Shown here piece after piece: positions 1 to 64,000 of a stretch of 64,000 nucleotides of DNA. The notes beneath the pieces are model-generated. The model was not told the origin of the DNA. It saw nothing but the letters and a program-made list of their open reading frames with translations, and searched no databases. This DNA comes from Maricaulis sp. Its GTDB lineage: Bacteria > Pseudomonadota > Alphaproteobacteria > Caulobacterales > Maricaulaceae. The DNA lies in assembly GCF_015665295.1 (NCBI RefSeq), contig NZ_JADFAJ010000016.1:124001-188000 (forward strand), written 5' to 3'. A program made the translations under genes and the position numbers. The stretch's first letter is position 1; every line of letters starts with the position of its first letter.

Positions 1-849
1 CTTGTATTGGCAGGGTCCACTGCCCAGGCGCAGGACGTACCGCAGGCGACCGCCCTCTGGCGCAGCGAGAATTTTGCCCGCCCGGAAGCGGTCCACGTCC
101 CGCCGGGCAGTGACTGGGCCTATATCGGCAACCAGTCCGGAGACGGTGAGGAAACAGACCCGCCGGGACAGGGCTATGTCTCCCGCCTCAATCTGGTGAC
201 CGGTGAATGGCAGGCCCGCTGGGCAGCCGGATTTGATGATCCGCTGGGCATCGTCTCACAGGGTGATCGTCTCTACATGATCGATGCGGGCCGGCATGTG
301 GTCATGCTCGACCTGGAAAGCGGCATCGAACTCGGTCGCTGGACGATCAGCCAGGACAATGTCTTTCTCAATGACATCGCGATCGAGCCGGATGGCCGCC
401 TCTGGGTGACCGATACGCGCGGCGGTGCGCTGTTTGATCTTGTCGGAGGTCGCTGGCGGCAATTGTTCGAAGGCGAGCCCTTCACCGGCGCCAATGGTGT
501 CGAATATGCCGATGGCTGGATCTATGTTGTCTGCTCCGGCGGCGAGGGCAATCTGATCCGGATTCATCCCGACACGCTTGAAACAACACTACTGCTCGAG
601 GACGAGGGTTCGCTCGACGGCGTCGTGACTGACGGTCGGGGCGGACTGGTGCTGAGCGATTTGCGCGGCCGATTGCTGCACTGGTCGGAAGCAGGCGGCG
701 TGACCGTGCTGGACGGATTTGAGGGCGAGGACATCATGCTCAACTCGATCGGCGGCACACCGGACGGACGGTTCATTTTCGCGCCGCACTGGCGCAGTTC
801 GCAATTGTCGGCCTATGAGATCAGCTACCCGCCATCACCGGGCGGCTGA
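1..849 (+). CDS. SMP-30/gluconolactonase-like secreted beta-propeller protein (5' truncated)
   Basis: The reading frame is open from the first base, so the true start lies upstream; the TTG at base 7 in the ORF track is internal. The first residues (LVLAGSTAQAQD) look like the end of a signal peptide with an AxA-type cleavage site, so the mature protein should be periplasmic. The remaining ~275 residues show repeating beta-propeller-like blade motifs such as DPLGIVSQGDRLYMID and NDIAIEPDGRLWVTD, which resemble the SMP-30/gluconolactonase/LRE (NHL-like) family. Members hydrolyse lactones or act as non-enzymatic propellers; the substrate cannot be read from the sequence. It lies 76 bp upstream of lolA on the same strand. 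Confidence 0.6.
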   Translation, partial: LVLAGSTAQAQDVPQATALWRSENFARPEAVHVPPGSDWAYIGNQSGDGEETDPPGQGYVSRLNLVTGEWQARWAAGFDDPLGIVSQGDRLYMIDAGRHVVMLDLESGIELGRWTISQDNVFLNDIAIEPDGRLWVTDTRGGALFDLVGGRWRQLFEGEPFTGANGVEYADGWIYVVCSGGEGNLIRIHPDTLETTLLLEDEGSLDGVVTDGRGGLVLSDLRGRLLHWSEAGGVTVLDGFEGEDIMLNSIGGTPDGRFIFAPHWRSSQLSAYEISYPPSPGG

Positions 850-925
850 TAAGCCGGCTGCAAGCTGATACAATGATGAACATGAGGGTCTTGCTCATGC
901 CGCAATCCCGGGCCAGCTTGGTGGC

Positions 926-1591
926 ATGATCACTCTGCTTGCCACCCTCGCCCTGTTTCAGGCGACCGACCCTGCACCTGCCAGCGAACCGCCTGTCACA
1001 GAGCCTGTGGCCACGGCCGAAGCTGCCGCAGCGGTTGAACTCGACCGCGAGCGGGTCCTGTCAGGCATCAATGACTATCTCAACTCGGTCGACACACTGC
1101 GTTCGCGCTTCATCCAGATCGCGCCGGACGGATCCATGGCGGAGGGCAATCTGGCGCTCGCCCGGCCGGGCCGACTGCGCCTCGATTATGATGATCCCAA
1201 TCCGCTGCGCATTATCGCAGACGGAACCACAGTTGCCGTCGAGGACCAGGCGCTTGAGACGGTGGACCGGATTCCGCTGCGATCAACCCCGCTCTGGTGG
1301 CTTCTCAAGCCGGAAATCGACATCGCCGAAGATGCTGCCATCGTCTCGATGGAGCGGGAATTCGGCTTTCTCTACCTCACCCTGCGCGACCCGTCCGAAG
1401 AGATGGAGGGCGAGATCATGTTCGTTTTCGCCGAGCCAAGCTATGAATTGCGCGAGTGGTATGTCACGGATGCACTTGGGGAAATTACCCGAGTCACGCT
1501 CTCCGGTGTTCAATCCGGCGAAGCACTTAGCCCGCGTCTGTTTGTGATCCCAGAGCCGGAGAGCCGGCGCGATTCCCGGCGCGGCCGCTAA
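926..1591 (+). CDS. lolA: LolA-family outer-membrane lipoprotein carrier protein
   Basis: A 221-residue protein with a short hydrophobic N-terminus and an acidic Ala/Pro linker, followed by a LolA-type fold. Recognisable features are the segment LDSV-like 'NSVDTLRSRFIQIAPDGS', the hallmark 'GNLALARPGRLRLDYDDPNP' and a WWLLKP-type helix region. LolA shuttles lipoproteins through the periplasm from LolCDE to LolB. In alphaproteobacteria lolA often lies beside xth, as here (one gene in between). The start at ATG 926 is chosen because the signal-like segment follows directly; no strong Shine-Dalgarno is visible. The N-terminal hydrophobic stretch is short for a signal peptide, so an earlier start is possible. 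Confidence 0.8.
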   Translation: MITLLATLALFQATDPAPASEPPVTEPVATAEAAAAVELDRERVLSGINDYLNSVDTLRSRFIQIAPDGSMAEGNLALARPGRLRLDYDDPNPLRIIADGTTVAVEDQALETVDRIPLRSTPLWWLLKPEIDIAEDAAIVSMEREFGFLYLTLRDPSEEMEGEIMFVFAEPSYELREWYVTDALGEITRVTLSGVQSGEALSPRLFVIPEPESRRDSRRGR

Positions 1592-1785
1592 AAGGTTGCG
1601 GCTTTTTGGACACACGCAATTTCTTTCTCATTTTTTATTTGTAAAAGACTGGACGCTGTGGCGTTATTGTAACGCTGACTGAGAGGCAATGGATCGGCGT
1701 CGTCCCCCCGCTTGCGGATCCTTATCTCAGTCGCGCCGGATTGATCCCCTCCCGGCGCTGCGCTCTTACAGACAAGCGCATGGCT

Positions 1786-1830
1786 TTGCGCCCGGTCTCC
1801 TCCCCCTCGAGACCGGGCGCAATTCGTTTT
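1786..1830 (+). terminator. Perfect 14-bp stem hairpin with trailing T-rich tract
   Basis: The arms TTGCGCCCGGTCTC (1786-1799) and GAGACCGGGCGCAA (1809-1822) are perfectly complementary around a 9-nt C-rich loop and are followed by TTCGTTTT. This has the form of a Rho-independent terminator on the + strand. It lies about 200 bp after lolA and 90 bp before the next gene. The rest of the 322-bp gap (1592-1913) contains a T-rich stretch and a small dyad GCGTTA-TTG-TAACGC at 1661-1675; I see no convincing gene, and the ORFs listed there are composition artefacts. Confidence 0.5.
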
Positions 1831-1913
1831 GCCCCCTGGCCACCGCGACCCGTTCCCCGCTTCTCGCATCTACACCCCTGTTGCGCGGCGGGATTGAAGG
1901 TTAAATACGGTCC

Positions 1914-2522
1914 ATGCAGTTCCACGATGACCCCGACGACGCGGACATTCCGCGCCTGCTCGAAGAAATCCCGCTTCTCTACAAGGCCAAGGCCTTCGCG
2001 GAGAGTCTCAATTCAAATTCCTGGTTTGCCCGTCTCGGTGAACCGCTGGATGAGCGCGAGCTATTCCTCGCCCGCGCCTATCTTGACGGGCTGGGCTTTC
2101 CCGACGCCGAACCAGCGGCTCTGTCAGACTGGGACGAAGCCGCCGGTGCCGCTGAAACCCTCGACCGCGACCCGGTCAGTTGGGAAGCCGAGGAAATGTT
2201 GCGTACCGGCCTGGTTTCCCGGGTCCTGGAACGCCTCGATGAAGAGGCGGTGCACGCCGCCCTGTCCATGGTCGCGCAGAAGACCGGTGACAGCGCTCGC
2301 GACATTGTCGAGGACGCCGCCTCGATGGATGATGTCGAAGACATGACCCTTGTAAATGCCGCGGCTGGCGCCCTTGCCCAAGCCGCCAATGGCGCCGCCC
2401 TGGTCATCCTTGCGGAGGCCGAGGCCGATGACCCGCCCCACCCTTTCCTCGCGCGCTGGCGGCTATTTGCCCGCGGGCGCTGGCCTGTCGGCCTCGCCGG
2501 CTCGACCTACAACATTCTGTGA
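1914..2522 (+). CDS. Conserved hypothetical acidic protein
   Basis: A 202-residue acidic, Ala- and Glu-rich, probably helical soluble protein with no signal peptide or membrane segment. I do not recognise a named domain. The C-terminus has a basic, aromatic tail (RWPVGLAGSTYNIL) unlike the acidic body. It is transcribed toward xth, with 32 bp between them, and the two could be co-transcribed. Codon use matches the neighbours (strong G/C third positions), which supports it being real. Position between lolA and xth near the origin suggests a lineage-conserved housekeeping protein, but no function can be assigned. Confidence 0.7.
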   Translation: MQFHDDPDDADIPRLLEEIPLLYKAKAFAESLNSNSWFARLGEPLDERELFLARAYLDGLGFPDAEPAALSDWDEAAGAAETLDRDPVSWEAEEMLRTGLVSRVLERLDEEAVHAALSMVAQKTGDSARDIVEDAASMDDVEDMTLVNAAAGALAQAANGAALVILAEAEADDPPHPFLARWRLFARGRWPVGLAGSTYNIL

Positions 2523-2554
2523 TCCCAACTCAGATCCCAATTTGAAAGACCGTC

Positions 2555-3367
2555 ATGCCGCTTACAATTGCCAGCTGGAACATCAACTCCGTGCGCCTGC
2601 GCGCTGTGCCGCTCGTCTCGGACTGGGTGCGTGAAGCCGATCCGGATGTGCTTTGCCTGCAGGAAATCAAGTGCCTGGAGGAGCAATTCCCGGAAGACGC
2701 CTTCCGCGAGATGGGGTTCCGGCATTTCCACATTCGCGGTCAGAAGGGCATGCATGGCGTGGCTGTCGCGTCAAAATACCCGCTTGAGGATCTCGGCGAC
2801 GCCGGACTCTGCCCGCGCGGCGAAGCGCGCCACCAGCGAGTGGGTGTGGAAGGCCTCGAGCTCCACAATTTCTATATTCCCGCCGGCGGCGACGAGCCGG
2901 ATCCGGCGGTCAATCCGCGCTTTGCCCACAAGCTGGAATTCCTCGACCGGATCGAGGCCTATTTCGCCGGCCGCGCGGCGGAAAATGCGCCGATAATCCT
3001 GGTCGGTGATTTCAACATCGCCCCCTATGAGCACGATGTGTGGTCACACAAACAACTGCTGAAAGTGGTCTCGCACACACCGGTCGAGGTGGACGCGCTC
3101 GAACGCATTCGCCTGGCCGGCCAGTTTTCGGATGTGGCCCGCGAGCTCATCCCCATGGATGAGAAAATCTACACCTGGTGGAGCTATCGGGCGAAGGACT
3201 GGCGGGCGGCGAATCGCGGTCGTCGCCTGGACCATATCTGGGCCTCACCTGCCGCCCGCACGCGCGCCCTGGCCGGCGGCCGCGACGCCTTCCGCGTCTG
3301 GGAAGACGAGCGCAGCCGTGACAAGCCGTCAGATCACGCGCCGGTAGTGCTGACGCTTGGTGATTAG
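2555..3367 (+). CDS. xth: Exodeoxyribonuclease III (AP endonuclease)
   Basis: A 270-residue EEP-superfamily nuclease that incises DNA at abasic sites and has 3'-5' exonuclease activity. Motifs in order: ASWNINSVRLR at the N-terminus, the metal-binding LCLQEIKC (Glu), the catalytic GDFNIAPYEHDVW, the WWSYRAKDWR loop, LDHIW, and the C-terminal catalytic SDHAPVV (Asp-His). Length is normal for the family. ATG 2555 is preceded by a weak GAAAG. It faces the response-regulator gene end to end with a 31-bp gap. Confidence 0.95.
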   Translation: MPLTIASWNINSVRLRAVPLVSDWVREADPDVLCLQEIKCLEEQFPEDAFREMGFRHFHIRGQKGMHGVAVASKYPLEDLGDAGLCPRGEARHQRVGVEGLELHNFYIPAGGDEPDPAVNPRFAHKLEFLDRIEAYFAGRAAENAPIILVGDFNIAPYEHDVWSHKQLLKVVSHTPVEVDALERIRLAGQFSDVARELIPMDEKIYTWWSYRAKDWRAANRGRRLDHIWASPAARTRALAGGRDAFRVWEDERSRDKPSDHAPVVLTLGD

Positions 3368-3398
3368 AGGCGTTCGCCCTGGCCCGAACTGCCGCTAG

Positions 3399-4085
3399 TC
3401 AGTTCTGCAGCCGGTAGCCACCGCTTTCGGTGACCAGCAGGCGAGCATGGGCAGGATCGGGCTCAATCTTCTGGCGCAGCCGGTAGATATGGGTCTCCAG
3501 CGTGTGCGTGGTCACGGCCGGATTATAGCCCCAGACCTCGTGCAGCAGCTCGTCGCGCGGAACCGGCTTGCCACCGGCGCGATAGAGATATTTCAGAATA
3601 TTGGTCTCTTTCTCGGTGAGCCGGATCTTTTTCTCGTCCGCGGTCAAAAGCAGCTTCATCGCCGGGCGGAATTCGTAGGGTCCGACCTGGAAGACCGCAT
3701 CCTCACTTTGCTCGTGACTGCGCAGATGCGCCCGCACACGCGCCAGCAGGACCGAGAACTTGAAGGGCTTTGTGACATAGTCATTGGCGCCGGACTCAAG
3801 ACCAAGGATCTGGTCGGCATCGGTATCCTGACCTGTCAGCATGACAATCGGGGCGGTGATACCGTTCTTGCGCATCAGGCGACAGGTTTCACGCCCGTCC
3901 ATGTCCGGCAGGTCGACATCAAGCAGAATGAGGTCAGCCCGTTCATTGCGGGCGATCGTCATTCCGCCGCCGGCGGTTTCGGCGGACAGGGTCCGGAATT
4001 CCTCGTGCAAGGCGAATTGCTCGGCCAGGGCTTCCCGGAGATCTTCGTCATCATCGACGATGAGGATGGTTTTTTGCGCGTTCAT
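3399..4085 (-). CDS. cenR: OmpR-family response regulator, CenR-like
   Basis: A two-domain regulator. The N-terminal receiver domain has the acidic pair VDDDED, phospho-acceptor Asp in LLDVDLPDMDG, the conserved MLTGQD and KPF; the C-terminal winged helix has TEKETNILKYL and the recognition segment THTLETHIYRLRQKI. Sequence and its place near parAB and the origin match Caulobacter CenR, the essential response regulator controlling envelope integrity with kinase CenK. No kinase gene is adjacent. I chose ATG 4085 (228 aa) because the protein then starts right before the receiver strand; a GTG at 4112 preceded by AGGA gives nine more residues and is equally possible. The symbol rests on synteny and resemblance. 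Confidence 0.75.
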   Translation of the reverse strand: MNAQKTILIVDDDEDLREALAEQFALHEEFRTLSAETAGGGMTIARNERADLILLDVDLPDMDGRETCRLMRKNGITAPIVMLTGQDTDADQILGLESGANDYVTKPFKFSVLLARVRAHLRSHEQSEDAVFQVGPYEFRPAMKLLLTADEKKIRLTEKETNILKYLYRAGGKPVPRDELLHEVWGYNPAVTTHTLETHIYRLRQKIEPDPAHARLLVTESGGYRLQN

Positions 4086-4339
4086 GCGTTGATCATGCCC
4101 ATTTCGTTTCACAAGGCAATTCCTGCCGGGTGGCAGTTTTTGCCCGGCAGTTTTTGCTGGTTGGTGGAAAATTGTCCTGCGGCGACTTGGCTGACATCTG
4201 GTCCCGAAATTGCTTGGTTAATCGCAGGTCCGCATTTGCGGACAATCCTCCGTGGTGGGGGAGGCGAAGTGGACGCCTGCGCACTCGCTTGTGCTGGATG
4301 TCCCTCGCCGACCACCGCGTTTTCAGATACGTTTTTCGA

Positions 4340-4840
4340 ATGGAATGGCAAGTCAGCCGGAATGGCAGCCTCGTGCTGGAAAGCTGCACAGTACGCGCAG
4401 CGCTCGGTCGTTCGGGAGTCACGAAGGCGTCAAACAAGCGTGAGGGCGACGGGGCGACGCCACTCGGACAGTATCCGCTGCGCCGTGTACTCTATCGCGC
4501 AGACAGGGTAGCGCAGCCCCAAACCAGCCTGCCATGCCGGGCGCTGCGCCGGGATGACGGCTGGTGTGATGCCCCGGATGATCCTGCCTACAACCGACCG
4601 GTCCGCCTGCCCTACCCGGCCTCACATGAGGTCCTGTGGCGCGAGGACGGGCTGTACGACATCATTCTTGTGATCGGTCACAATGACGACCCGCCCGAGC
4701 CCGGTGCAGGCTCGGCGATTTTCCTGCACTGCAAACGCGATGATTATGCGCCAACCGAAGGGTGTGTGGCCCTCGACGCGGGCGATGTCCGCAGCCTGCT
4801 CGCCACGGCCCGCCCCGGCGATCTGCTCCGGATCGACTAG
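4340..4840 (+). CDS. L,D-transpeptidase (YkuD) catalytic domain protein
   Basis: A 166-residue protein. It carries the YkuD signature, with a conserved His in IFLHCKRD and the catalytic-Cys motif APTEGCVAL. L,D-transpeptidases form 3-3 peptidoglycan crosslinks or attach proteins to peptidoglycan. The subgroup with 'GATPLGQYPLRRV' is common in alphaproteobacteria. No signal peptide is visible from ATG 4340; the ORF stays open upstream to 4130, but the upstream part is atypical (KLSCGDLADIWS) and lies in the cenR promoter region. The stop codon overlaps the stop of the convergent YggS gene in a CTAG. Confidence 0.75.
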   Translation: MEWQVSRNGSLVLESCTVRAALGRSGVTKASNKREGDGATPLGQYPLRRVLYRADRVAQPQTSLPCRALRRDDGWCDAPDDPAYNRPVRLPYPASHEVLWREDGLYDIILVIGHNDDPPEPGAGSAIFLHCKRDDYAPTEGCVALDAGDVRSLLATARPGDLLRID

Positions 4841-5514
4841 TCGATCCGCGGTCCGAAAAAGCCCGTCCCGACCCGGATCGAGGTCGCCCCCAGACCAATA
4901 GCGACCGGGTAGTCGGCACTCATGCCCATCGACAACTCGGCAACGCCGCTATCGGCAGCCAGTTTGGCAAGCAGGGCAAAATGCAATCCGGCCGGCTGTT
5001 CAGCTGGCGGGATGCACATCAGCCCGTCAATCGCAAAGCCATACTGGTTTCGCATGCGCGCCACGAAATCCGGCACGTCGGCGGCGGCGATGCCCGCCTT
5101 TTGCGGCTCATCGCCGGTATTGACCTGGACCAGCAGGCGCGGCGTCCGGTTTTGCCGGTCCATTTCCTTGCGCAGGCTGGCGGCAAGCTTCTCGCGATCA
5201 AGGGTTTCGATAACATCGAACAAGGCGACAGCCTCGGCCGCCTTATTGGTCTGCAACGGACCGATGAGGCGAAGCTCAAGATCCGGATAGGCTTCACGAC
5301 GCGCCTGCCAGTGCGCCTGGGCTTCCTGGACGCGGTTTTCTCCGAATACCCGCTGTCCGGCCGCAAGGGCAGCCTCGAGCCGCTCTTCGGGCTGGCGTTT
5401 CGAGACCGCGACCAGTTTGATGGCCTCAGCTGGTCGCCCGCATTCACGTGCGAGCGTGCGTATTTCGGCGAGCAGGGCGCTACGGCGGTCGGCGATATCA
5501 AGGGAAACAGTCAT
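4837..5514 (-). CDS. YggS/PLPBP-family pyridoxal phosphate homeostasis protein
   Basis: 225 residues with a PLP-binding TIM-barrel: KLVAVSKRQP contains the PLP lysine, followed by FGENRVQEA, the phosphate-binding IGPLQTNKA, LVQVNTGDEPQKAG and the C-terminal LSMGMSADYPVAI with RVGTGFFG. The family buffers pyridoxal 5'-phosphate and affects amino-acid metabolism but has no demonstrated enzyme activity. Its ATG (5514-5512) overlaps the ATG of the divergent ThiE-like gene (5513-5515) in a single CATG, so each gene's leader must lie inside the other's coding sequence. Confidence 0.92.
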   Translation of the reverse strand: MTVSLDIADRRSALLAEIRTLARECGRPAEAIKLVAVSKRQPEERLEAALAAGQRVFGENRVQEAQAHWQARREAYPDLELRLIGPLQTNKAAEAVALFDVIETLDREKLAASLRKEMDRQNRTPRLLVQVNTGDEPQKAGIAAADVPDFVARMRNQYGFAIDGLMCIPPAEQPAGLHFALLAKLAADSGVAELSMGMSADYPVAIGLGATSIRVGTGFFGPRID

Positions 5515-6148
5515 GACGTCGCCCTACGATGCAGTGACCAGATTGGCAAGCATGGCTGCGCGCGTCCGGGGCCGGGCGTGGACATCTCTGCCGCCTCTGC
5601 TGGCGCTGACCGATCCCGATCGGCAACCGGATCCGGTCGCGCTCGCCGAGTTGTTACCGCCGGGCAGCGGGCTTGTCTTTCGGCATTTCGGCGCCCCGGA
5701 TCGGGCCGACCAAGCGATGCAGGCACGCGAAACCACGAGTCGGCGCGGAGTATGCTTCCTGGTTTCAGCTGATCCTGAACTGGCCCGGCGGTGCGGCGCC
5801 GACGGCATTCACTGGCCTGAGCATGACCTGCCCTCGGCAGCGCGGGCGCGAGCCCGGGGCGATACCCGCCTGTTCACGGCATCCGCGCATTCGCCGCGAG
5901 CCTTGCGTTGCGCCGCGTCGGCCGGCATTGATGCGGCGCTGGTTTCGACCGTATTCCCCAGCGCCAGTCCGAGTTCGGGGCGGGCCATGGGTCCGTTTGC
6001 CGTTGCGGCTTGGGCAAGGCAAAGCCAGGTGCCGGTCTATGCCCTTGGCGGCATTAATCCGCACACAATCAGCCGCTTGAATGGATTGGGGATTTCAGGG
6101 GTTGCTGTCGTCGGCGCGATCAGAAGCGCAGGGCCGACTCGAACTTGA
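5513..6148 (+). CDS. Thiamine-phosphate-synthase-like (ThiE/TenI) family protein
   Basis: 211 residues with a ThiE/TenI TIM-barrel pattern: PPLLALTDPDRQ at strand 1, CGADGIHWPEHDLP (cf. the family's AdGvHLGqeDlP), TASAHSPRAL, DAALVSTVFPSASP and a phosphate-binding YALGGINPHT. The pyrophosphate-contact motif QLREK of true ThiE is replaced by VFRHFG, and the Gly in HLG is changed to HWP, so classical thiamine phosphate synthase activity is doubtful. No other thi gene is nearby. It starts at the CATG shared with yggS and its 3' end overlaps the NtrZ-like gene by 29 bp tail to tail. Confidence 0.72.
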   Translation: MTSPYDAVTRLASMAARVRGRAWTSLPPLLALTDPDRQPDPVALAELLPPGSGLVFRHFGAPDRADQAMQARETTSRRGVCFLVSADPELARRCGADGIHWPEHDLPSAARARARGDTRLFTASAHSPRALRCAASAGIDAALVSTVFPSASPSSGRAMGPFAVAAWARQSQVPVYALGGINPHTISRLNGLGISGVAVVGAIRSAGPTRT

Positions 6149-6551
6149 TTTCCGGCTGCCGCTCTTCATCGTCGGCATTGCGGACAAAGAAGCTGTCATC
6201 CGGCGAAGCAAAGCGAACCTGACCGCCAAGCCGGATACGATCACCAAAGGTCACGAAGGCACCCGCGCTGAGATCACTGCTGAGGCGGGTATCGCTGCGG
6301 TCCTGGAAGCCCAGCGTGACGCCCCAGCGCTCGCCCAGCTCAAGATCATAGGTCGTGCCTTCTTCCAGCTCGGGCGTTGGCGCTTCCGCCATCGAGAGCG
6401 TGAAAGCCTCATACCAAGGCGCAACGACTTCGGTATCCGGAGCCGGCTCCTGGGCCATGGCGGCAGGCGCACAGAGAAAAATCGCCGCGGCAGCACCTGC
6501 CACAGTCGACTTTCGACCAATGATTTCAAACGGCTTCACCCGCCAGATCAT
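6120..6551 (-). CDS. ntrZ: NtrZ-like periplasmic protein
   Basis: 143 residues with a positively charged N-terminus, a hydrophobic core (STVAGAAAAIFLCAPAAMAQ) and a likely AMAQ cleavage site, so probably periplasmic. The mature part ends in beta-rich segments WGVTLGFQDR, DLSAGAFVTFGDRIRLGGQV and a terminal IKFESALRF, matching my recollection of the NtrZ family of Caulobacterales, which inhibits the NtrY sensor kinase. The assignment rests on pattern memory, not a search; it could instead be a small outer-membrane beta-strand protein. ntrY/ntrX are not in the window. It overlaps the convergent ThiE-like gene by 29 bp. Confidence 0.6.
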   Translation of the reverse strand: MIWRVKPFEIIGRKSTVAGAAAAIFLCAPAAMAQEPAPDTEVVAPWYEAFTLSMAEAPTPELEEGTTYDLELGERWGVTLGFQDRSDTRLSSDLSAGAFVTFGDRIRLGGQVRFASPDDSFFVRNADDEERQPEIKFESALRF

Positions 6552-6655
6552 TGCTTTTCTCCCTCACGCCCTTCTGTTCTAGCGCAGCGCAGCTGGCCAC
6601 CCCAAACAGAATCTGCGGAAATCATGAAAGAAGTCCGAGTCCTGTGGCGGATTTA

Positions 6656-7921
6656 TCAATACCGCCAACCAAGCTCCAGGAAAGCGGTCATCGTATCGAT
6701 TTCGCCTTGTCGGCGCCCGCCTGGCCGAAGCTGCGGCGCGGTTTGCCGCGCCGATTGCACGCCGAACGCCACAAGACCGTGATCGCCGACCAAACGGGAA
6801 GTCCCGGCCTGCCAGACCGACCCGTCGCTGTGGACCAGATCATCGCTGTAGGCGGCATATTCCAGAGTGGTCAGCCAGTTGCCCTGCTCCCAGCCAACCG
6901 AGCCCGACAGCGCTTCATGGTCACCGGACGCGGCGACCCCGTTATTGCTGCGTCGCCAGCGCGCACCGGCTCGCCAGGCTCGCCAACGCCAGGACAGGCC
7001 GGCATCCAGCCCGGAAACCGGCTCGAATCCCTGGACACCGTCATGCCCCCCCGCCTGGCTGGCAGCGGCGCTGATCGCCCATTCATGCTCACCGCGACGG
7101 ACCTCCCAGTTCAGTGCCAGTTCGGTAATTGCGGTTTGAACCGCCCCGACCTGACCGCCGGGCAGGGTCCGGCGTGGACAGTAGTCAATGCCACACTGGC
7201 CGGCCCCGGGCGTGTATGAACCGGCCACGCGGAAAGTGCCGACAGTGCTTGCCTGGCCAAGCGCGATCGATCTGAACACCAGTTTGGGATCATGACCCGA
7301 GAAAGGCGTTTCTGTCCGGATGGCCTGGCGAGCAGCCGCGAGAAGATGGCCGCCATCAGCGCGGATCAGACGGGCCGTAGCCGGTCCGCCTACCGGATCC
7401 AGCCGCGCGGCGCCCGGGCCATAGCCCAGTCGAACCTCTCCCCAGCCGGTGTCGGCAAAGACATAGGCGTCCGACAGCATCGAGCGGTGCCGGTCACCGG
7501 CTTCGCTGCCGGCACTGTACAGTCCACTATCTGTCGCGACCGGTACAAGCGGCGCCGTGTCCGCACCCACCCTGGCACAATCGGCGGCCCCGGCCGGGCA
7601 ATCGCCAACGCGGCCGCCCTGTGGCGCATTTAGCAAATCGCGCTCCGCATGAGCCGTCAGCACAAGACCCCAGCGCCGACCGCTGTCGGTGAAGCTTTCG
7701 AAATCGAGGCCGACCTCAATATCCGAAAGCCATTCCGGATCGCTGTCCGGCGTGTCGCCCGCCAACAGAACAAGGCCGAGATCCACGCGCCAGGCAAGGC
7801 TGTGCACTTCGTCTGTGTCAAAGGAATTATTTGGAAAATCAACGGCCTGGGGGAATGCCGGCGGGCCCGCAAGTGCTCCGGACAAAGCGGCGATGAGTAT
7901 CGCGCTGATTGTCCGTTTCAT
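6656..7921 (-). CDS. Porin-like outer-membrane beta-barrel protein
   Basis: 421 residues with a clear signal peptide (MKRTISAILIAALSGALAGPPAF), alternating-hydrophobicity beta strands and a C-terminal aromatic strand ending LELGWRY, the signature of beta-barrels inserted by the Bam complex. Segments such as VRLGYGPGAARLD and LNWEVRRGEHEWAISAAAS resemble general gram-negative porins of alphaproteobacteria (porin_4 type). There are two cysteine pairs in presumed loops (CPAGAADC, CGIDYC), possible extracellular disulfides. The solute specificity is unknown. It is transcribed away from the DUF3576 lipoprotein gene across a 264-bp divergent intergenic region. Confidence 0.72.
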   Translation of the reverse strand: MKRTISAILIAALSGALAGPPAFPQAVDFPNNSFDTDEVHSLAWRVDLGLVLLAGDTPDSDPEWLSDIEVGLDFESFTDSGRRWGLVLTAHAERDLLNAPQGGRVGDCPAGAADCARVGADTAPLVPVATDSGLYSAGSEAGDRHRSMLSDAYVFADTGWGEVRLGYGPGAARLDPVGGPATARLIRADGGHLLAAARQAIRTETPFSGHDPKLVFRSIALGQASTVGTFRVAGSYTPGAGQCGIDYCPRRTLPGGQVGAVQTAITELALNWEVRRGEHEWAISAAASQAGGHDGVQGFEPVSGLDAGLSWRWRAWRAGARWRRSNNGVAASGDHEALSGSVGWEQGNWLTTLEYAAYSDDLVHSDGSVWQAGTSRLVGDHGLVAFGVQSARQTAPQLRPGGRRQGEIDTMTAFLELGWRY

Positions 7922-8185
7922 CGCTCGCGGTCCCGCCGATCGGCCCCGTCCCCCCGGACGTCGCGCCTTAAAGGAGGCGAGGCCGGTCGTCTGGTCAAGC
8001 GCCGGGAAAGCGTCGATAGCGTGTTCACGTAAACATGTTGCAGGTTTGCCACGCTTGTGCGGGTGCCTTTCATCGCTGGCGCGTACGATTTCGCGTGTTA
8101 TACAAACCGTTCAAAACCTGAGGCGCATTCGCGTCCTGCAGTTTCTCGTGCGTTTTCGCCGTTTGTTTCGAAGGAGTCACGGCAC

Positions 8186-8680
8186 ATGTCGGACCGTCGG
8201 ATTCTTGGATTGATCCTTTCTGCCGCAATTCTTGCCCTTCCGGCCTGCGCCTCGCGCAATGCCGACGCGGCAGACTCGTCTTCAGAGTCGTCCGGGCTGC
8301 GCCTGCCCTCCATTCCCAACCCGCTGGCCGGCAATCGCGTGGTCGAGCCGGAAGGCATCGGGGTCAATGGTTTCCTTTGGCGCGCAAGCCTCGACACGAT
8401 CAGCTTCATGCCGCTGGCCGAACTCGACCCATTTGGCGGCGTGATCGTCACCGACTGGTATGCCAATCCGCAGATGGCGACCGAGCGTTTCAAGCTCACG
8501 GTCTATATTCTCGATACCCGACTGCGCGCCGACGCCCTGGCGGTCAGCGTTTTCCGTCAGGTTCGCAGCGAGAGCGGCGAGTGGATCGACGCGGAAACAG
8601 GCGCCGAGACGGCCTATGACATCGAGAACGCCATCCTCACCCGTGCACGCCAACTGCGTATCTCGCAGCTGGAAAACTAG
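8186..8680 (+). CDS. DUF3576 family lipoprotein
   Basis: 164 residues. ATG 8186 is preceded by AAGGAG nine bases upstream, a strong ribosome binding site that decides the start over the longer ORF beginning at 8057. A lipoprotein signal peptide ends in the lipobox LPAC (Cys near residue 20). The body (VNGFLWRASLDTISFMPL, GGVIVTDWY, LTVYILDTRLRADAL) matches DUF3576, a family conserved upstream of leuS and lptE in alphaproteobacteria. That context suggests a role in the envelope, perhaps near LPS or outer-membrane biogenesis, but the function is unknown. Confidence 0.88.
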   Translation: MSDRRILGLILSAAILALPACASRNADAADSSSESSGLRLPSIPNPLAGNRVVEPEGIGVNGFLWRASLDTISFMPLAELDPFGGVIVTDWYANPQMATERFKLTVYILDTRLRADALAVSVFRQVRSESGEWIDAETGAETAYDIENAILTRARQLRISQLEN

Positions 8681-8735
8681 TCCGACTGCACAGGCTGACT
8701 GATTACCGGGGGCGCGGCGCGGCCGCGGGCCAGAC

Positions 8736-11333
8736 ATGACACGATACAATCCTCGCGAAGCCGAACCCAAGTGGCAGTCGGCCTGGGAAGCCTGTGACGC
8801 GTTCAGGGCCATCGGCCCGAGCGCCGGCAATGACAAGCCGAAATACTATGTGCTCGAGATGTTTCCCTACCCGTCGGGCCGGATCCATGTCGGCCACTCC
8901 CGCAATTACACGATGGGTGACGTGGTGGCGCGCTACAAGCGCGCACGCGGTTTCGATGTCCTTCACCCGATGGGCTGGGACGCGTTCGGCCTGCCGGCCG
9001 AGAATGCGGCACGCGATCGCGGTGTCCATCCCGGCGCCTGGACTTACGACAATATCGACGCCATGCGCGGCCAGCTTCAGCGGCTGGGCCTGGCGCTCGA
9101 CTGGAGCCGCGAGATCGCGACCTGCGATCCGGCCTATTACCGGCACCAGCAGGCGATCTTCCTGAAACTCATGGACCGCGACCTGGTCTATCGCAAGACC
9201 GCCAAGGTCAATTGGGATCCGGTCGACCAGACCGTACTGGCCAATGAACAGGTCATTGACGGTCGCGGCTGGCGTTCCGGTGCCCTGGTGGTGCAGCGCG
9301 AACTGGACCAATGGTTCTTCAAGATAACCGATTATGCCGATGAGCTCACCGATGCGCTTGATGGCCTCGATCGCTGGCCGGACAAGGTCCGCACCATGCA
9401 GTCCAACTGGATCGGTCGATCGCGCGGGGCGGAAGTCAGCTTCCCGCTGACCGATACGGAGCTGGCCGCCCGGTTTGGCGCCAATATCGATGTCTTCACC
9501 ACCCGGCCCGACACCCTGTTCGGCGCCAGCTTCCTTGCGCTTGCGCCCGACCATCCGATCGTCCGGGCGCTGGCCGCGGATGACTCGGAAATCGACCGGT
9601 TCATGCATGAGTGTGCCCGTATGGGCACCACCGCTGAAGAGATCGAGAAAGCCCCGAAGCGCGGCGTCGACCTCGGCATTACTGTTCGACACCCATTTGA
9701 TGAGACTTGGGAATTGCCGGTCTGGTCGGCGAATTTCGTGCTCTCCGGCTATGGGACGGGTGCCATTTTCGGTTCCCCCGCCGGCGATCATCGCGACCTG
9801 GAGTTCGCCCGCAAATATGACCTGCCGGTCAATCCGGTGGTCCTGCCGCCCAATGCCGATGCGGCCAGCCACGCGATCAGCGATGAGGCCTATACCGGAC
9901 CCGGGACGATCTACAACTCCCGCTTTCTGGACGGGCTTTCGACGACTGATGCGATCGAGCGCGCGATTGCCGAGCTGGAGGCCCGTCGCCTCGGCAAGGG
10001 CGCGACGAGCTATCGCCTGCGCGACTGGCTGGTCTCCCGCCAGCGTTATTGGGGCTGTCCGATCCCGGTCATCCATTGCGATGATTGCGGCGTTGTCGGC
10101 GTGCCGCAGGACCAGCTGCCCGTCAAACTGCCGGACGACGTCACCTTTGATCATCCCAGCAACCCGCTCGAACGTCATCCGACCTGGAAGAACACCGACT
10201 GTCCCTCGTGCGGCAAGCCGGCCCGGCGCGAGACCGATACGCTCGACACCTTTGTATGTTCGTCCTGGTACTTCCTGCGCTTCACCTCGCCCTGGTCGGA
10301 AGACACGCCTTTCCTGGCCAGTGAGGCCGAACACTGGATGCCGGTCGACCAGTATGTGGGCGGGATCGAGCACGCGATCCTGCACCTGCTCTACGCGCGG
10401 TTCTTCACACGGGCTCTCAATGATGCAGGCCTGATGAATATGAGCTCGGGCGAGCCTTTTGCAGGCCTTTTTACGCAAGGCATGGTGACGCACGAAACCT
10501 ACAAGTCGGCCGATGGCAAATGGCTCTCTCCTGAAGAAGTTGAGCGCAGCGGCGACGGCATGGTGGAGATCGCGACCGGCAAGCCGGTTACCGTCGGCTC
10601 GATCGAGAAAATGTCAAAGTCGAAGAAGAATGTGGTCGACCTGGACGCTTTCATCGAAAGCTATGGTGCCGACGCAGTTCGCTGGTTCGTCCTTTCGGAC
10701 TCGCCGCCCGAGCGCGATGTTGAATACACCGATAGCGGCGTTGAAGGCGTCTGGCGCTTCATCCAGCGCCTGTGGAGCACGGTGATCTCGCTTCCGGAAG
10801 GCGCGCCGGGTCCGCTGAGTGTGGCCGCAAACGCCGATGGGGCTGCCCTGGACATCCGTCGCGCCGCTCACAAGACCTTGCATGCTGTCACAGATGCCAT
10901 TGAAGGCTTCCGCTTTAACTCGGCCGTCGCCCAGGTCCATGATCTCGTCAATGTGCTGCGCAAGTTCGAACCGACCGACAGCCATGGCGTGGCGGCCAAG
11001 GCCGAGTCGCTTGGCATTCTGGTCAGGATCATCGCGCCCTTCGTGCCGCACCTTGCGGAAGAATGCTGGGCAACACTTGGCGGAGACGGTCTTGTGATCG
11101 ACGCCGCCTGGCCGGAAGTCGACGCCGCGCTGCTGGTCGAGGATACTGTCGTCATGCCGGTGCAGGTCAATGGCAAGCGCAGAGCCGAGATCTCGGCGCC
11201 AAAGGGCGCCAGCCAGGACGCGGTCCGGGACATGGCCATCGCCGACGAAACCGTGCAGCGGGCCCTGGAAGGGCTTACCGTCCGCAAGGTTATCGTGGTA
11301 CCTGATCGTATCGTGAATATCGTCGCAGGATAA
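8736..11333 (+). CDS. leuS: Leucyl-tRNA synthetase
   Basis: 865 residues, normal length for bacterial LeuRS. It charges tRNA-Leu with leucine in the cytoplasm. The class I HIGH-type signature appears as [13 protein letters not shown], the KMSKS loop as [10 protein letters not shown]. The editing (CP1) domain carries the [10 protein letters not shown] motif, and a zinc-like CX2C pair of motifs (CDDCG, CPSCG) is present. It is followed after 4 bp by lptE, so leuS-lptE-holA form an operon. A 596-codon open frame on the opposite strand is a shadow of this gene. Confidence 0.98.
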
Positions 11334-11337
11334 TCTC

Positions 11338-11841
11338 ATGGGTCCCAGCCGCCGCGTCCTTCTTGCCAGCCTCGCCCTGACGGCAGGCTTGGTCCTGTCC
11401 GGATGTGGCTTTTCGCCCATGTATGGTGGCGGAAGCGTCCATGGCGCGCTGTCAGACATCCAGGTCGAGACAGGCCGCGAGCAGGTTGATTTCCATCTCC
11501 AGGAAGCCTTGCTCGACCGGATGGGCGCACGCCATGCCCGCGGTCCGTACACACTTCGCACCGAAAGCGAAACCACGCGCACGCCCCTGGGCGTGGGCGC
11601 CGACGCGGCCGTGTCTCGCTACGCGATCGGGCTGACCGTCGATTACGGCCTGTTCCGCGACGGGGATGTCGATCCGGTCATGACCGGGTCAGTCAACACG
11701 GAAGCCTCCTACAACCTGCCTCGCGAGATCTATGCCTCGGTCACGGCGGAACGCGACGCCACGGAACGTGCCGCACAACTTGCCGCCGAGCGCATTGCCA
11801 ACCAGCTCGTCCGGGCGTTGCAGGACGCCGACACCCAGTGA
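11338..11841 (+). CDS. lptE: LPS-assembly lipoprotein LptE
   Basis: 167 residues with a lipoprotein signal ending in the lipobox LSGC, followed directly by GFSPMYGGGS, the usual start of mature alphaproteobacterial LptE. LptE plugs the LptD barrel in the outer membrane and helps insert lipopolysaccharide. The C-terminal helix (RAAQLAAERIANQLVRAL) is typical. Its stop overlaps the GTG start of holA (GTGA). The leuS-lptE-holA order is widely conserved and supports the call more than sequence identity, which is low in this family. Confidence 0.9.
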   Translation: MGPSRRVLLASLALTAGLVLSGCGFSPMYGGGSVHGALSDIQVETGREQVDFHLQEALLDRMGARHARGPYTLRTESETTRTPLGVGADAAVSRYAIGLTVDYGLFRDGDVDPVMTGSVNTEASYNLPREIYASVTAERDATERAAQLAAERIANQLVRALQDADTQ

Positions 11842-12890
11842 AGGCGACCGCGCGCGATGCGGACAGGCGGGTCAGCAGGCCGGACCCGTCCATCCGGGCC
11901 TATCTGATCTATGGTCCCGATCGCGGCCTGACCCATGAACGGGCCCAGACGCTCGTCGCTGCGATTCTGGACGATCCGAATGATCCGTTCGCCCTGACCC
12001 AGCTGACAGAAGAAGATCTGAAATCCGACCCCGCCGGACTCGCCGATGCGATGGCCGCGATGTCGCTCACTGGCGGGAAACGCCTGGTACGTGTTCGGTT
12101 GAATGGTGAAACCGGAAGCGGTCCCGTCATCGAGCTGATCGCGGCCCTCGAGAAGGGCTCTCTCGCTGCGGAAGCAGTGCTGCTGGTCGAATCCGGGGAT
12201 TTAACGCCGCGAGGGAAGCTTCGAAAAACCTTCGAACCGGCAAAAAACGCAATTGCAATAGCATGTTACGCTGATACAGCTCATTCACTCGAAACGCTGT
12301 GTGAAGACATGCTCAAGGTTGAAGGCCTCAGCCTTGCTCGCGACGCGCGTGATGTGTGGTTGCCGCGCCTTGAAGGCGACCGAGCGCTCGCCCGCGGCGA
12401 GATCGAGAAACTGATCCTGTTCAAGGGACTTCGCGAGCAGCGCCGGGACGGCGATGATGTCGTCACCCGCGAGGATGTCGAGGCTGTCGCAGCAGACCAG
12501 GGCGAAGCGCAGCTCGATTCCGTTCTGTCGCCCGCCCTGCTTGGACTGCTCGAACAGGCCGATAATGCCTATCACCGCTCGATCACGGCCGGCGGATCGG
12601 CGGTTGGAATTCTTCGCGCCCTGCAAAGACGGCTCGACCAGCTCGGAGCGGTTCACGCTGCAGGCGGCAATGACGGGGCCATGGCGCGCAGCGGCGCGCC
12701 GCGTTACGGACCGCAGGCCGACGCTTTCAAACGACAGCTTTCACTGTGGCGCGGGCGCCGCCTGGATCATGCGCGGCAATTGGCCTTCGACGCCGAACGG
12801 GCGGTCAAGCGTTCCGGGGCGCCGGCCGAGGCGCTCGTCGGTGACCTCCTGATCCGGTTGGCTCGCGGCGCGGCACAGATGGGCCGCTAA
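11838..12890 (+). CDS. holA: DNA polymerase III delta subunit
   Basis: 350 residues. HolA opens the sliding clamp within the clamp-loader complex. The N-terminus has the AAA-like YLIYGPDRGLTHERA; the arginine-rich central region and the C-terminal collar domain (GILRALQRRLDQL, LWRGRRLDHARQL, LLIRLARG) fit the family. The start is GTG 11838, overlapping the lptE stop. An extension of about 20 residues precedes the core, so a slightly later start is possible. It is convergent with parB, and the stop codons overlap by 3-4 bp with no room for a separate terminator. Confidence 0.92.
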   Translation: MKATARDADRRVSRPDPSIRAYLIYGPDRGLTHERAQTLVAAILDDPNDPFALTQLTEEDLKSDPAGLADAMAAMSLTGGKRLVRVRLNGETGSGPVIELIAALEKGSLAAEAVLLVESGDLTPRGKLRKTFEPAKNAIAIACYADTAHSLETLCEDMLKVEGLSLARDARDVWLPRLEGDRALARGEIEKLILFKGLREQRRDGDDVVTREDVEAVAADQGEAQLDSVLSPALLGLLEQADNAYHRSITAGGSAVGILRALQRRLDQLGAVHAAGGNDGAMARSGAPRYGPQADAFKRQLSLWRGRRLDHARQLAFDAERAVKRSGAPAEALVGDLLIRLARGAAQMGR

Positions 12891-13825
12891 TGCGACCGGG
12901 CTGCATCGGCGCTCAGACGCCGGCAAACATCATCCAGCTGTTCCAGCGTCTTGTACTGCACCCGCAGCTCTCCGCCCTTGGCGCCGTGACGGATATCGAC
13001 CGCCAGGCCGAGGCGCGCGGTGATATCGGCTTCCAGGGCCCGGGTATCAGCATCCTTGCTGCCACCAGCTGACACGGCCGCAGACTTGGTCTCGGGCGCC
13101 GCCGGCGGATTATTGGCCTCGCGCGCCATTCTCTCGGCATCACGGACCGACAGGCCCCTGGCTACAATCTCTTCTGCCAGCACGCCCGGGTCTGGCGCGT
13201 TGGCGATCGCGCGCGCATGGCCGGCCGAGATCGCGCCACCTGCCAGGAGTTCAAGCACACTGTCAGGAAGCGACAGGAGACGCATCATATTGGCCACATG
13301 GCTGCGGCTTTTCGAGACCGCATGGGCAACATCTTCCTGGGTATGGCCAAACCGGTCGATCAGCTGACGATAGGCCTGGGCCTCTTCAACCGGGTTGAGA
13401 TCGGCCCGCTGGACGTTCTCGACAATGCCTATCTCCAGCGTTTCGCGGTCAGTCAGCTCCCGCACAAGCGCCGGGACCTCGTGCAGACGTGCCCGCTGCG
13501 CTGCCCGCCAGCGGCGCTCGCCGGCGACGATCTGGAAGCTCTGTCCGCCATCGGCCGGACGCACCAGGATAGGCTGGACAATGCCCTTGTCGGCGATCGA
13601 TTCTGCCAGCGCGTTGAGTTCAGGTTCGCTGATCGTCTTGCGCGGCTGGTCCGGATTGGGCGCAATCAGCTCAATCGGGATCATCCGCACGCCATCGCGC
13701 GACTTCGCCTTGCCAGGCGCGTGTCCGCCATCCTGAGCCGGGGCGCTATATCCCTCGGTATCAGTTTCTCCGAGCAAGGCCGACAGGCCGCGGCCGAGAC
13801 GTTTGTTCTTATCGCTGGCGCTCAT
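12887..13825 (-). CDS. parB: Chromosome partitioning protein ParB
   Basis: 312 residues. ParB binds parS, spreads and slides as a CTP-gated clamp and recruits SMC and ParA. The N-terminal KRLGRGLSALLGE is the conserved start of chromosomal ParB (ParA-contact region). The CTP-binding part has NPDQPRK and GERRWRAAQ (the GERR box), and the helix-turn-helix is TQEDVAHAVSKSRSHVANMM. The C-terminal ~50 residues form the dimerisation domain. It overlaps the end of parA by 4 bp (ATGA), indicating translational coupling. Target parS sites lie in the same operon at 15.2 and 17.2 kb. Confidence 0.96.
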   Translation of the reverse strand: MSASDKNKRLGRGLSALLGETDTEGYSAPAQDGGHAPGKAKSRDGVRMIPIELIAPNPDQPRKTISEPELNALAESIADKGIVQPILVRPADGGQSFQIVAGERRWRAAQRARLHEVPALVRELTDRETLEIGIVENVQRADLNPVEEAQAYRQLIDRFGHTQEDVAHAVSKSRSHVANMMRLLSLPDSVLELLAGGAISAGHARAIANAPDPGVLAEEIVARGLSVRDAERMAREANNPPAAPETKSAAVSAGGSKDADTRALEADITARLGLAVDIRHGAKGGELRVQYKTLEQLDDVCRRLSADAARSH

Positions 13826-14679
13826 GCCACTTCACCCTGTTCTTCGCGACGACGCTTGCGTTCCTGCTGGACGATCTCCTTGGCCAGGCTGATATAGGCT
13901 TGAGATCCGGAGCACTGCAGGTCATAGAGCAGGACCGGTTTGCCGACAGACGGCGCCTCGGAAACCCGCACATTGCGCGGAATGACTGTCTTGTAGACCT
14001 TGTCGCCGAAATGCTCGCGAACATCTGCCGCGACCTCGGCCGACAGATTATTGCGGCTGTCATACATGGTCAGAACCACGCCCTGGATATCCAGGCGTGA
14101 ATTGAGATGACCCCGCACCCGGTCGATCGTCTTGAGCAGCTGGGACAGGCCCTCCAGGGCAAAGAACTCGCACTGCAGCGGCACCAGGATGGCATCTGCG
14201 GCTGTCAGGGAGTTCACCGTCAGCACATTCAATGATGGCGGGCAGTCGATCAGGATATAGTCGAGCGCGGCCGCATCCGGTCCCAGTGCTTGCATGCTCT
14301 GGTCGATCGCGCGCTTGAGGCGATAGGAGCGACGCTGGTCATCAGCCAGTTCCAGCTCGGCTCCTGACAACAGCTCGTCCGACGGAACAATGCTCAGTCC
14401 GGGCACCACGGTCGGAACCATGGCTGACTTGAGGGAATCCCCGCCCACCAGGACATCATAGGATGTCAGCGTTCGCTTTGCCGGCGGTACGCCAAGCCCG
14501 GTCGAGGCATTGCCCTGCGGATCGAGATCGATGATCGCGACCTTCTGTTTGATCGCCGCCAGGGCCGTTCCCAGATTGATGGCGGTCGTGGTCTTGCCAA
14601 CTCCGCCTTTCTGGTTGGCGACAGCGATGACACGGGGCGCCTTGGCGCGCTGGACGTCAGTTGGCACGTTCCACCTCAT
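13822..14679 (-). CDS. parA: Chromosome partitioning ATPase ParA
   Basis: 285 residues of the Walker-type ParA/Soj family that drives segregation of the origin with ParB. Motifs: deviant Walker [15 protein letters not shown] near residue 25, switch [11 protein letters not shown], and Walker [12 protein letters not shown]. The ATG at 14679 gives a 16-residue N-terminal extension before [11 protein letters not shown] and overlaps the rsmG stop by 23 bp. A shorter start at a GTG (codon 5) exists, but the overlap and family length favour the longer form. Operon order mnmG-rsmG-parA-parB is conserved across alphaproteobacteria. Confidence 0.96.
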
Positions 14680-15280
14680 GAATGCGCAGGATCACCCCGC
14701 CACTGGTCCGACTGGGTATGACTTCATGATCGAATGTCCAGTGTTTAGCGGCCTCGGTCAATTCATCGCGATAGTTTTGCCCTTTGAAGAAAAGGCCTTG
14801 TGCCCTGTTTTTCAACAAGGGCTCCACATAGCCCAATAATTTATTCAAGGGCGCGAAGGCCCGGGCCGTCACCAGATCAAAGCCTTCAGCCGGATCGAGA
14901 GTCTCAACCCGCACGGATCGGGCCTCGGCGTCGAGATCCAGGGCGTTGATGGTCTTGCGCAGAAAGGCCACCTTCTTGCCCACGGAGTCGACCATTATCA
15001 CCCGCGCGGCCCGGCCCCGATCGCGAAACCCGAGCGCCAGCGCGATACCAGGAAAGCCGGCACCGGCTCCGAGATCCGCGACACGGCTCACACCCGGGGC
15101 GATATGATCAAGCAGCTGGAAACTGTCCATGGCATGGCGCTCCCAGAACTGGTCAAGGGTGGAGCGACCAACCAGATTGGTGTGCGTATTGGTTTCAACC
15201 AGCAGACGCCGCCACTCATCAAAACCGTCGAGTGTTTCACGTGAAACACCGGTTTCGCGTCCGAAAGCCGCTCGATCCAT
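14657..15280 (-). CDS. rsmG: 16S rRNA (guanine-N7)-methyltransferase RsmG
   Basis: 207 residues, methylating G527 of 16S rRNA. SAM-binding motif I is [17 protein letters not shown], and the N-terminal RWNKW-like region is replaced by the alphaproteobacterial form [34 protein letters not shown] is the conserved motif near the active site. It starts directly after the mnmG stop with no gap. A perfect parS palindrome lies inside its first codons (15233-15248). Confidence 0.95.
15233..15248. promoter_or_regulatory. parS centromere site (perfect)
   Basis: TGTTTCACGTGAAACA is a perfect 16-bp palindrome containing the canonical ParB site GTTTCACGTGAAAC. It is inside the 5' end of rsmG, about 0.6 kb upstream of parA and 12 kb from the proposed origin. 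Known family: ParB binds this sequence in nearly all bacteria with chromosomal ParABS. Confidence 0.96.
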
Positions 15281-17140
15281 CTAGCCCGCCTCCTGCGAAC
15301 GCCGTTTCACGTGAGCCAGTACCGCCGTCAAAGCCCCGGGCGTCACACCTTCAATTCGTGCCGCCTGTCCCAGCGTTTCCGGGCGGGCGAGTTCGAGCTT
15401 CTCGCGCGCCTCATTCGAGAGGCCGCCGATCCGGCGATAGTCCAGATCACGGGGAAGCCGCACGGATTCATCACGACGGAAGGCCAGAATGTCGGCCTGT
15501 TGCCGCTCGATATAGCCGGCATAAAGCGCGTCGATTTCGATCTGCTCGGCAACCCCGGAACTGACCCTCATCAGCTCCGGCCAGATTTCGCAAAGCCGGG
15601 ACCAATTGACATCCGGATAGGCCAGGAGCTCGGAAACGGTGCGACGCTTGCCATCGGCATTAACGACAAGCCCCCGCGCGTTCGCTTCATTCGGAGTGAG
15701 GGAAAGCCCTGCCACGCCATCCCGCACTTGGGATAATTCTTTCATCTTGGCATCAAAGCGAACCTGGCGGCCGCCGGCGGCCAAACCGAGGGAAACCGCC
15801 TTCGGTGTCAGTCTCTGGTCGGCATTGTCGGCCCGCAAGGTCAGCCGGTATTCCGCCCGGGACGTGAACATCCTGTAGGGCTCACTGACACCGCGGGTGA
15901 TCAGGTCATCGATCATCACGCCGATATAGGCGTCGGATCGGCTCAACACGAAAGGCGCCCGCCCGGTCGAGGCCAGGGCCGCATTGGCACCCGCCATCAG
16001 TCCCTGCGCCGCGGCCTCTTCATAACCGGTGGTGCCATTGATCTGGCCGGCCAACCAGAGACCAGGCCGCTTGCGAAGCTGAAGGGTCGCATCCAGCTCA
16101 CGTGGATCGACATAATCATACTCGATCGCATAGCCGTACCGCTTCACCTCGACCTGCTCGAGCCCGGGAATGGTGAGGAGGAAACGCTGCTGCACATCAT
16201 CGGGCAGCGAGGTCGAGATCCCGTTGGGATAGACCGTGTCATCGTCGAGACCTTCGGGCTCCAGGAAGATCTGGTGCTGCGACCGATCGGCAAAACGCAC
16301 CACCTTGTCCTCGATCGATGGACAATAGCGTGGACCACGCCCGGCAATCGCGCCCGAATAGACTGCTGACTGGCCGAGATTATCGGCGATGATCTTGTGT
16401 GTCGCTTCAGTTGTCCGGGTCACGGCACAGCTAATCTGCGGCACGCGGATCGCATCCGTCATGAAGGAAAAGGGTATGGGTGTCTCATCGGCTGCCTGTT
16501 GCTCGAGCGAGTCCCAGTCAATCGATGACTTGCGCAACCTCGCCGGCGTTCCTGTCTTCAACCGGCCCATCCGCAGATCGAGACCGTAAAGCGTATCCGA
16601 CAGACCAATCGAGGGCGCTTCATCCACCCGACCCGCCGGGATACGCTGAGACCCTTTGTGGATCAGGCCACGAAGAAAGGTTCCGGTCGTCAGCACGACG
16701 GCGCCGGCATGATATTCGCACCCATCGGCGTCGATAGCACCGACACAGGTCTCACCGTCGAACATCAGGTCTTCGACGGCGGCGGCACGGATGTCGAGAT
16801 TCGCTATACCGTCGAGTTCTGCCTGCATCCCCGAGCGATAGAGCGCGCGATCCGACTGGGTCCGGGGACCGCGAACAGCGGGTCCCTTTGACCGGTTCAA
16901 GAGCCGAAACTGGATACCCGACGCATCCGCGATCCGGCCCATGACACCATCAAGCGCGTCAATCTCTCGAACCAGATGACCCTTGCCCAACCCGCCAATT
17001 GCCGGATTGCAGGACATCTCGCCAATCGTTTCGCGCCTGTGGGTCAAGAGAAGGGTGCGCGCACCCAGGCGCGCCGCGGCTGCGGCCGCATCACAGCCGG
17101 CATGACCGCCACCAATGACTATCACGTCCCAGCTCTGCAT
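15281..17140 (-). CDS. mnmG: tRNA uridine-5-carboxymethylaminomethyl modification enzyme MnmG (GidA)
   Basis: 619 residues from ATG 17140. This FAD protein with MnmE installs the (carboxymethyl)aminomethyl group at wobble U34. The FAD dinucleotide motif [20 protein letters not shown] starts at once; other motifs are [31 protein letters not shown], and [21 protein letters not shown]. The ORF extends to a TTG at 17158, but ATG 17140 matches the family start. A degenerate parS (GTTTCACGTGAGCC, 15304-15317) falls in the C-terminal codons. It is followed without a gap by rsmG. Confidence 0.96.
15304..15317. promoter_or_regulatory. Degenerate parS-like site
   Basis: GTTTCACGTGAGCC matches 12 of 14 positions of parS with both mismatches in one half-site. 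It is 56 bp from the perfect site at 15233 and lies within the mnmG coding end. It may bind ParB weakly or be a decayed duplicate. Confidence 0.5.
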
Positions 17141-17225
17141 GAGATGACATCCGTTCAATCTGAGCTCGAATTGAGGCCGGACTACATAGGACCTTCACCC
17201 GTCTGAGTCGAGCCAGACCGGCGGA

Positions 17226-17241
17226 TGTTTCACGTGAAACA
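17226..17241. promoter_or_regulatory. parS centromere site (perfect)
   Basis: A second perfect TGTTTCACGTGAAACA palindrome, in the 122-bp gap between mnmE and mnmG. It lies upstream of mnmG, so ParB bound here might also affect transcription of the mnmG-rsmG-parA-parB operon (inference). Spacing to the rsmG site is about 2.0 kb. Confidence 0.96.
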
Positions 17242-17262
17242 CGACTCAGGCTTAACCCGTGG

Positions 17263-18579
17263 CTATTTGCCGATGCAGAATTGCGAAAAGACGCGGTCCA
17301 GCACGTCCTCGACATCCACGCGACCGGTCAGGCTTTCCAGGGCGCGGACGGCAAGCCGCGCATCCTCTCCCGCAAGCTCCGGCGCCTGAGCAAGATTGTC
17401 ACGACAGCGCACCAAGGCCTCAAGCGCGCTTTCAACAGAACGCCGGTGACGCACACGACTGAGCGCCGGCATCTCTCTGGCCGAAAGCCGGTCGCGCACG
17501 ATCGCCTCAATCCGCGCTTCCAGCTTGTCGACACCCTCTCCCGACTTCGCGCTCAGGCGATAGGCCCCATCGCGATCCGTCCGCGGCGCCAGGTCCAGCT
17601 TGTTGAGTACGAGCAGATCACCATCCACCAGGCGGCCCTGGAGGTCCTTGAGCTCCTCATCAGACCGCGCGTCCGCAACGCCGATCCGGAGATCGGCATG
17701 CTCCGCCCGGTCGAGCGCCCGGCGCACGCCCTCGGCCTCAATGGCATCGACCGCTTCACGCAGGCCGGCAGTGTCAGAAATCACGACCGGAAATCCGGCC
17801 AGGGTCAGCTGCACCTCAACGATATCCCGCGTGGTGCCCGGGATGTCGGTAACGATCGCGGCCTCACGCCGGGCCAGCCGGTTGAGCAAGCTTGATTTAC
17901 CGGCATTGGGAGCGCCGATGAGCGCGATCGAGAATCCGGTCCGGATACGCTCGCCACGACGACCGTCATCAAGATGAGACATCATTGACGCGATCAGCGA
18001 GCTCAGCGGCGCATAGGCCGAATGGGACAGGGCATCCGGGACGTCCGCCTCGTCGGGAAAGTCGATTTCACCCTCGATTGAGGCCATCGCAGTGATCAAC
18101 TGCTCGCGCCACCCCTCATAGAGCTGGCGCAATGACCCCGACATTTGCGACAAGGCCTGGACCCGCTGACCCTCGGTTTCCGCTTCAATGAGATCGGCAA
18201 GGCCTTCGGCTTCGGTCAGGTCGATCTTTTCGTTTTCGAAAGCTCGTCGCGTGAACTCACCGGCCTCCGCAGGATACCCGCCCGCCTCGTCCAGCGCCTC
18301 AAGCACAGCCTCGACCACGGCCGGACCGCCATGCACGTGAAATTCCGCACTGTCCTCGCCCGTAAAACTTCCCGGCCCCGGGAACCAGATGACCAGCCCG
18401 CGGTCCATCAAGGCACCCTGCCCATCACGAAGCCCCCGCAGCGCTGCATGGCGGGCCGGAGGGCGCGGCAGACCGGCGATCGCGTCAAGAATACCCCCGG
18501 CGCCAAGCCCGGACAGCCGAATGACCGCCACCCCGGAGCGGCCGGCAGGCGTGGCAAGAGCGTAAACTGTTGTATTCAA
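17263..18579 (-). CDS. mnmE: tRNA modification GTPase MnmE
   Basis: 438 residues from TTG 18579. It partners MnmG in U34 modification. The N-terminal tetrahydrofolate-binding domain starts NTTVYALATPAGRSGVAVIR; the G domain has the P-loop GAPNAGKSSLLNRL, switch GTTRDIVEVQ, DTAGLRE and NKLDL; the C-terminus ends in FCIGK with the catalytic cysteine. The ORF track starts at GTG 18612, but that would overlap the upstream gene, while TTG 18579 gives the family's normal start 'NTTVYA' four bases after the DUF6489 stop, with AAGGA 11 bases upstream. Confidence 0.93.
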   Translation of the reverse strand: MNTTVYALATPAGRSGVAVIRLSGLGAGGILDAIAGLPRPPARHAALRGLRDGQGALMDRGLVIWFPGPGSFTGEDSAEFHVHGGPAVVEAVLEALDEAGGYPAEAGEFTRRAFENEKIDLTEAEGLADLIEAETEGQRVQALSQMSGSLRQLYEGWREQLITAMASIEGEIDFPDEADVPDALSHSAYAPLSSLIASMMSHLDDGRRGERIRTGFSIALIGAPNAGKSSLLNRLARREAAIVTDIPGTTRDIVEVQLTLAGFPVVISDTAGLREAVDAIEAEGVRRALDRAEHADLRIGVADARSDEELKDLQGRLVDGDLLVLNKLDLAPRTDRDGAYRLSAKSGEGVDKLEARIEAIVRDRLSAREMPALSRVRHRRSVESALEALVRCRDNLAQAPELAGEDARLAVRALESLTGRVDVEDVLDRVFSQFCIGK

Positions 18580-18583
18580 GGGA

Positions 18584-18832
18584 TTACCGGTCCTTGCCAC
18601 CACCGGAAACACCGCCAGCCTGACGCATCATCTCCATGAATTGATTGGTCATTTGCCCACCGACCGCAGACCATTGCCGCATGAGAGCTTCCGGTTCCAT
18701 CGATTCCAGGTTGGCCTCGGTCCGGCGGACGACCTCGTCGACCATGGCATCATTGATGCGTGACACATCGGGAAGGCCCAAAAAGGTCCGGGCTTCTTCC
18801 GGCGTACAATCAATGTCGATCTTGACCTTCAT
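18584..18832 (-). CDS. DUF6489-type small conserved protein
   Basis: 82 residues, shown only as the tail of a longer track ORF (18584-19582) whose upstream part is a shadow of the hydrolase gene. It begins MKVKIDIDCTPEEARTFLGL, has a Thr-Pro-Glu-Glu segment, and ends in a Met- and Gly-rich tail (MEMMRQAGGVSGGGKDR). Small proteins of this type sit directly upstream of mnmE in many alphaproteobacteria; the name DUF6489 is from memory. Function unknown. It is 4 bp from mnmE and probably co-transcribed. Divergent from the hydrolase, 48 bp between starts. Confidence 0.78.
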   Translation of the reverse strand: MKVKIDIDCTPEEARTFLGLPDVSRINDAMVDEVVRRTEANLESMEPEALMRQWSAVGGQMTNQFMEMMRQAGGVSGGGKDR

Positions 18833-18880
18833 AGCGGCCTCGCTTGAACTGGCTTCGAGAGCACTCAACAGGAGCCCCCC

Positions 18881-19579
18881 ATGGCAGGTCAATATATCCC
18901 CATCAGCACGCCCGATGGAACGTTTTCCGCCTATCGCGCCCTGCCAGCCTCCGGAAAAGGCCCGGGCGTGCTTGTACTGCAGGAGATTTTCGGGGTGAAT
19001 GCCGGTATGCGCAAAATCTGCAACGGGCTGGCAGAGGCCGGTTTTGTCGCTCTCTGCCCGGACCTGTTCTGGCGGATCGAACCCGGTATCGAACTCGATG
19101 ACGGTGTCGAGGCCGACCTCGAACGTGCCTTTCAATTGTTCTCGGCATTCGATGTCGAAACCGGCATGCAAGATATCGCAGTGGCAATTGCTCACCTGCG
19201 AGCGGACGACGCCTGCACCGGACGGGTCGGAGCCATGGGTTATTGCCTCGGGGGACTGCTGGCCTTTCTGACCGCGTGCCGTACCGACAGCGACGCCACG
19301 GTTGGCTATTACGGCGTCGGTATCGAGGATCGACTCAAGGAAGCGGACGGGCTGGACCGGCCTCTCCTCCTGCACATCGCCGGCAAGGACCAATTTGTCC
19401 CGCCCGCTGCGCAGGCCAAGATCCACAGTAGTTTCGATGGTCATCCGATGATCCGTTTGGAAGACTATCCCGAGGCGGACCACGCTTTCGCCAGGCCGGA
19501 CGGATCGCATTATTCCCGGGCCAGCGCTGAAAAGGCCAATGGCCTGTCCCTGCAATTCCTGCGTGAAGCGCTCGCTTGA
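18881..19579 (+). CDS. Dienelactone hydrolase family protein
   Basis: 232 residues with an alpha/beta-hydrolase fold. The nucleophile is Cys in GAMGYCLGG (dienelactone hydrolase uses Cys), with Asp in AGKDQFVP and His in EADHAFARP completing the triad. The oxyanion-hole region is LQEIFGVN. Such enzymes hydrolyse dienelactones in aromatic degradation or other esters; no catabolic genes are nearby, so the substrate is unknown. ATG 18881 is preceded by AGGAG at eight bases. Confidence 0.92.
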   Translation: MAGQYIPISTPDGTFSAYRALPASGKGPGVLVLQEIFGVNAGMRKICNGLAEAGFVALCPDLFWRIEPGIELDDGVEADLERAFQLFSAFDVETGMQDIAVAIAHLRADDACTGRVGAMGYCLGGLLAFLTACRTDSDATVGYYGVGIEDRLKEADGLDRPLLLHIAGKDQFVPPAAQAKIHSSFDGHPMIRLEDYPEADHAFARPDGSHYSRASAEKANGLSLQFLREALA

Positions 19580-19640
19580 CACGGAGCGTCACGCGGGCGT
19601 GATTACCGACTCCGGGCAATATGAGTCACACTGCAGTCCT

Positions 19641-20504
19641 GTGACCCTGTCCCAACCGTACAGACAACCGGATAACACCGTGGCCCTTGTCGACGATCTC
19701 CGCGAAGTCCGCCTCGCCGGCTTTCCACTTCGCCTCCCTTTCCTCGCCATGACCACGCTGGCTTGGGTCGCCTGCCTGCTCGTGTTTTCAGGAGCGAGCT
19801 GGATCGACGCGGTTCGGGCGTATCCCGAAGCCAGCTACGGCCGTTACCTGCGCGGCTGGTCAATCGGGCTCCTGCCCTGGCTCATCCTGTTTCCGCTGGT
19901 CTTCAAGCTTGGCGCGCGCCACGTAAATTCAAGCGTCCGGCAAACATTCAGATCTGCCCTGACCGCGGGCTTTATCTCCATGATCGCAGTGACCGCCTAC
20001 GCGGCGATCGCCTTCTCGATCGGTACCGACCTGACACCGATTGAGACCCTCGCCGATCTCGGAATGCGGGCCTTTTTGTGGGATATCGTGTTTTTCGTCA
20101 TGACCTTCCTGATCGGACGTCAGATGCGACCAGTCCAGGATCCGCTGGAGTTTCGGGAACGGGATCTGGGTTCAGTGGCCGTCAAATCCAGCGGACGGGT
20201 CGAATACATCCCCGTACGCGACATTCTCGGAGCAACAGCGCAGGGCAATTACATCGCGCTTCACCTTGAAGACCGGGATGTTCTGCACCGGACAACCATG
20301 GCGCAGCTCGAGGATGCCCTCGGCAATGCCGGCTTTGTCCGCATTCACCGTTCACACCTGGTCAATCCGGCCTGCATCAGCATGGCAAGGTCACGCGGCG
20401 AAAGCTTCCGGATTGTCGAACTCACAAACGGTACACAGCTGCCCGTATCCGACCGCTACCGCAACGAGGTCCGCGCCCAGCTTGACCAGCGCGTTCTCGC
20501 GTGA
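19641..20504 (+). CDS. Membrane-anchored LytTR-domain transcriptional regulator
   Basis: About 287 residues. Four predicted membrane segments (FLAMTTLAWVACLLVFSG; LLPWLILFPLVFKLG; FISMIAVTAYAAIAFSIG; FLWDIVFFVMTFLIG) precede a C-terminal LytTR DNA-binding domain with YIPVRDILGATAQGNYIALH and FVRIHRSHLVN. The domain binds direct repeats in promoters; a membrane sensor part suggests envelope or small-molecule sensing (inference). The ORF stays open to 19539, overlapping the hydrolase end, so a GTG start at 19641 or 19680 is more likely. A hairpin ACCGG-TCCC-CCGGT lies just after it (20534-20547). Confidence 0.82.
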   Translation: MTLSQPYRQPDNTVALVDDLREVRLAGFPLRLPFLAMTTLAWVACLLVFSGASWIDAVRAYPEASYGRYLRGWSIGLLPWLILFPLVFKLGARHVNSSVRQTFRSALTAGFISMIAVTAYAAIAFSIGTDLTPIETLADLGMRAFLWDIVFFVMTFLIGRQMRPVQDPLEFRERDLGSVAVKSSGRVEYIPVRDILGATAQGNYIALHLEDRDVLHRTTMAQLEDALGNAGFVRIHRSHLVNPACISMARSRGESFRIVELTNGTQLPVSDRYRNEVRAQLDQRVLA

Positions 20505-20562
20505 TTGCACGCCGATTACTCCTGACCTTGTGAACCGGTCCCCCGGTCAGCCCGCACCCAAA

Positions 20563-21207
20563 TCAACCCGCGACTGGGTCCATGGCACTGGCGACCGACC
20601 AGCTCGGGCGTGCGGTCAGCCGCGCAAAATAAGCCTTCACCGCAGCCGGAGCATCATCAAACTGTTTGATGATTTTCAGAAGAAACAACATGTAGCCTAC
20701 TGAAATATCCGCCGCTGTGAACCGGTCCGCCGCCAGATAATCACGGCCTGCCAGCCCATGGTCTGCCAGCATGGAAAGCGCCTTCACGGTATCACGCTTG
20801 GCAGATCGCGCGATCACCGGGCTACGGGCCTTCTCGGGCAGCAGCATGGTGTGGGCGAGCAGCAGGGTCACCGGCAGGATCATGCCGCTTTCCCCATAGT
20901 GCAACCATTGAAGAAAGAGGTCGTAGTCGGCTTCATCAGGCGTGACTTCAAGATCCGTCGGCCCGTACCGGCCCATCAGATATTGCAGGATGGCAACCGA
21001 CTCGAACATGACCCGCCCCTTGTCCTCAAGGGCAGGCACCTTGCGCAGCGGATGGATTTCGCCATAAGCCTCATCGCCAGCCGGACGCTGGGCAAAAGGC
21101 ACAGTTTCAAGCGTATAGGGCAGGTCCATTTCCTCAAGCAGCCAGCGAACACGCACAGAGCGCGTCCGCGGCGCATGAAAAAGACGCAGTCCGGATGTAT
21201 CGACCAT
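20563..21207 (-). CDS. Glutathione S-transferase family protein
   Basis: 214 residues with a thioredoxin-like N-terminal domain (LRLFHAPRTRSVRVRWLLEEMDLPY; PLRKVPALED, with the conserved cis-Pro; MFESVAILQYL, glutathione gamma-Glu contact) and an all-helical C-terminal domain. Resembles the bacterial GST subfamily with an N-terminal Ser/Arg rather than Cys at the active site. Start ATG 21207 has a GGGGAGAA site six bases upstream and is preferred to the longer track ORF. Converges with the LytTR gene. Detoxification is likely; substrate unknown. Confidence 0.9.
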   Translation of the reverse strand: MVDTSGLRLFHAPRTRSVRVRWLLEEMDLPYTLETVPFAQRPAGDEAYGEIHPLRKVPALEDKGRVMFESVAILQYLMGRYGPTDLEVTPDEADYDLFLQWLHYGESGMILPVTLLLAHTMLLPEKARSPVIARSAKRDTVKALSMLADHGLAGRDYLAADRFTAADISVGYMLFLLKIIKQFDDAPAAVKAYFARLTARPSWSVASAMDPVAG

Positions 21208-21381
21208 GACATTTCTCCCCGTTCCGGGTTTTCGTTTCTCGACCTTGCACCAGCACCAGCAATCAATACACAGAGGGCACGGTAGATCGTCACTGAAACA
21301 CATAGGCCTGCAACGCGATCCTGCGATGCGATAGGATACCGCGACACCCAAAAAGACCAGTCCAATCCGTGGGAGCCCCCG

Positions 21382-22263
21382 ATGCGAAACATGCTGATCA
21401 CCCCTGTCCTGATCGCGCTGCTCGGCCTCGTCGGCTGCTATGTCGCGCCGACGACCGCCAGCGACAACCCTGCCGCGCCGGCCGCGGCGCTGACCTGTTT
21501 CCGTGAAAACGGTCACGCCATGCTGGCCGCACATCGCGGCGGTCCGTCAACCGGATACCCCGAGAACGCGCTGTCCAGCCTGCGACGCCTGGCCGATCTC
21601 GGCGTTCTTTATGCCGAGATCGATGTGCGCCGCGCCGCCGACGGCACGCTCTTCCTGCTGCACGACGACACGCTGGACCGGACGACCAACGGCACGGGAG
21701 ATCTGACGGGGCGCACCTGGCCGGAGCTCGCGACCTACAGACTGCGTGACAATGAGGGTCATGATGTTGAAGAAGGCATACCAAGCCTTGCCCAGGCCTT
21801 TGAAGTCGCGCGGACCAATGGTCTGATCCTCAATCTTGATCTCAAGGATGTCGATGCGACGGAGATTGTCGCGCAAATCCGCGAACATCAGGCGCGCGAC
21901 CTGGTCGCCATCATTGCCTATTCCGTCGAGGATGCTGCCGCGCTGCACGCGCTAGATCCCGGCCTCGTCCTGTCAGTTCCTCACGATATCAGTGCGTTGA
22001 CCAATGCCGGCGTCAATCTGGCAACGAGCTATGTCTGGCTGGGTACCGGTCCGGTCAATCCGGCGGCCGACGCCGCTCTGGCCGAGCTCGGCATTGAAAC
22101 ATCCGCAGGCCTGTTCCGCCGCGAGAATGGCGGCGCTGCCCCCTATCTCGAAGCCAAGGCAGCCGGCATCGAACTTCTCTCGATTGACAATGTCGAGGCT
22201 GCCGTCGCGGCCCTGGGCGGATCCGAGCACCTCAGACACCAGATTGCCACCTGCTCGCCCTAG
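21382..22263 (+). CDS. Glycerophosphodiester phosphodiesterase family lipoprotein
   Basis: 293 residues. The N-terminus is a lipoprotein signal with lipobox LVGC, so the enzyme is membrane-anchored on the periplasmic side. The GDPD catalytic pattern is intact: AHRGGPSTGYPEN (His-Arg, Glu-Asn), AEIDVRRAADGTLFLLHDD (metal Glu-Asp and His) and DRTTNGTGDL. The family hydrolyses glycerophosphodiesters to glycerol 3-phosphate plus alcohol. The C-terminal part is consistent with a TIM barrel. Divergent from the GST gene by 174 bp. Confidence 0.93.
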   Translation: MRNMLITPVLIALLGLVGCYVAPTTASDNPAAPAAALTCFRENGHAMLAAHRGGPSTGYPENALSSLRRLADLGVLYAEIDVRRAADGTLFLLHDDTLDRTTNGTGDLTGRTWPELATYRLRDNEGHDVEEGIPSLAQAFEVARTNGLILNLDLKDVDATEIVAQIREHQARDLVAIIAYSVEDAAALHALDPGLVLSVPHDISALTNAGVNLATSYVWLGTGPVNPAADAALAELGIETSAGLFRRENGGAAPYLEAKAAGIELLSIDNVEAAVAALGGSEHLRHQIATCSP

Positions 22264-22323
22264 CAAGCCCGGCGCGATTGGGCTCATACTCCTCGTCCTG
22301 ACGCACTCAAGAAGGCTTGCAGC

Positions 22324-23298
22324 ATGTCAAAGGCCATCCGGATCACTGAGGTCGGCGCGCCAACCGTCATGACCCTCATCGATCATCATGCACCCTCACC
22401 CGGCCCGGGCCAGTTGCTCATCCGTCATGCGGCAATCGGAGTGAATTATATCGATACCTATCACCGATCCGGCCTTTATCCGGTCCCGCTGCCAAGCGGA
22501 ATCGGGCTCGAGGCGGCCGGTACGGTGGAAGCGGTCGGTGCCGGGGTCGACGATTTTGCCCCGGGTGATCGTGTCGCCTATGGCAGCGGCCCGATCGGCG
22601 CCTATGCGACGTACAATAACGTGGCCGCCGGCCGCGTCGCGAGACTCCCCGATACGGTCGGTTTCGACCAGGCTGCAGCAATCATGCTCAAAGGCATGAC
22701 CGCGCGTTATCTGCTCAAGGAGACCTTTCCGGTCCAGCCCGGCGATACGGTCGTCTACCATGCCGCTGCCGGCGGCGTCGGCCTGGTCATGTGCCAATGG
22801 GCACGTGATCTCGGCGTATCGCTGATCGGTACGGCCAGCACCGACGAGAAATGTGACCTCGCCCTTTCGATGGGCGCGACCCACATGATCAACTCTTCAC
22901 GTGAGAATGTCGTGGACCGGGTTCGCGAGATCACTGGCGGTGCCGGGGTTCCGGTCGTCTATGATGGTGTGGGAAAATCCACCTTCCACATCTCGCTCGA
23001 TTGCCTGCAACCACGAGGCTTGCTGGCCACTTTCGGAAATGCCTCAGGCCCGGTCACAGGCGTCGATCTAGGCCTTCTTACCCAGAAGGGTTCACTCTAC
23101 GTGACCCGGCCATCGCTGGGACATTATGTGGCCAGTGATGCGGCACTGGCCGCCAATACAGCGGATGTCTTCGACGCTGTAGCGCGTGGCGCCATCAACA
23201 TCACGATCAATCAGCGCTATGGCCTGGATGAAGCCGTGCGGGCGCATGAAGCGCTTGAGGGCCGGCAGACGACAGGAGCCAGCATCCTGATCCCCTGA
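22324..23298 (+). CDS. qor: NADPH:quinone oxidoreductase (zeta-crystallin-like)
   Basis: 324 residues of the zinc-independent MDR family. Typical N-terminus with VNYIDTYHRSGLYPVPLPSGIGLEAAGTVEAVG (quoted in part), and a Rossmann NADPH motif YHAAAGGVGLVMCQWA, ending in the quinone-reductase pattern. No zinc-ligand cysteines of alcohol dehydrogenases are present. It reduces quinones by one or two electrons and is thought protective. Follows the GDPD gene by 60 bp and converges with rho (31 bp). Confidence 0.92.
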   Translation: MSKAIRITEVGAPTVMTLIDHHAPSPGPGQLLIRHAAIGVNYIDTYHRSGLYPVPLPSGIGLEAAGTVEAVGAGVDDFAPGDRVAYGSGPIGAYATYNNVAAGRVARLPDTVGFDQAAAIMLKGMTARYLLKETFPVQPGDTVVYHAAAGGVGLVMCQWARDLGVSLIGTASTDEKCDLALSMGATHMINSSRENVVDRVREITGGAGVPVVYDGVGKSTFHISLDCLQPRGLLATFGNASGPVTGVDLGLLTQKGSLYVTRPSLGHYVASDAALAANTADVFDAVARGAINITINQRYGLDEAVRAHEALEGRQTTGASILIP

Positions 23299-23328
23299 CA
23301 CCCTACGAGCCTAGGTGTCCATCGGGCG

Positions 23329-24657
23329 CTAGGTGTTCATCGAGTCGAAGAACTCGTCATTGGTCTTGGTCTGACGCAGCTTGTCGAGCAGGAATTCAAT
23401 GGCATCCTGAGCGCCCATCGGATTGAGAATCCGGCGCAGGACATACATTTTCTGCAACTGGCTACGATCGACCAGCAGCTCTTCTTTCCGGGTACCGGAT
23501 TTGAGAATGTCGATGGCGGGGAAGACGCGCTTGTCGGCAACCTTCCGGTCCAGAACGACTTCCGAATTACCCGTACCCTTGAACTCCTCGAAGATGACTT
23601 CATCCATCCGCGAGCCGGTATCGATCAGGGCCGTTGCAATAATGGTCAGCGAACCGCCATGCTCGATGTTCCGAGCCGCGCCGAAAAAACGCTTCGGACG
23701 CTGCAGCGCGTTTGCGTCAACGCCACCGGTCAGCACCTTGCCCGAGGACGGCACCACTGTGTTGTAGGCTCGTCCCAGACGGGTGATCGAGTCCAGCAGG
23801 ATCACCACATCACGGCCATGTTCGACGAGACGCTTGGCCTTTTCAATCACCATCTCGGCGACCTGGACGTGACGCGTGGCGGGCTCGTCGAAGGTGGAGG
23901 AGATGACCTCACCCTTCACAGTGCGCTGCATGTCAGTCACTTCTTCCGGACGCTCATCGATCAGCAAGACCATCAGATAGCAATCCGGGTGATTGCTTTC
24001 GATCGCGTGCGCTATGTTCTGCAAGAGAACGGTCTTGCCGGTCCGTGGCGGCGCAACAATCAGGCCACGCTGTCCCTTGCCGAGCGGGGCGACAATGTCG
24101 ATCACACGACCGGAGCGATCCTTCACCGTCGGATCGGCCAGCTCCATGTTGAAGCGGCTTTCGGGGTAAAGCGGGGTAAGATTGTCGAAATGGACCTTGT
24201 GGCGTGCTGATTCCGGGTCCTGGAAGTTGATGGTCGAAACCTTCAGCAAAGCAAAATAGCGTTCGCCATCACGCGGGCTGCGTATCTCGCCTTCCACGGT
24301 ATCACCGGTACGAAGTCCGAACTTTCGGATCTGGGTCGGTGAGACATAGATATCATCCGGACCGGCCAGATAATTGGATTCCGGCGAGCGCAGGAAGCCG
24401 AAACCGTCCTGCAGCACTTCCAGCACTCCACCACCATGAATCTCGACATCCCGCTCCGCCAGGGATTTGAGAATGGCGAACATCATGGCTTGTTTGCGGA
24501 GAGAGGAGGCGTTCTCGATCTCGAGCGCCTCGGCAAACTCCACCAACTCGGTTGGCTTCTTCTCTTTGAGACCCTGCAGCGTCATGCGCTCCAGACCTTC
24601 AAGCAGAGCCGGAACGGGAACAGTTGCAGGTGCGGGTGAGGAAATTTCGTCGGTCAT
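23329..24657 (-). CDS. rho: Transcription termination factor Rho
   Basis: 442 residues, the usual size. N-terminal helical region with [20 protein letters not shown]-binding OB fold [17 protein letters not shown], and the RecA-like motor with Walker [15 protein letters not shown], Walker B-like [14 protein letters not shown] and the Q/R loop area [15 protein letters not shown]. Rho terminates untranslated transcripts. In Caulobacter rho is at the same place beside hemH and hemE. The 223-bp gap before hemJ holds no visible gene; autoregulation in the leader is typical for rho but not shown here. Confidence 0.98.
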
Positions 24658-24880
24658 GGTGTTACTATCAGCTCAAGCACAAGAGCGTGGCCGGACAGGG
24701 CCTTACGCGATCAAGCAAGTCGGGTGCCGCCAATGCGGAGGTAACCCGTTAATTGAGGAGCAGACGGGCGCGCTGGGATGTACGCGTCTCACGTCACGAA
24801 AGAAGGGATCCTGGAAAAGGAGTCGAGAAACCCTTGCCATGCAGCCCGCCCAGCGTCAAGCGCAAGCAGGTGATTGCCTG

Positions 24881-25336
24881 CTAATTCAACGCGACGACAG
24901 CGATTATAACTATCGCTATGGCGAGCACGAAGGGCAGCTCATTGAGCAGGCGATAGCGCTTGTCGCCCCAGTCATTTGTACCAGCCTGGAAATGCTTGAA
25001 TCGCGTGGCAAAAACATGGTGCAAACCGGTCATGCCGACAATCAGCAGGAATTTTGCAAGCCAGGCCCAGCCCAGAAAGACAGACCAGCTGCCCGCGCGA
25101 TCCGCGTTTGACCAGACGAGCGCCAGGCCAAAAATCCAGGCCACGATCATGGCCGGGTTCATGATGATTTTGAGCAGACGTTGTTCCTGCAGTTTCAGTG
25201 TCTCATCCAGCTCGCCGCCAGGCGTCGCGTCACAATGATAGACAAACAGCCGCGGCAAATAGAGCAAGCCGGCCATCCAGGCGATTACCGCCAGGATGTG
25301 AAAGGCCCGCAACCAGTCATATGCCGCCAGCAACAT
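24881..25336 (-). CDS. hemJ: Protoporphyrinogen IX oxidase HemJ (UPF0093/CopD-like)
   Basis: 151 residues with four membrane segments. The N-terminal RAFHILAVIAWMAGLLYLPRL has the conserved His and Lys/Arg of the HemJ family; LVWSNADRAGSWSVFLGWAWLAKFLL and FVLAIAIVIIAVVALN are later segments. HemJ oxidises protoporphyrinogen IX in bacteria without HemG/HemY. It lies between hemH and rho, grouping late heme genes at the origin. A small hairpin (AGCAGG-TGATTG-CCTGCT) overlaps its stop codon. Confidence 0.9.
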   Translation of the reverse strand: MLLAAYDWLRAFHILAVIAWMAGLLYLPRLFVYHCDATPGGELDETLKLQEQRLLKIIMNPAMIVAWIFGLALVWSNADRAGSWSVFLGWAWLAKFLLIVGMTGLHHVFATRFKHFQAGTNDWGDKRYRLLNELPFVLAIAIVIIAVVALN

Positions 25337-25351
25337 GTTAGCCCCGCTTGA

Positions 25352-26398
25352 TCAAACCTTGCCTGCAAGCTTGCACGGACATGCGCTGCAGTCAGCCGGA
25401 CAAATCCGCTCACCTCGCTCCGAACGCAGCCCGCCGGGACCACGCAAGGCACCCCCAACCAGATTGGCCAGGGCTTCGATGAACACCGGATCACAACCGA
25501 GAGCCGGCACCCGAATATATTCCTTCACCCCCAGCTCGTGGGCAATTTCGGCATATTCTTCGTCCAGCTCGACGAGGGTTTCGATATGTTCGGATACAAA
25601 GGCGATCGGGGTCAGCATGATGGATTTTCCATCCCTGGCCGCTTTTTCGATCGCGGTTTCGGTCGATGGACCGATCCATTCCAGCGGCCCGACCCGGCTC
25701 TGGTAACAAATCTCCACATCCGGAAACTCCGGCAATTGCTGGCGCACGGCCGCAACAGTCTGCTCCACCTGCCACTGGTAGGGATCACCCGCATCAATAA
25801 TCTTCTTGGGCAGACCGTGTGCGGAAAACAGGAGCCGAACATTGTCCGGTCGCCCTGCCTTCTCCCAGGTCTTGCGGATCAACGCTGCATGAACATCCAG
25901 GAAAGCGGCCTCCGTCGGATAGCAGCAGATCGCGTGGGTCTCCGGACCGCCGGCATCCCGCCAGGCTTTCAGGGACGACCCCGTTGTCGTGGTCGAGAAG
26001 TGCGGATAGAGCGGCAAAAGCACAGTTTCATCCGGCTGCCAAGCTTTCACCTCATCAGCCACATCATGGGTGAACGGGTGCCAGTAACGCATCGCCGGCC
26101 AAATCCGGATATCATGATCAGGCCACTGTGGAGACAAGTGTTCAGCCAGAGCATTCGCCTGGCGGATGGTTTCAGGCAACAAGGGGGATCCGCCGCCCAT
26201 CTTGGCATAATTGGCCCGGGCCTCCTTGGCGCGGGTCGTCGAGATGAGCAGGGCCAGCGCTTCACGGATCAGACCCGGTGCCTGGATAATGGCCGGATCA
26301 CGGAACAGGTTACGCAAGAAGGGTCGCACGGCCTCGGGTCCGTCGGGACCGCCGAGATTGAACAGTATTACTGCGAGTTTCTTGCGCCCGTTATTCAC
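25352..26398 (-). CDS. hemH: Ferrochelatase with C-terminal cysteine cluster
   Basis: 348 residues from GTG 26398, which gives the normal length before LAVILFNLGGPDGPEA; the ORF also contains an ATG at 26455 that would overlap hemE by 41 bp. HemH inserts Fe2+ into protoporphyrin IX. The conserved LLFSAHGLPK holds the catalytic His, and the segment SRVGPLEWIGPSTE follows. The last ~17 residues carry CPADCSACPC, four cysteines in a pattern fitting the [2Fe-2S] cluster known from Caulobacter ferrochelatase. Operon with hemE upstream and hemJ downstream. Confidence 0.95.
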   Translation of the reverse strand: MNNGRKKLAVILFNLGGPDGPEAVRPFLRNLFRDPAIIQAPGLIREALALLISTTRAKEARANYAKMGGGSPLLPETIRQANALAEHLSPQWPDHDIRIWPAMRYWHPFTHDVADEVKAWQPDETVLLPLYPHFSTTTTGSSLKAWRDAGGPETHAICCYPTEAAFLDVHAALIRKTWEKAGRPDNVRLLFSAHGLPKKIIDAGDPYQWQVEQTVAAVRQQLPEFPDVEICYQSRVGPLEWIGPSTETAIEKAARDGKSIMLTPIAFVSEHIETLVELDEEYAEIAHELGVKEYIRVPALGCDPVFIEALANLVGGALRGPGGLRSERGERICPADCSACPCKLAGKV

Positions 26399-26414
26399 GA
26401 CCTGCCCCCAGACA

Positions 26415-27452
26415 TCAGGCGCGTGACCGGATTCGCGCCAGTAATTGCTCGACATGACTCACCGGCACGTCCGGCGTTATCCCGTGGCCGAGATTGAAGA
26501 TATGGGGCCGGCCCGCCCAACTATCCAGCAAGCGATCCACCTCGCTATCCAGAGCCTTGCCGCCGGCCCGCAAGGCGGCAGGATCAAGATGGCCCTGGAC
26601 GGGCATGCCGGCCGGAAGCACGGACTGGATCCAGGCCGGGTCCACTGCCGTATCGATGGCGATCGCCGTGACCCCGGTTTCGCGGGCATAGCGCGGGTAA
26701 AGCGTTCCGGCGCCACGCGGAAAGCCGATGATCGGGACATCAACGCCAGCAGCCCGGACCGCCTCGATGATCCGTCGCGTCGGCCGGATGATGACCCGCT
26801 CGAACAGGGGCTCCGGAAGGCCTTCGGCCCAACTGTCGAACAGCTTGAGGACTTCGGCCCCACAGCGCGCCTGCATGACCAGATATTCTGCCGTGACATC
26901 GGCAATCCTGTCCATCATGGCATCAAAGGCCTCCGGATGCTCCCAGGCCGCCACGCGGGCGCGGAACCGGTCCTTCGAACCGCCGCCCTCGATCATGTAG
27001 GTCGCGACGGTCCAGGGCGATCCGGCAAAGCCGATCATCGTCGTGGTCTCGGGCAATTGTGGCACGACCCGTTTGAGGGTTTCGCCAATCGGGGCCAGCA
27101 CGGCTTCCGTCTGGTCCGTCCTCAATTCCTCGAACAGCCTCGGATCGAAGGGTTCCAGCTGCGGACCCTCGCCGGTTACGAACCAGACCTTGCGGCCCAG
27201 CGCGATCGGCACCAGCAGGATATCGGCAAACAGGATCGCGGCATCAAAGCCGAAGCGCCGGATGGGTTGAAGGGTCACTTCTGCGGCCAGATCGGGCGAG
27301 AAGCAGAAATCGATGAAGTTCTTCGCCCGGGAGCGTACTTCGCGATATTCCGCGAGATAGCGCCCGGCCTGACGCATCAGCCAGACAGGCGGGGGCGAGA
27401 CGGCTTGACCGGCGAGAACCTGAAGGAGGGGTTTTTGGATCATGTCATTCAT
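26415..27452 (-). CDS. hemE: Uroporphyrinogen III decarboxylase
   Basis: 345 residues, the usual length. It converts uroporphyrinogen III to coproporphyrinogen III. The N-terminal PPVWLMRQAGRYLAEYR is the family signature, with the conserved Arg residues; GFAGSPWTVATYMIEGGGSKD and GFPRGAGTLYPRYA are later motifs. In Caulobacter hemE also forms one border of Cori, and the strong hemE promoter overlaps the origin. Here the gene starts (ATG 27452) at the left edge of the proposed oriC. A second in-frame ATG at 27443 is present. Confidence 0.97.
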   Translation of the reverse strand: MNDMIQKPLLQVLAGQAVSPPPVWLMRQAGRYLAEYREVRSRAKNFIDFCFSPDLAAEVTLQPIRRFGFDAAILFADILLVPIALGRKVWFVTGEGPQLEPFDPRLFEELRTDQTEAVLAPIGETLKRVVPQLPETTTMIGFAGSPWTVATYMIEGGGSKDRFRARVAAWEHPEAFDAMMDRIADVTAEYLVMQARCGAEVLKLFDSWAEGLPEPLFERVIIRPTRRIIEAVRAAGVDVPIIGFPRGAGTLYPRYARETGVTAIAIDTAVDPAWIQSVLPAGMPVQGHLDPAALRAGGKALDSEVDRLLDSWAGRPHIFNLGHGITPDVPVSHVEQLLARIRSRA

Positions 27453-27734
27453 CCGCCCTGCTTAGGCATGTCTTATCGACGGATCAATCAGTCCCTTTCA
27501 TCTCTCTAAAAAGATTAAATAGATTGTTGAAGTTTGTTGGGGCGTTGATGACGTGGATGACCGGGTTTTTACCCGTTATCCGGCGAGGTATGGCCGGGTT
27601 TTCTCCCTCCACAACTGGCGATATTCGATGAACGGCAAAATTGATTTCAGCAAATTAAAACAAAGCGTTACTGATCTGAATAGATGTGGAATGACAGTGG
27701 AAAACCGTTGCGCCGACGGCCATCAGCCAAAACA

Positions 27735-27743
27735 TGATCCACA
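27735..27743 (+). promoter_or_regulatory. DnaA G-box TGATCCACA
   Basis: Exact match to the moderate-affinity DnaA G-box described for Caulobacter Cori. It is followed 4 bp later by a weaker TTTCCACGA and by an inverted CTGTCCACA at 27767-27775, a cluster of three sites in 41 bp. Confidence 0.7.
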
Positions 27744-27860
27744 AACCTTTCCACGAAGGGATGAGATGTGGACAGCGCTGTGGGTTGTTCATGGTAAGAC
27801 CGGGTACTACTCACAGTCTTCCTCTGCTGATTGCCGAGTTGGGGAAAACAGCCCTATTTA

Positions 27861-27875
27861 TTAACAATTGGTAAA
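27861..27875. promoter_or_regulatory. CtrA-like box TTAA-N7-TAAA
   Basis: TTAACAATTGGTAAA matches 7 of the 8 defined positions of the CtrA consensus TTAA-N7-TTAA. It lies 23 bp upstream of the ppsR ATG at the right edge of the origin, a position where CtrA could both block initiation and control transcription (inference from Caulobacter). ctrA itself is not in the window. Confidence 0.45.
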
Positions 27876-27897
27876 CGCTATCCCGGTGCCCGGCCCC

Positions 27898-28737
27898 ATG
27901 CCCCCCACGAATTCGCCTTTTGATACCTGCTTCCACATCCACATGGTTTCCGATTCGACCGGCGAGACCCTGATGGAGGTAATGCGTGCGTCGGTTGCCC
28001 AGTTCGAAGGCACCAGTCCGCTTGAACATCTCTACGCCTTGGTTCGATCCTCGAAACAGCTTGATCGTGTCCTTGATGAAGTGGCTGCCTATCCCGGCGT
28101 TGTGATGTACACGATCGTCAATGCTGATCTGCGGCGTGAGCTGGAAACCCGCTGCGTCGAACTGGGTGTACCGGCGATTGCCATTCTCGATCCGATGCTG
28201 GCCACGCTCAGCGCCTATCTGGGCCGACCAGTGGCCAGTCGTGCCGGCGCACAGCGGTCGCTGGATGCTGATTATTACCGCCGCATTGATGCGCTGAACT
28301 ATGCCATGGCCCATGATGACGGCCAGGGTGATGATTTCGAGGGTGCCGACATTGTTCTGTTGGGTGTCAGCCGGACCTCGAAGACGCCAACGAGCGTCTA
28401 TCTCGCCCATCGTGGTTTCCGCGCCGCCAACATCCCGCTGGTCAAGGACGTCCCCCTGCCGCCGGATATTTTTCACTTGCGCAATCCGCTGGTTGTCGGA
28501 CTGACGGCCTCGCCGGAACGAATCGTCCAGATCCGGCGAAACCGCCTCCTCAGCCTGAATGAGGACCGGGACACGAATTATATCGACGATTTTGCAGTGC
28601 GCGAGGAAATCCTTTTCGCCAAGCGCCTGTATGCCAAACATAAATGGCCGACCATCGATGTCACGCGACGCTCGATCGAGGAGACCGCTGCCAAGATCAT
28701 CAACCTCCTCATGGAAAAACGGAACCTCACGGCATGA
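27898..28737 (+). CDS. PEP synthase / pyruvate phosphate dikinase regulatory protein (DUF299)
   Basis: 279 residues from ATG 27898; the track start (TTG 27868) is within the CtrA-like box and unlikely. The N-terminus HIHMVSDSTGETL and the P-loop-like GVSRTSKTPTSVYLA define the family of bifunctional kinases/pyrophosphorylases that switch PPDK or PEP synthase by threonine phosphorylation using ADP. It is the first gene of the rightward operon ppsR-maf-aroE-coaE, and overlaps maf by ATGA. The same family (RP001/CC_0001) borders Cori in Caulobacter. Confidence 0.94.
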   Translation: MPPTNSPFDTCFHIHMVSDSTGETLMEVMRASVAQFEGTSPLEHLYALVRSSKQLDRVLDEVAAYPGVVMYTIVNADLRRELETRCVELGVPAIAILDPMLATLSAYLGRPVASRAGAQRSLDADYYRRIDALNYAMAHDDGQGDDFEGADIVLLGVSRTSKTPTSVYLAHRGFRAANIPLVKDVPLPPDIFHLRNPLVVGLTASPERIVQIRRNRLLSLNEDRDTNYIDDFAVREEILFAKRLYAKHKWPTIDVTRRSIEETAAKIINLLMEKRNLTA

Positions 28738-29324
28738 CCCGGTTTATCCTGGCCTCGGGCAGTCAGATACGCGCTCAGATCCTCAAACAGGCCCACATCC
28801 CTTTCGAGGTTATCAAGGCGGATGTGGATGAAAGCGTGATCAAGTCCGAACGCACCGATCTCGACCCGCGTGACATGGCGTTGTGCCTCGCCGAAGCGAA
28901 GGCCATCCCGGTTTCGCAGGACCATCCCGAAGCCCTGGTTCTCGGCGCTGACCAGACCATGGAGCTTGATGGCGAGTTGCTCGACAAACTGCCTGATGCT
29001 GCCCTGGCTCGTGAACGTCTCACCCGCATGCGGGGTCGCCCGCATTTTCTCCATTCCGGCCTCGCAATCCTGCAAGCGGGACAGGTGATCTGGTCCTTGC
29101 AGCAAACATCGACGATCCATGTCCGTGATTTCTCGGATGATTTTCTCGACGGTTACCTCCAGAACGCCGGTGATGCGCTGACAGCGAGCGTCGGGGCCTA
29201 TGCCTATGAGGGTCTGGGCGCGCAATTGTTCGAGCGGGTCGAGGGCGACTACTATGCCATTCTCGGTCTGCCGCTTCTGCCGGTGGCCGCTGTTCTGCGG
29301 GACCAGGGAGTGCTCACCTCATGA
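28734..29324 (+). CDS. Maf-like nucleotide pyrophosphatase
   Basis: 196 residues from ATG 28734, overlapping the ppsR stop. N-terminal ILASGSQIRAQIL is the Maf signature (usually LASxSPRR), LVLGADQTMELDGELLDKLPD holds the catalytic Asp, and ASVGAYAYEGLGAQLFERVEGDYYAILGLPL is the conserved C-terminal block (quoted in part). Maf proteins hydrolyse non-canonical or pyrimidine nucleoside triphosphates to monophosphates. The GSQIR in place of GSPRR suggests the YceF-type branch or a diverged subgroup. Tightly coupled with aroE (ATGA). Confidence 0.9.
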   Translation: MTRFILASGSQIRAQILKQAHIPFEVIKADVDESVIKSERTDLDPRDMALCLAEAKAIPVSQDHPEALVLGADQTMELDGELLDKLPDAALARERLTRMRGRPHFLHSGLAILQAGQVIWSLQQTSTIHVRDFSDDFLDGYLQNAGDALTASVGAYAYEGLGAQLFERVEGDYYAILGLPLLPVAAVLRDQGVLTS

Positions 29325-30163
29325 CGGTTTCAGGCGCAGCCCGGATTGCCGGGGTAACGGGAGACCCGGTTTCACATTCGCTGTCGCCTATCCTCATGCA
29401 GATATGGATCGAGGCAGCCGGCCTGGATGCGCTTTATGCACCCTTTCCCGTCTTGCCCCAGGATTTCGAGACAGCGATCCGCGGTCTGGCCAAGGCGGGG
29501 TGTCGCGGCGTCAATGTGACCTTGCCCCACAAGGAGGCCGCCCTCGAATTCGCCAATGCATCCTCGTCGATCGCCCGTGCCGTGGGTGCGGCTAACCTGC
29601 TGACATTCACATCAGCCGGCATTCATGCTGACAATACTGACATTGCCGGTTTCCTGGCCGCCCTTGAGCCCGCCAATCTTGATTACGGAAAGACCCGGGC
29701 GCTGGTTTTCGGCGCTGGCGGCGCTGCGCGTGCGCTCGTTTATGCCCTCCTGACAGTCGGGGTTACCAAGCTGGCCATCTGCAATCGCAACATGACCCGG
29801 GCCCAGGGCCTCGCGCGTGATATTGCCCCGGACGCTGACATCATTCCCTGGGATGCGCGGGATGACGCCCTTTCCGGCAGCAATCTGATCGTCAATGCAA
29901 CTTCGCTCGGTCTCAATGGGAACACCGAGCTTGTGCTGGACTGGCAACGGGTCGCACCAGGTAGTGTTGCCTTTGACAGTGTCTATACACCCTTGAATAC
30001 AGGGTTTCTGGCCGGTGCGGCCGGGCGTGGTCTGACCGCGATTGACGGGCTGGACATGCTGATCGGACAGGCTCGTCCCAGCTTTCAGGCCTTTTACGGC
30101 CGACCGGTGCCGCACGTAGCGGATCTCCGCAACCGTCTGATCCGCGTGCTCGAGGCCCGGTGA
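29321..30163 (+). CDS. aroE: Shikimate dehydrogenase
   Basis: 280 residues. It reduces 3-dehydroshikimate with NADPH in the shikimate pathway. Substrate-binding part: GVTGDPVSHSLSPIL and CRGVNVTLPHKEAAL (catalytic Lys); NADP-binding part: ALVFGAGGAARALVYAL and ICNRNMTRAQ; C-terminal GLDMLIGQARPSFQAFYG. The ATG overlaps the Maf stop and the stop overlaps the coaE ATG (TGATG), so the operon is translationally coupled throughout. Confidence 0.96.
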   Translation: MTVSGAARIAGVTGDPVSHSLSPILMQIWIEAAGLDALYAPFPVLPQDFETAIRGLAKAGCRGVNVTLPHKEAALEFANASSSIARAVGAANLLTFTSAGIHADNTDIAGFLAALEPANLDYGKTRALVFGAGGAARALVYALLTVGVTKLAICNRNMTRAQGLARDIAPDADIIPWDARDDALSGSNLIVNATSLGLNGNTELVLDWQRVAPGSVAFDSVYTPLNTGFLAGAAGRGLTAIDGLDMLIGQARPSFQAFYGRPVPHVADLRNRLIRVLEAR

Positions 30164-30771
30164 TGTTGCGCGTCGGACTCACCGGCTCTATCGGGATGGG
30201 GAAGTCGGCGACGGCGCAGATCCTGCGCGATGCCGGCATCCCCGTTTTCGATTCCGATGCGGCCGTGCATGCGCTTTATGCACCGGGCGGGGCGGCGGTT
30301 GAGCCGGTTGGACGGGCCTTCCCCGGTGTCGTGATCGATGGCGCGATTGACCGCGCCCGGCTTTCCGAGCTCCTCAAGGCTGACCCGGACGGGTTCGAAA
30401 CCCTCGAGGAGATTGTCCACCCACTGGTCAGTGAGGCCCGGGAGGCCTTTGTTTCAGAGCACGAAGCCGCCGGACACACGATCCTGGTTTTCGATGTGCC
30501 GCTTCTGTTCGAGACCGGCGGTGAAAAGCGCGTGGATGCGGTTATTGTCGTGCATGCCCCTGAAGAGATTCGGCGCGCCCGCGTGATGCAGCGCCCCGGC
30601 ATGACGGAGGAGAAGCTCAACGCCATAATCGCCCGGCAGCTCGACGATTCGATCAAGCTGCAACGGGCCGACCATGTGGTGGAAACGTCAGGCGGGATCG
30701 AGGATGCACGGCGCCAGGTCGCCGACATCATCACGGCATTGAAGCGACGGGCACACGGCGAGCAGGGCTGA
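30163..30771 (+). CDS. coaE: Dephospho-CoA kinase
   Basis: About 202 residues, last step of coenzyme A synthesis. P-loop LRVGLTGSIGMGKSATAQ, followed by VFDSDAAVHALY (catalytic Asp), LRxxIHP-type EEIVHPLV, and DVPLLFETGGEKRVDAVIVV. ATG 30163 shares a base with the aroE stop; the GTG at 30160 in the track is inside the aroE stop codon. The order ppsR-maf-aroE-coaE-dnaQ-secB is conserved rightward of the origin in Caulobacter relatives. Confidence 0.96.
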   Translation: MLRVGLTGSIGMGKSATAQILRDAGIPVFDSDAAVHALYAPGGAAVEPVGRAFPGVVIDGAIDRARLSELLKADPDGFETLEEIVHPLVSEAREAFVSEHEAAGHTILVFDVPLLFETGGEKRVDAVIVVHAPEEIRRARVMQRPGMTEEKLNAIIARQLDDSIKLQRADHVVETSGGIEDARRQVADIITALKRRAHGEQG

Positions 30772-30800
30772 GGGCTGGGCGGAACAAAAGGGCGGGCGAA

Positions 30801-31493
30801 ATGCGGGAAATAGTTTTCGATACCGAGACCACGGGTCTGGATCCCAATAATGGCGATCGGGTCACCGAACTTGGCTGTGTCGAGATCATCGACTTCATCC
30901 CCACCGGCAAGACCTTCCATGCCTATGTGAACCCACAGCGCACGGTGCCCAAGGAAGTGGTCGACATTACCGGCCTCACCACCGAATTCCTTGCTGACAA
31001 ACCCTTGTTTGATGAAGTCGGTCCGCAATTCGTGGCCTTCGTCGGCGACGCGACAATGGTTGCCCACAATGCGCCCTTTGATCGTGGCTTCATCAATATG
31101 GAGCTCGCTCGGCTGGGTATGGAGATTTATCCGGACAGCCGCTTCAAGGACACGGCCCGGATCGCCCGCGCCAAGTTTCCCGGCTCCTATGTGTCACTGG
31201 ACGCACTCTGCAAACGTTTCGACATATCGCTCGACACACGCGACAAGCACGGCGCCCTCGTCGACAGCCTGCTGCTGGCGGAGGTCTATCTCGAGCTGAT
31301 GGGGGGGCGTACCCGGGCGCTCGACCTGTCAGGCCAGGGCGCCGGTGGTGACGGCAAGGTAATGTTCCCGGCCCGCGCGCAGCGCCCGGCAGGACTGCCC
31401 TCGCGCCAGACAGACTCAGAGCGCGCCGCCCATGCCGCCTTTATCGACGAAATGGGCGAAAACGCGCTCTGGAAAAAACTGACAATTCAGTAA
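30801..31493 (+). CDS. dnaQ: DNA polymerase III epsilon subunit (proofreading exonuclease)
   Basis: 230 residues. Exo I motif EIVFDTETTGLDPNNGD, Exo II VAHNAPFDRGFINMEL, and Exo III with HGALVDSLLLAEVYLEL: the DEDDh metal-binding residues are all visible. The C-terminal tail ending ENALWKKLTIQ is the polymerase alpha-binding region typical of alphaproteobacteria. It follows coaE after 29 bp with no obvious terminator and converges on secB with a 6-bp gap. Confidence 0.96.
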   Translation: MREIVFDTETTGLDPNNGDRVTELGCVEIIDFIPTGKTFHAYVNPQRTVPKEVVDITGLTTEFLADKPLFDEVGPQFVAFVGDATMVAHNAPFDRGFINMELARLGMEIYPDSRFKDTARIARAKFPGSYVSLDALCKRFDISLDTRDKHGALVDSLLLAEVYLELMGGRTRALDLSGQGAGGDGKVMFPARAQRPAGLPSRQTDSERAAHAAFIDEMGENALWKKLTIQ

Positions 31494-31499
31494 TATCAA

Positions 31500-32018
31500 T
31501 CAGTTGACAGCGGCCGGGTCACCATTGCCATTGCTTTCCGAACCCGGAGCCGCGGCCGCGCGTTTGGCAATCTGGGCGCGGTAGAGACCGGCGAAGTCGA
31601 CGGGGTCAAGCATCAGCGGCGGGAAATTGCCGTCGCGGGTCACGTCGCCGAGGACACGACGGGCGAACGGGAAGATCAGGCGCGGGCATTCGATCAGCAG
31701 GAAAGGTTCACGCTCGGTCTCGGCCACATTGGCCATCTGGAACAGGCCGGCATAGGACAGTTCAGCGATGAAGACGACCGTGTCCTCGCGGACGGCCTTG
31801 GCATTGATCGTCAGCACGACTTCGAATGTGTCTTCGCCGGCGGTACGGGCCTGGACGTCGATCGCCAGATCGATACCCGGGGTAGGCTGGCCGGGACGCA
31901 GCGTGTCCGGAGCGCCCGGGTTCTCGAAGGACAGGTCCTTCACATATTGGGCGAGAACGCGCAGCTGGGGCGCTTGGGCCGCAGCGTTGTCAGCGGGCGT
32001 GTTGGGTGCGTCGGTCAT
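31500..32018 (-). CDS. secB: Protein-export chaperone SecB
   Basis: 172 residues. SecB keeps preproteins unfolded and delivers them to SecA. Core motifs: LRVLAQYVKDLSFENPGAP near the N-terminus, EVVLTINAKA, and FLLIECPRLIFPFARRVLGDVTRDGNFPPLMLDPVDFAGLY (quoted in part) at the C-terminus, as in all alphaproteobacterial SecB. The N-terminus is Asn/Ala-rich. The secB and Tim44 genes are divergent with a 213-bp intergenic region that should contain both promoters; I see no distinctive motif in it. Confidence 0.96.
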   Translation of the reverse strand: MTDAPNTPADNAAAQAPQLRVLAQYVKDLSFENPGAPDTLRPGQPTPGIDLAIDVQARTAGEDTFEVVLTINAKAVREDTVVFIAELSYAGLFQMANVAETEREPFLLIECPRLIFPFARRVLGDVTRDGNFPPLMLDPVDFAGLYRAQIAKRAAAAPGSESNGNGDPAAVN

Positions 32019-32231
32019 GGAACTCCCCGGATGGGTCTGTAAACGGCTGGCCAGGTTGGCCGGGTCTTATGAGAGCGCGCCCGTTAACATGCGGACCGGT
32101 CTGCGGCAAGCTGGCAAGACCACAGCGGGGAGGCTGACGAAAGTGCAAATTGAGCCTATATCTTGGTGAGAAACCGGATCGAGGCCTTGAGGGTCACGAT
32201 GCAACAGCGCTGAAAAGGTAAGACGGTCCGC

Positions 32232-32852
32232 ATGGATATCTGGACTCTCATTGGCGGCATTGCTGCAATTTTCTTCGCCTATCGCTTGTATACGGCGCTC
32301 GGTCGGCGCGAGGGACACATGGAGGCGCCGGCGCCCCGGGGCAATCCGGCGGGCTCGTCGGATCCAGCCAATGCGTCCGGCCTGCGTCCGGCCTTTGAGG
32401 GCCCCGCTGCGGCCGGACTGGAAGCGATTGCTGCCGCTGATTCCCGTTTTGATCCCGACAGCTTCCTGGAAGGTGCCCGCAGCGCCTACACGATGATCGT
32501 CCAGGCGTTCGCCGCTGGCGACCGCAAGGCCCTTGAGCCATTGCTGGCGACCAGCGTTCTGGACCGCTATACGGCAGCGATTGATCAGCGGGCCGATCGC
32601 GGCGAGACCGTCAAGACCGAGATCGAGCGCATCAAGTCAGCCGAGATTACCGAAGCCGGTCATTCCGATCACATCGCCCGCGTGAAGGTTCGTTTCGTGG
32701 CCGAGATCGCGACTGAAACACGCGATCAGGACGGCGTGCTCGTGCAAGGCGATCTGGGACACCTGTCGACGGTGACCGAGGACTGGCAGTTCGAACGGCG
32801 CACCGATACCGGCAATCCGAACTGGGTGCTGACCCGTGTCGCAGCGGTTTGA
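32232..32852 (+). CDS. Tim44/TimA-domain membrane-associated protein
   Basis: 206 residues. An N-terminal hydrophobic segment (WTLIGGIAAIFFAYRLYTALGRREG) anchors it to the inner membrane, followed by a Gly/Pro/Ala linker and a Tim44-like domain from about residue 75 (SFLEGARSAYTMIVQAFAAGD, KALEPLLATSVLDRYTAAI, DLGHLSTVTEDWQFERR). The bacterial homologue of mitochondrial Tim44; in Caulobacter it is called TimA. The last 17 bp overlap mltA. The gene order secB<->tim44-mltA-smr is conserved in alphaproteobacteria. Confidence 0.9.
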   Translation: MDIWTLIGGIAAIFFAYRLYTALGRREGHMEAPAPRGNPAGSSDPANASGLRPAFEGPAAAGLEAIAAADSRFDPDSFLEGARSAYTMIVQAFAAGDRKALEPLLATSVLDRYTAAIDQRADRGETVKTEIERIKSAEITEAGHSDHIARVKVRFVAEIATETRDQDGVLVQGDLGHLSTVTEDWQFERRTDTGNPNWVLTRVAAV

Positions 32853-34083
32853 CCGCCTCTGTCTGATTGGCGTCGTGCTGCTGGCGGCCTGTCAGCCGCG
32901 CGCCCCTGAACCCGAGCCCGAACCGCTGCCCGACACGGTCGAGCTCGTCCGTCCGGAAAGCCTCGATTTCCGGCCCGCCATGTGGACCGAGCTGTCCGGC
33001 TGGGGCGAGCGCGATCTCGAACCGGCCTTGCTGGCATTCAGGCGCAGCTGTGACCGGCTGGGGCGCAGGGCGGACGCCGACTGGCTCAATCCGCAAGCCC
33101 CCTGGGCAGGACGGGTGGAAGACTGGCGCGGTGCCTGCGCGGCCGCGGCCATGACCCAGCCGGGCGAAGCCTCGGCGCGGGCCAGCCTTGAAGCGGTCTT
33201 CACGCCGGTCCGCCTGTCGGCGCGCGATGCGGAAACCGGCGCCATTCGCGAACAGGGTCTCCTGACGGGCTATTACGAACCCTATGTGGAAGTCCGGCGC
33301 AGTCCGCAGGACGAGTTTGTCCAGCCCTTGCGCCGCCGGCCCGATGATCTGGTGACGGTTGATCTCGGCCGGTTTGACGAAAGCCTGGCAGGCCGCCGCA
33401 TCGTCGGTGAGGTCGAGAATGGCGAATTGGTGCTCTACAAGGACCGCGCCGAGATCGAGACCGGCAATGCCGGCGAGGTCTTTGCCTGGGGTCGCCCGGT
33501 TGATGTCTTCTTCCTGCAGATCCAGGGGTCAGGCCGGCTGGTCTTTGCCGACGGGCATGAGGAACGCGCGGCCTATGCGGCCCATAACGGACTGCCATAC
33601 CGCTCGATCGGGCGTGAATTGGTGCGACGCGGCGAACTCGAGGCTCATGCGGCCTCCAAGCAAGGTATTGAAGCCTGGCTCAATGAGCGCGGCCCGGAGG
33701 CGACGGCCGAACTGTTTGGCGTCAATCCGCGTTATGTCTTCTTCGCCAGCGAAACGCTCAGCGATCCGGACCTCGGTCCGCGCGGTGCCGAGGGCGTTGC
33801 GCTGACACCCATGGCCTCGATCGCGGTCGACACGCGCATCATGGCCCATGGTGTACCTGTCTGGCTGAGCGCGGATCTGCCCGAACTGTCCGGCTGGAAT
33901 GGCCTTGTCATCGCGCAGGATTCCGGGGGTGCCATCAATGGACCGCTGCGGGGTGACTTCTTCTGGGGCTGGGGCGAGACGGCAGAGCGCCGTGCCGGGA
34001 CAACGCGGGCGCAGGCGAGCTGGGTCGTGCTCTTGCCGCATACTGTGGTTGCCCGGCTTTTTGCCGATACCGAGCCGGCCTGA
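32836..34083 (+). CDS. mltA: Membrane-bound lytic murein transglycosylase A
   Basis: 415 residues from GTG 32836. A lipoprotein signal ends in the lipobox LLAAC; a Glu/Pro-rich spacer follows. Motifs include LTGYYEPYVEVRR, FFLQIQGSGRLVF and the 3D-domain IAQDSGGAINGPLRGDFFWG with the catalytic Asp. MltA cleaves the glycan backbone of peptidoglycan to 1,6-anhydromuropeptides. Overlaps the Tim44 gene by 17 bp and is followed by smr after 3 bp, so they are one operon. Confidence 0.95.
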   Translation: MSQRFDRLCLIGVVLLAACQPRAPEPEPEPLPDTVELVRPESLDFRPAMWTELSGWGERDLEPALLAFRRSCDRLGRRADADWLNPQAPWAGRVEDWRGACAAAAMTQPGEASARASLEAVFTPVRLSARDAETGAIREQGLLTGYYEPYVEVRRSPQDEFVQPLRRRPDDLVTVDLGRFDESLAGRRIVGEVENGELVLYKDRAEIETGNAGEVFAWGRPVDVFFLQIQGSGRLVFADGHEERAAYAAHNGLPYRSIGRELVRRGELEAHAASKQGIEAWLNERGPEATAELFGVNPRYVFFASETLSDPDLGPRGAEGVALTPMASIAVDTRIMAHGVPVWLSADLPELSGWNGLVIAQDSGGAINGPLRGDFFWGWGETAERRAGTTRAQASWVVLLPHTVVARLFADTEPA

Positions 34084-34086
34084 CCG

Positions 34087-34671
34087 GTGTCGCGCAAACG
34101 GACCATGCGACCGGATGAGCGGGCGCTGTGGGCGCATGTCGCCAAATCAGTGAAACCAATCGCCGAGGACCGGCTCAAATCACTGCAGGAACCTGACGCG
34201 GAACAACCGGAACGGACGCGTAAGATGGACACATCCGCGAGCGCCTACGGGTCCGGTGTCCGCCTGCCGCCGGTGCAACGCAGTCGGGCGGTCTATGATC
34301 CGCCCACTCCGCATGACCGGTCCGGTGAGAAGCGCGTGCGCCGCGGTCGGCTGGAGATTGATGGACGGGTCGACCTGCACGGTCTCACCCAGGACCAGGC
34401 GCTTCGGACCTTGCGGCATTTCCTGCAAATGGCCTTCGCCAGCGGCTACCGCACCGTGCTGGTCATTACCGGCAAGGGGTTCAAGTCGCGCGAGCGCGAT
34501 GTCGCCCCCTGGGAGCAGGTAGAGGAGCCCGGTGTTCTCAGACGCAAGCTGCCGGAATGGTTGGGTCTTCCGGAGTTTAGTCAGTATGTGTCAGGGTTTG
34601 CGAAATCGCATGCCCGCCATGGCGGCAGCGGCGCTTTCTATGTCACGCTGCGGACCCGAAACCGCGACTGA
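34087..34671 (+). CDS. Smr-domain protein
   Basis: 194 residues. A basic, flexible N-terminal half (MSRKRTMRPDERALWAHVAKSVKP) leads to a C-terminal Smr domain with GRVDLHGLTQDQALRTLRHFL and VLVITGKGFKSR, the conserved DLHG and GKG motifs. Smr domains are nucleic-acid nickases or endonucleases, and in bacteria some cleave mRNA on collided ribosomes. GTG 34087 begins 3 bp after mltA. It converges with hslU (21-bp gap). Confidence 0.92.
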   Translation: MSRKRTMRPDERALWAHVAKSVKPIAEDRLKSLQEPDAEQPERTRKMDTSASAYGSGVRLPPVQRSRAVYDPPTPHDRSGEKRVRRGRLEIDGRVDLHGLTQDQALRTLRHFLQMAFASGYRTVLVITGKGFKSRERDVAPWEQVEEPGVLRRKLPEWLGLPEFSQYVSGFAKSHARHGGSGAFYVTLRTRNRD

Positions 34672-34692
34672 CCAGACCGGTTGCCAGCGCGG

Positions 34693-36000
34693 CTAAAGGA
34701 TGAATTTCGACAGGTCGGCATTCCTGGCCAGCTCGCCGACATGCGCCGCGACATAATCGGCATCGATGGTGATCGCCTGACCGGACTTGTCGGACGCGGT
34801 GAAGGATATCTCCTCGACCAGCTTTTCCATCACGGTCTGAAGCCGTCGGGCGCCGATATTCTCGACGCTGGCATTGACGTCGGCGGCCAGCTTGGCGAGG
34901 GCGTCGATGGCATCATCGGTGAAGTCCAGCGTGACACCTTCGGTGCCCATCAGCGCGACATACTGCTTGATCAGGCTGGCCTCAGGTTCGACCAGGATGC
35001 GCTTCAGATCGGCTTCCGTCAGCGCTGACAGTTCGACCCGGATCGGCAGGCGACCCTGCAATTCCGGCAGCATGTCGGACGGCTTGGCGACGTGGAAGGC
35101 GCCGGAGGCGATGAACAGGATGTGGTCGGTCTTGATGGCGCCGTGCTTGGTTGCCACGGTCGTGCCCTCGATCAGCGGCAGGAGGTCGCGCTGGACGCCT
35201 TCGCGGGAGACATCGCCGCCGCGTGCATCGGCCCGGGCCGCGATCTTGTCGACCTCGTCGAGAAAGACGATGCCATCATTCTCGGCCAGCTTGATCGCCT
35301 CGGCCGCGATCTGGCTGTCGTCGATCAGCTTGTCGGCTTCTTCATTGATCAGGGGCTCGTAGGCGTCCTTGACCTTCAGGCGCACGGTCTTGGTCTTCTG
35401 GCCGAACCCCTTGCCGAGGATGTCACCGAGATTGATCACCCCGGCACCGCCCGAGGGCATGCCGGGAATGTCCAGCATCTGCATGCCGGACCCGGTATCG
35501 GCCAGCTGGATCTCGACATCCTTGTCGTCCAGCTCGCCGGCCAGCAGGCGTTTGCGGAAACTCTCGCGCGTGCTCTCAGAGGCACCCGGACCGACCAGGG
35601 CCTCGACAACGCGGTTCTCGGCGGCCGCATGGGCCTTGGCCTTCACGTCCTCGCGCTTTTTCTCGCGAACGATGGAAATGGCGACTTCCACCAGGTCGCG
35701 GGCGATCTGGTCGACATCGCGTCCGACATAGCCGACTTCGGTGAATTTGGTTGCCTCGACCTTGATGAAGGGGGCACCGGCCAGTTTGGCCAGGCGGCGC
35801 GAAATCTCGGTCTTGCCGACCCCGGTCGGTCCGATCATCAGGATGTTTTTCGGCGTGACCTCTTCCGCCAGATCCTCGTCGAGCTGCCGTCGGCGCCAGC
35901 GATTGCGCAAGGCAATGGCGACCGCCTTTTTCGCGTCGGCCTGGCCAACGATGAAACGGTCGAGCTCGGAAACTATTTCGCGGGGCGTAAAATCGGTCAT
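34693..36000 (-). CDS. hslU: ATP-dependent protease ATPase subunit HslU
   Basis: 435 residues. Partner unfoldase of HslV. N-terminal [32 protein letters not shown]; Walker [17 protein letters not shown]; Walker [15 protein letters not shown]; sensor II region near [11 protein letters not shown]; and the C-terminal DLSKFIL tail that inserts into HslV and activates it. The intermediate I-domain lies between Walker A and B as usual. It is separated from hslV by two unrelated genes, one on the opposite strand. Confidence 0.97.
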
Positions 36001-36080
36001 TATTGTCTTTGCATTGCTTGCGCGGTCCCCTGATGTAATCAGGGGTGACCGCCAAAACCAGTCCTGAAAGGCATAACCCG

Positions 36081-36500
36081 ATGACCCGCCCGCGCTTCCA
36101 CCTCGCCTTCCCGGTTGATGATCTGGCCGAAGCCCGGCGTTTCTATGGCGAATTGCTGGGATGTCGCGAGGGGCGGTCCTCGCCGGCCTGGGTGGATTTT
36201 GACCTGTTTGACCATCAGATCGTGGCCCATCTGGCGCCGGAGGAATGCACCCCGGTCGAGGCCGGCGCCGTTGACGGCAAGCAGGTGCCTGTCCGGCATT
36301 TCGGTCTCCTGCTGGACTGGCCCGACTGGGAGGCTCTGGCTGAACGCTTCAGGGCCGCCGGCCAGGCCTTCATCATCGAGCCCTATGTCCGTTTTGAAGG
36401 CCAGGCAGGCGAGCAGGGGACTTTTTTTGTTCGTGATCCGGCCGGCAACGCCCTGGAATTCAAGACGTTTCGCGATGAAGGCCAGATTTTTGCGCGCTAG
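36081..36500 (+). CDS. VOC-superfamily (glyoxalase/bleomycin-resistance-like) protein
   Basis: 139 residues from ATG 36081, with GAAAGG about 9 bases upstream; the track start (GTG 36045) would extend into the hslU leader. Paired beta-alpha-beta modules: [26 protein letters not shown] with His as metal ligand, [15 protein letters not shown], and C-terminal [16 protein letters not shown] with the Glu ligand. The family includes glyoxalases, dioxygenases and drug-binding proteins; no substrate can be named. It lies between hslU and hslV on the opposite strand and meets the next gene stop-to-stop (TAGCTA). Confidence 0.88.
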
Positions 36501-37103
36501 CTAGCGAGGATTGGCACTGAGGCTCTCGCGCATCCGGGCGAATTCCTGAGCGGGCTCATCCGCGTCGTCGCAACTCTCTCCGCGCACGATCAGGCTCACG
36601 ACGATCTCGTCATTATAGTTGTTGCCCGAGAGAAAGTGCTGCTCGATCCACATGGCACCGACCGGGCTGAAGCCGTGTCGGTCGAGCCAGGCCAGGTCGT
36701 GCTCTTCCGCGACCACACTTGCGGGAAACTCGTGACATTGCGCTTGTTCACCGCGAAAGCCGCCCACCGGCCAATCCGTCGCCGGGAAACGATCGTAATT
36801 GGCCGCACCGGACTGGTCGGCGACATGCTCGGCATGAATCATGATCGCCTCGTCATCGCGCAGGAAGGCAGAGAGTGACACCTCGAAGGGGACATCGTTG
36901 AAACGGGCTGACCGGTGGGCTGGCTCCGTCATTCGCCAGCCATCACCCGCCGAAAAGTGAAAGCGCAGGGTGTGGCGGGTCTCATATCCACGCGCGCCCA
37001 GCACAAGATATTCAGCCCCGTCCTCCGATCCTGCGGCCGGGGCCGTCAGGAACAGGGTGGGGGTGAGTGAAAGAAGGGCGACCTGTAACAGGCGGGCAGA
37101 CAT
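36501..37103 (-). CDS. Secreted protein of unknown function
   Basis: About 200 residues from ATG 37103 with a signal peptide (MSARLLQVALLSLTPTLFLTAPAAG), so exported to the periplasm or beyond. The mature part is acidic with YLVLGARGYETRHTLRFHFSAGDG and FLSGNNYNDEIVVSLIVRGESCDD; two cysteines (one in QCHEF, one in ESCDD) could form a disulfide. No known domain was recognised. It sits between hslV and hslU in the same direction, so it may be co-transcribed with hslV across a 97-bp gap. Confidence 0.7.
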   Translation of the reverse strand: MSARLLQVALLSLTPTLFLTAPAAGSEDGAEYLVLGARGYETRHTLRFHFSAGDGWRMTEPAHRSARFNDVPFEVSLSAFLRDDEAIMIHAEHVADQSGAANYDRFPATDWPVGGFRGEQAQCHEFPASVVAEEHDLAWLDRHGFSPVGAMWIEQHFLSGNNYNDEIVVSLIVRGESCDDADEPAQEFARMRESLSANPR

Positions 37104-37200
37104 GGCTTGGCTCCAAGCTGGCGTTGGCAACACCCGCTAGATGCCGGCCATGGCAGATTCGGATGCGGAGCCGGCGCGAGCGCCGCCTTCACCGGGCGTG

Positions 37201-37770
37201 CTATCCGCCCAGAGTCTCGACCGTCAAATTCTCATTCGTGTAGACGCAAATCCGCGCCGCGATCGCCATCGCCTTGCGGGCGATGACTTCCGGGTCGGCC
37301 TCATACTCATAGATGGCGCGGGCGGCGGACAGGGCGAAGTTTCCGCCTGAGCCGACGGCGACGACCCCGTCTTCCGGTTCCAGCACGTCGCCGGCGCCGG
37401 TGAGCAGGAAGGTCTCGGTCCTGTCGCCGACGATCAACATGGCTTCGAGGCGGCGCAGATAGCGGTCGGTGCGCCAGTCCTTGGCCAGTTCGACACAGGC
37501 CCGGGCGAGTTGTCCGGGATATTGTTCGAGCTTGCCTTCAAGGCGCTCGAACAGTGCGAACGCGTCGGCGGTCGCGCCGGCAAAACCGGCAATGACCTCG
37601 CCGCCAGCCAGGCGCCGGACCTTCTTGGCATTGCCCTTCATAACGGTCGGGCCGATCGAGACCTGTCCGTCACCGGCGACCACCAGGCGGCCATCCTTGC
37701 GCACGGCGATGATCGTGGTGCCGCGCCACAGGCTGGCATCGGCATAATCGGGCGAGGAAGCGTGCGTCAT
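37201..37770 (-). CDS. hslV: ATP-dependent protease subunit HslV
   Basis: 189 residues from ATG 37770. An N-terminal-nucleophile threonine peptidase that pairs with HslU. The catalytic Thr is the first of [11 protein letters not shown] (Thr18), exposed by removal of a 17-residue propeptide; later motifs are [19 protein letters not shown] and [18 protein letters not shown], with a C-terminal TLGG. Alphaproteobacterial HslV normally carries such a propeptide. The ORF track start at 37800 adds ten residues without a better signal. Confidence 0.95.
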
Positions 37771-37855
37771 GGACCGGTCTCCGGATGATGTCGTCCACAC
37801 GATGTGGCCGACCCGGGAGGGCGGATCAAGTCTTCACGCTGAATTGCAGGCCGGA

Positions 37856-39949
37856 TTACTCGTTGACGGCGCGGTCGGTATGGCTGTCCGAGGCGAAGGC
37901 GACGAAGTCGCTGGCCGGCATCGGGCGGGCAAACAGGAAGCCCTGGGCCAGGGTCGCGCCCTGGGACCGCAGCATCTCGTACTGTTCCGGCGTTTCCACG
38001 CCTTCGGCGACGGTTTCCAGCTTCAGCGACTTGGCCATGGCGAGGATGGTCTCGACCACGATGCGGGCGTGGTGATCCGTTGTCATGTCACGCACGAAGC
38101 ACTGGTCGATCTTGAAAACGTCGAACGGCATGCGGGTCAGATAGGACAGCGAGGAGTGGCCGGTGCCAAAATCATCGATGGCGAAATTGACGCCACGATC
38201 CCGCAGCGGCTGGACCTGTTCGATCACCCGTTCCGGATTTTCCATGGCGATGGATTCGGTCAGCTCGAGTTCCAGCAGGTGCGGCGGAAGATTGGCCGCG
38301 GCGAGGGCTTCCAGGACCGAGTCCGAGAAACCGTCACGGTCAAACTGCATGGCCGATACATTGACCGCGACCGGGATTTCCAGACCGAGCTCGCGCCAGG
38401 CGGCGGCTTCCCGGCAGGCCGCGCGCAACACCCAGTCACCGATCTCACCGATCAGGCCACATTCTTCGGCGGCTTCGATAAAGGCGCCGGGCGACAGCAG
38501 GCCGGCGGTCGGATGCTGCCAGCGCACCAGCGCCTCGGCACCGGCGCAGGCGCCGTCCTTCATCAGGACCTTGGGCTGGTAAAAGACGACCAGCTGATCC
38601 TGGGCGACGGCATCGCGCAGCTCGTTCTCCAGCACCAGGCGCTCGAAGGCGGACTGGTTCATGGTTGGCTCGAAGAATTGCGCCGAAGATCCGCCGGCGC
38701 GCTTGGCATGGGCCATGGCAAGGTCGGCGTGACGCATCAGGGTTTCCGGATCAGCCCCGTCCTGCGGGAAGACGGCGACACCGATCGACACGCCCAGGAA
38801 GACCTGGTGGCCGGAAATCTCGAAGGGAAGGCGGATCGCATCGACCAGCTTGTTGGCGATACGGGCCGCATCCGCACTGTCCTTGATACCCGGCAGGAGC
38901 ACGGTGAACTCATCGCCGCCCAGGCGGGCCACCATGGACGCTTCGTCCACATTGCCGGCAGCCAGGTCACAGCCACGCGTGACTTCGGACAGTCGGCGGC
39001 CGACCATTTCCAGCAGGCGGTCGCCCTCGCCGATACCCAGCGAGTCGTTGACGCGCTTGAAACGATCGAGGTCGAGGAAGAGCACAGCGCCGGACGTGCC
39101 TTCTTCCAGGGACTTGCGGGCAACCCGTTCGGTTTCCTTGCGGAAGCGTTCGCGGTTCGGCAATTCGGTGACAAGATCGACATAGGCCAGGCGGTGGATC
39201 CGCTTCAGATTGCCGTCCAGGCGCGCGAACATGCGATTGAAGGCGTTGGCCAGGACTTCCAGCTCGTCGCCTGTCTTGACCTGGATGCGCATGTCGAGAT
39301 TTTTCGACGAGGCGAGACGGGCGGCATCGGTCAGAGTCTGGACCGGGCGCAGCGCGCGACCGACGATCAGCGCGGCCAGCGGCAGAAAAATGCCAAGGGC
39401 GAACAGCGCGATCAGGGTCTGGCGCTGGATCGCGGCATTCCGCGATGCGGCCAGTTCGACAAGCGGTTGCTGCATGTAGACGACACCAACCAGGCGGCGC
39501 GACTGGGTGTAGACCGGAGCCGCGACTTCCAGCATGCCGTCACGCAGGCCATAGCGCAGGTCGCCGGCGCCCAGCGCCATCACGGCAAGGTCGGCAGCGC
39601 GCAGCTGGCCCTGGTCGCGACCATCATCATAGGCTTCGCCCAGGACTTCCCGGCGATTGTTGAGGACGTAGAGCTCCGACGCGCTGACCGACGCGATCAA
39701 TTCCTCGGTATAGGCGTCCACATAGGTCGCATCATTGCTTGAAATCGGATTGGCCAGACGGCTCGCCGTTGCCTGCAGCGTCGCCACAGACCGGTCGATC
39801 AGGAGATTGCGTGTCTCGCGCTGCGCGGCCACATTCTCCAGCGTCATCAGCATGAGTGTCGTCGCGAAGATAAGTGCACCTGTCAGAAGCGTGAACTTCA
39901 TGACCAGTGATCGCATTACCCGCGCCACCGCTTTGCGGATGGGTGCCAT
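37856..39949 (-). CDS. Membrane HAMP-GGDEF-EAL cyclic-di-GMP protein
   Basis: 697 residues: membrane helix (about 18-38), periplasmic sensor (39-175), second membrane helix (177-200), HAMP linker (200-250), GGDEF domain (255-425) and EAL domain (440-690). GGDEF is intact (ARLGGDEFTVLL) and the EAL motif is intact (AGAEALVRWQHP), with ELTES, IDDFGTGHSS, FKIDQ and AEGVET all present, so both diguanylate cyclase and phosphodiesterase activity are possible. The usual RxxD inhibitory site (RGCD, 325-328) is displaced from GGDEF by an insertion of about ten residues. Signal sensed unknown. Confidence 0.93.
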   Translation of the reverse strand: MAPIRKAVARVMRSLVMKFTLLTGALIFATTLMLMTLENVAAQRETRNLLIDRSVATLQATASRLANPISSNDATYVDAYTEELIASVSASELYVLNNRREVLGEAYDDGRDQGQLRAADLAVMALGAGDLRYGLRDGMLEVAAPVYTQSRRLVGVVYMQQPLVELAASRNAAIQRQTLIALFALGIFLPLAALIVGRALRPVQTLTDAARLASSKNLDMRIQVKTGDELEVLANAFNRMFARLDGNLKRIHRLAYVDLVTELPNRERFRKETERVARKSLEEGTSGAVLFLDLDRFKRVNDSLGIGEGDRLLEMVGRRLSEVTRGCDLAAGNVDEASMVARLGGDEFTVLLPGIKDSADAARIANKLVDAIRLPFEISGHQVFLGVSIGVAVFPQDGADPETLMRHADLAMAHAKRAGGSSAQFFEPTMNQSAFERLVLENELRDAVAQDQLVVFYQPKVLMKDGACAGAEALVRWQHPTAGLLSPGAFIEAAEECGLIGEIGDWVLRAACREAAAWRELGLEIPVAVNVSAMQFDRDGFSDSVLEALAAANLPPHLLELELTESIAMENPERVIEQVQPLRDRGVNFAIDDFGTGHSSLSYLTRMPFDVFKIDQCFVRDMTTDHHARIVVETILAMAKSLKLETVAEGVETPEQYEMLRSQGATLAQGFLFARPMPASDFVAFASDSHTDRAVNE

Positions 39950-40116
39950 GTTAACCCCTGAACGCTCCCCCGAGAGGTCGCGAAATCGCCACCGAACACC
40001 AGGTGAATGTTGTCACTCACCTGCTCTCAACGGTCAGGATGTCAGCAAGCACTTGAATTGTGGTTAAAATGCCGGAGTTGTTTCGTTAAGTTTTTAGACA
40101 AATGCCCGAAATGCCT

Positions 40117-41133
40117 TTATTCAAAGGCAATCCCGGCCGATTCAGCGAGCAATTTCAACGCAGTTTCAGGTCTCGCACCATAGTGGGAGATGATTTCCGC
40201 GGCACAGATCGCGCCCATTTTGCCTGCCTCGGCCAGGCTGAGGTCTCTTGCGATACCGAGCAGGAAGCCGGCGGCGAAAAGATCACCGGCGCCTGTGGTG
40301 TCGACCAGCTGGCTGACCGGCTGGGCGGCAATGGTGATCATCTCGTCGCCACGCGCGATCACGGCGCCCTTTTCCGACCGCGTGACGGCAATGATGGCGA
40401 CGTCCTTTCGGGCCAGGGCCATGGCGGCGTCGAAATCATCGGTCTCGTAGAGCGCCTTGATCTCGGCCTCATTGGCCAGAAGGATGTCGATATGGTGGGC
40501 GACCAGGTGGCGGAAAGCGGCCCGGTGACGCTCGACACAAAACAGGTCGGACAAGGTCAGCGCGGTGCGGCGCTTGTGGGCGGCGGCCATCTCGGCGGCG
40601 GCCACATAGCCGCGCTTGGCCTCTTCGCGGTCGAAGAGATAGCCTTCCAGATAAATGATTTCAGAAGCTTGCAGGGCGGCCGCTCCGGCGTCCACATCCT
40701 TTTCCGTGACCAGGGCGGCTGCACCCAGGAAGGTCGACATCGAGCGTCCGGCATCCGGCGTCACATTGATCAGGCAGCGCGCGGTCGCCGGCCCGTCCTT
40801 GAGCGGCGGCGTGTCGAAATGGACGCCGACGGCGCGGATGTCATGGGTGAAGATCTCGCCCAGCTGGTCATCGGCGACCTTGCCGATATAGGCCGCCTTG
40901 CCGCCCAGTGATGCGATGCCGGCGACAGTGTTGGCGGCGGAACCCCCGGAGGCTTCCTTGCCCGGCTGCATGCGACCATAAAGCGTGCGGGCGCGCGCCT
41001 CGTCGATGAGTGTCATGGCATCCTTGGCAATGCCTTCGGCGGCCAGGAAGGCATCCGTTGCGGGCGACAGGACATCGACAATGGCATTGCCAACGGCAAG
41101 CACGTCAAAACGGGCATCGGACATCTCAAGCAT
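40117..41133 (-). CDS. Adenosine kinase-like PfkB-family kinase
   Basis: 338 residues (329-335 if the ATG at 41124 is used). Ribokinase-fold protein with VLAVGNAIVDVLSP, GGSAANTVAGIASLGGKAAYIGKVADDQLG (quoted in part), and the PfkB C-terminal signature DTTGAGDLFAAGFLLGI with the catalytic Asp. Alphaproteobacterial enzymes of this branch phosphorylate adenosine. Acts in the cytosol. It diverges from the ATP-grasp gene and converges toward nothing; the 167-bp gap to the GGDEF gene is AT-rich (GGTTAAAATG, CGTTAAGTTTTTAG). Confidence 0.88.
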   Translation of the reverse strand: MLEMSDARFDVLAVGNAIVDVLSPATDAFLAAEGIAKDAMTLIDEARARTLYGRMQPGKEASGGSAANTVAGIASLGGKAAYIGKVADDQLGEIFTHDIRAVGVHFDTPPLKDGPATARCLINVTPDAGRSMSTFLGAAALVTEKDVDAGAAALQASEIIYLEGYLFDREEAKRGYVAAAEMAAAHKRRTALTLSDLFCVERHRAAFRHLVAHHIDILLANEAEIKALYETDDFDAAMALARKDVAIIAVTRSEKGAVIARGDEMITIAAQPVSQLVDTTGAGDLFAAGFLLGIARDLSLAEAGKMGAICAAEIISHYGARPETALKLLAESAGIAFE

Positions 41134-41225
41134 CCATTTCAGCTGGTATCCGGCGCAGGGTTAAACGCAGCGCCGGGCAAGGACAAGGCTTGCCGTCACG
41201 GCGACGCGGCGCTAGCCAGCAAACC

Positions 41226-42110
41226 ATGACCCGGATCGCCTTCCTCACCGCCAGCTGCATGCTGCGCGACCATCCTGATGCCCGCAAGGATTATTGGGAG
41301 TATGAGCTTGAAATTGCAGCCCTTCAGCCCGCCTGCGCCGCGCGCGGACTGAGCCTTGAACCGGTGATCTGGGACGCGCCGGACTTCGATCCGTCCGGCT
41401 TTGACGCCATCATGATCGGCACCTGCTGGGATTACATGGAGAAACCGGATGCCTTCATGGCCATGCTGGAGCGATGCGATCGCGAGAGCCGACTCCTCAA
41501 CCCGCTCGACATTGTGCGTTGGAACAGCCGCAAGACCTATCTCAAGGAGCTCGCGGCGCGTGGCGCGCCGATGATTCCGACGGTCTGGGCGGACAAGGCG
41601 GACGCAAGCTCGATCGCACAGGCCTTCGACACGCTGGGGGCCGACGATATCGTGGTCAAACCGGTTCTGGGCGCCGGCGCCTGGCGCCAGGCCCGTATCC
41701 GTCGCGGTGAAGCCCTGCCCGCCGCCGACGCCCTGCCGCCGGCCGAGTGCATGATCCAGCCCTTCCTGCCGGCCGTGTCCGAGGAGGGCGAATATGCCTT
41801 TCTCTTCTTCAATCGCGAATTTTCCCATTGTGCCCGCAAGATGCCGGCAAAGGGCGATTATCGCGTCCAGTCCGAATATGGCGGCCATGAAGAAATCCAT
41901 GTACCGGGCGCCGACGAACTCGCCCTCGCCCGATCAGTCCTCGACTGCATTGACGGCGATCTTCTCTACGCCCGGGTCGACATGCTGCGCGGCCTCGACG
42001 GTCATCTCGCCCTGATCGAGATCGAACTCATCGAACCTTATCTCTACCCGGAACAGGGTCCGCAGATCGGTGCGGTCTTCGCCGACGCGCTGGAGGCGTT
42101 GCTGGGATAG
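41226..42110 (+). CDS. ATP-grasp (RimK/GSH-synthetase-like) protein
   Basis: 294 residues from ATG 41226. The region ADDIVVKPVLGAGAWRQARIRRGE has the ATP-grasp substrate Lys and Gly-rich loop, and HLALIEIELIEPYLY carries the C-terminal metal-binding Glu pair (typical of the prokaryotic glutathione-synthetase-like subgroup). These enzymes ligate a carboxylate to an amine or thiol. No partner gene indicates the substrate. It is followed by the 575-bp repeat-rich gap. Confidence 0.82.
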   Translation: MTRIAFLTASCMLRDHPDARKDYWEYELEIAALQPACAARGLSLEPVIWDAPDFDPSGFDAIMIGTCWDYMEKPDAFMAMLERCDRESRLLNPLDIVRWNSRKTYLKELAARGAPMIPTVWADKADASSIAQAFDTLGADDIVVKPVLGAGAWRQARIRRGEALPAADALPPAECMIQPFLPAVSEEGEYAFLFFNREFSHCARKMPAKGDYRVQSEYGGHEEIHVPGADELALARSVLDCIDGDLLYARVDMLRGLDGHLALIEIELIEPYLYPEQGPQIGAVFADALEALLG

Positions 42111-42134
42111 GACGGGCCTATTTATCCCCCACCG

Positions 42135-42189
42135 TTCCCCCTTTCCTTCTCCCCTGGGAGACGGTGGCCGGAGGCCGGATGAGGGGGAA
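42135..42189. repeat. REP-like interspersed repeat unit
   Basis: TTCCCCC...TCTCCC-CT-GGGAGA...GGCC-GGA-GGCC...GGATGAGGGGGAA, a compact multi-stem palindrome. The pattern resembles the CTCCC..GGGAGA..GGTGGC..GGATGAGGG repeat scattered between genes in many proteobacterial genomes (from memory). It begins 24 bp after the ATP-grasp stop. Confidence 0.6.
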
Positions 42190-42225
42190 ACGCCTGCTGG
42201 CACCGGGACTTACCCCTCACCCTGG

Positions 42226-42245
42226 CCCTCTCCCAAGGGAGAGGG
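42226..42245. repeat. Perfect palindromic unit, second REP-like copy
   Basis: CCCTCTCCC-AA-GGGAGAGGG, 9-bp arms, preceded by ACCCCTCACCCTGG, the same family of C-rich interspersed repeat as 42135. Between and after the units there is no ORF with coding character up to 42620. Confidence 0.6.
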
Positions 42246-42309
42246 AAAGCGGTTGCGACAGGAAAATCTGCCAAACTTATCCTCCCCCTCCAACGCCGGG
42301 CGATAATGC

Positions 42310-42600
42310 CCTCGGTTTTCGGGACGGGAGGCACGAGCTCAGTCACTTGTGCCCGGAAGCGAGCGGAGCCTGTCCGCGTCTCGGGGGTGACAGCCCGAAA
42401 CTCCGGCAGGGCCTGCGAACCGGTCCAGGGGCACTAAACGACCGACCCCATGTACCGGCCGCATTGGAAACGGGGTGGAGACAGCCCGGGAAAACTCCGC
42501 GAACGGGATGTCGGCGATGTCACGTTATTCAAATCAAACCGGTTGACGGCATTGGCCGGCATCCCGTTCCCCTCCCATCTCTCCGACGTTTCGGCGTGCG
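42310..42600. other. Unexplained structured intergenic stretch
   Basis: Between the REP units and the palindrome at 42622 there is no recognisable gene. Several short inverted repeats follow each other (GGCAC..GTGCC, GCGGA-GCCTG-TCCGC, TCGGG..CCCGA), and GAACGGGATG (42501) pairs with CATCCCGTTC (42560). The short ORFs on both strands are shadows of composition. I cannot identify it as a known RNA. Confidence 0.35.
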
Positions 42601-42621
42601 GAGCCAACGTCGTGCCTAAAA

Positions 42622-42666
42622 GGGGACAGGTACAATTAACGCATGCCGTTAATTGTACCTGTCCCC
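42622..42666. repeat. Perfect 20-bp inverted repeat
   Basis: GGGGACAGGTACAATTAACG and CGTTAATTGTACCTGTCCCC flank CATGC. The arms match with no mismatch. It lies 20 bp beyond the nth stop between two convergent genes. The core GGGGACAGGTACAATT resembles sequences linked to REP-associated tyrosine transposases, but no transposase is present in the window. It could serve as a bidirectional terminator although there is no T tract. Confidence 0.75.
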
Positions 42667-42685
42667 GATCTGCCAAAGCGGTGGG

Positions 42686-43387
42686 TTACGCGCCCTTCGG
42701 CGCCGGGGTCTTGTCCTTGAACTGGCAGATATCCTCGACCGGGCAGCGCCAGCATTCCGGCTTGCGGGCCTTGCACAGATAGCGGCCATGCAGGATCAGC
42801 CAGTGATGCGCGCCCTGGCGGAACTCGTCCGGCATGATCTTCTCCAGCCGCAGCTCGACCGCCAGCGGGTCCTTGCCCGGCGCCAGTTTCGTGCGATTGG
42901 AGACGCGGAAGATATGGGTGTCCACAGCGATGGTCGGCACGCCAAAGGCCTCGTTCATGACCACATTGGCGGTCTTGCGACCGACGCCCGGCAGGGCTTC
43001 CAGAGCCGCCTGGTCAGCAGGCACTTCGCCGCCATGTTTCTCGATCAGCTGGTGTGACAGGGCGATGACATTCCGGGCCTTGTTGCGAAACAGGCCGATC
43101 GTCTTGATCCGGTCGCGCACATGATCCTCGCCCAGCGCGACCATCCCTTCCGGCGTATCGGCCTCCTGGAACAACAGCTTCGTCGCCTTGTTGACGCCGA
43201 CATCGGTGGCCTGGGCCGACAGGGCAACGGCGACCAGAAGCGTGTAGGCATTGGTGTAGTCGAGCTCGGTTTTCGGATCGGGCCGATCCTGGGCCAGCCG
43301 CGCCATCAGGTCGTGGGCCTGTTCGCGAGTGAGTCCGCGCGGGCCGCGTTTGGCGGGCTTCTTCGGCTTGGCAGGGCCGGCTGGCAT
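42686..43387 (-). CDS. nth: Endonuclease III
   Basis: 233 residues. DNA glycosylase/AP lyase for oxidised pyrimidines. The HhH motif LEALPGVGRKTANVVM carries the catalytic Lys, VDTHIFRVSNR the catalytic Asp, and CKARKPECWRCPVEDIC the four-Cys [4Fe-4S] loop. The N-terminal Lys/Pro-rich tail is longer than E. coli Nth. It is adjacent to a LysE-type gene and, two genes away, DUF2244, an arrangement seen often in alphaproteobacteria. Confidence 0.96.
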   Translation of the reverse strand: MPAGPAKPKKPAKRGPRGLTREQAHDLMARLAQDRPDPKTELDYTNAYTLLVAVALSAQATDVGVNKATKLLFQEADTPEGMVALGEDHVRDRIKTIGLFRNKARNVIALSHQLIEKHGGEVPADQAALEALPGVGRKTANVVMNEAFGVPTIAVDTHIFRVSNRTKLAPGKDPLAVELRLEKIMPDEFRQGAHHWLILHGRYLCKARKPECWRCPVEDICQFKDKTPAPKGA

Positions 43388-43405
43388 GGGTGTTCTCCCG
43401 TCGTA

Positions 43406-44029
43406 TCAGGCTGGGGCGCTGTCAAGGAACAGCCAAATCGCGATCATCGCCAGCATGACCGCCAGCGCGCGGCGAAACCAGAGGGTTCGGGCCGGGTCCT
43501 GCAGCCAGCTTGCTGCCCGGGCGGCCAGCAGGACGATGCCGACATGGATCGTGGTGGCAACGGCTACGGAGACGGCCGTCAGTCCGACCGCTTGCGGCAG
43601 GGCCGGCAGACCGGCCCGGATATAATCGGGCAGGACGACGAGATAGAACAGGCCGGCCTTGGGATTGAGCAGGTTGATTACCAGCCCGTCGCGGAAATGG
43701 CGGCGCAAACTGCCATCGAGCCGGGCCGGCGAGTTTTCGCCGGCACCGCGCCAACCCTGGAAGGCCAGCCAGAGCAGGTAGAGTGAGCCGCCATAGCGCA
43801 TGATCTCGAACATCCAGGGTGTACGGGCGATCATCGCCGACAAGCCCAAGGCAGCCAGAAGGCCGATGATGGCGAGGCCGCTTGCCACGCCGAGCACGGC
43901 GGCAAAGCCGGCCCGCCGACCGCGATCGGCACTCAACACCGCCAGCCAGGCCATATTGGGGCCGGGCGTCAGCTCGATCACCAGAACGGTCAGGGCAAAT
44001 GCCAGAAAGGGGGTCAGGGCGGCGCTCAT
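43406..44029 (-). CDS. LysE/RhtB family translocator
   Basis: 207 residues with about six hydrophobic helices. The N-terminal LVIELTPGPNMAWLAVLSADRGRRAGFAAVLG (quoted in part) is the LysE-family signature, and INLLNPKAGLFYLVVLPDYI is the second. Members export amino acids such as lysine, homoserine or threonine. It is 18 bp downstream, in transcription order, of no operon partner other than nth; substrate unknown. Confidence 0.93.
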   Translation of the reverse strand: MSAALTPFLAFALTVLVIELTPGPNMAWLAVLSADRGRRAGFAAVLGVASGLAIIGLLAALGLSAMIARTPWMFEIMRYGGSLYLLWLAFQGWRGAGENSPARLDGSLRRHFRDGLVINLLNPKAGLFYLVVLPDYIRAGLPALPQAVGLTAVSVAVATTIHVGIVLLAARAASWLQDPARTLWFRRALAVMLAMIAIWLFLDSAPA

Positions 44030-44129
44030 CCGTTCGGCTTAGGCAGAAATCCCGCCGACGTCACCAGACAAACAGCATCCGGCAAATCGTCACGTGGCAA
44101 TCGCCGGAGGCTGTCCTATCTTGTCGGTC

Positions 44130-44693
44130 ATGAAGACGATCCTTGAAACTTGGCCAGCCGAGGCTTCTGCGCCCGAACGTCATGACGGGCCGGTCTTCAT
44201 GCAGGCCGAGCTGGCGCCCAACCGTTCGCTGGCCAATCCGGCCTTTATCGCGCTGATGATCGCGATCGGCACGATCTCCTTCACGGCTGGCATTTTCTAT
44301 CTGGCCATCGGGGCCTGGCCGGTCCTGCCCTTTTTCGGGCTCGACGTGTTCCTGGTCTGGCTGGCTTTCAGGATTTCCTATCGCGACGGTCGGGCCCGGG
44401 AATTCGTCCGGGTCGATGGCCGCGATATCGAAGTGGTGCGTCAGCATCCGACCGGGCATCGCCGCCGTTATCGCCTGCCCACCGCCTGGGTGAGGCTCCG
44501 CCTGGTCGATCCCCAGGCGCATCATGCGCAGGTCGCGCTGGTGGCGCACGGCAAGGCGCTGGTGCTCGGCCAGTTCCTCAGCCCGCCGGAACGCGGGGAA
44601 TTCGCGACGGCGCTGGGGGCGGCGATTGAGCGTGCCCGACAATCCTGGAGCGGGCCGCAAGAACCGGGTGGAGCCGATCCGGCGAGCGCGTAA
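44130..44693 (+). CDS. DUF2244 membrane protein
   Basis: 187 residues from ATG 44130. Two membrane helices (FIALMIAIGTISFTAGIFYLA; PVLPFFGLDVFLVWLAFRISY) then a soluble domain with REFVRVDGRDIEVVRQ and a C-terminal helix. DUF2244 is a common alphaproteobacterial family near nth; function unknown. It lies divergent from LysE with 100 bp between, and ends 10 bp before the Ada-like gene. Confidence 0.88.
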   Translation: MKTILETWPAEASAPERHDGPVFMQAELAPNRSLANPAFIALMIAIGTISFTAGIFYLAIGAWPVLPFFGLDVFLVWLAFRISYRDGRAREFVRVDGRDIEVVRQHPTGHRRRYRLPTAWVRLRLVDPQAHHAQVALVAHGKALVLGQFLSPPERGEFATALGAAIERARQSWSGPQEPGGADPASA

Positions 44694-44703
44694 ACTCAGT
44701 CTC

Positions 44704-45552
44704 ATGACAGCCGATCTCTACACCCTCGACGCGTCGTCACGCGATTATGACCGGATCGCCGGGGCGCTTGCCTTTCTCGGCGACAATTGGCGCGACCACC
44801 CGGATCTCGACCGTGCTGCCCGGGCGGCCGGTCTTTCCCCGCACCATTTCCAGCGTGTCTTCACGCGCTGGGTGGGTGTCTCACCGAAGAAATTCGTCGG
44901 AGCGCTTGCCCATGATGCTGCTCGCGAAGCGCTGGAGGGCGGGGCCTGCGTGCTCGACGCCGCCTTTGAGGCCGGGCTGTCCGGACCCGGACGCCTGCAC
45001 GACCTCTTCATCGCCCACGAGGCGGTGACCCCCGGCGATGCCCGCCGACGCGGGGCGGGGCTGGCGTTTCAATGGGGCGTGGCGCCCTCGCCCTTCGGGG
45101 ACGCCGTGCTCCTGATTGCACCGCGCGGGCTATCGGCGATGGCCTTTGCCGACCCTGATGTCGAAAGCGGGTTTGCCGATCTCGAGGCGCGCTATCCGGC
45201 TGCGAGCTACCAGCGCGACGACACGCTGGCGCGCCGCTGGGCGGAGCGGATCTTCACGCCGACCGGGCCGGAAAAACTGCCGCTCGCGCTTTATGGCACG
45301 CCCTGGCAGCGCCAGGTCTGGCGCGCCCTTCTGACGATCCCGCCCGGCGCGGTGACGAGTTACAAGTCGATCGCCGAGCAGGTCGGCACGCCGAAGGCCT
45401 CACGGGCTGTCGGCGCCGCTGTGGGGGCCAATCCGGTCTCCTGGCTTATTCCTTGCCACCGTGTGCTCGCTGCCAATGGCAAACTCACGGGATATCACTG
45501 GGGTGTGGAACGCAAGCGCGCCATGCTCGCCTATGAGGCCGCAAGGGGGTAA
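44704..45552 (+). CDS. Ada-like AraC/methylated-DNA-protein cysteine methyltransferase
   Basis: 282 residues. N-terminal AraC-type helix-turn-helix (LDRAARAAGLSPHHFQRVFTRWVGVSPKKF, quoted in part) fused to a C-terminal methyltransferase with PCHRVLAANGKL, the acceptor Cys. It repairs O6-alkylguanine by suicide transfer and may activate repair genes. The zinc-binding Cys domain of full-length Ada that senses methylphosphotriesters is absent, so activation would need another signal. ATG 44704 follows DUF2244 by 10 bp. Confidence 0.92.
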   Translation: MTADLYTLDASSRDYDRIAGALAFLGDNWRDHPDLDRAARAAGLSPHHFQRVFTRWVGVSPKKFVGALAHDAAREALEGGACVLDAAFEAGLSGPGRLHDLFIAHEAVTPGDARRRGAGLAFQWGVAPSPFGDAVLLIAPRGLSAMAFADPDVESGFADLEARYPAASYQRDDTLARRWAERIFTPTGPEKLPLALYGTPWQRQVWRALLTIPPGAVTSYKSIAEQVGTPKASRAVGAAVGANPVSWLIPCHRVLAANGKLTGYHWGVERKRAMLAYEAARG

Positions 45553-45561
45553 ATTGACGGG

Positions 45562-46128
45562 ATGAGCAATCCCTTTGTCTATGCGGCTGCGGCCGCGCTT
45601 CTTGCTGCCGCTGCGTTTTTTCTGAGCTGGCTCGCCGCCCGGCGATCGCTGATGGACGATGCCCGCCTTGAATACGCCGAGCGCCGGCAAACCAAGGCCG
45701 GGACCATCAAGGGCGTCGATGCGGAAACCTTTGAGCGCATCTATGTCTCCTCGCACGAGCCGCGCGGCGCGCTTTACATCGCAGCCGCCCTGCTGCTCGC
45801 AATCGCCGTAACCCCGCCCGCCGCGATCGGGCTGATCGCGCTGTGGCCCTATATCGTCATGACGCTGGATGGCGGGCCCTGGTATGATATCGGTTATTAT
45901 CCCTGGATGTTCTACATGTTCTTCGGACTGTGCGGCTGCTGGGCCCTGGCTGGCGCTGTCGTCGCCCGAATCCACCACGCCCGCACACCGGAAAACTTCT
46001 ATCCGGCGCTGGCCCGAGCCCGCGGCGAACCGCTCGATGACATTGTCATTCCGCGCAAACGCCCCAAATGGGCGGTGAAGGCCCTGTCTGGTGGCAATGC
46101 CGATACGGCCGGTTCGACGGACAACTGA
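45562..46128 (+). CDS. Hypothetical membrane protein
   Basis: 188 residues with a membrane helix at the N-terminus (FVYAAAAALLAAAAFFLSWLAARR), another around residue 75 (YIAAALLLAIAVTPPAAIGLIAL) and a third (WMFYMFFGLCGCWALAGAVVARI). The soluble linkers are charged. No domain recognised. It is 9 bp after the Ada-like gene and 16 bp before gloA, so they are probably one transcript. Confidence 0.75.
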   Translation: MSNPFVYAAAAALLAAAAFFLSWLAARRSLMDDARLEYAERRQTKAGTIKGVDAETFERIYVSSHEPRGALYIAAALLLAIAVTPPAAIGLIALWPYIVMTLDGGPWYDIGYYPWMFYMFFGLCGCWALAGAVVARIHHARTPENFYPALARARGEPLDDIVIPRKRPKWAVKALSGGNADTAGSTDN

Positions 46129-46144
46129 AATTCAGGGGATTTTC

Positions 46145-46603
46145 ATGCGCTATCTTCACACCATGGTCCGGGTCACGGATCTCGATGCCAGCCTCCGCTT
46201 TTATTGCGAAGGTCTCGGCCTGATCGAGATCAGCCGCTATGACAGTGAAAAGGGCCGTTTCACCCTGGTTTTCCTGGCCACGCCGGAAGATGTCGCAGCG
46301 GCCGGCTATACCGGCGGCAAGATCCCCGAGGGCCTGCCCTGCGTCGAGCTGACCCATAACTGGGATCCGGAAGACTATCAGGGCGGCCGCAATTTCGGCC
46401 ATCTCGCCTATCGCATGGACAATGTCTATGACACCTGCCAGCGCCTGATGGACATGGGCGTCACGATCAACCGCCCGCCGCGCGACGGCCACATGGCCTT
46501 TGTGCGCTCACCAGACGGTATCTCCATCGAACTCCTCCAGCGCGGCGACAACCTGCCGCCGCAAGAGCCGTGGGCCTCGATGGAGAATAGCGGGAGCTGG
46601 TAG
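46145..46603 (+). CDS. gloA: Lactoylglutathione lyase (glyoxalase I)
   Basis: 152 residues from ATG 46145. VOC-fold enzyme that isomerises the methylglyoxal-glutathione hemithioacetal. Metal-ligand pattern is intact: His in YLHTMVRVTDLD, Glu in VELTHNW, His in FGHLAYRMDN and Glu in ISIELLQ. Sequence closely follows bacterial nickel-type GloA (NWDPEDYQGGRNFGHLAY, quoted in part). The C-terminal tail is slightly longer. Converges with the WYL regulator across 17 bp. Confidence 0.95.
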   Translation: MRYLHTMVRVTDLDASLRFYCEGLGLIEISRYDSEKGRFTLVFLATPEDVAAAGYTGGKIPEGLPCVELTHNWDPEDYQGGRNFGHLAYRMDNVYDTCQRLMDMGVTINRPPRDGHMAFVRSPDGISIELLQRGDNLPPQEPWASMENSGSW

Positions 46604-46620
46604 GGCAGGTTCGGTCTGGC

Positions 46621-47310
46621 TCAAGCCGCCCGCCGCATGTCCTCATAGCGTTTGCCGGGCTCGTCCTCGAAACTCTCTGCCAGCACGGTCAGGCGTTCGA
46701 CGCGGTCGGTGCGGAAATGGCGGAAATCATTGCGTAGCTCGCACCAGGCCGAGAGCAACCAGACGCGGCCGAAACAGGTCAGGGCCAGCGGCCGGATGAC
46801 GCGTTCGGTCGTGTCGTCGGCGAGCGACTGGTAGCGCACCCGCAGCTTGCGCTTGTTGGCAATGGCATTGCGGACCGGGCCGAAGGCTTCCGGGCGTACG
46901 GTCTCGTCCAGGAAGGCGGCGAACAGTGGCACATTGCGCAGGCGCTGGCGATGCGTGTCCGGCAGGGCATGTTCGATCTTGGCCAAGGCCTCATTGGCGG
47001 CCGAGGCCAGGTCCTTGTCGCCGGTTGCCTTCACGAGGCGGGCGCCCAGGGCCAGTGCGTCGAGTTGTTCGAAAGAGAAGGTCAGCGGCGGAAGGTCGAA
47101 ACCGGGCCGCAGGACATAACCGACACCGGCCTCGCCATCGATCGGCGCGCCCGATCCGATCAGATGCGCGATGTCGCGATAGATGGTGCGTTCTGAGACT
47201 TCAAAACGCGAGCCCATCTCATGGGCGGTGACGGCACCCGGCGCGGCTTCGCGCAGGGCCTGGACAATGCGGATAAGACGCTCGGCGCGGCGCACTGACA
47301 CCTCCTGCAA
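46621..47310 (-). CDS. YafY-type HTH/WYL-domain transcriptional regulator
   Basis: 229 residues. N-terminal winged helix (RLIRIVQALREA; SRFEVSERTIYRDIAHLIGSG) and C-terminal WYL region (ANKRKLRVRYQSLAD; ALTCFGRVWLLSAWCELRNDFRHFRTDRVERL, quoted in part). WYL domains bind nucleic acid or small ligands and control repair, phage defence or metabolism; the target is unknown. It lies apart from other regulators. A parS-like site sits 52 bp upstream of its start. Confidence 0.93.
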   Translation of the reverse strand: MQEVSVRRAERLIRIVQALREAAPGAVTAHEMGSRFEVSERTIYRDIAHLIGSGAPIDGEAGVGYVLRPGFDLPPLTFSFEQLDALALGARLVKATGDKDLASAANEALAKIEHALPDTHRQRLRNVPLFAAFLDETVRPEAFGPVRNAIANKRKLRVRYQSLADDTTERVIRPLALTCFGRVWLLSAWCELRNDFRHFRTDRVERLTVLAESFEDEPGKRYEDMRRAA

Positions 47311-47361
47311 TTTTATGCTGGCGGGATGATGTCAGGATTTGCCTATTGCGGCAATACAGCC

Positions 47362-47377
47362 TGTTTCACGTGCAACA
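47362..47377. promoter_or_regulatory. parS-like site on the right replichore
   Basis: TGTTTCACGTGCAACA differs from the perfect parS palindrome by one base (A to C in the right half). It lies in the 121-bp gap between the WYL-regulator and dapB genes, 20 kb to the right of oriC, whereas the other copies are 10-12 kb to the left. Confidence 0.6.
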
Positions 47378-47431
47378 TGCGGGAGATGTCAGGGGTTTGG
47401 CGAGAGGAACGGGACCGGAAAAGGGCCGGGA

Positions 47432-48256
47432 TCAGCCGGCAATGACATCCTGCATGGTGTATCGGCCGGCGGGTCGATCCTTGCCACCATTGGTCATCCA
47501 GCGCACGGCCTCCAGTGCGCCGCGGGCGAAAATGGAGCGGTCGAGGGCGCGATGGGAGATCGTGATCTCCTCCAGGTCCGCGAGAAAGCGAACCGAATGC
47601 TCACCCACCACCGATCCGCCGCGCGACACCGCAAAGCCGATCGTGCCCGGTCTGCGCGGTCCGGTCGTGCCTTCGCGGCTCCAGGTGGCGATGTCTTCGA
47701 GTGTTTCGCCGCGTGCCTCGGCCGCGGTGCGCGCCAGCATGAGCGCCGTGCCGGATGGCGCGTCGGCCTTGCGCTTGTGGTGCGTCTCATGGACCTCGAT
47801 GTCCCAGGTCTCGGCCGGCAATCGCGCCGCTTCGCGCACCAGCGCCTCGGTCACGGCAACGCCCAGCGAGAAATTGCCGGCCATCAGGATGGCGAGCCGG
47901 TCGGTGCATGTCTCGAGGCGCTTCATCTGGCCCGCGTTGAAACCGGTGACGCCGGTGATCAGGGCCGGACCTCCGAGGCCGGCCAGGCGTTCCGCGGCCG
48001 CGACGGTCATGCCCGGCAGACTGGCATCGATGACGATATCGGCATCGTGGACAGCGTGTTCGAGCGCCGTCTCCGCGCGGCAGCCGACGGCCTCGCCGCC
48101 CAGCCAGGCGCCAATGTCTTCGCCCGCAGCCGAGGATTCGGCGCGCACGACCGCGCCGGCGAGCGCAAAGTCGGGATTGTCCAGCAAGGCGCGGCAAATG
48201 GCGCTGCCCAGGCGCCCTGTCGGGCCCAGCACAGCTACACGAATGGGTGAGGTCAA
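47432..48256 (-). CDS. dapB: 4-hydroxy-tetrahydrodipicolinate reductase
   Basis: About 274 residues from TTG 48256: this TTG has a GGAGG six bases upstream and overlaps the previous stop (TTGA), whereas no ATG exists before the NAD motif. DapB reduces the dihydrodipicolinate precursor of lysine and diaminopimelate. The N-terminus IRVAVLGPTGRLGSAICRAL is the Rossmann motif, and HETHHKRKADAPSGTALML contains the signature His-His-x3-K-x-D-x-P-S-G. Last gene of the dnaK-fkbM-dnaJ-membrane protein-dapB run. Confidence 0.94.
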   Translation of the reverse strand: MTSPIRVAVLGPTGRLGSAICRALLDNPDFALAGAVVRAESSAAGEDIGAWLGGEAVGCRAETALEHAVHDADIVIDASLPGMTVAAAERLAGLGGPALITGVTGFNAGQMKRLETCTDRLAILMAGNFSLGVAVTEALVREAARLPAETWDIEVHETHHKRKADAPSGTALMLARTAAEARGETLEDIATWSREGTTGPRRPGTIGFAVSRGGSVVGEHSVRFLADLEEITISHRALDRSIFARGALEAVRWMTNGGKDRPAGRYTMQDVIAG

Positions 48257-49380
48257 ACCACGCCTCCAGTCACGAATTGGTCTGCCAGCTTCTCGAACAG
48301 GTAAGAGCCGACAATCGGCAGGATGGGTAAAAGGATATAGAGCGAGAAGCGTGTCGTCACGCCACCCGATACAGGCCATTCCGGGCGGGCGTCGACCCAG
48401 ACCTCATAGTCGGTCAAACCGGCCAGGGCGGATGCGGCCTCGGCATCGCCGGCCAGCGCGGCGACCCGCTGGCGCGCCATCTCGGTATGGATGCGATTGA
48501 GCTCGGCCGCCTTGGCGGCACAGATCTTCTTGTGCACCGGATGGATGGAGCTGGTCAGCAGGAAGAGGCCACCCAGAACCGAGATCGATACGATCGGAAC
48601 GGTTACCCAGAGCTGGCGAGCATCGACAATCTGTTCCGGATTGTTCGGATTGACGAGGAAGAGCAGCAGGATGGCCGCCATGATCATCCACGACCGCGCG
48701 GCGCGAAGCCCGATCCGCCCGAAGACGGCCAGGCGGTCGAGATGGAAGAGGTCGATCTCGATATGGTCTCGGATCAATTGTTTGATGGCGCCGCTTTCCC
48801 GCGCCACGTCGACACACGCGCGAAACCCGATCCCGTAGAGCAGGGGCGAGGTGACCAGAAACCAGAAACCGACGGAGTTGATATAGGCCCAGACGCCGAA
48901 ACCGCCTGAAAACATCATGAAGACATTGAAGCCGAGACCGCCGAGCGCGCCCATGATGAACATGCTGAGATAACGCGGTCGCCAGCTGTGCTGAATGCCG
49001 GAGTCCAGCCCGTGCACCGAGGCCTCACCATCTGCATGGACGGCAGCGAGCAGGGCATCCCGTTCGCGAGCCCACATCTGGCGACCGGACTCGGTGAAGG
49101 CGACGCCGGCGGTGAAAATCAGCGACAGCACAAAACCGATCCAGGCGACCTGCGTCAGGACAAGCTGGCCCTGGTCATCGGTCTCAAACACGGGTGGGCG
49201 CTGGGTGAAGGTGGCAACGAGCAGGTAGAAGCCGTACACGAGGGCGAAAATCAGCGCGGTGGTGGCTGCAAAGCCCATCGGCGAGGCCGCATAGAGTCGG
49301 ACTTCGGCCGGCTGGAAATAGGCCGGTTGCTCAGGCTTGCCTGCGGATGCGTCGGTCGGAGAGTTGTTTCGTGGCGCCAT
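48253..49380 (-). CDS. Hypothetical multi-pass membrane protein
   Basis: 375 residues with about six predicted helices: FAATTALIFALVYGFYLLVA, VAWIGFVLSLIFTAGVAFT, FIMGALGGLGFNVFMMFSGGFG, FWFLVTSPLLYGIGFRACVD, SWMIMAAILLLFLVNP and VTVPIVSISVLGGLFLLTS; a seventh near the C-terminus (FSLYILLPILPIVGSYLF). A charged soluble domain between the fourth and fifth has DHIEIDLFHLDRLAVFGRIGLRAARSW (quoted in part), a HAMP-like helix. No family recognised. The stop overlaps the dapB start. Confidence 0.72.
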   Translation of the reverse strand: MAPRNNSPTDASAGKPEQPAYFQPAEVRLYAASPMGFAATTALIFALVYGFYLLVATFTQRPPVFETDDQGQLVLTQVAWIGFVLSLIFTAGVAFTESGRQMWARERDALLAAVHADGEASVHGLDSGIQHSWRPRYLSMFIMGALGGLGFNVFMMFSGGFGVWAYINSVGFWFLVTSPLLYGIGFRACVDVARESGAIKQLIRDHIEIDLFHLDRLAVFGRIGLRAARSWMIMAAILLLFLVNPNNPEQIVDARQLWVTVPIVSISVLGGLFLLTSSIHPVHKKICAAKAAELNRIHTEMARQRVAALAGDAEAASALAGLTDYEVWVDARPEWPVSGGVTTRFSLYILLPILPIVGSYLFEKLADQFVTGGVV

Positions 49381-49453
49381 GCCCCGATTGGTAAGCTGTT
49401 CCGGTCGCGATTGTCATCCTGTCAGGCAAAAATCAGGATGAGTCCGACCGCTT

Positions 49454-50641
49454 TCAGCCGGCATTTGGCCGGCCGTCATCGGTGGTGACGTCGTCCCAGA
49501 ACTGTCTGACCTTGTTGAAGAAGCCGGCGCTGTCTGGATTGCAGCCCTCGCCGGACAGGTCGCAGAACTCCTTGAGGAGCTCCTTCTGGCGGTCAGACAG
49601 ATTGCGCGGGGTCTCGACGAAGAGCTCGACAATCATGTCACCGCGCGGCCCGCCACGCAGGCGTGGCATGCCCTTGCCGCGCATGCGCATGCGCTTGCCG
49701 GTCTGAGCGCCTTCAGCAATTTTCATCTCTGCCTTGCCGCCCTCGATGGTCGGCACCTGGATGGAGCAGCCGAGCGCCGCCTGAACCATCGAAGCGGGTG
49801 TCCGGCAATAGAGATTGGGCCCGTCCCGCTCGAACAGATCGTGGGCGCGCACCGAGATGAATATGTAGAGATCGCCGCGCGGCCCGCCACGGGCCCCGGC
49901 TTCGCCCTCGCCAGCGAGGCGAATGCGCGTGCCATCCTCGACGCCTGCGGGCACGGTGACATTGAGCGTGCGGGTCTTGCGGACCCGGCCAACGCCATCA
50001 CAGTCCTGGCAGGGTGTTTTCACATACTGCCCACGACCGCCGCATTGCGGGCAGGTCTGTTCCATTGTGAAGAAACCCTGCGAGCGACGGATACGTCCGG
50101 CACCCTGACAGGTGCCACAACTTTCCAGCTCCGTGCCGGGTTCATTGCCCTGGCCATCGCAACGCTCACAATGCATGGCGGTGGGGACCTTGATGGTCTC
50201 GTCCTTGCCGTGGAATGCGTCTTCCAGGCTGATTTCCAGGTCGAAGCGAAGATCGGCGCCGCGCGCCGGGCCGGAATGACCGCGTCCGCCACGCCGGCCA
50301 CCCATGCCGCCGCCCATATTGAAGGCATCGCCGAAGACCTGTTCGAAAATATCCGCGAAATCGGCCGCTCCGCCACCGCCGCCGAACGGACCCTGACCAT
50401 TGCCCATGCCACCCTGCTCGAAGGCGGCATGCCCCATGCGGTCATAAGCGGCACGCTTGTCAGGATCGGAAAGGACGGAATAAGCCTCGCCGACTTCCTT
50501 GAACTGGGCCTCGGCGGCCGCGTCGCCGGGATTGCGATCCGGGTGGAATTTCATCGCCTGTTTGCGATAGGCGCTCTTCAGCGTCTTTTCGTCGGCGGTC
50601 TTCTCGACACCCAGGATTTCGTAGAAATCACGCTTGCTCAT
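49454..50641 (-). CDS. dnaJ: Chaperone protein DnaJ
   Basis: 395 residues. J domain with AYRKQAMKFHPDRNPGD (HPD tripeptide), a Gly/Phe-rich linker (GGMGNGQGPFGGGGGAADF), and four CxxCxGxG zinc repeats (CERCDGQG, CGTCQGAG, CPQCGGRG, CQDCDGVG) before the substrate-binding C-terminal domains. Co-chaperone that stimulates DnaK ATPase. Its start overlaps the fkbM stop by 4 bp, so translation is coupled. Confidence 0.98.
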   Translation of the reverse strand: MSKRDFYEILGVEKTADEKTLKSAYRKQAMKFHPDRNPGDAAAEAQFKEVGEAYSVLSDPDKRAAYDRMGHAAFEQGGMGNGQGPFGGGGGAADFADIFEQVFGDAFNMGGGMGGRRGGRGHSGPARGADLRFDLEISLEDAFHGKDETIKVPTAMHCERCDGQGNEPGTELESCGTCQGAGRIRRSQGFFTMEQTCPQCGGRGQYVKTPCQDCDGVGRVRKTRTLNVTVPAGVEDGTRIRLAGEGEAGARGGPRGDLYIFISVRAHDLFERDGPNLYCRTPASMVQAALGCSIQVPTIEGGKAEMKIAEGAQTGKRMRMRGKGMPRLRGGPRGDMIVELFVETPRNLSDRQKELLKEFCDLSGEGCNPDSAGFFNKVRQFWDDVTTDDGRPNAG

Positions 50642-51507
50642 GACAGGTCACCTGTAGGCAGAACCAGTACTGCGTTCTGCCGCATTTGCTGGGCTACCGT
50701 GTAGCCGTGTTCAAGACAGAGACCGGCGGCGCCATCGGTAATGGCAGCCTCATGCCGGGTCTCCAGAAGGATCATGGTCGGCCAGAGACTGCGCGGTGAT
50801 TCCGCGAAGAAGCCGTTAAGGACAGGCTCCTCGAAGCCCTCGATATCCATTTTCATCACGTCAACGCGGTCAGTGCCGGCTTCGGTCAGGGCCGCGCCCA
50901 GCGGGCGCAGGCGGATCGCGTCGCCGGTCTCGCCGCCACTGGCCACATGGACCTCGCCGCGATTGGTGGCCGACTGGACCATCGCGCCCTCGCCCTCTTC
51001 AGCGCCGAGCGCGTAGGGCAGAACGGTCACAGCTGACGCCTTGGACACAGCCAGATTGAACTCCAGCCGACGCCGGTTCTCGATGTCCGGCTCGATCGCG
51101 ATTGCTCGGACGGGACGCGACTGGACAGCCGCATCGGCCAGAACGGACAGCGTGTAGAGACCGGCATTGGCGCCGGCATCGACGAAGACGAAGGTTTCAC
51201 CGGCCGGTTTGGCGACCATCGCCTCGCGAATGGCGCGACGCTCGGCGCTGTCCCAGCTTTTCGAGCCGGCAAAGACGCGTTTCTCGCACCGATTATCGCG
51301 AAGGTGGACGCGAGCAAACTGGCCGGGGAAGACCTCGATATCCGCAATGTCACGGCCGCCTGACATCAGCGCCCGTCGCACGACGGATTCGGCGCTGCGC
51401 CGCAGCGCATCACTCGGCATCGCCATAGGCAGACGTCGGAACCGCTCGGCCAGGGGCGAGAGGGCGAAGGCTCCGAACGGAGCAGTCAGGGGATCGGGAC
51501 GGGTCAT
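50638..51507 (-). CDS. FkbM-family methyltransferase
   Basis: 289 residues. SAM-binding FVFVDAGANAGLYTLSVLA, then AIEPDIENRRRLEFNL, and the FkbM motif VDVMKMDIEGFEEPVLNG. FkbM-type enzymes O-methylate sugars or small molecules. It is inserted between dnaK and dnaJ: 61 bp after dnaK in transcription order and overlapping dnaJ by 4 bp. That position suggests joint expression with the chaperones; the substrate is unknown and might relate to glycan or LPS modification. Confidence 0.88.
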   Translation of the reverse strand: MTRPDPLTAPFGAFALSPLAERFRRLPMAMPSDALRRSAESVVRRALMSGGRDIADIEVFPGQFARVHLRDNRCEKRVFAGSKSWDSAERRAIREAMVAKPAGETFVFVDAGANAGLYTLSVLADAAVQSRPVRAIAIEPDIENRRRLEFNLAVSKASAVTVLPYALGAEEGEGAMVQSATNRGEVHVASGGETGDAIRLRPLGAALTEAGTDRVDVMKMDIEGFEEPVLNGFFAESPRSLWPTMILLETRHEAAITDGAAGLCLEHGYTVAQQMRQNAVLVLPTGDLS

Positions 51508-51568
51508 GGCCGGGCCTTGCAGGGCTTGGACCGGGAGGGGACGGAACCCTCCCGGTCAAAACCGGACC

Positions 51569-53479
51569 TTACGCGTCTTTCTTCTTGTCGTCGTCGACTT
51601 CGGAGAACTCCGCATCGACGACGTCATCATCGCCTTCGGCGTCAGACTTGGCATCGGATTCAGCCGCTTCGGTCTGCTGGGCCGCATACATGGCCTCGCC
51701 GAGCTTCATGGCTGCCTGGACCAGGGCCTGGGTCTTCTGCTGGATGGCTTCAAGATCTTCGCCATCCTTGACTTCTTTCAGCTCGTTCAAAGCCGCCTCG
51801 ATGGCGCCCTTGTCTTCACCGGGCACCTTGTCGCCGAACTCCTCGAGCTGTTTTTCGGTCTGATGGACCATCGCCTCGGCACCATTGCGGGCCTCGACGA
51901 GTTCCTTCTTCTTCTTGTCCGCCTCGGCATTGGCCTCGGCATCCTTGACCATCTGCTCGATATCATCGTCCGACAGGCCGCCGGAAGCCTGGATCCGGAT
52001 GACCTGCTCCTTGCCGGTCGCCTTGTCCTTGGCAGACACGTTGACAATGCCGTTGGCGTCGATGTCGAAAGTGACCTCGATCTGGGGCAGGCCGCGCGGT
52101 GCCGGCGGGATGCCAACCAGGTCGAACTGACCCAGGAGCTTGTTGTCGGCCGCCATTTCGCGCTCGCCCTGCGACACGCGGATGGTCACCGCAGTCTGGT
52201 TGTCATCGGCGGTCGAGAAGGTCTGCGACTTCTTGGTCGGGATCGTTGTATTGCGCTCGATCAGGCGGGTGAAGACACCACCCAGCGTTTCGATACCCAG
52301 CGACAGCGGGGTCACGTCGAGCAGGAGTACGTCTTTCACATCGCCCTGGAGGACGCCGGCCTGGATGGCGGCACCCATGGCAACGACTTCATCCGGGTTC
52401 ACACCCTTGTGCGGGTCCTTGCCGAAGAAGCCCTTCACGGCCTCCTGCACCTTGGGCATGCGGGTCATGCCGCCGACCAGAACGATGTCGTCAATGTCGG
52501 ACGGGCTCAGGCCGGCATCCTTGAGCGCCTTCTTGCAGGGCTCCAGCGTGCGCTTGACCAGATCCTCGACCAGGGCTTCCAGCTTGGCGCGGGAGAGCTT
52601 GATATTGAGGTGTTTCGGCCCCGAGGCATCGGCCGTGATGAAGGGCAGGTTCACTTCATACGAGGTGGCCGAAGAGAGTTCCTTCTTGGCCTTCTCGGCT
52701 TCTTCCTTCAGGCGCTGGAGAGCCAGCTTGTCGGCCTTCAGGTCGATGCCGCTTTCCTTTTTGAACTCGTCCGCGAGGTACTGGACGATGCGCATGTCGA
52801 AGTCTTCACCGCCCAGGAAGGTGTCACCATTGGTGGCCTTCACTTCGAACACGCCGTCACCGATCTCCAGGACCGAGACGTCAAATGTGCCGCCGCCGAG
52901 ATCGAAGACGGCAATCGTCTTGTTCTCGCCCTTGTCGAGGCCATAGGCCAGGGCCGCCGCGGTCGGCTCATTGATGATGCGCAGGACTTCAAGGCCGGCA
53001 ATCTTGCCCGCGTCCTTGGTGGCCTGGCGTTGGGCATCGTCGAAATAGGCCGGAACCGTGATCACGGCCTTCTCGACCTTTTCGCCGAGATAGCTTTCCG
53101 CGGTCTCCTTCATCTTCTGCAGAGTGAAGGCAGAGATTTCCGACGGGGAATATTTCTTGTCGCGACCCTGGACCCAGGCATCATTGCTGTCCGACGGGAC
53201 AATCTTGTAGGGCACCATGTCGATGTCCTTTTTGACCGTCGGGTCGTCCATCATGCGGCCGATCAGGCGCTTGATGGCAAAGAAGGTGTAGTCGGGATTG
53301 GTGACGGCCTGGCGTTTCGCCGGCTGGCCGATAAGGCGCTGGCCATCCTCCGTGAAGGCCACGACGGACGGGGTGGTCCGGACGCCTTCTGAATTCTCGA
53401 TGACCTTCGCCTGGCCGCTTTCCATAACAGCCACACAGGAATTGGTCGTACCCAGGTCGATGCCGATAACCTTGCTCAT
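51569..53479 (-). CDS. dnaK: Chaperone protein DnaK (HSP70)
   Basis: 636 residues from ATG 53479 (GGAG nine bases upstream); the track start at 53545 is in the leader. Motifs: [16 protein letters not shown], nucleotide-binding [18 protein letters not shown], hinge and substrate-binding domain with [14 protein letters not shown], and a charged C-terminal tail ([19 protein letters not shown]). Central HSP70 of the cell, also required for replication in Caulobacter. A 741-codon ORF on the other strand is an antisense shadow. Confidence 0.98.
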
Positions 53480-53589
53480 TGATCGCTTCTCCGTTTTTTC
53501 CAAGCGGGACCCGTCCGGCGAATGCGCGGCCTTCAAATGAAGCACCCCACATCCCGCTGACTGTCCCCTTCGGGATCGTCATTGATGAT

Positions 53590-53641
53590 ACCGGTGTGCC
53601 GACACCGGTCTGGTTCAAATGTTCGCGGGAATAACCCCGCG
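53590..53641 (-). other. dnaK leader hairpins
   Basis: Two strong inverted repeats in the dnaK leader, read on the minus strand: CGCGGG-GTTATT-CCCGCG (53624-53641) and ACCGGTGT-CGGC-ACACCGGT (53590-53609). Both lie between the proposed start of transcription and the ATG (110 bases downstream). They could act as RNA thermometer or mRNA stabilising elements (inference). Confidence 0.4.
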
Positions 53642-53652
53642 CTCAGTGGGCG

Positions 53653-53681
53653 ATTTAGGGAGGCGGGAGATACAGTGCAAG
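53653..53681 (-). promoter_or_regulatory. dnaK: Possible RpoH-type dnaK promoter
   Basis: On the minus strand CTTGCA (53676-53681) and CCCTAAAT (53653-53660) are spaced about 15 bp apart, resembling heat-shock sigma factor -35 (CTTG) and -10 (CCCCATNT-like) elements. The start would give a ~165-nt leader. No CIRCE repeat was found nearby although hrcA is present in this window. Confidence 0.4.
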
Positions 53682-53827
53682 GGCTGCGTCAGCTGCATCG
53701 CATATGAGCCATACGCATTTGATATGACTCAAGGACCGTCCTGCAGGTTCGCGGCGCTTGCGGGTTCCGGCTGAGTTGCCTCAGGGAGCGGGTGGTCAGA
53801 GGCCCTGATGCACCCCATCTTGGGTGG

Positions 53828-54466
53828 ATGAGCGCAGCATTTTCCATGCCATCCGGCTTTCGCCTTCTGCCTGGCCGACTGTCCCGACAGCAACAGGCGG
53901 TACTGATCGACGCAGTCATCGCTGCGCAAGACACGGCGCCTTTCTGGCGGCCGTCCATGCCGAGAACCGGGCAGCCGCTGTCCGTCACGATGACGAATTT
54001 CGGCTCGTTGGGCTGGGTGACCGACAAGCGGGATGGTTACCGCTATGAGCCCACCCATCCTGAAACGGGATCGCCCTGGCCGGAAATGCCCGCCCTGCTG
54101 ACCGAACTCTGGCAGGAAGTGGCGGATTATCCCGCCCTGCCTGAAGCCTGTCTGGTCAACTGGTACGCGCCGGACAGTCGTATGGGGATGCATGTCGACT
54201 GGGACGAGGAAGCGACAGACGCTGCCGTTGTCTCCATTTCGCTCGGCGACAAGGCGCGCTTCCGGCTCGGTGGCCAAAGGCGCGGGGGCAAGACAGGCTC
54301 CATGGTCCTGTCATCGGGCGATGTCGTGGTTCTCGGCGACGAAGCACGGTCTTGCTATCACGGCGTTGACCGGATTTATCCGGGCACGTCGACCTTGCTG
54401 CCTCCAGAGGCCTTCCCTGGTGGCGGCCGCATCAATCTGACAATGCGACGGGTGAAACGGGCATAG
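53828..54466 (+). CDS. alkB: AlkB-like 2OG-Fe(II) oxygenase
   Basis: 212 residues from ATG 53828. Fe(II)-binding HxD in MHVDWDEEATDAAVVSISLGD (part), distal His in CYHGVDRI, and the 2-oxoglutarate-binding RINLTMRRV at the C-terminus. AlkB-type enzymes remove 1-methyladenine and 3-methylcytosine by oxidation. The substrate-recognition region differs from E. coli AlkB, so other substrates are possible. Divergent from dnaK across a 348-bp gap that contains the dnaK promoter and leader but no other gene. Confidence 0.93.
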   Translation: MSAAFSMPSGFRLLPGRLSRQQQAVLIDAVIAAQDTAPFWRPSMPRTGQPLSVTMTNFGSLGWVTDKRDGYRYEPTHPETGSPWPEMPALLTELWQEVADYPALPEACLVNWYAPDSRMGMHVDWDEEATDAAVVSISLGDKARFRLGGQRRGGKTGSMVLSSGDVVVLGDEARSCYHGVDRIYPGTSTLLPPEAFPGGGRINLTMRRVKRA

Positions 54467-54476
54467 GTCGCAAATG

Positions 54477-56003
54477 TCAGGCCTGGCCCGGCACCTCCCG
54501 GTTCGGCGCCTCGTCATCGGGCAGATAGCTCAGCGCGGTCATCGGCAGGGAGCGGCCATTGGCCTGCACGATCCGGACATGTTTGCGACCGAGCCGGCGG
54601 GGCTCTGGCACGCCGCAGGAATGGGCGATGATCTCGACATGTTTGCGCACCGTGTTGGCGTATTCAGCGACCCGCTCCGCCTTGTCCTTGACGACCAGAC
54701 CGCGTTGCAGGCGCTTGTCGTGGGTCGTCACGCCCGTCGGGCAGGTATTCTTGTGACATTTCAGCGCCTGGATGCAGCCGAGCGAGAACATGAAGCCGCG
54801 GCCGCACTGGATGAAATCGGCTCCAGCCGCGAGGGCCCAGGCAACAGATCCCGGCGTCAACAGCTTGCCGGATGCGATCACGCGGATGCGCTCCTTCAGG
54901 CCGTAGCGCTCGAGCAGGGAAACGGCGATCGGCAGGCTCTCGCGAATGGTCAGGCCGACATTGTCCATCAGCGCCATCGGGGCCGCGCCGGTACCGCCAT
55001 CACCGCTGTCGATGGTGAAGAAATCCGGGGCGCTGTCAGGTCCACGCTTGGTGATCTCGACACACATCTCCTCGATCCAGCCATAGGCGCCGATCACCGC
55101 CTTGAATCCGACGGGCTTGCCGGTCACCTCACGGATATGACCGATCATGTCGAGCAAGCCGCCGATATCGTCGAACTCGGGATGCCGGTTGGGTGAGATC
55201 GAGGCCTGTCCGACAGGGATGCCGCGAATCCTGGCAATGTCGCGGGTCACCTTTTCTGCCGGCAGGATGCCACCCTTGCCCGGCTTGGCGCCCTGCGACA
55301 GCTTGAGCTCGAACATCCGGACCTGTTCGTGACCGGCAACCCGGCGCAGGTTCTCGTCTGAGAGGCCGCCCTGATCATCACGCACGCCGTATTTCGCCGT
55401 GCCGATCTGGAAGACGATGTCGCAGCCACCCTCCAGATGCATCGGCGACAGCCCTCCCTCGCCGGTATTCATCCAGATCCCGGCCTTCGCCGCCCCGCGT
55501 GACAGCGCCCGCACGGCCGGTTTCGACAGAGCGCCATAACTCATCCCGGAGATGTTGAAGAAGGAGGGGGCGTCATAGGGCGTGCGGGCCTGGGGTCCGA
55601 CGCGCAGTGGCTGGGCTTCTGCGGCATGGTCGTCGAGCAGGGGAAAGGGGCAATTGACGAAAATCGCCGTGCCCGGCTTGTCCATTGGCTTGGTCGATCC
55701 GAAAGGGATGGTGCCGCCCTTGCCTTGCGATGACCGGTAGACCCAATCACGCTCGGCCCGGTTGAAGGGCAGTTCCTCGCGGTCCATCGCGAAGAAATAT
55801 TGCCGGAAGAACTCGCCCAGGGTTGTAAAAAGCGACCGGAAACGTCCGACGACCGGGTAGTTGCGCCGGATCGCATCGCGCGTTTGCAGACGGTCGACGA
55901 CATACATGCCGAATGCCACGAGCACGGCCAGGCCTATGGCCAGAATGAAAACCTGGGTCAGGATGTTCATCGCATCCATTGCCCAGCCAGGCAGCATCGT
56001 CAT
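54477..56003 (-). CDS. FMN-binding glutamate synthase-like protein
   Basis: 508 residues. An N-terminal membrane helix (ILTQVFILAIGLAVLVAFGMYVV) precedes a glutamate-synthase FMN domain: NISGMSYGALSKPAVRALSRGA, IDSGDGGTGAAPMALMDNVG, and a [3Fe-4S]-type cysteine region GCIQALKCHKNTCPTGVTTHD. No glutaminase domain is present, so the protein probably acts as a redox or ammonia-dependent relative. ATG 56003 is preceded by a hydrophilic tail. It converges on alkB with a 10-bp gap. Physiological role unknown. Confidence 0.9.
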   Translation of the reverse strand: MTMLPGWAMDAMNILTQVFILAIGLAVLVAFGMYVVDRLQTRDAIRRNYPVVGRFRSLFTTLGEFFRQYFFAMDREELPFNRAERDWVYRSSQGKGGTIPFGSTKPMDKPGTAIFVNCPFPLLDDHAAEAQPLRVGPQARTPYDAPSFFNISGMSYGALSKPAVRALSRGAAKAGIWMNTGEGGLSPMHLEGGCDIVFQIGTAKYGVRDDQGGLSDENLRRVAGHEQVRMFELKLSQGAKPGKGGILPAEKVTRDIARIRGIPVGQASISPNRHPEFDDIGGLLDMIGHIREVTGKPVGFKAVIGAYGWIEEMCVEITKRGPDSAPDFFTIDSGDGGTGAAPMALMDNVGLTIRESLPIAVSLLERYGLKERIRVIASGKLLTPGSVAWALAAGADFIQCGRGFMFSLGCIQALKCHKNTCPTGVTTHDKRLQRGLVVKDKAERVAEYANTVRKHVEIIAHSCGVPEPRRLGRKHVRIVQANGRSLPMTALSYLPDDEAPNREVPGQA

Positions 56004-56102
56004 GGAACTCTCCCGCTTGTGCGCAACGCATCATGACCCGACATCGATCGTGATGCGAGAGGTAGCGGCGCGCATGACGCGGGTGTGATGCCTCGTGTGC
56101 GC

Positions 56103-56747
56103 TCAGGCCTTCATGTCGACATTGCCGCCTGAACCACCCGACGCGTCACCATTGCCGGCCGCCGGGCCGGAGGAGACGGCGACCATGGCGGCGCGCAAGG
56201 TGCGGTCCGCAATCACAAAACCGGTCTGCATGACGGCGGCGATCGTGCCTGCCCCGTGGTCGGACGGGATCTGGGCAACGGCTTGGTGTTTGTGTGGATC
56301 GAAAGCGTCACCGGGTTGCGGATCGACCTTCTTGACGCCGTGGCGCTCCAGCTTGGTCGCCATGGCCTTCTCGGTCATCGCGACGCCCTCGACCAGGTTC
56401 TTCACGGCGTCCGGCGCATCGGCAAGGGCGGCCTCATCGACGGCGCTCACGGCGCGGGTCAGATTGTCGGAAATGTCGAGCATGTCCTTGGCAAAGCTGG
56501 AGACAGCATAGCTGCGCGCGTCGGCGACATCGCGATCCGCCCGCTTGCGGGCATTCTCGGCCTCGGCCAGGGCGCGCAGCAGCTTGTCGCGCATGGAATC
56601 GAGCTCGGCGGTCAGCTTGGGGATTGGATCATCCGCGACCGGCGCGTCTGCTTGAGCCGAATTGGCATTGGCCGCGGCCTCCGCTTTTGCGGTGTCGTCC
56701 TGAGGGGTTTCGGTGTCGTTTTGCGGCTTGTTCTCTGTGTCGCTCAT
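56103..56747 (-). CDS. grpE: GrpE nucleotide exchange factor
   Basis: 214 residues from ATG 56747; the track ORF start at 56834 is inside hrcA. Acidic N-terminus with poly-Ala/Asn, a long coiled-coil LTAELDSMRDKLLRALAEAENARKRADRD (quoted in part), and the beta-domain with GVKKVDPQPGDAFDPHKHQAV and the C-terminal QTGFVIADRTLRAAMVAV. Releases ADP from DnaK. hrcA ends 7 bp upstream in transcription order, forming hrcA-grpE, while dnaK-dnaJ are separate. Confidence 0.95.
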   Translation of the reverse strand: MSDTENKPQNDTETPQDDTAKAEAAANANSAQADAPVADDPIPKLTAELDSMRDKLLRALAEAENARKRADRDVADARSYAVSSFAKDMLDISDNLTRAVSAVDEAALADAPDAVKNLVEGVAMTEKAMATKLERHGVKKVDPQPGDAFDPHKHQAVAQIPSDHGAGTIAAVMQTGFVIADRTLRAAMVAVSSGPAAGNGDASGGSGGNVDMKA

Positions 56748-56754
56748 CTTGTCT

Positions 56755-57834
56755 TCACTCTCGCGATCGCGCGCCATCCAGTATCTGTCCGACCACACGG
56801 GCGGTGTAGTCGACGAGGGGGATAACACGGGCATAGTTCAAACGTGTGGGGCCAATTACACCCAGCGCCCCGATGATTTCCTGTTCGGCATTCATATAGG
56901 GAGCCACGATCACACTGGAACCCGACAGACTGAAAAGCGGGTTTTCGGCGCCGATGAAGAGGCGCACACCCTGGGCGTCCCGCGCCTTGTCCAGCAGGGT
57001 GATCAGCTCTTCCTTGCGCTCGATGTCCTCGAACAGCAGGCGGATGCGCTCGAGGTCGCCGGCGGCATCAAGGCTTTCCAGCAGGCGGGCCTGGCCCCGC
57101 ACGATCAGCGAGCGCTCCCGGCTCTGGCCGCCGCTCCAGTCGGCCAGACCCCGTTTGACCAGGCTTTCAGCCGCCCCGTCCAGTGCTGAGCGCCGCTCGG
57201 CGATCTCCAGCTCGATGACCTTGCGGGCATCGCTGAGGGTTCGGCCTTTCAGGCGCGTCGAAAGATAGTTTCCGGCCTCGATCAGCGCCGCTGGCGGAAT
57301 CCCGTCGGGCGAGCGCATGAGCCGGTTTTCGACACTGCCGTCCTCGAACACCAGGACGGCCAGCATCTCGACCGAGGAGAGCGGCACGAATTCAACATGG
57401 CGCAGCGGCGCTTCGCGTTTGGAGGTGATGACCAGACCGGCACCGCCCGCCAGGCCGCCGAGCAGCGAAGTCGCCTCGCCCAGCAGGTCCTGGGTCGAGC
57501 GGCCGGACACCGAGACGCGGCCCTCGATCGCCTGGCGCTCGTCGGCTGACAGCTCGCCGATCTGCAACAGCCCGTCGACGAAGAGCCGGAGCCCGGCATG
57601 GGTCGGCATGCGGCCGGCGCTGGAGTGCGGCGCACTCAGAAGGCCGAGATCGGCCAGGTCCGCCATGGTGTTGCGGATCGAGGCCGGGGACAGGGATAAA
57701 TTGCCGCTTTGCGACAGGGTGCGGGAGCCGACCGGGTCGCCGGAGCGCAGATAGGCCTCGACGATCTCGCGAAAGATCGTGCGCATGCGATCATCCAGCG
57801 CGGCCAGGGCCGATTGCGGAACAGTCTGGGACAT
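56755..57834 (-). CDS. hrcA: Heat-inducible transcription repressor HrcA
   Basis: 359 residues. N-terminal winged helix (RTLSQSGNLSLSPASIRNTMADLADLGLL, quoted in part) and a core domain with EFVPLSSVEMLAVLVFEDG, RLNYARVIPLVDYTARVVGQIL. HrcA represses heat-shock genes by binding CIRCE inverted repeats. No CIRCE sequence (TTAGCACTC..GAGTGCTAA) was seen upstream of dnaK, grpE or hrcA, so its targets (for example groESL) are probably outside this window. Divergent from rph by 122 bp. Confidence 0.95.
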   Translation of the reverse strand: MSQTVPQSALAALDDRMRTIFREIVEAYLRSGDPVGSRTLSQSGNLSLSPASIRNTMADLADLGLLSAPHSSAGRMPTHAGLRLFVDGLLQIGELSADERQAIEGRVSVSGRSTQDLLGEATSLLGGLAGGAGLVITSKREAPLRHVEFVPLSSVEMLAVLVFEDGSVENRLMRSPDGIPPAALIEAGNYLSTRLKGRTLSDARKVIELEIAERRSALDGAAESLVKRGLADWSGGQSRERSLIVRGQARLLESLDAAGDLERIRLLFEDIERKEELITLLDKARDAQGVRLFIGAENPLFSLSGSSVIVAPYMNAEQEIIGALGVIGPTRLNYARVIPLVDYTARVVGQILDGARSRE

Positions 57835-57956
57835 CCCTTCTCAATTAGTCGTGCCCGCGCCCGGGTTCAATCCGCTTTGCGCGCGCTTGCCGCTTGAAGC
57901 CCGTCGCCATCGCCGCTAGGAGCGGGGCCAGGACAGCACCGACACCGGAGACGAGC

Positions 57957-58673
57957 ATGAGACCCAATGGACGCGCCCGCGACGCCATGCGTGACATCAG
58001 CCTGGAGGCTGGCGCCTCGCTTTACGCCGAAGGGTCCTGTCTCGCCCGTTTCGGCGGCACGCATGTCTTGTGCACGGCCTCGGTGGAAGACAATATCCCG
58101 CCGTGGCTGCGAGGTGGCGGCAAGGGCTGGGTAACAGCGGAATACGGCATGTTGCCGCGCGCCACGCATTCGCGCTCGCGCCGCGAGGCGAGCGCCGGCA
58201 AGCAATCCGGCCGGACCCAGGAAATCCAGCGCCTGATCGGCCGCTCGCTGCGGGCGGTTGTTGATCTGAAGGCGCTCGGTGAACGCCAGATCACGATCGA
58301 TTGCGACGTCCTGCAAGCCGATGGCGGCACACGCACGGCGGCCATCACCGGCGCCTGGGTCGCGCTCAAGCAGGCGACCGCCTATCTGATCGAGGAAGGT
58401 GTGCTGGCCGAGGACCCTGTGCACGGCCAGCTCGCCGCCATCTCCTGCGGTGTCATCGACGGTGAAGCCCGGCTCGACCTTGAATATGAGGAAGATCGCC
58501 GCGCCGAGGCTGATGCCAATTTCGTGCTGACTGACCGGGGCGGGATTGTCGAGATCCAGGCCACGGCGGAAGACAGGCCGATCCCGGAATCCGATTTCGA
58601 CCTCCTCTTCGCCCTCGCCAAGGCCGGCGTGACCGATCTGTGCGCGGCGCAACTGGCGGCACTGAAGGGATAG
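57957..58673 (+). CDS. rph: Ribonuclease PH
   Basis: 238 residues from ATG 57957, which has GGAG six bases upstream. Phosphorolytic 3'-5' exoribonuclease that trims tRNA 3' ends. Motifs: [69 protein letters not shown], and C-terminal [12 protein letters not shown]. In Caulobacter relatives rph lies next to rdgB and hemW; here a structured element and a small cassette are inserted between them. Confidence 0.96.
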
Positions 58674-58710
58674 TGCTTGCACTGGTGGCGGAAGCCGGGT
58701 GAATTAAAGA

Positions 58711-58801
58711 ACAGACGGCGGGGGCGCGCTGGGGGGCTGGAAACGGCCCGCACGGCCTCTTTGGGAAGGGGCTACCGTGCAGGCCCACCCCCGCCGTCTG
58801 T
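58711..58801. ncRNA. Candidate structured RNA element
   Basis: A 91-nt fold: outer arms ACAGACGGCGGGGG and CCCCCGCCGTCTGT pair perfectly; an inner pair GGCCCGCACGG / CCGTGCAGGCC has one mismatch; the tip is CCTCTT-TGGG-AAGGGG; a 20-nt strand (CGCGCTGGGGGGCTGGAAAC) forms an asymmetric internal loop. On the minus strand the outer arm is followed by TTCTTTAATT, so it may be the terminator of the XRE gene (44 bp downstream of its stop), or an independent small RNA. It does not match SRP RNA, RNase P RNA or tmRNA. Strand undecided. Confidence 0.5.
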
Positions 58802-58844
58802 CCCGTCGACCCGAGGGCCGGCGGTTCGTGAGTGACGCGCGCGC

Positions 58845-59075
58845 CTATTCGGCCGCGTCGGCGTCATCATCCTCATCATCGAAGCTCAACAGGTCGCCGG
58901 GCTGGCAACCCAGTTCGCGGCAAAGCGCTTCCAGGGTCGAGAAGCGGACAGCCTTGGCCTTGCCTGTCTTGAGGATCGACAGGTTGGCCATGGTGATACC
59001 GACACGGTCGCAGAGTTCGGTCAGCGACATGCGGCGCTCGAGGAGCATGCGATCAAGAGTGACGCGAATGGGCAT
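58845..59075 (-). CDS. XRE-family (Cro/C1-like, YozG-type) small regulator
   Basis: 76 residues. A single helix-turn-helix domain (RMSLTELCDRVGITMANLSILKTGKAKAV) with an acidic tail (SFDDEDDDADAAE). Proteins of this compact type are usually encoded directly beside a DUF2975 membrane protein, as here (13-bp gap). The target is not known; the palindromic array at 59921-60012, upstream of the small peptide gene that opens this minus-strand cassette, is a good candidate (inference). Confidence 0.88.
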   Translation of the reverse strand: MPIRVTLDRMLLERRMSLTELCDRVGITMANLSILKTGKAKAVRFSTLEALCRELGCQPGDLLSFDDEDDDADAAE

Positions 59076-59088
59076 GGTGTGCGTCTCC

Positions 59089-59643
59089 CTAAATCGTCAG
59101 TTTTTGTTCTTGGCGCATCCGCGCGCCTTCGCGGAAAACTTCCGCCAGGACCAGCAGTGCCACTACGGCAAACCAGGCCCCGAGATCGATTCCGCCGACA
59201 CCGGCCAGCTCGAGCCCGCCAACCACCGGATTGTCCATATCCAGCAGTGTCAGGATCATGGCGACAGCGCCCTGGGTGACATGGCGCAGAATCTGGTAGG
59301 CGGCGATGGCAATCGCGATGACGCGCAAATGCCCGGCATTCTCCGGCACGAAGGGATCGCCGGCGATCAGGGTCGAGAAAATGCGGCGCAGCCGGTCGAT
59401 CACGACCAGAAAAGCGACGATCTCGGCGACGAAGATCGGGTAGACCCATCCATGATTCCGGACGGCATCGAAAAACTGGGTGACGAAGCTGGGCGAATAG
59501 CCGAGCCAGTCCATCAGCAGGGTAGCCGCTGTCGCGACCAGGACGAGGGCTGAAAAACCCAGAAGGCCCCAGGCCAGATACCAGACAACGTCCAGTACTA
59601 CCTTCAAAACGGATGCCAGTGATCCGCTTCCCAGTGCCTTCAT
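59089..59643 (-). CDS. DUF2975 membrane protein
   Basis: 184 residues with four hydrophobic helices: LDVVWYLAWGLLGFSALVLVA, VYPIFVAEIVAFLVVIDRL, LRVIAIAIAAYQILRHV and DLGAWFAVVALLVLAEVFREG. The domain arrangement matches DUF2975, typically encoded with an XRE regulator. A GGAAGGGG sits upstream of ATG 59643. Between its start and the small ORF lies a hairpin (59666-59723). Membrane sensing or signalling with the regulator is plausible but unproven. Confidence 0.85.
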   Translation of the reverse strand: MKALGSGSLASVLKVVLDVVWYLAWGLLGFSALVLVATAATLLMDWLGYSPSFVTQFFDAVRNHGWVYPIFVAEIVAFLVVIDRLRRIFSTLIAGDPFVPENAGHLRVIAIAIAAYQILRHVTQGAVAMILTLLDMDNPVVGGLELAGVGGIDLGAWFAVVALLVLAEVFREGARMRQEQKLTI

Positions 59644-59665
59644 AGCCGCCCCTTCCCTTTTAGGC

Positions 59666-59723
59666 GTCGCACGTGAGGTCCGTTGACCCTATTCCGGGAC
59701 CCCGGACCTCACGCGACTTTTTT
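59666..59723 (+). terminator. Strong hairpin with T6 tail (+ orientation)
   Basis: Left arm GTCGC-ac-GTGAGGTCCG (59666-59682) pairs with CGGACCTCAC-GCGAC (59703-59717), followed by TTTTTT (59718-59723) when read on the + strand. The hairpin with T tract is a typical Rho-independent terminator for + transcription, yet the only genes nearby run on the minus strand; on the minus strand it lies in the DUF2975 leader and could attenuate or stabilise the mRNA. Confidence 0.6.
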
Positions 59724-59725
59724 CA

Positions 59726-59842
59726 TCATGCCGCGACCGGGGCAATGGCGTAGAACGCGCCGGCGCCGACTGCGACGAGAAGCATCAGATTGATCGCGAT
59801 AGAGCCGATCATGTGAATGCCTGAATTGTTGGACCTGACCAT
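59726..59842 (-). CDS. Small single-pass membrane peptide (38 aa)
   Basis: Too short for the ORF track. ATG 59842 is preceded by AAAGGAAA with a 9-base spacer, and the frame gives MVRSNNSGIHMIG, then a hydrophobic span (SIAINLMLLVAVGAGAFYAIAP) and stop, consistent with one membrane helix. The nearby palindrome array lies directly upstream, and DUF2975 and the XRE gene follow on the same strand. It could be the first gene of this cassette. Length and composition fit a real small protein, but it needs ribosome-profiling or tagging evidence. Confidence 0.6.
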   Translation of the reverse strand: MVRSNNSGIHMIGSIAINLMLLVAVGAGAFYAIAPVAA

Positions 59843-59920
59843 TTCACTGTTTCCTTTGTCTTGTATCTGACCAATTACCGTTGTCATTCATGTTGTTCGG
59901 ACGACGTCTCCCGCCCTTGT

Positions 59921-60012
59921 TGTTTATCGATAAACAGAAAGTTTGCGGGGCGCAAGCGAAAAATATCGTTTTTCGATATGAATTTTTCGAAAGGCGATAA
60001 ATTGGATCGATC
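59921..60012. promoter_or_regulatory. Dense array of TCGA-centred palindromes
   Basis: Five dyads in 92 bp: TGTTTATCGATAAACA (59921-59936, perfect 16 bp), TTGCG-GGG-CGCAA (59943-59955), ATATCG-TTTTT-CGATAT (59963-59979), TTTCGAAA (59985-59992), GATCGATC (60005-60012). The area is AT-rich compared with flanking DNA and lies between the small-peptide gene (minus) and rdgB (plus). The arrangement fits an operator region for the XRE regulator encoded downstream (inference). Confidence 0.55.
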
Positions 60013-60024
60013 TGGAGGGCAGAA

Positions 60025-60618
60025 ATGGGCCAGGAAACCTGGGTATTGGCGAGCCATAATGCCGGTAAAATCAAGGAGATGGAGCGTATCCTCGCGCCGT
60101 TCGGCGTAACCCTGAAGAGCGCCCATGACCTTGCGCTTCCCGAACCGGAAGAAACCGAGACGACATTTCGCGGCAACGCGGCGCTGAAGGCCCGCGCCGC
60201 CTGCGAGGCAACAGGGCTGCCCTGCCTGGCTGACGATTCCGGTCTGGCGGTTGATGCACTGGGGGGTGATCCGGGCATCCATTCCGCCCGCTGGGCGGGT
60301 GAGCCGCGGGACTTCATGCGTGCCATGCAGCGGGTCGAAGATGCGCTTGCCGCGTCGGGCAGTGGTAACCGGACTGCCCGGTTTGTCTGTACGATAGCGC
60401 TCGCGAGGCCCGGCGAGGACATCGTCTTTTTCGAAGGCGAAGTTGAAGGCGAGATCGTCTGGCCGCCTCGCGGGCCGGATGGGTTTGGTTATGACCCGGT
60501 CTTCCAGCCGGTTGGCCATAACCGCACCTTTGGTGAAATGAGCGCCGACGAGAAACGCCAGCTCAGCCATCGCGCCCGCGCACTCGATGCGATGATCGCA
60601 GCGGGTGTCCAGCGATGA
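60025..60618 (+). CDS. rdgB: RdgB/HAM1 family non-canonical purine NTP pyrophosphatase
   Basis: 197 residues. Removes dITP and XTP from the nucleotide pool. N-terminal TWVLASHNAGKIKEME, catalytic ADDSGLAVDALGGDPGIHSARW (in part), FEGEVEGEIVWPPRGPDGFGYDPVF, and C-terminal SHRARALDAM. ATG 60025 has a strong GGAGG with a 6-base spacer. It overlaps hemW by 4 bp. Transcription would start inside or just after the palindrome array, so the array could also affect rdgB. Confidence 0.97.
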   Translation: MGQETWVLASHNAGKIKEMERILAPFGVTLKSAHDLALPEPEETETTFRGNAALKARAACEATGLPCLADDSGLAVDALGGDPGIHSARWAGEPRDFMRAMQRVEDALAASGSGNRTARFVCTIALARPGEDIVFFEGEVEGEIVWPPRGPDGFGYDPVFQPVGHNRTFGEMSADEKRQLSHRARALDAMIAAGVQR

Positions 60619-61784
60619 CCAATCCCGCGCCGACCGATCTTGGCCGGGCACTGGGCCTTTACCTGCACTGGCCCTTTTGTGCGCGAATTTGCCCCTATTG
60701 CGATTTCAACGTCTATCGCCCCAAGGGGGATGATGAGGCGTTGCTCGCCGCGATACTGGCGGACATGGCGAGCTGGCGGGACCACAGCGGACCGAGATCG
60801 CTCGCAAGCCTGCATTTCGGCGGCGGTACACCTTCGCTCATGAAACCCGCCTGGATCGCCGCGGTGATCGAGACGGCGGACCGGCTCTGGGGATTGGAGG
60901 CGGGCGCCGAAATTGGCCTTGAGGCCAATCCGAACGATCAGGCTCGCTTTGACGGCATTGCCGCGGCCGGCGTCCGGCGCTTGTCGCTGGGGGTTCAGAG
61001 TTTCGACGATCCGGTCCTTGCAGCCCTCGGTCGTGACCATGATGGCGCCGGGGCACGTCAGGCGATCAACCGGGCCCTGGCAGCGTTCGACCGGGTCTCG
61101 GTCGACATGATCTATGCCCACGCAGGGCAGACCCTGCCCGAATGGCGTGCCGAGCTGGGCGAGGCGCTGGCCAGCGGTGCAGGTCATGTCTCGGCCTATC
61201 AGCTGACCATCGAGCCGGGCACGGCCTTCGGCAAGCGAACCGAGCGGGGCGAGACCCTCGCCGTGGACGGAGACGGCGCTGCCGATCTCTACGAGCTGAC
61301 GGGCGAGATGTGTGAAGCCGCCGGCTTTCCTGCCTACGAAGTCTCCAATCATGCCCGCAGCGCTGCCGACCGCTCGATCCACAACCGGATCTACTGGGAA
61401 GGCGGTGAGTGGATCGGTGTCGGACCCGGCGCGCACGGCCGGCTCGGGCGCAGCACGCAGGATGGGCGGATCGCGACCACAGCCAGCCGAAGGCCCGCCG
61501 ACTATATCAATCGTGTGGCGCGTACCGGGTCGGGCCTGGCAGCGGACGGGCGCGAAATGCTCGCGCCGCTGGACGACATGATCGAGCGGGCCTTTCTCGG
61601 GCTTCGTGTCACCGAAGGCCTGGATCTCGATCATCTTGCCGTGACCACAGGATGCCAGCCGGACGCGGCGGGAATCGACCGGATGGTCGAAGGCGGCTTT
61701 CTGGTCCGGGACGGGACGCGCATCCGCCTTACGACTGCTGGCCGACTTCTGGCGGACCGGGTTACGCGTGAGATATTGCCGTGA
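60615..61784 (+). CDS. hemW: Radical SAM heme chaperone HemW
   Basis: 389 residues. The radical-SAM triad is in FCARICPYCDFNVY (Cx3Cx2C), followed by SLHFGGGTPSLM and LGVQSFDDPVL. The family was annotated as HemN, but the size and the motif context (no extra C-terminal extension of HemN) fit HemW, which delivers heme. The gene overlaps rdgB by 4 bp and meets the convergent LpoA-like gene after 4 bp. Heme genes are also clustered 34 kb away near the origin. Confidence 0.9.
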   Translation: MTNPAPTDLGRALGLYLHWPFCARICPYCDFNVYRPKGDDEALLAAILADMASWRDHSGPRSLASLHFGGGTPSLMKPAWIAAVIETADRLWGLEAGAEIGLEANPNDQARFDGIAAAGVRRLSLGVQSFDDPVLAALGRDHDGAGARQAINRALAAFDRVSVDMIYAHAGQTLPEWRAELGEALASGAGHVSAYQLTIEPGTAFGKRTERGETLAVDGDGAADLYELTGEMCEAAGFPAYEVSNHARSAADRSIHNRIYWEGGEWIGVGPGAHGRLGRSTQDGRIATTASRRPADYINRVARTGSGLAADGREMLAPLDDMIERAFLGLRVTEGLDLDHLAVTTGCQPDAAGIDRMVEGGFLVRDGTRIRLTTAGRLLADRVTREILP

Positions 61785-61788
61785 GCAG

Positions 61789-63102
61789 CTAGAAAGCCTC
61801 GACGGGTTCGAAGGTCAGCGGTGCCGGTTCGATCTCGCGCAGGCCGCGCGACCGGACTTCATAGATCGCCAGACCCCGCTCGATCAGACCGGTTCCCACG
61901 AAGCGGAACAGGCCGTCGGCGCCAAGAAAGCCCTGCTCTTCCTCGATCGCGGCACGGCTGAAGCCAAGTTCGCCACCATCGAGATGCGCCGCCAGGCTCA
62001 TCGCGTCATAGGCCAGGCTGGCAATGCGCGACGGTTCGTTGCCGAAGGCGGCTTCATAGGCGGTTTCAAACGAGGTGCGGGCATCCAGGTCCGGGCCGGC
62101 AAACCAGCCACCATGCAAGGCCGGCTCGCGCAGCAGGTCCGGATCATTCCACAGGCCGGTGCCGAGGAAGCGGACGACCAGCGGATCGACAGCCTGAGAG
62201 ATAAGAAGCGGCCCCAGCGCGCGTAGCCGTGTACCGCCTTCGGGAAGGATCACGGCCTGGAAGGGCGCCTCCGGGTCCGGGACCCAGGCCTCGCCCCGCA
62301 ATTCATCGGCTTCTTCCGGTGTCAGCGGTTCGAACACGCCTTGTGCCAGTCGCGCCGAGGCTCGTGACATGGCCTCGACATCGCCGGTGTAAAAGCTTTC
62401 CGCCGCAATATGGCCGCCGGTCAGGGCGGCATTTTCCTGCAGGGACGCGTAAACGGCCATGCCATAGCGGCTCTGTGGGCCAAGATAGGCGAAGCGTTCA
62501 ACGCCTTGACGGGTGGCGTATTCCACAATGCGGGCCACTTCGATCTCGGGCGGGAAACTCATCAGGTAGACGCCATCGCCGGCCACGGTCGTGTCGGTGG
62601 TGAAGGCGATAACCGGGATGTCGGCCTGCCGCGCCACCAGTGCGGCGGAAGCCACAGCGGGGCCGAACAGCGGTCCGATGATGATGTCAGCCCCGTCCTC
62701 AACGGCCGCCAGCGCAGCCGATCGCGCGCCCTGCGGTGTGCCCTGCGTGTCCTTGGGGATCAGCAAGAGATTGCCGCTGCCGCGTTCGAACAGGGCCAGC
62801 TCGGCCGCATTGAGCAGGCGAAGCGCTTCCGATCGTGCCCCGGAATTGTCGGCCGAAAAGGGCAGGAGGAGGGCGACGCGGGCGATGTCCCGCTCCGCCA
62901 TGTGCGGCGGGATGAGGCCTGTGGCGACCGGTTCATCGACCGGTTCGGGCTCAATATCGACAGGCTCGTCTATCACCGGCTCCGGCGGAATATAGACTGG
63001 CGGTGGCGGAGTGGTCTGGGTCGTCCCGCAGGCGGCGAGCGCTCCAAGCATGGCAATGACAGCGAGGCAGCGCAGGCCCCGGCTTTGTGCCAATGTGTCC
63101 AT
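61789..63102 (-). CDS. LpoA-like penicillin-binding protein activator lipoprotein
   Basis: 437 residues if the ATG at 63102 is used; the ORF extends to 63189 with another ATG at 63138. A lipoprotein signal ends in the lipobox LAAC followed by GTTQTTPPPPVYIPPEP and a Pro/Glu-rich spacer (in part), then a periplasmic-binding-like fold (VALLLPFSADNSGARSEALRLLNAAELALF, IIGPLFGPAVASAALVARQADIPVIAFTTD; quoted in parts) as in LppC/LpoA. The Cys should be acylated and the protein anchored in the outer membrane to stimulate a class A PBP. Adjacent to rsmI in many proteobacteria. Confidence 0.85.
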   Translation of the reverse strand: MDTLAQSRGLRCLAVIAMLGALAACGTTQTTPPPPVYIPPEPVIDEPVDIEPEPVDEPVATGLIPPHMAERDIARVALLLPFSADNSGARSEALRLLNAAELALFERGSGNLLLIPKDTQGTPQGARSAALAAVEDGADIIIGPLFGPAVASAALVARQADIPVIAFTTDTTVAGDGVYLMSFPPEIEVARIVEYATRQGVERFAYLGPQSRYGMAVYASLQENAALTGGHIAAESFYTGDVEAMSRASARLAQGVFEPLTPEEADELRGEAWVPDPEAPFQAVILPEGGTRLRALGPLLISQAVDPLVVRFLGTGLWNDPDLLREPALHGGWFAGPDLDARTSFETAYEAAFGNEPSRIASLAYDAMSLAAHLDGGELGFSRAAIEEEQGFLGADGLFRFVGTGLIERGLAIYEVRSRGLREIEPAPLTFEPVEAF

Positions 63103-63136
63103 CGACAGGGCGATACGCGAATTGAAGACTGAAAGC

Positions 63137-64000
63137 ATGACCGAAACATCCCGGGAAATTCTTGGCGAAGCTATCCGCCGCAGCGGCAAGGGGCAAGCGC
63201 TCGGGCCGGGGCTCTACCTCGTTTCAACGCCGATCGGCAATCTGCGCGACATCACGCTTCGCGCGCTTGATGTCCTTGGACAGGCAGATCGCGTGCTCGC
63301 CGAGGACACCCGCGTGACCAGGCGATTGCTCGACGCTTATGGCCTGCGCGTCGAACTCACGGCCTATCACGATCATAATGGCGAGCGGGTCCGGCCCAGA
63401 ATTCTTGCTGATCTGGCGGCCGGCAAGCGGGTTGCCCTTGTGTCGGATGCTGGCACGCCGCTCGTTTCCGACCCCGGCTACAAGCTGGCCCGGGATGCCA
63501 TCGCCGCAGATATTCCGGTGATCGCCATTCCCGGCGCCTCCGCCGTCCTCGCGGCGCTCGCGATTGCCGGCCTGCCGACAGACTGCTTCACCTTCGCGGG
63601 CTTCCCGCCGCAAAGGACCGGTCCGCGCGAGGCCTGGCTGGATGCTTTCCGTCATGTGCCCGGAAGCCTGGTCTTCTACGAAGGCGTGTCGCGCCTGCCT
63701 GCGATGGTAGCCAGCCTGGCCAAGGTGCTGGGTGACCGGCCGGCGGCGGTCTGTCGCGAGCTGACGAAACTGCATGAGGAAGCGCGACGTGGTTCCCTGA
63801 CCGAGCTCGCGGCGCATTATGCCGAGGCGGGCCCGCCGCGCGGCGAAGTGGTCATTGTCGTCGGACCGCCCGCCGCCGATGACTGGGATGCCGGCCGGAT
63901 TGATGTCGCGCTGCGCGCGGCCCTGGAGGACATGCGGGTGAAGGAAGCGGCCAGTCATGTCGCCGAAGCGTCCGGCTGGCCCCGCCGCGATGTCTATGCC
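63137..64000 (+). CDS. rsmI: 16S rRNA (cytidine-2'-O)-methyltransferase RsmI (3' truncated)
   Basis: 288 codons are visible without a stop, so the gene runs off the right edge; the ORF track omits it for that reason. SAM tetrapyrrole-methylase fold: PGLYLVSTPIGNLRDITLRA, LAEDTRVTRRLLDAYGL, ALVSDAGTPLVSDPGYKLAR, and GASAVLAALAIAGLPTDCFTFAGF (each in part). Methylates C1402 of 16S rRNA with RsmH. Start ATG 63137 is 34 bp from the presumed lpoA start on the opposite strand; an alternative lpoA ATG at 63138 would share a CATG with it. Confidence 0.95.
   Translation, partial: MTETSREILGEAIRRSGKGQALGPGLYLVSTPIGNLRDITLRALDVLGQADRVLAEDTRVTRRLLDAYGLRVELTAYHDHNGERVRPRILADLAAGKRVALVSDAGTPLVSDPGYKLARDAIAADIPVIAIPGASAVLAALAIAGLPTDCFTFAGFPPQRTGPREAWLDAFRHVPGSLVFYEGVSRLPAMVASLAKVLGDRPAAVCRELTKLHEEARRGSLTELAAHYAEAGPPRGEVVIVVGPPAADDWDAGRIDVALRAALEDMRVKEAASHVAEASGWPRRDVYA

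Follow-up and report, generated by a model that had tools for sequence, protein, structure and literature searches.

Where does chromosome replication begin in Maricaulis? In Caulobacter the origin, Cori, is bounded by hemE and COG1806 and combines an AT-rich stretch of ~40 bp with DnaA and CtrA sites (PMC1914354), and the original prediction for the Maricaulis locus described here placed a replication origin in the equivalent gap. We analyzed this gap in a 64 kb stretch of DNA (hereafter the window), which corresponds to positions 124,001-188,000 of a 239,715-bp contig from a draft Maricaulis genome (G000 contig C3), and compared it with the homologous gaps of relatives.

The gap lies between two divergent genes, both named by NCBIfam models: hemE on the left (26415-27452, minus strand; TIGR01464, 376 bits) and ppsR on the right (27898-28737, plus strand, ATG at 27898; NF003742, 321 bits), the latter being 99% identical to its counterpart in M. 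maris DSM 4734. The sequence between them (27453-27897) is exactly 445 bp long, above the 300 bp taken as the intergenic criterion for hemE-COG1806/ppsR, and it is the counterpart of the gap that holds Cori in Caulobacter, where ppsR appears as COG1806 (PMC1914354). The surrounding gene order reads parB-parA-gidB-gidA-mnmE ... rho-hemJ-hemH-hemE / gap / ppsR-maf-aroE-coaE-dnaQ-secB ... hslU; for ten neighborhood proteins checked against NCBIfam, eight had a model above cut-off with the expected name, parB passed a ParB-family domain model and parA had ParA-type matches below cut-off only; the names of the other genes were read from the sequence. A 103-aa open frame inside the gap (27553-27864) is interrupted by internal stops in relatives with equal gap length, and is therefore not a gene. 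Across 20 Maricaulis species the gap measures 437-504 bp and keeps its layout, with a mean sequence identity of only 50%.

The original prediction described a cluster of nonamers resembling DnaA boxes, and the counts agree: seven nonamers with at most two mismatches to TTATCCACA lie within the gap (27473, 27552(-), 27696(-), 27735, 27767(-), 27840(-) and 27858), compared with 1.41 expected by shuffling, and none of 500 shuffles contained as many. No second 445-bp stretch across the 239,715-bp contig reaches seven. Boxes are similarly enriched in the gaps of relatives, with totals of 142 vs. 29 expected in the 20 Maricaulis gaps and 230 vs. 46 expected in 44 other gaps. Five further nonamers with three mismatches retain a CACA or CCAC core (27605, 27685(-), 27747, 27779(-) and 27807). 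From left to right, the central and right-hand part of the gap carries the weak DnaA-like boxes CCCTCCACA (27605-27613, plus strand), CATTCCACA (27685-27693, minus) and TTTTCCACT (27696-27704, minus), the G-box TGATCCACA (27735-27743, plus), the weak box CTTTCCACG (27747-27755, plus), the DnaA box CTGTCCACA (27767-27775, minus), whose plus-strand TGTGG is kept in 20/20 Maricaulis, and the weak boxes CAACCCACA (27779-27787, minus), CTACTCACA (27807-27815, plus) and TTTTCCCCA (27840-27848, minus), the last ending in TCCCCA, the hexamer of the Caulobacter W-box (PMC4285127).

The canonical strong box is missing, as had been noted: exact TTATCCACA occurs neither in the 20 Maricaulis gaps nor anywhere in the 240-kb contig. 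The exact G-box is where the original prediction put it, yet proved to be private to the window's species (1/20), with a box-like 9-mer at the same place in most relatives. Nor is a lone copy remarkable, as the window holds two and 11 of 100 shuffles hold at least two; the non-random feature is the cluster rather than the G-box. Other weak boxes are conserved among the 20 Maricaulis gaps: alignment columns beneath boxes have a conservation of 0.64, vs. 0.46 elsewhere, and among the 445 circular shifts of the boxes only one, the true register, reaches 0.64. The proposal that initiation may depend on many weak sites is consistent with this cluster, but has to be extended by a module at 27528-27560, not named in the original prediction, that resembles the basal unwinding system (BUS).

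This module adjoins the AT-rich DNA near hemE. The 30-bp AT-rich stretch noticed earlier is located at 27496-27525 (80% A+T), and when extended to 27496-27535 it exceeds every other 40-mer of the 64 kb in A+T content; we presume this stretch to be the DNA unwinding element. On the plus strand it is followed by a degenerate DnaA-trio position and a GC-rich cluster (27528-27542, placed by anchored comparison), and then by two directly adjacent weak DnaA boxes on the minus strand (27543-27560; TCATCCACG at 27552-27560 and TCATCAACG at 27543-27551, in plus-strand reading CGTTGATGA and CGTGGATGA). BUS elements consist of DnaA boxes, a GC-rich spacer and DnaA-trios, with spacers peaking at 10-13 bp and GAT the commonest trio beside the box (PMC8287927). 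The Maricaulis arrangement shares their order, their orientation, a spacer of 12 bases between the distal box and the first trio position (within the 16 bp of the BUS criterion) and AT-rich DNA beyond. Outside the genus the likeness is closer: TAG with a DnaA box 4-18 bases further on was found in 28 of 44 non-Maricaulis gaps vs. 3.8 by shuffle, and in 13 in reverse orientation, so that the orientation is favored without being exclusive. The spacer has 12 bases in 13 of these 28 gaps, including most matches from Maricaulaceae. Where other genera have TAG, most Maricaulis have TTG, TGG or TCG (T-N-G), and the window has TTG beside the spacer; because the anchoring score for Maricaulis rewarded T and G at the two outer positions, the middle base is the sole independent reading here. 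With TTG in place of the BUS consensus TAG (3'-GAT-5'), the module is degenerate, and three good DnaA-trios were not seen in the window. Judged by its sequence, the AT-rich stretch appears to lead into a BUS-like module that is clearer in related genera (TAG) than in the window (TTG).

A second conserved element is a tandem of the box GGTN3ACC (27793-27811), a putative factor site reading GGTAAGACC-G-GGTACTACT (the GGTAAGACCGGGTACTACT tandem), whose end is overlapped by the weak DnaA-like box at 27807. We counted 34 copies of GGTN3ACC across 19/20 Maricaulis gaps vs. 2.8 by shuffle, several of them in tandem with 10-bp spacing, and the spacing controls GGTN2ACC and GGTN4ACC showed no enrichment in the same gaps. 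The long form GGTANNACCNGGTNNTAC has a single occurrence in the window's genome, at 27793, and a 23-base version (at most two mismatches) was found in 18/19 Maricaulis genomes, usually as a single copy and usually at the origin, the extras being a few overlapping matches on the opposite strand and one further place in one genome (G007). In related genera GGTN3ACC boxes are found at the hemE side instead. Strict tandems also occur in or adjoining parB in three other Maricaulis species (L168:6207, L166:5003 and L167:4812, from G001, G002 and G005), two of them at the same coding-sequence place. A second tandem near parS was considered and rejected: outside the origin, strict tandems are roughly as frequent as matches to a reversed-pattern control, and none lies near parS in the window's genome. 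The parB-associated tandems may be chance matches.

Which protein might recognize this box? The 9-bp core is identical to that of the E. coli PdhR box, GGTnnnACC (PMC7660256), and ppsR belongs to pyruvate/PEP metabolism, so a GntR regulator of the FadR/PdhR type could bind here and tune ppsR or hemE, an explanation that concerns the box only and is compatible with an origin. We consider it unlikely, since regulators with an FCD domain (PF07729) were not found in two box-bearing genomes, G003 (99% complete, with three origin boxes) and G009, and boxes at the hemE side in related genera also argue against it; a FadR-type GntR binder is therefore not supported. GapR, which binds both Cori and the par locus, was also considered and set aside, as it is not known to have a GGTN3ACC motif. 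A tentative reading, to which we give somewhat less than even odds, is that an undescribed origin-binding regulator of Maricaulaceae, acting beside the DnaA assembly and in addition to CtrA, recognizes the tandem.

At the ppsR border the original prediction had pointed to a near-CtrA site. This site, TTAACAATTGGTAAAC (27861-27876, plus strand), fits TTAA-N7-TWAA, a pattern present in 20/20 Maricaulis gaps vs. 0.3 per shuffled set. The window's copy, a single near-site, reads TTAA-N7-TAAA; perfect TTAA-N7-TTAA occurs in 2/20 Maricaulis gaps and in 11/19 gaps of a broader family set. In the stalked relative Hyphomonas neptunium a CtrA binding site adjoining the origin was mapped by ChIP-seq (PMC7200025). 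The IHF pattern WATCAN4TTR, a weak consensus and stricter than the published WATCAN5WTR, matched in 0/20 Maricaulis gaps. GANTC, the CcrM motif, is absent from the gap in the window's species and several close relatives and occurs 1-4 times in other Maricaulis; at a contig-wide 1.4 per kb, its absence over 445 bp is not clearly beyond chance.

Partitioning genes lie close by. To the left, 10-15 kb from the gap, are parB (12887-13825, minus strand; ParB-family domain model TIGR00180 above cut-off), parA (13822-14679, minus strand; ParA-type matches, all below their cut-offs) and two exact parS sites GTTTCACGTGAAAC (15234-15247 and 17227-17240), with 0.09 matches expected at up to two mismatches. 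A one-mismatch parS, GTTTCACGTGCAAC, is found ~20 kb to the right of the gap (47363-47376).

The GC-skew check proposed with the original prediction was made on sampled stretches of two closed relatives, with 40 stretches of 20 kb each in G010 (3,142,398 bp) and a further 20 stretches in G015 (3,368,780 bp). Skew in G010 was positive throughout the half of the circle that runs rightwards from the gap (23/23 stretches, mean +0.0248) and negative throughout the other half (17/17 stretches, mean -0.0246), so that the sign switches at the homologous gap (3,032,564-3,033,007) and again about half-way round. Within a contiguous 200-kb block of this genome (2,920,001-3,120,000) the cumulative minimum falls at 3,032,617, inside the gap. 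The same two-halves pattern was obtained for G015, with the minimum of a single 20-kb piece around the gap 1.8 kb to its right. The contig that contains the window has its minimum at window position 29908, 2 kb to the right of the gap; in this contig, 15/15 10-kb bins left of contig position 150,000 are negative and 8/8 in 150,001-230,000 are positive, with the gap at 151,453.

Both closed Maricaulis records (L068 = G010 and L072 = G015) are numbered from dnaA, starting within ~530 bp of it, which would fit an origin at dnaA with the hemE/ppsR gap serving as a regulated promoter region only. Skew contradicts this: in G010, dnaA sits within the positive-skew arm with positive skew on both its sides, and the sign changes ~110 kb away, at the gap. 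We therefore regard an origin at dnaA as very improbable, and coordinate 1 of these genomes, ~110 kb off the origin, does not mark it. Even less probable is that the conserved motifs control transcription of hemE and ppsR and the true origin is a neighboring stretch within ~2 kb, a reading favored by skew minima 1.8-2 kb to the right in two of the three sequences examined and by the resemblance of the CtrA-like and GGTN3ACC sites to regulator sites, but opposed by a DnaA-box count unmatched in other 445-bp stretches of the contig, by the G010 minimum inside the gap, and by the almost unbroken coding sequence of ppsR-maf-aroE-coaE on the right.

Collectively, the position of the gap, the skew switch in relatives, the density of boxes and the conservation of place and length are observed, and with parABS nearby they uphold the origin interpretation: we put the probability that these 445 bp (27453-27897) are the chromosomal origin of Maricaulis, at a position homologous to that of Caulobacter Cori, at roughly 95%. 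The C. crescentus origin shares the hemE-COG1806/ppsR location, an AT-rich stretch and a nearby parS (PMC1914354, PMC4285127, PMC4468827), as well as weak DnaA sites of the G-box type TGATCCACA and the W-box type TCCCCA, and its TTAA-N7-TTAA CtrA sites have a near match in the window's gap. Differences are that Cori has five CtrA sites whereas the window's gap has one CtrA-like site, that a WATCAN4TTR match is absent from the Maricaulis gaps and GANTC from the window's, that the exact G-box is confined to 1/20 species, that a GGTN3ACC tandem is added, and that in a closed relative ~110 kb separate dnaA from the gap.

From these features we infer binding by DnaA and CtrA, a place of melting and cell-cycle control, which could act together as follows. 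DnaA would gather on the many weak boxes along the gap, and the tandem boxes at 27543-27560 would direct a DnaA filament leftwards, across the GC-rich cluster and the trio-like bases into the AT-rich stretch by hemE, which would then melt and take the helicase. At the ppsR border, binding of CtrA to the TTAA-N7-TAAA pair would contribute to keeping the origin of swarmer cells silent, and parABS, 10-15 kb off, would afterwards separate the new copies.

As a chromosomal origin the locus is ordinary and well supported, new in its detail for Maricaulis and with one additional conserved box, GGTN3ACC. For this stalked marine genus it fixes the origin, 110 kb from the dnaA gene at which the numbering of the closed genomes starts, and the aligned set of 20 Maricaulis origins provides a resource on the evolution of DnaA, CtrA and unwinding sites.
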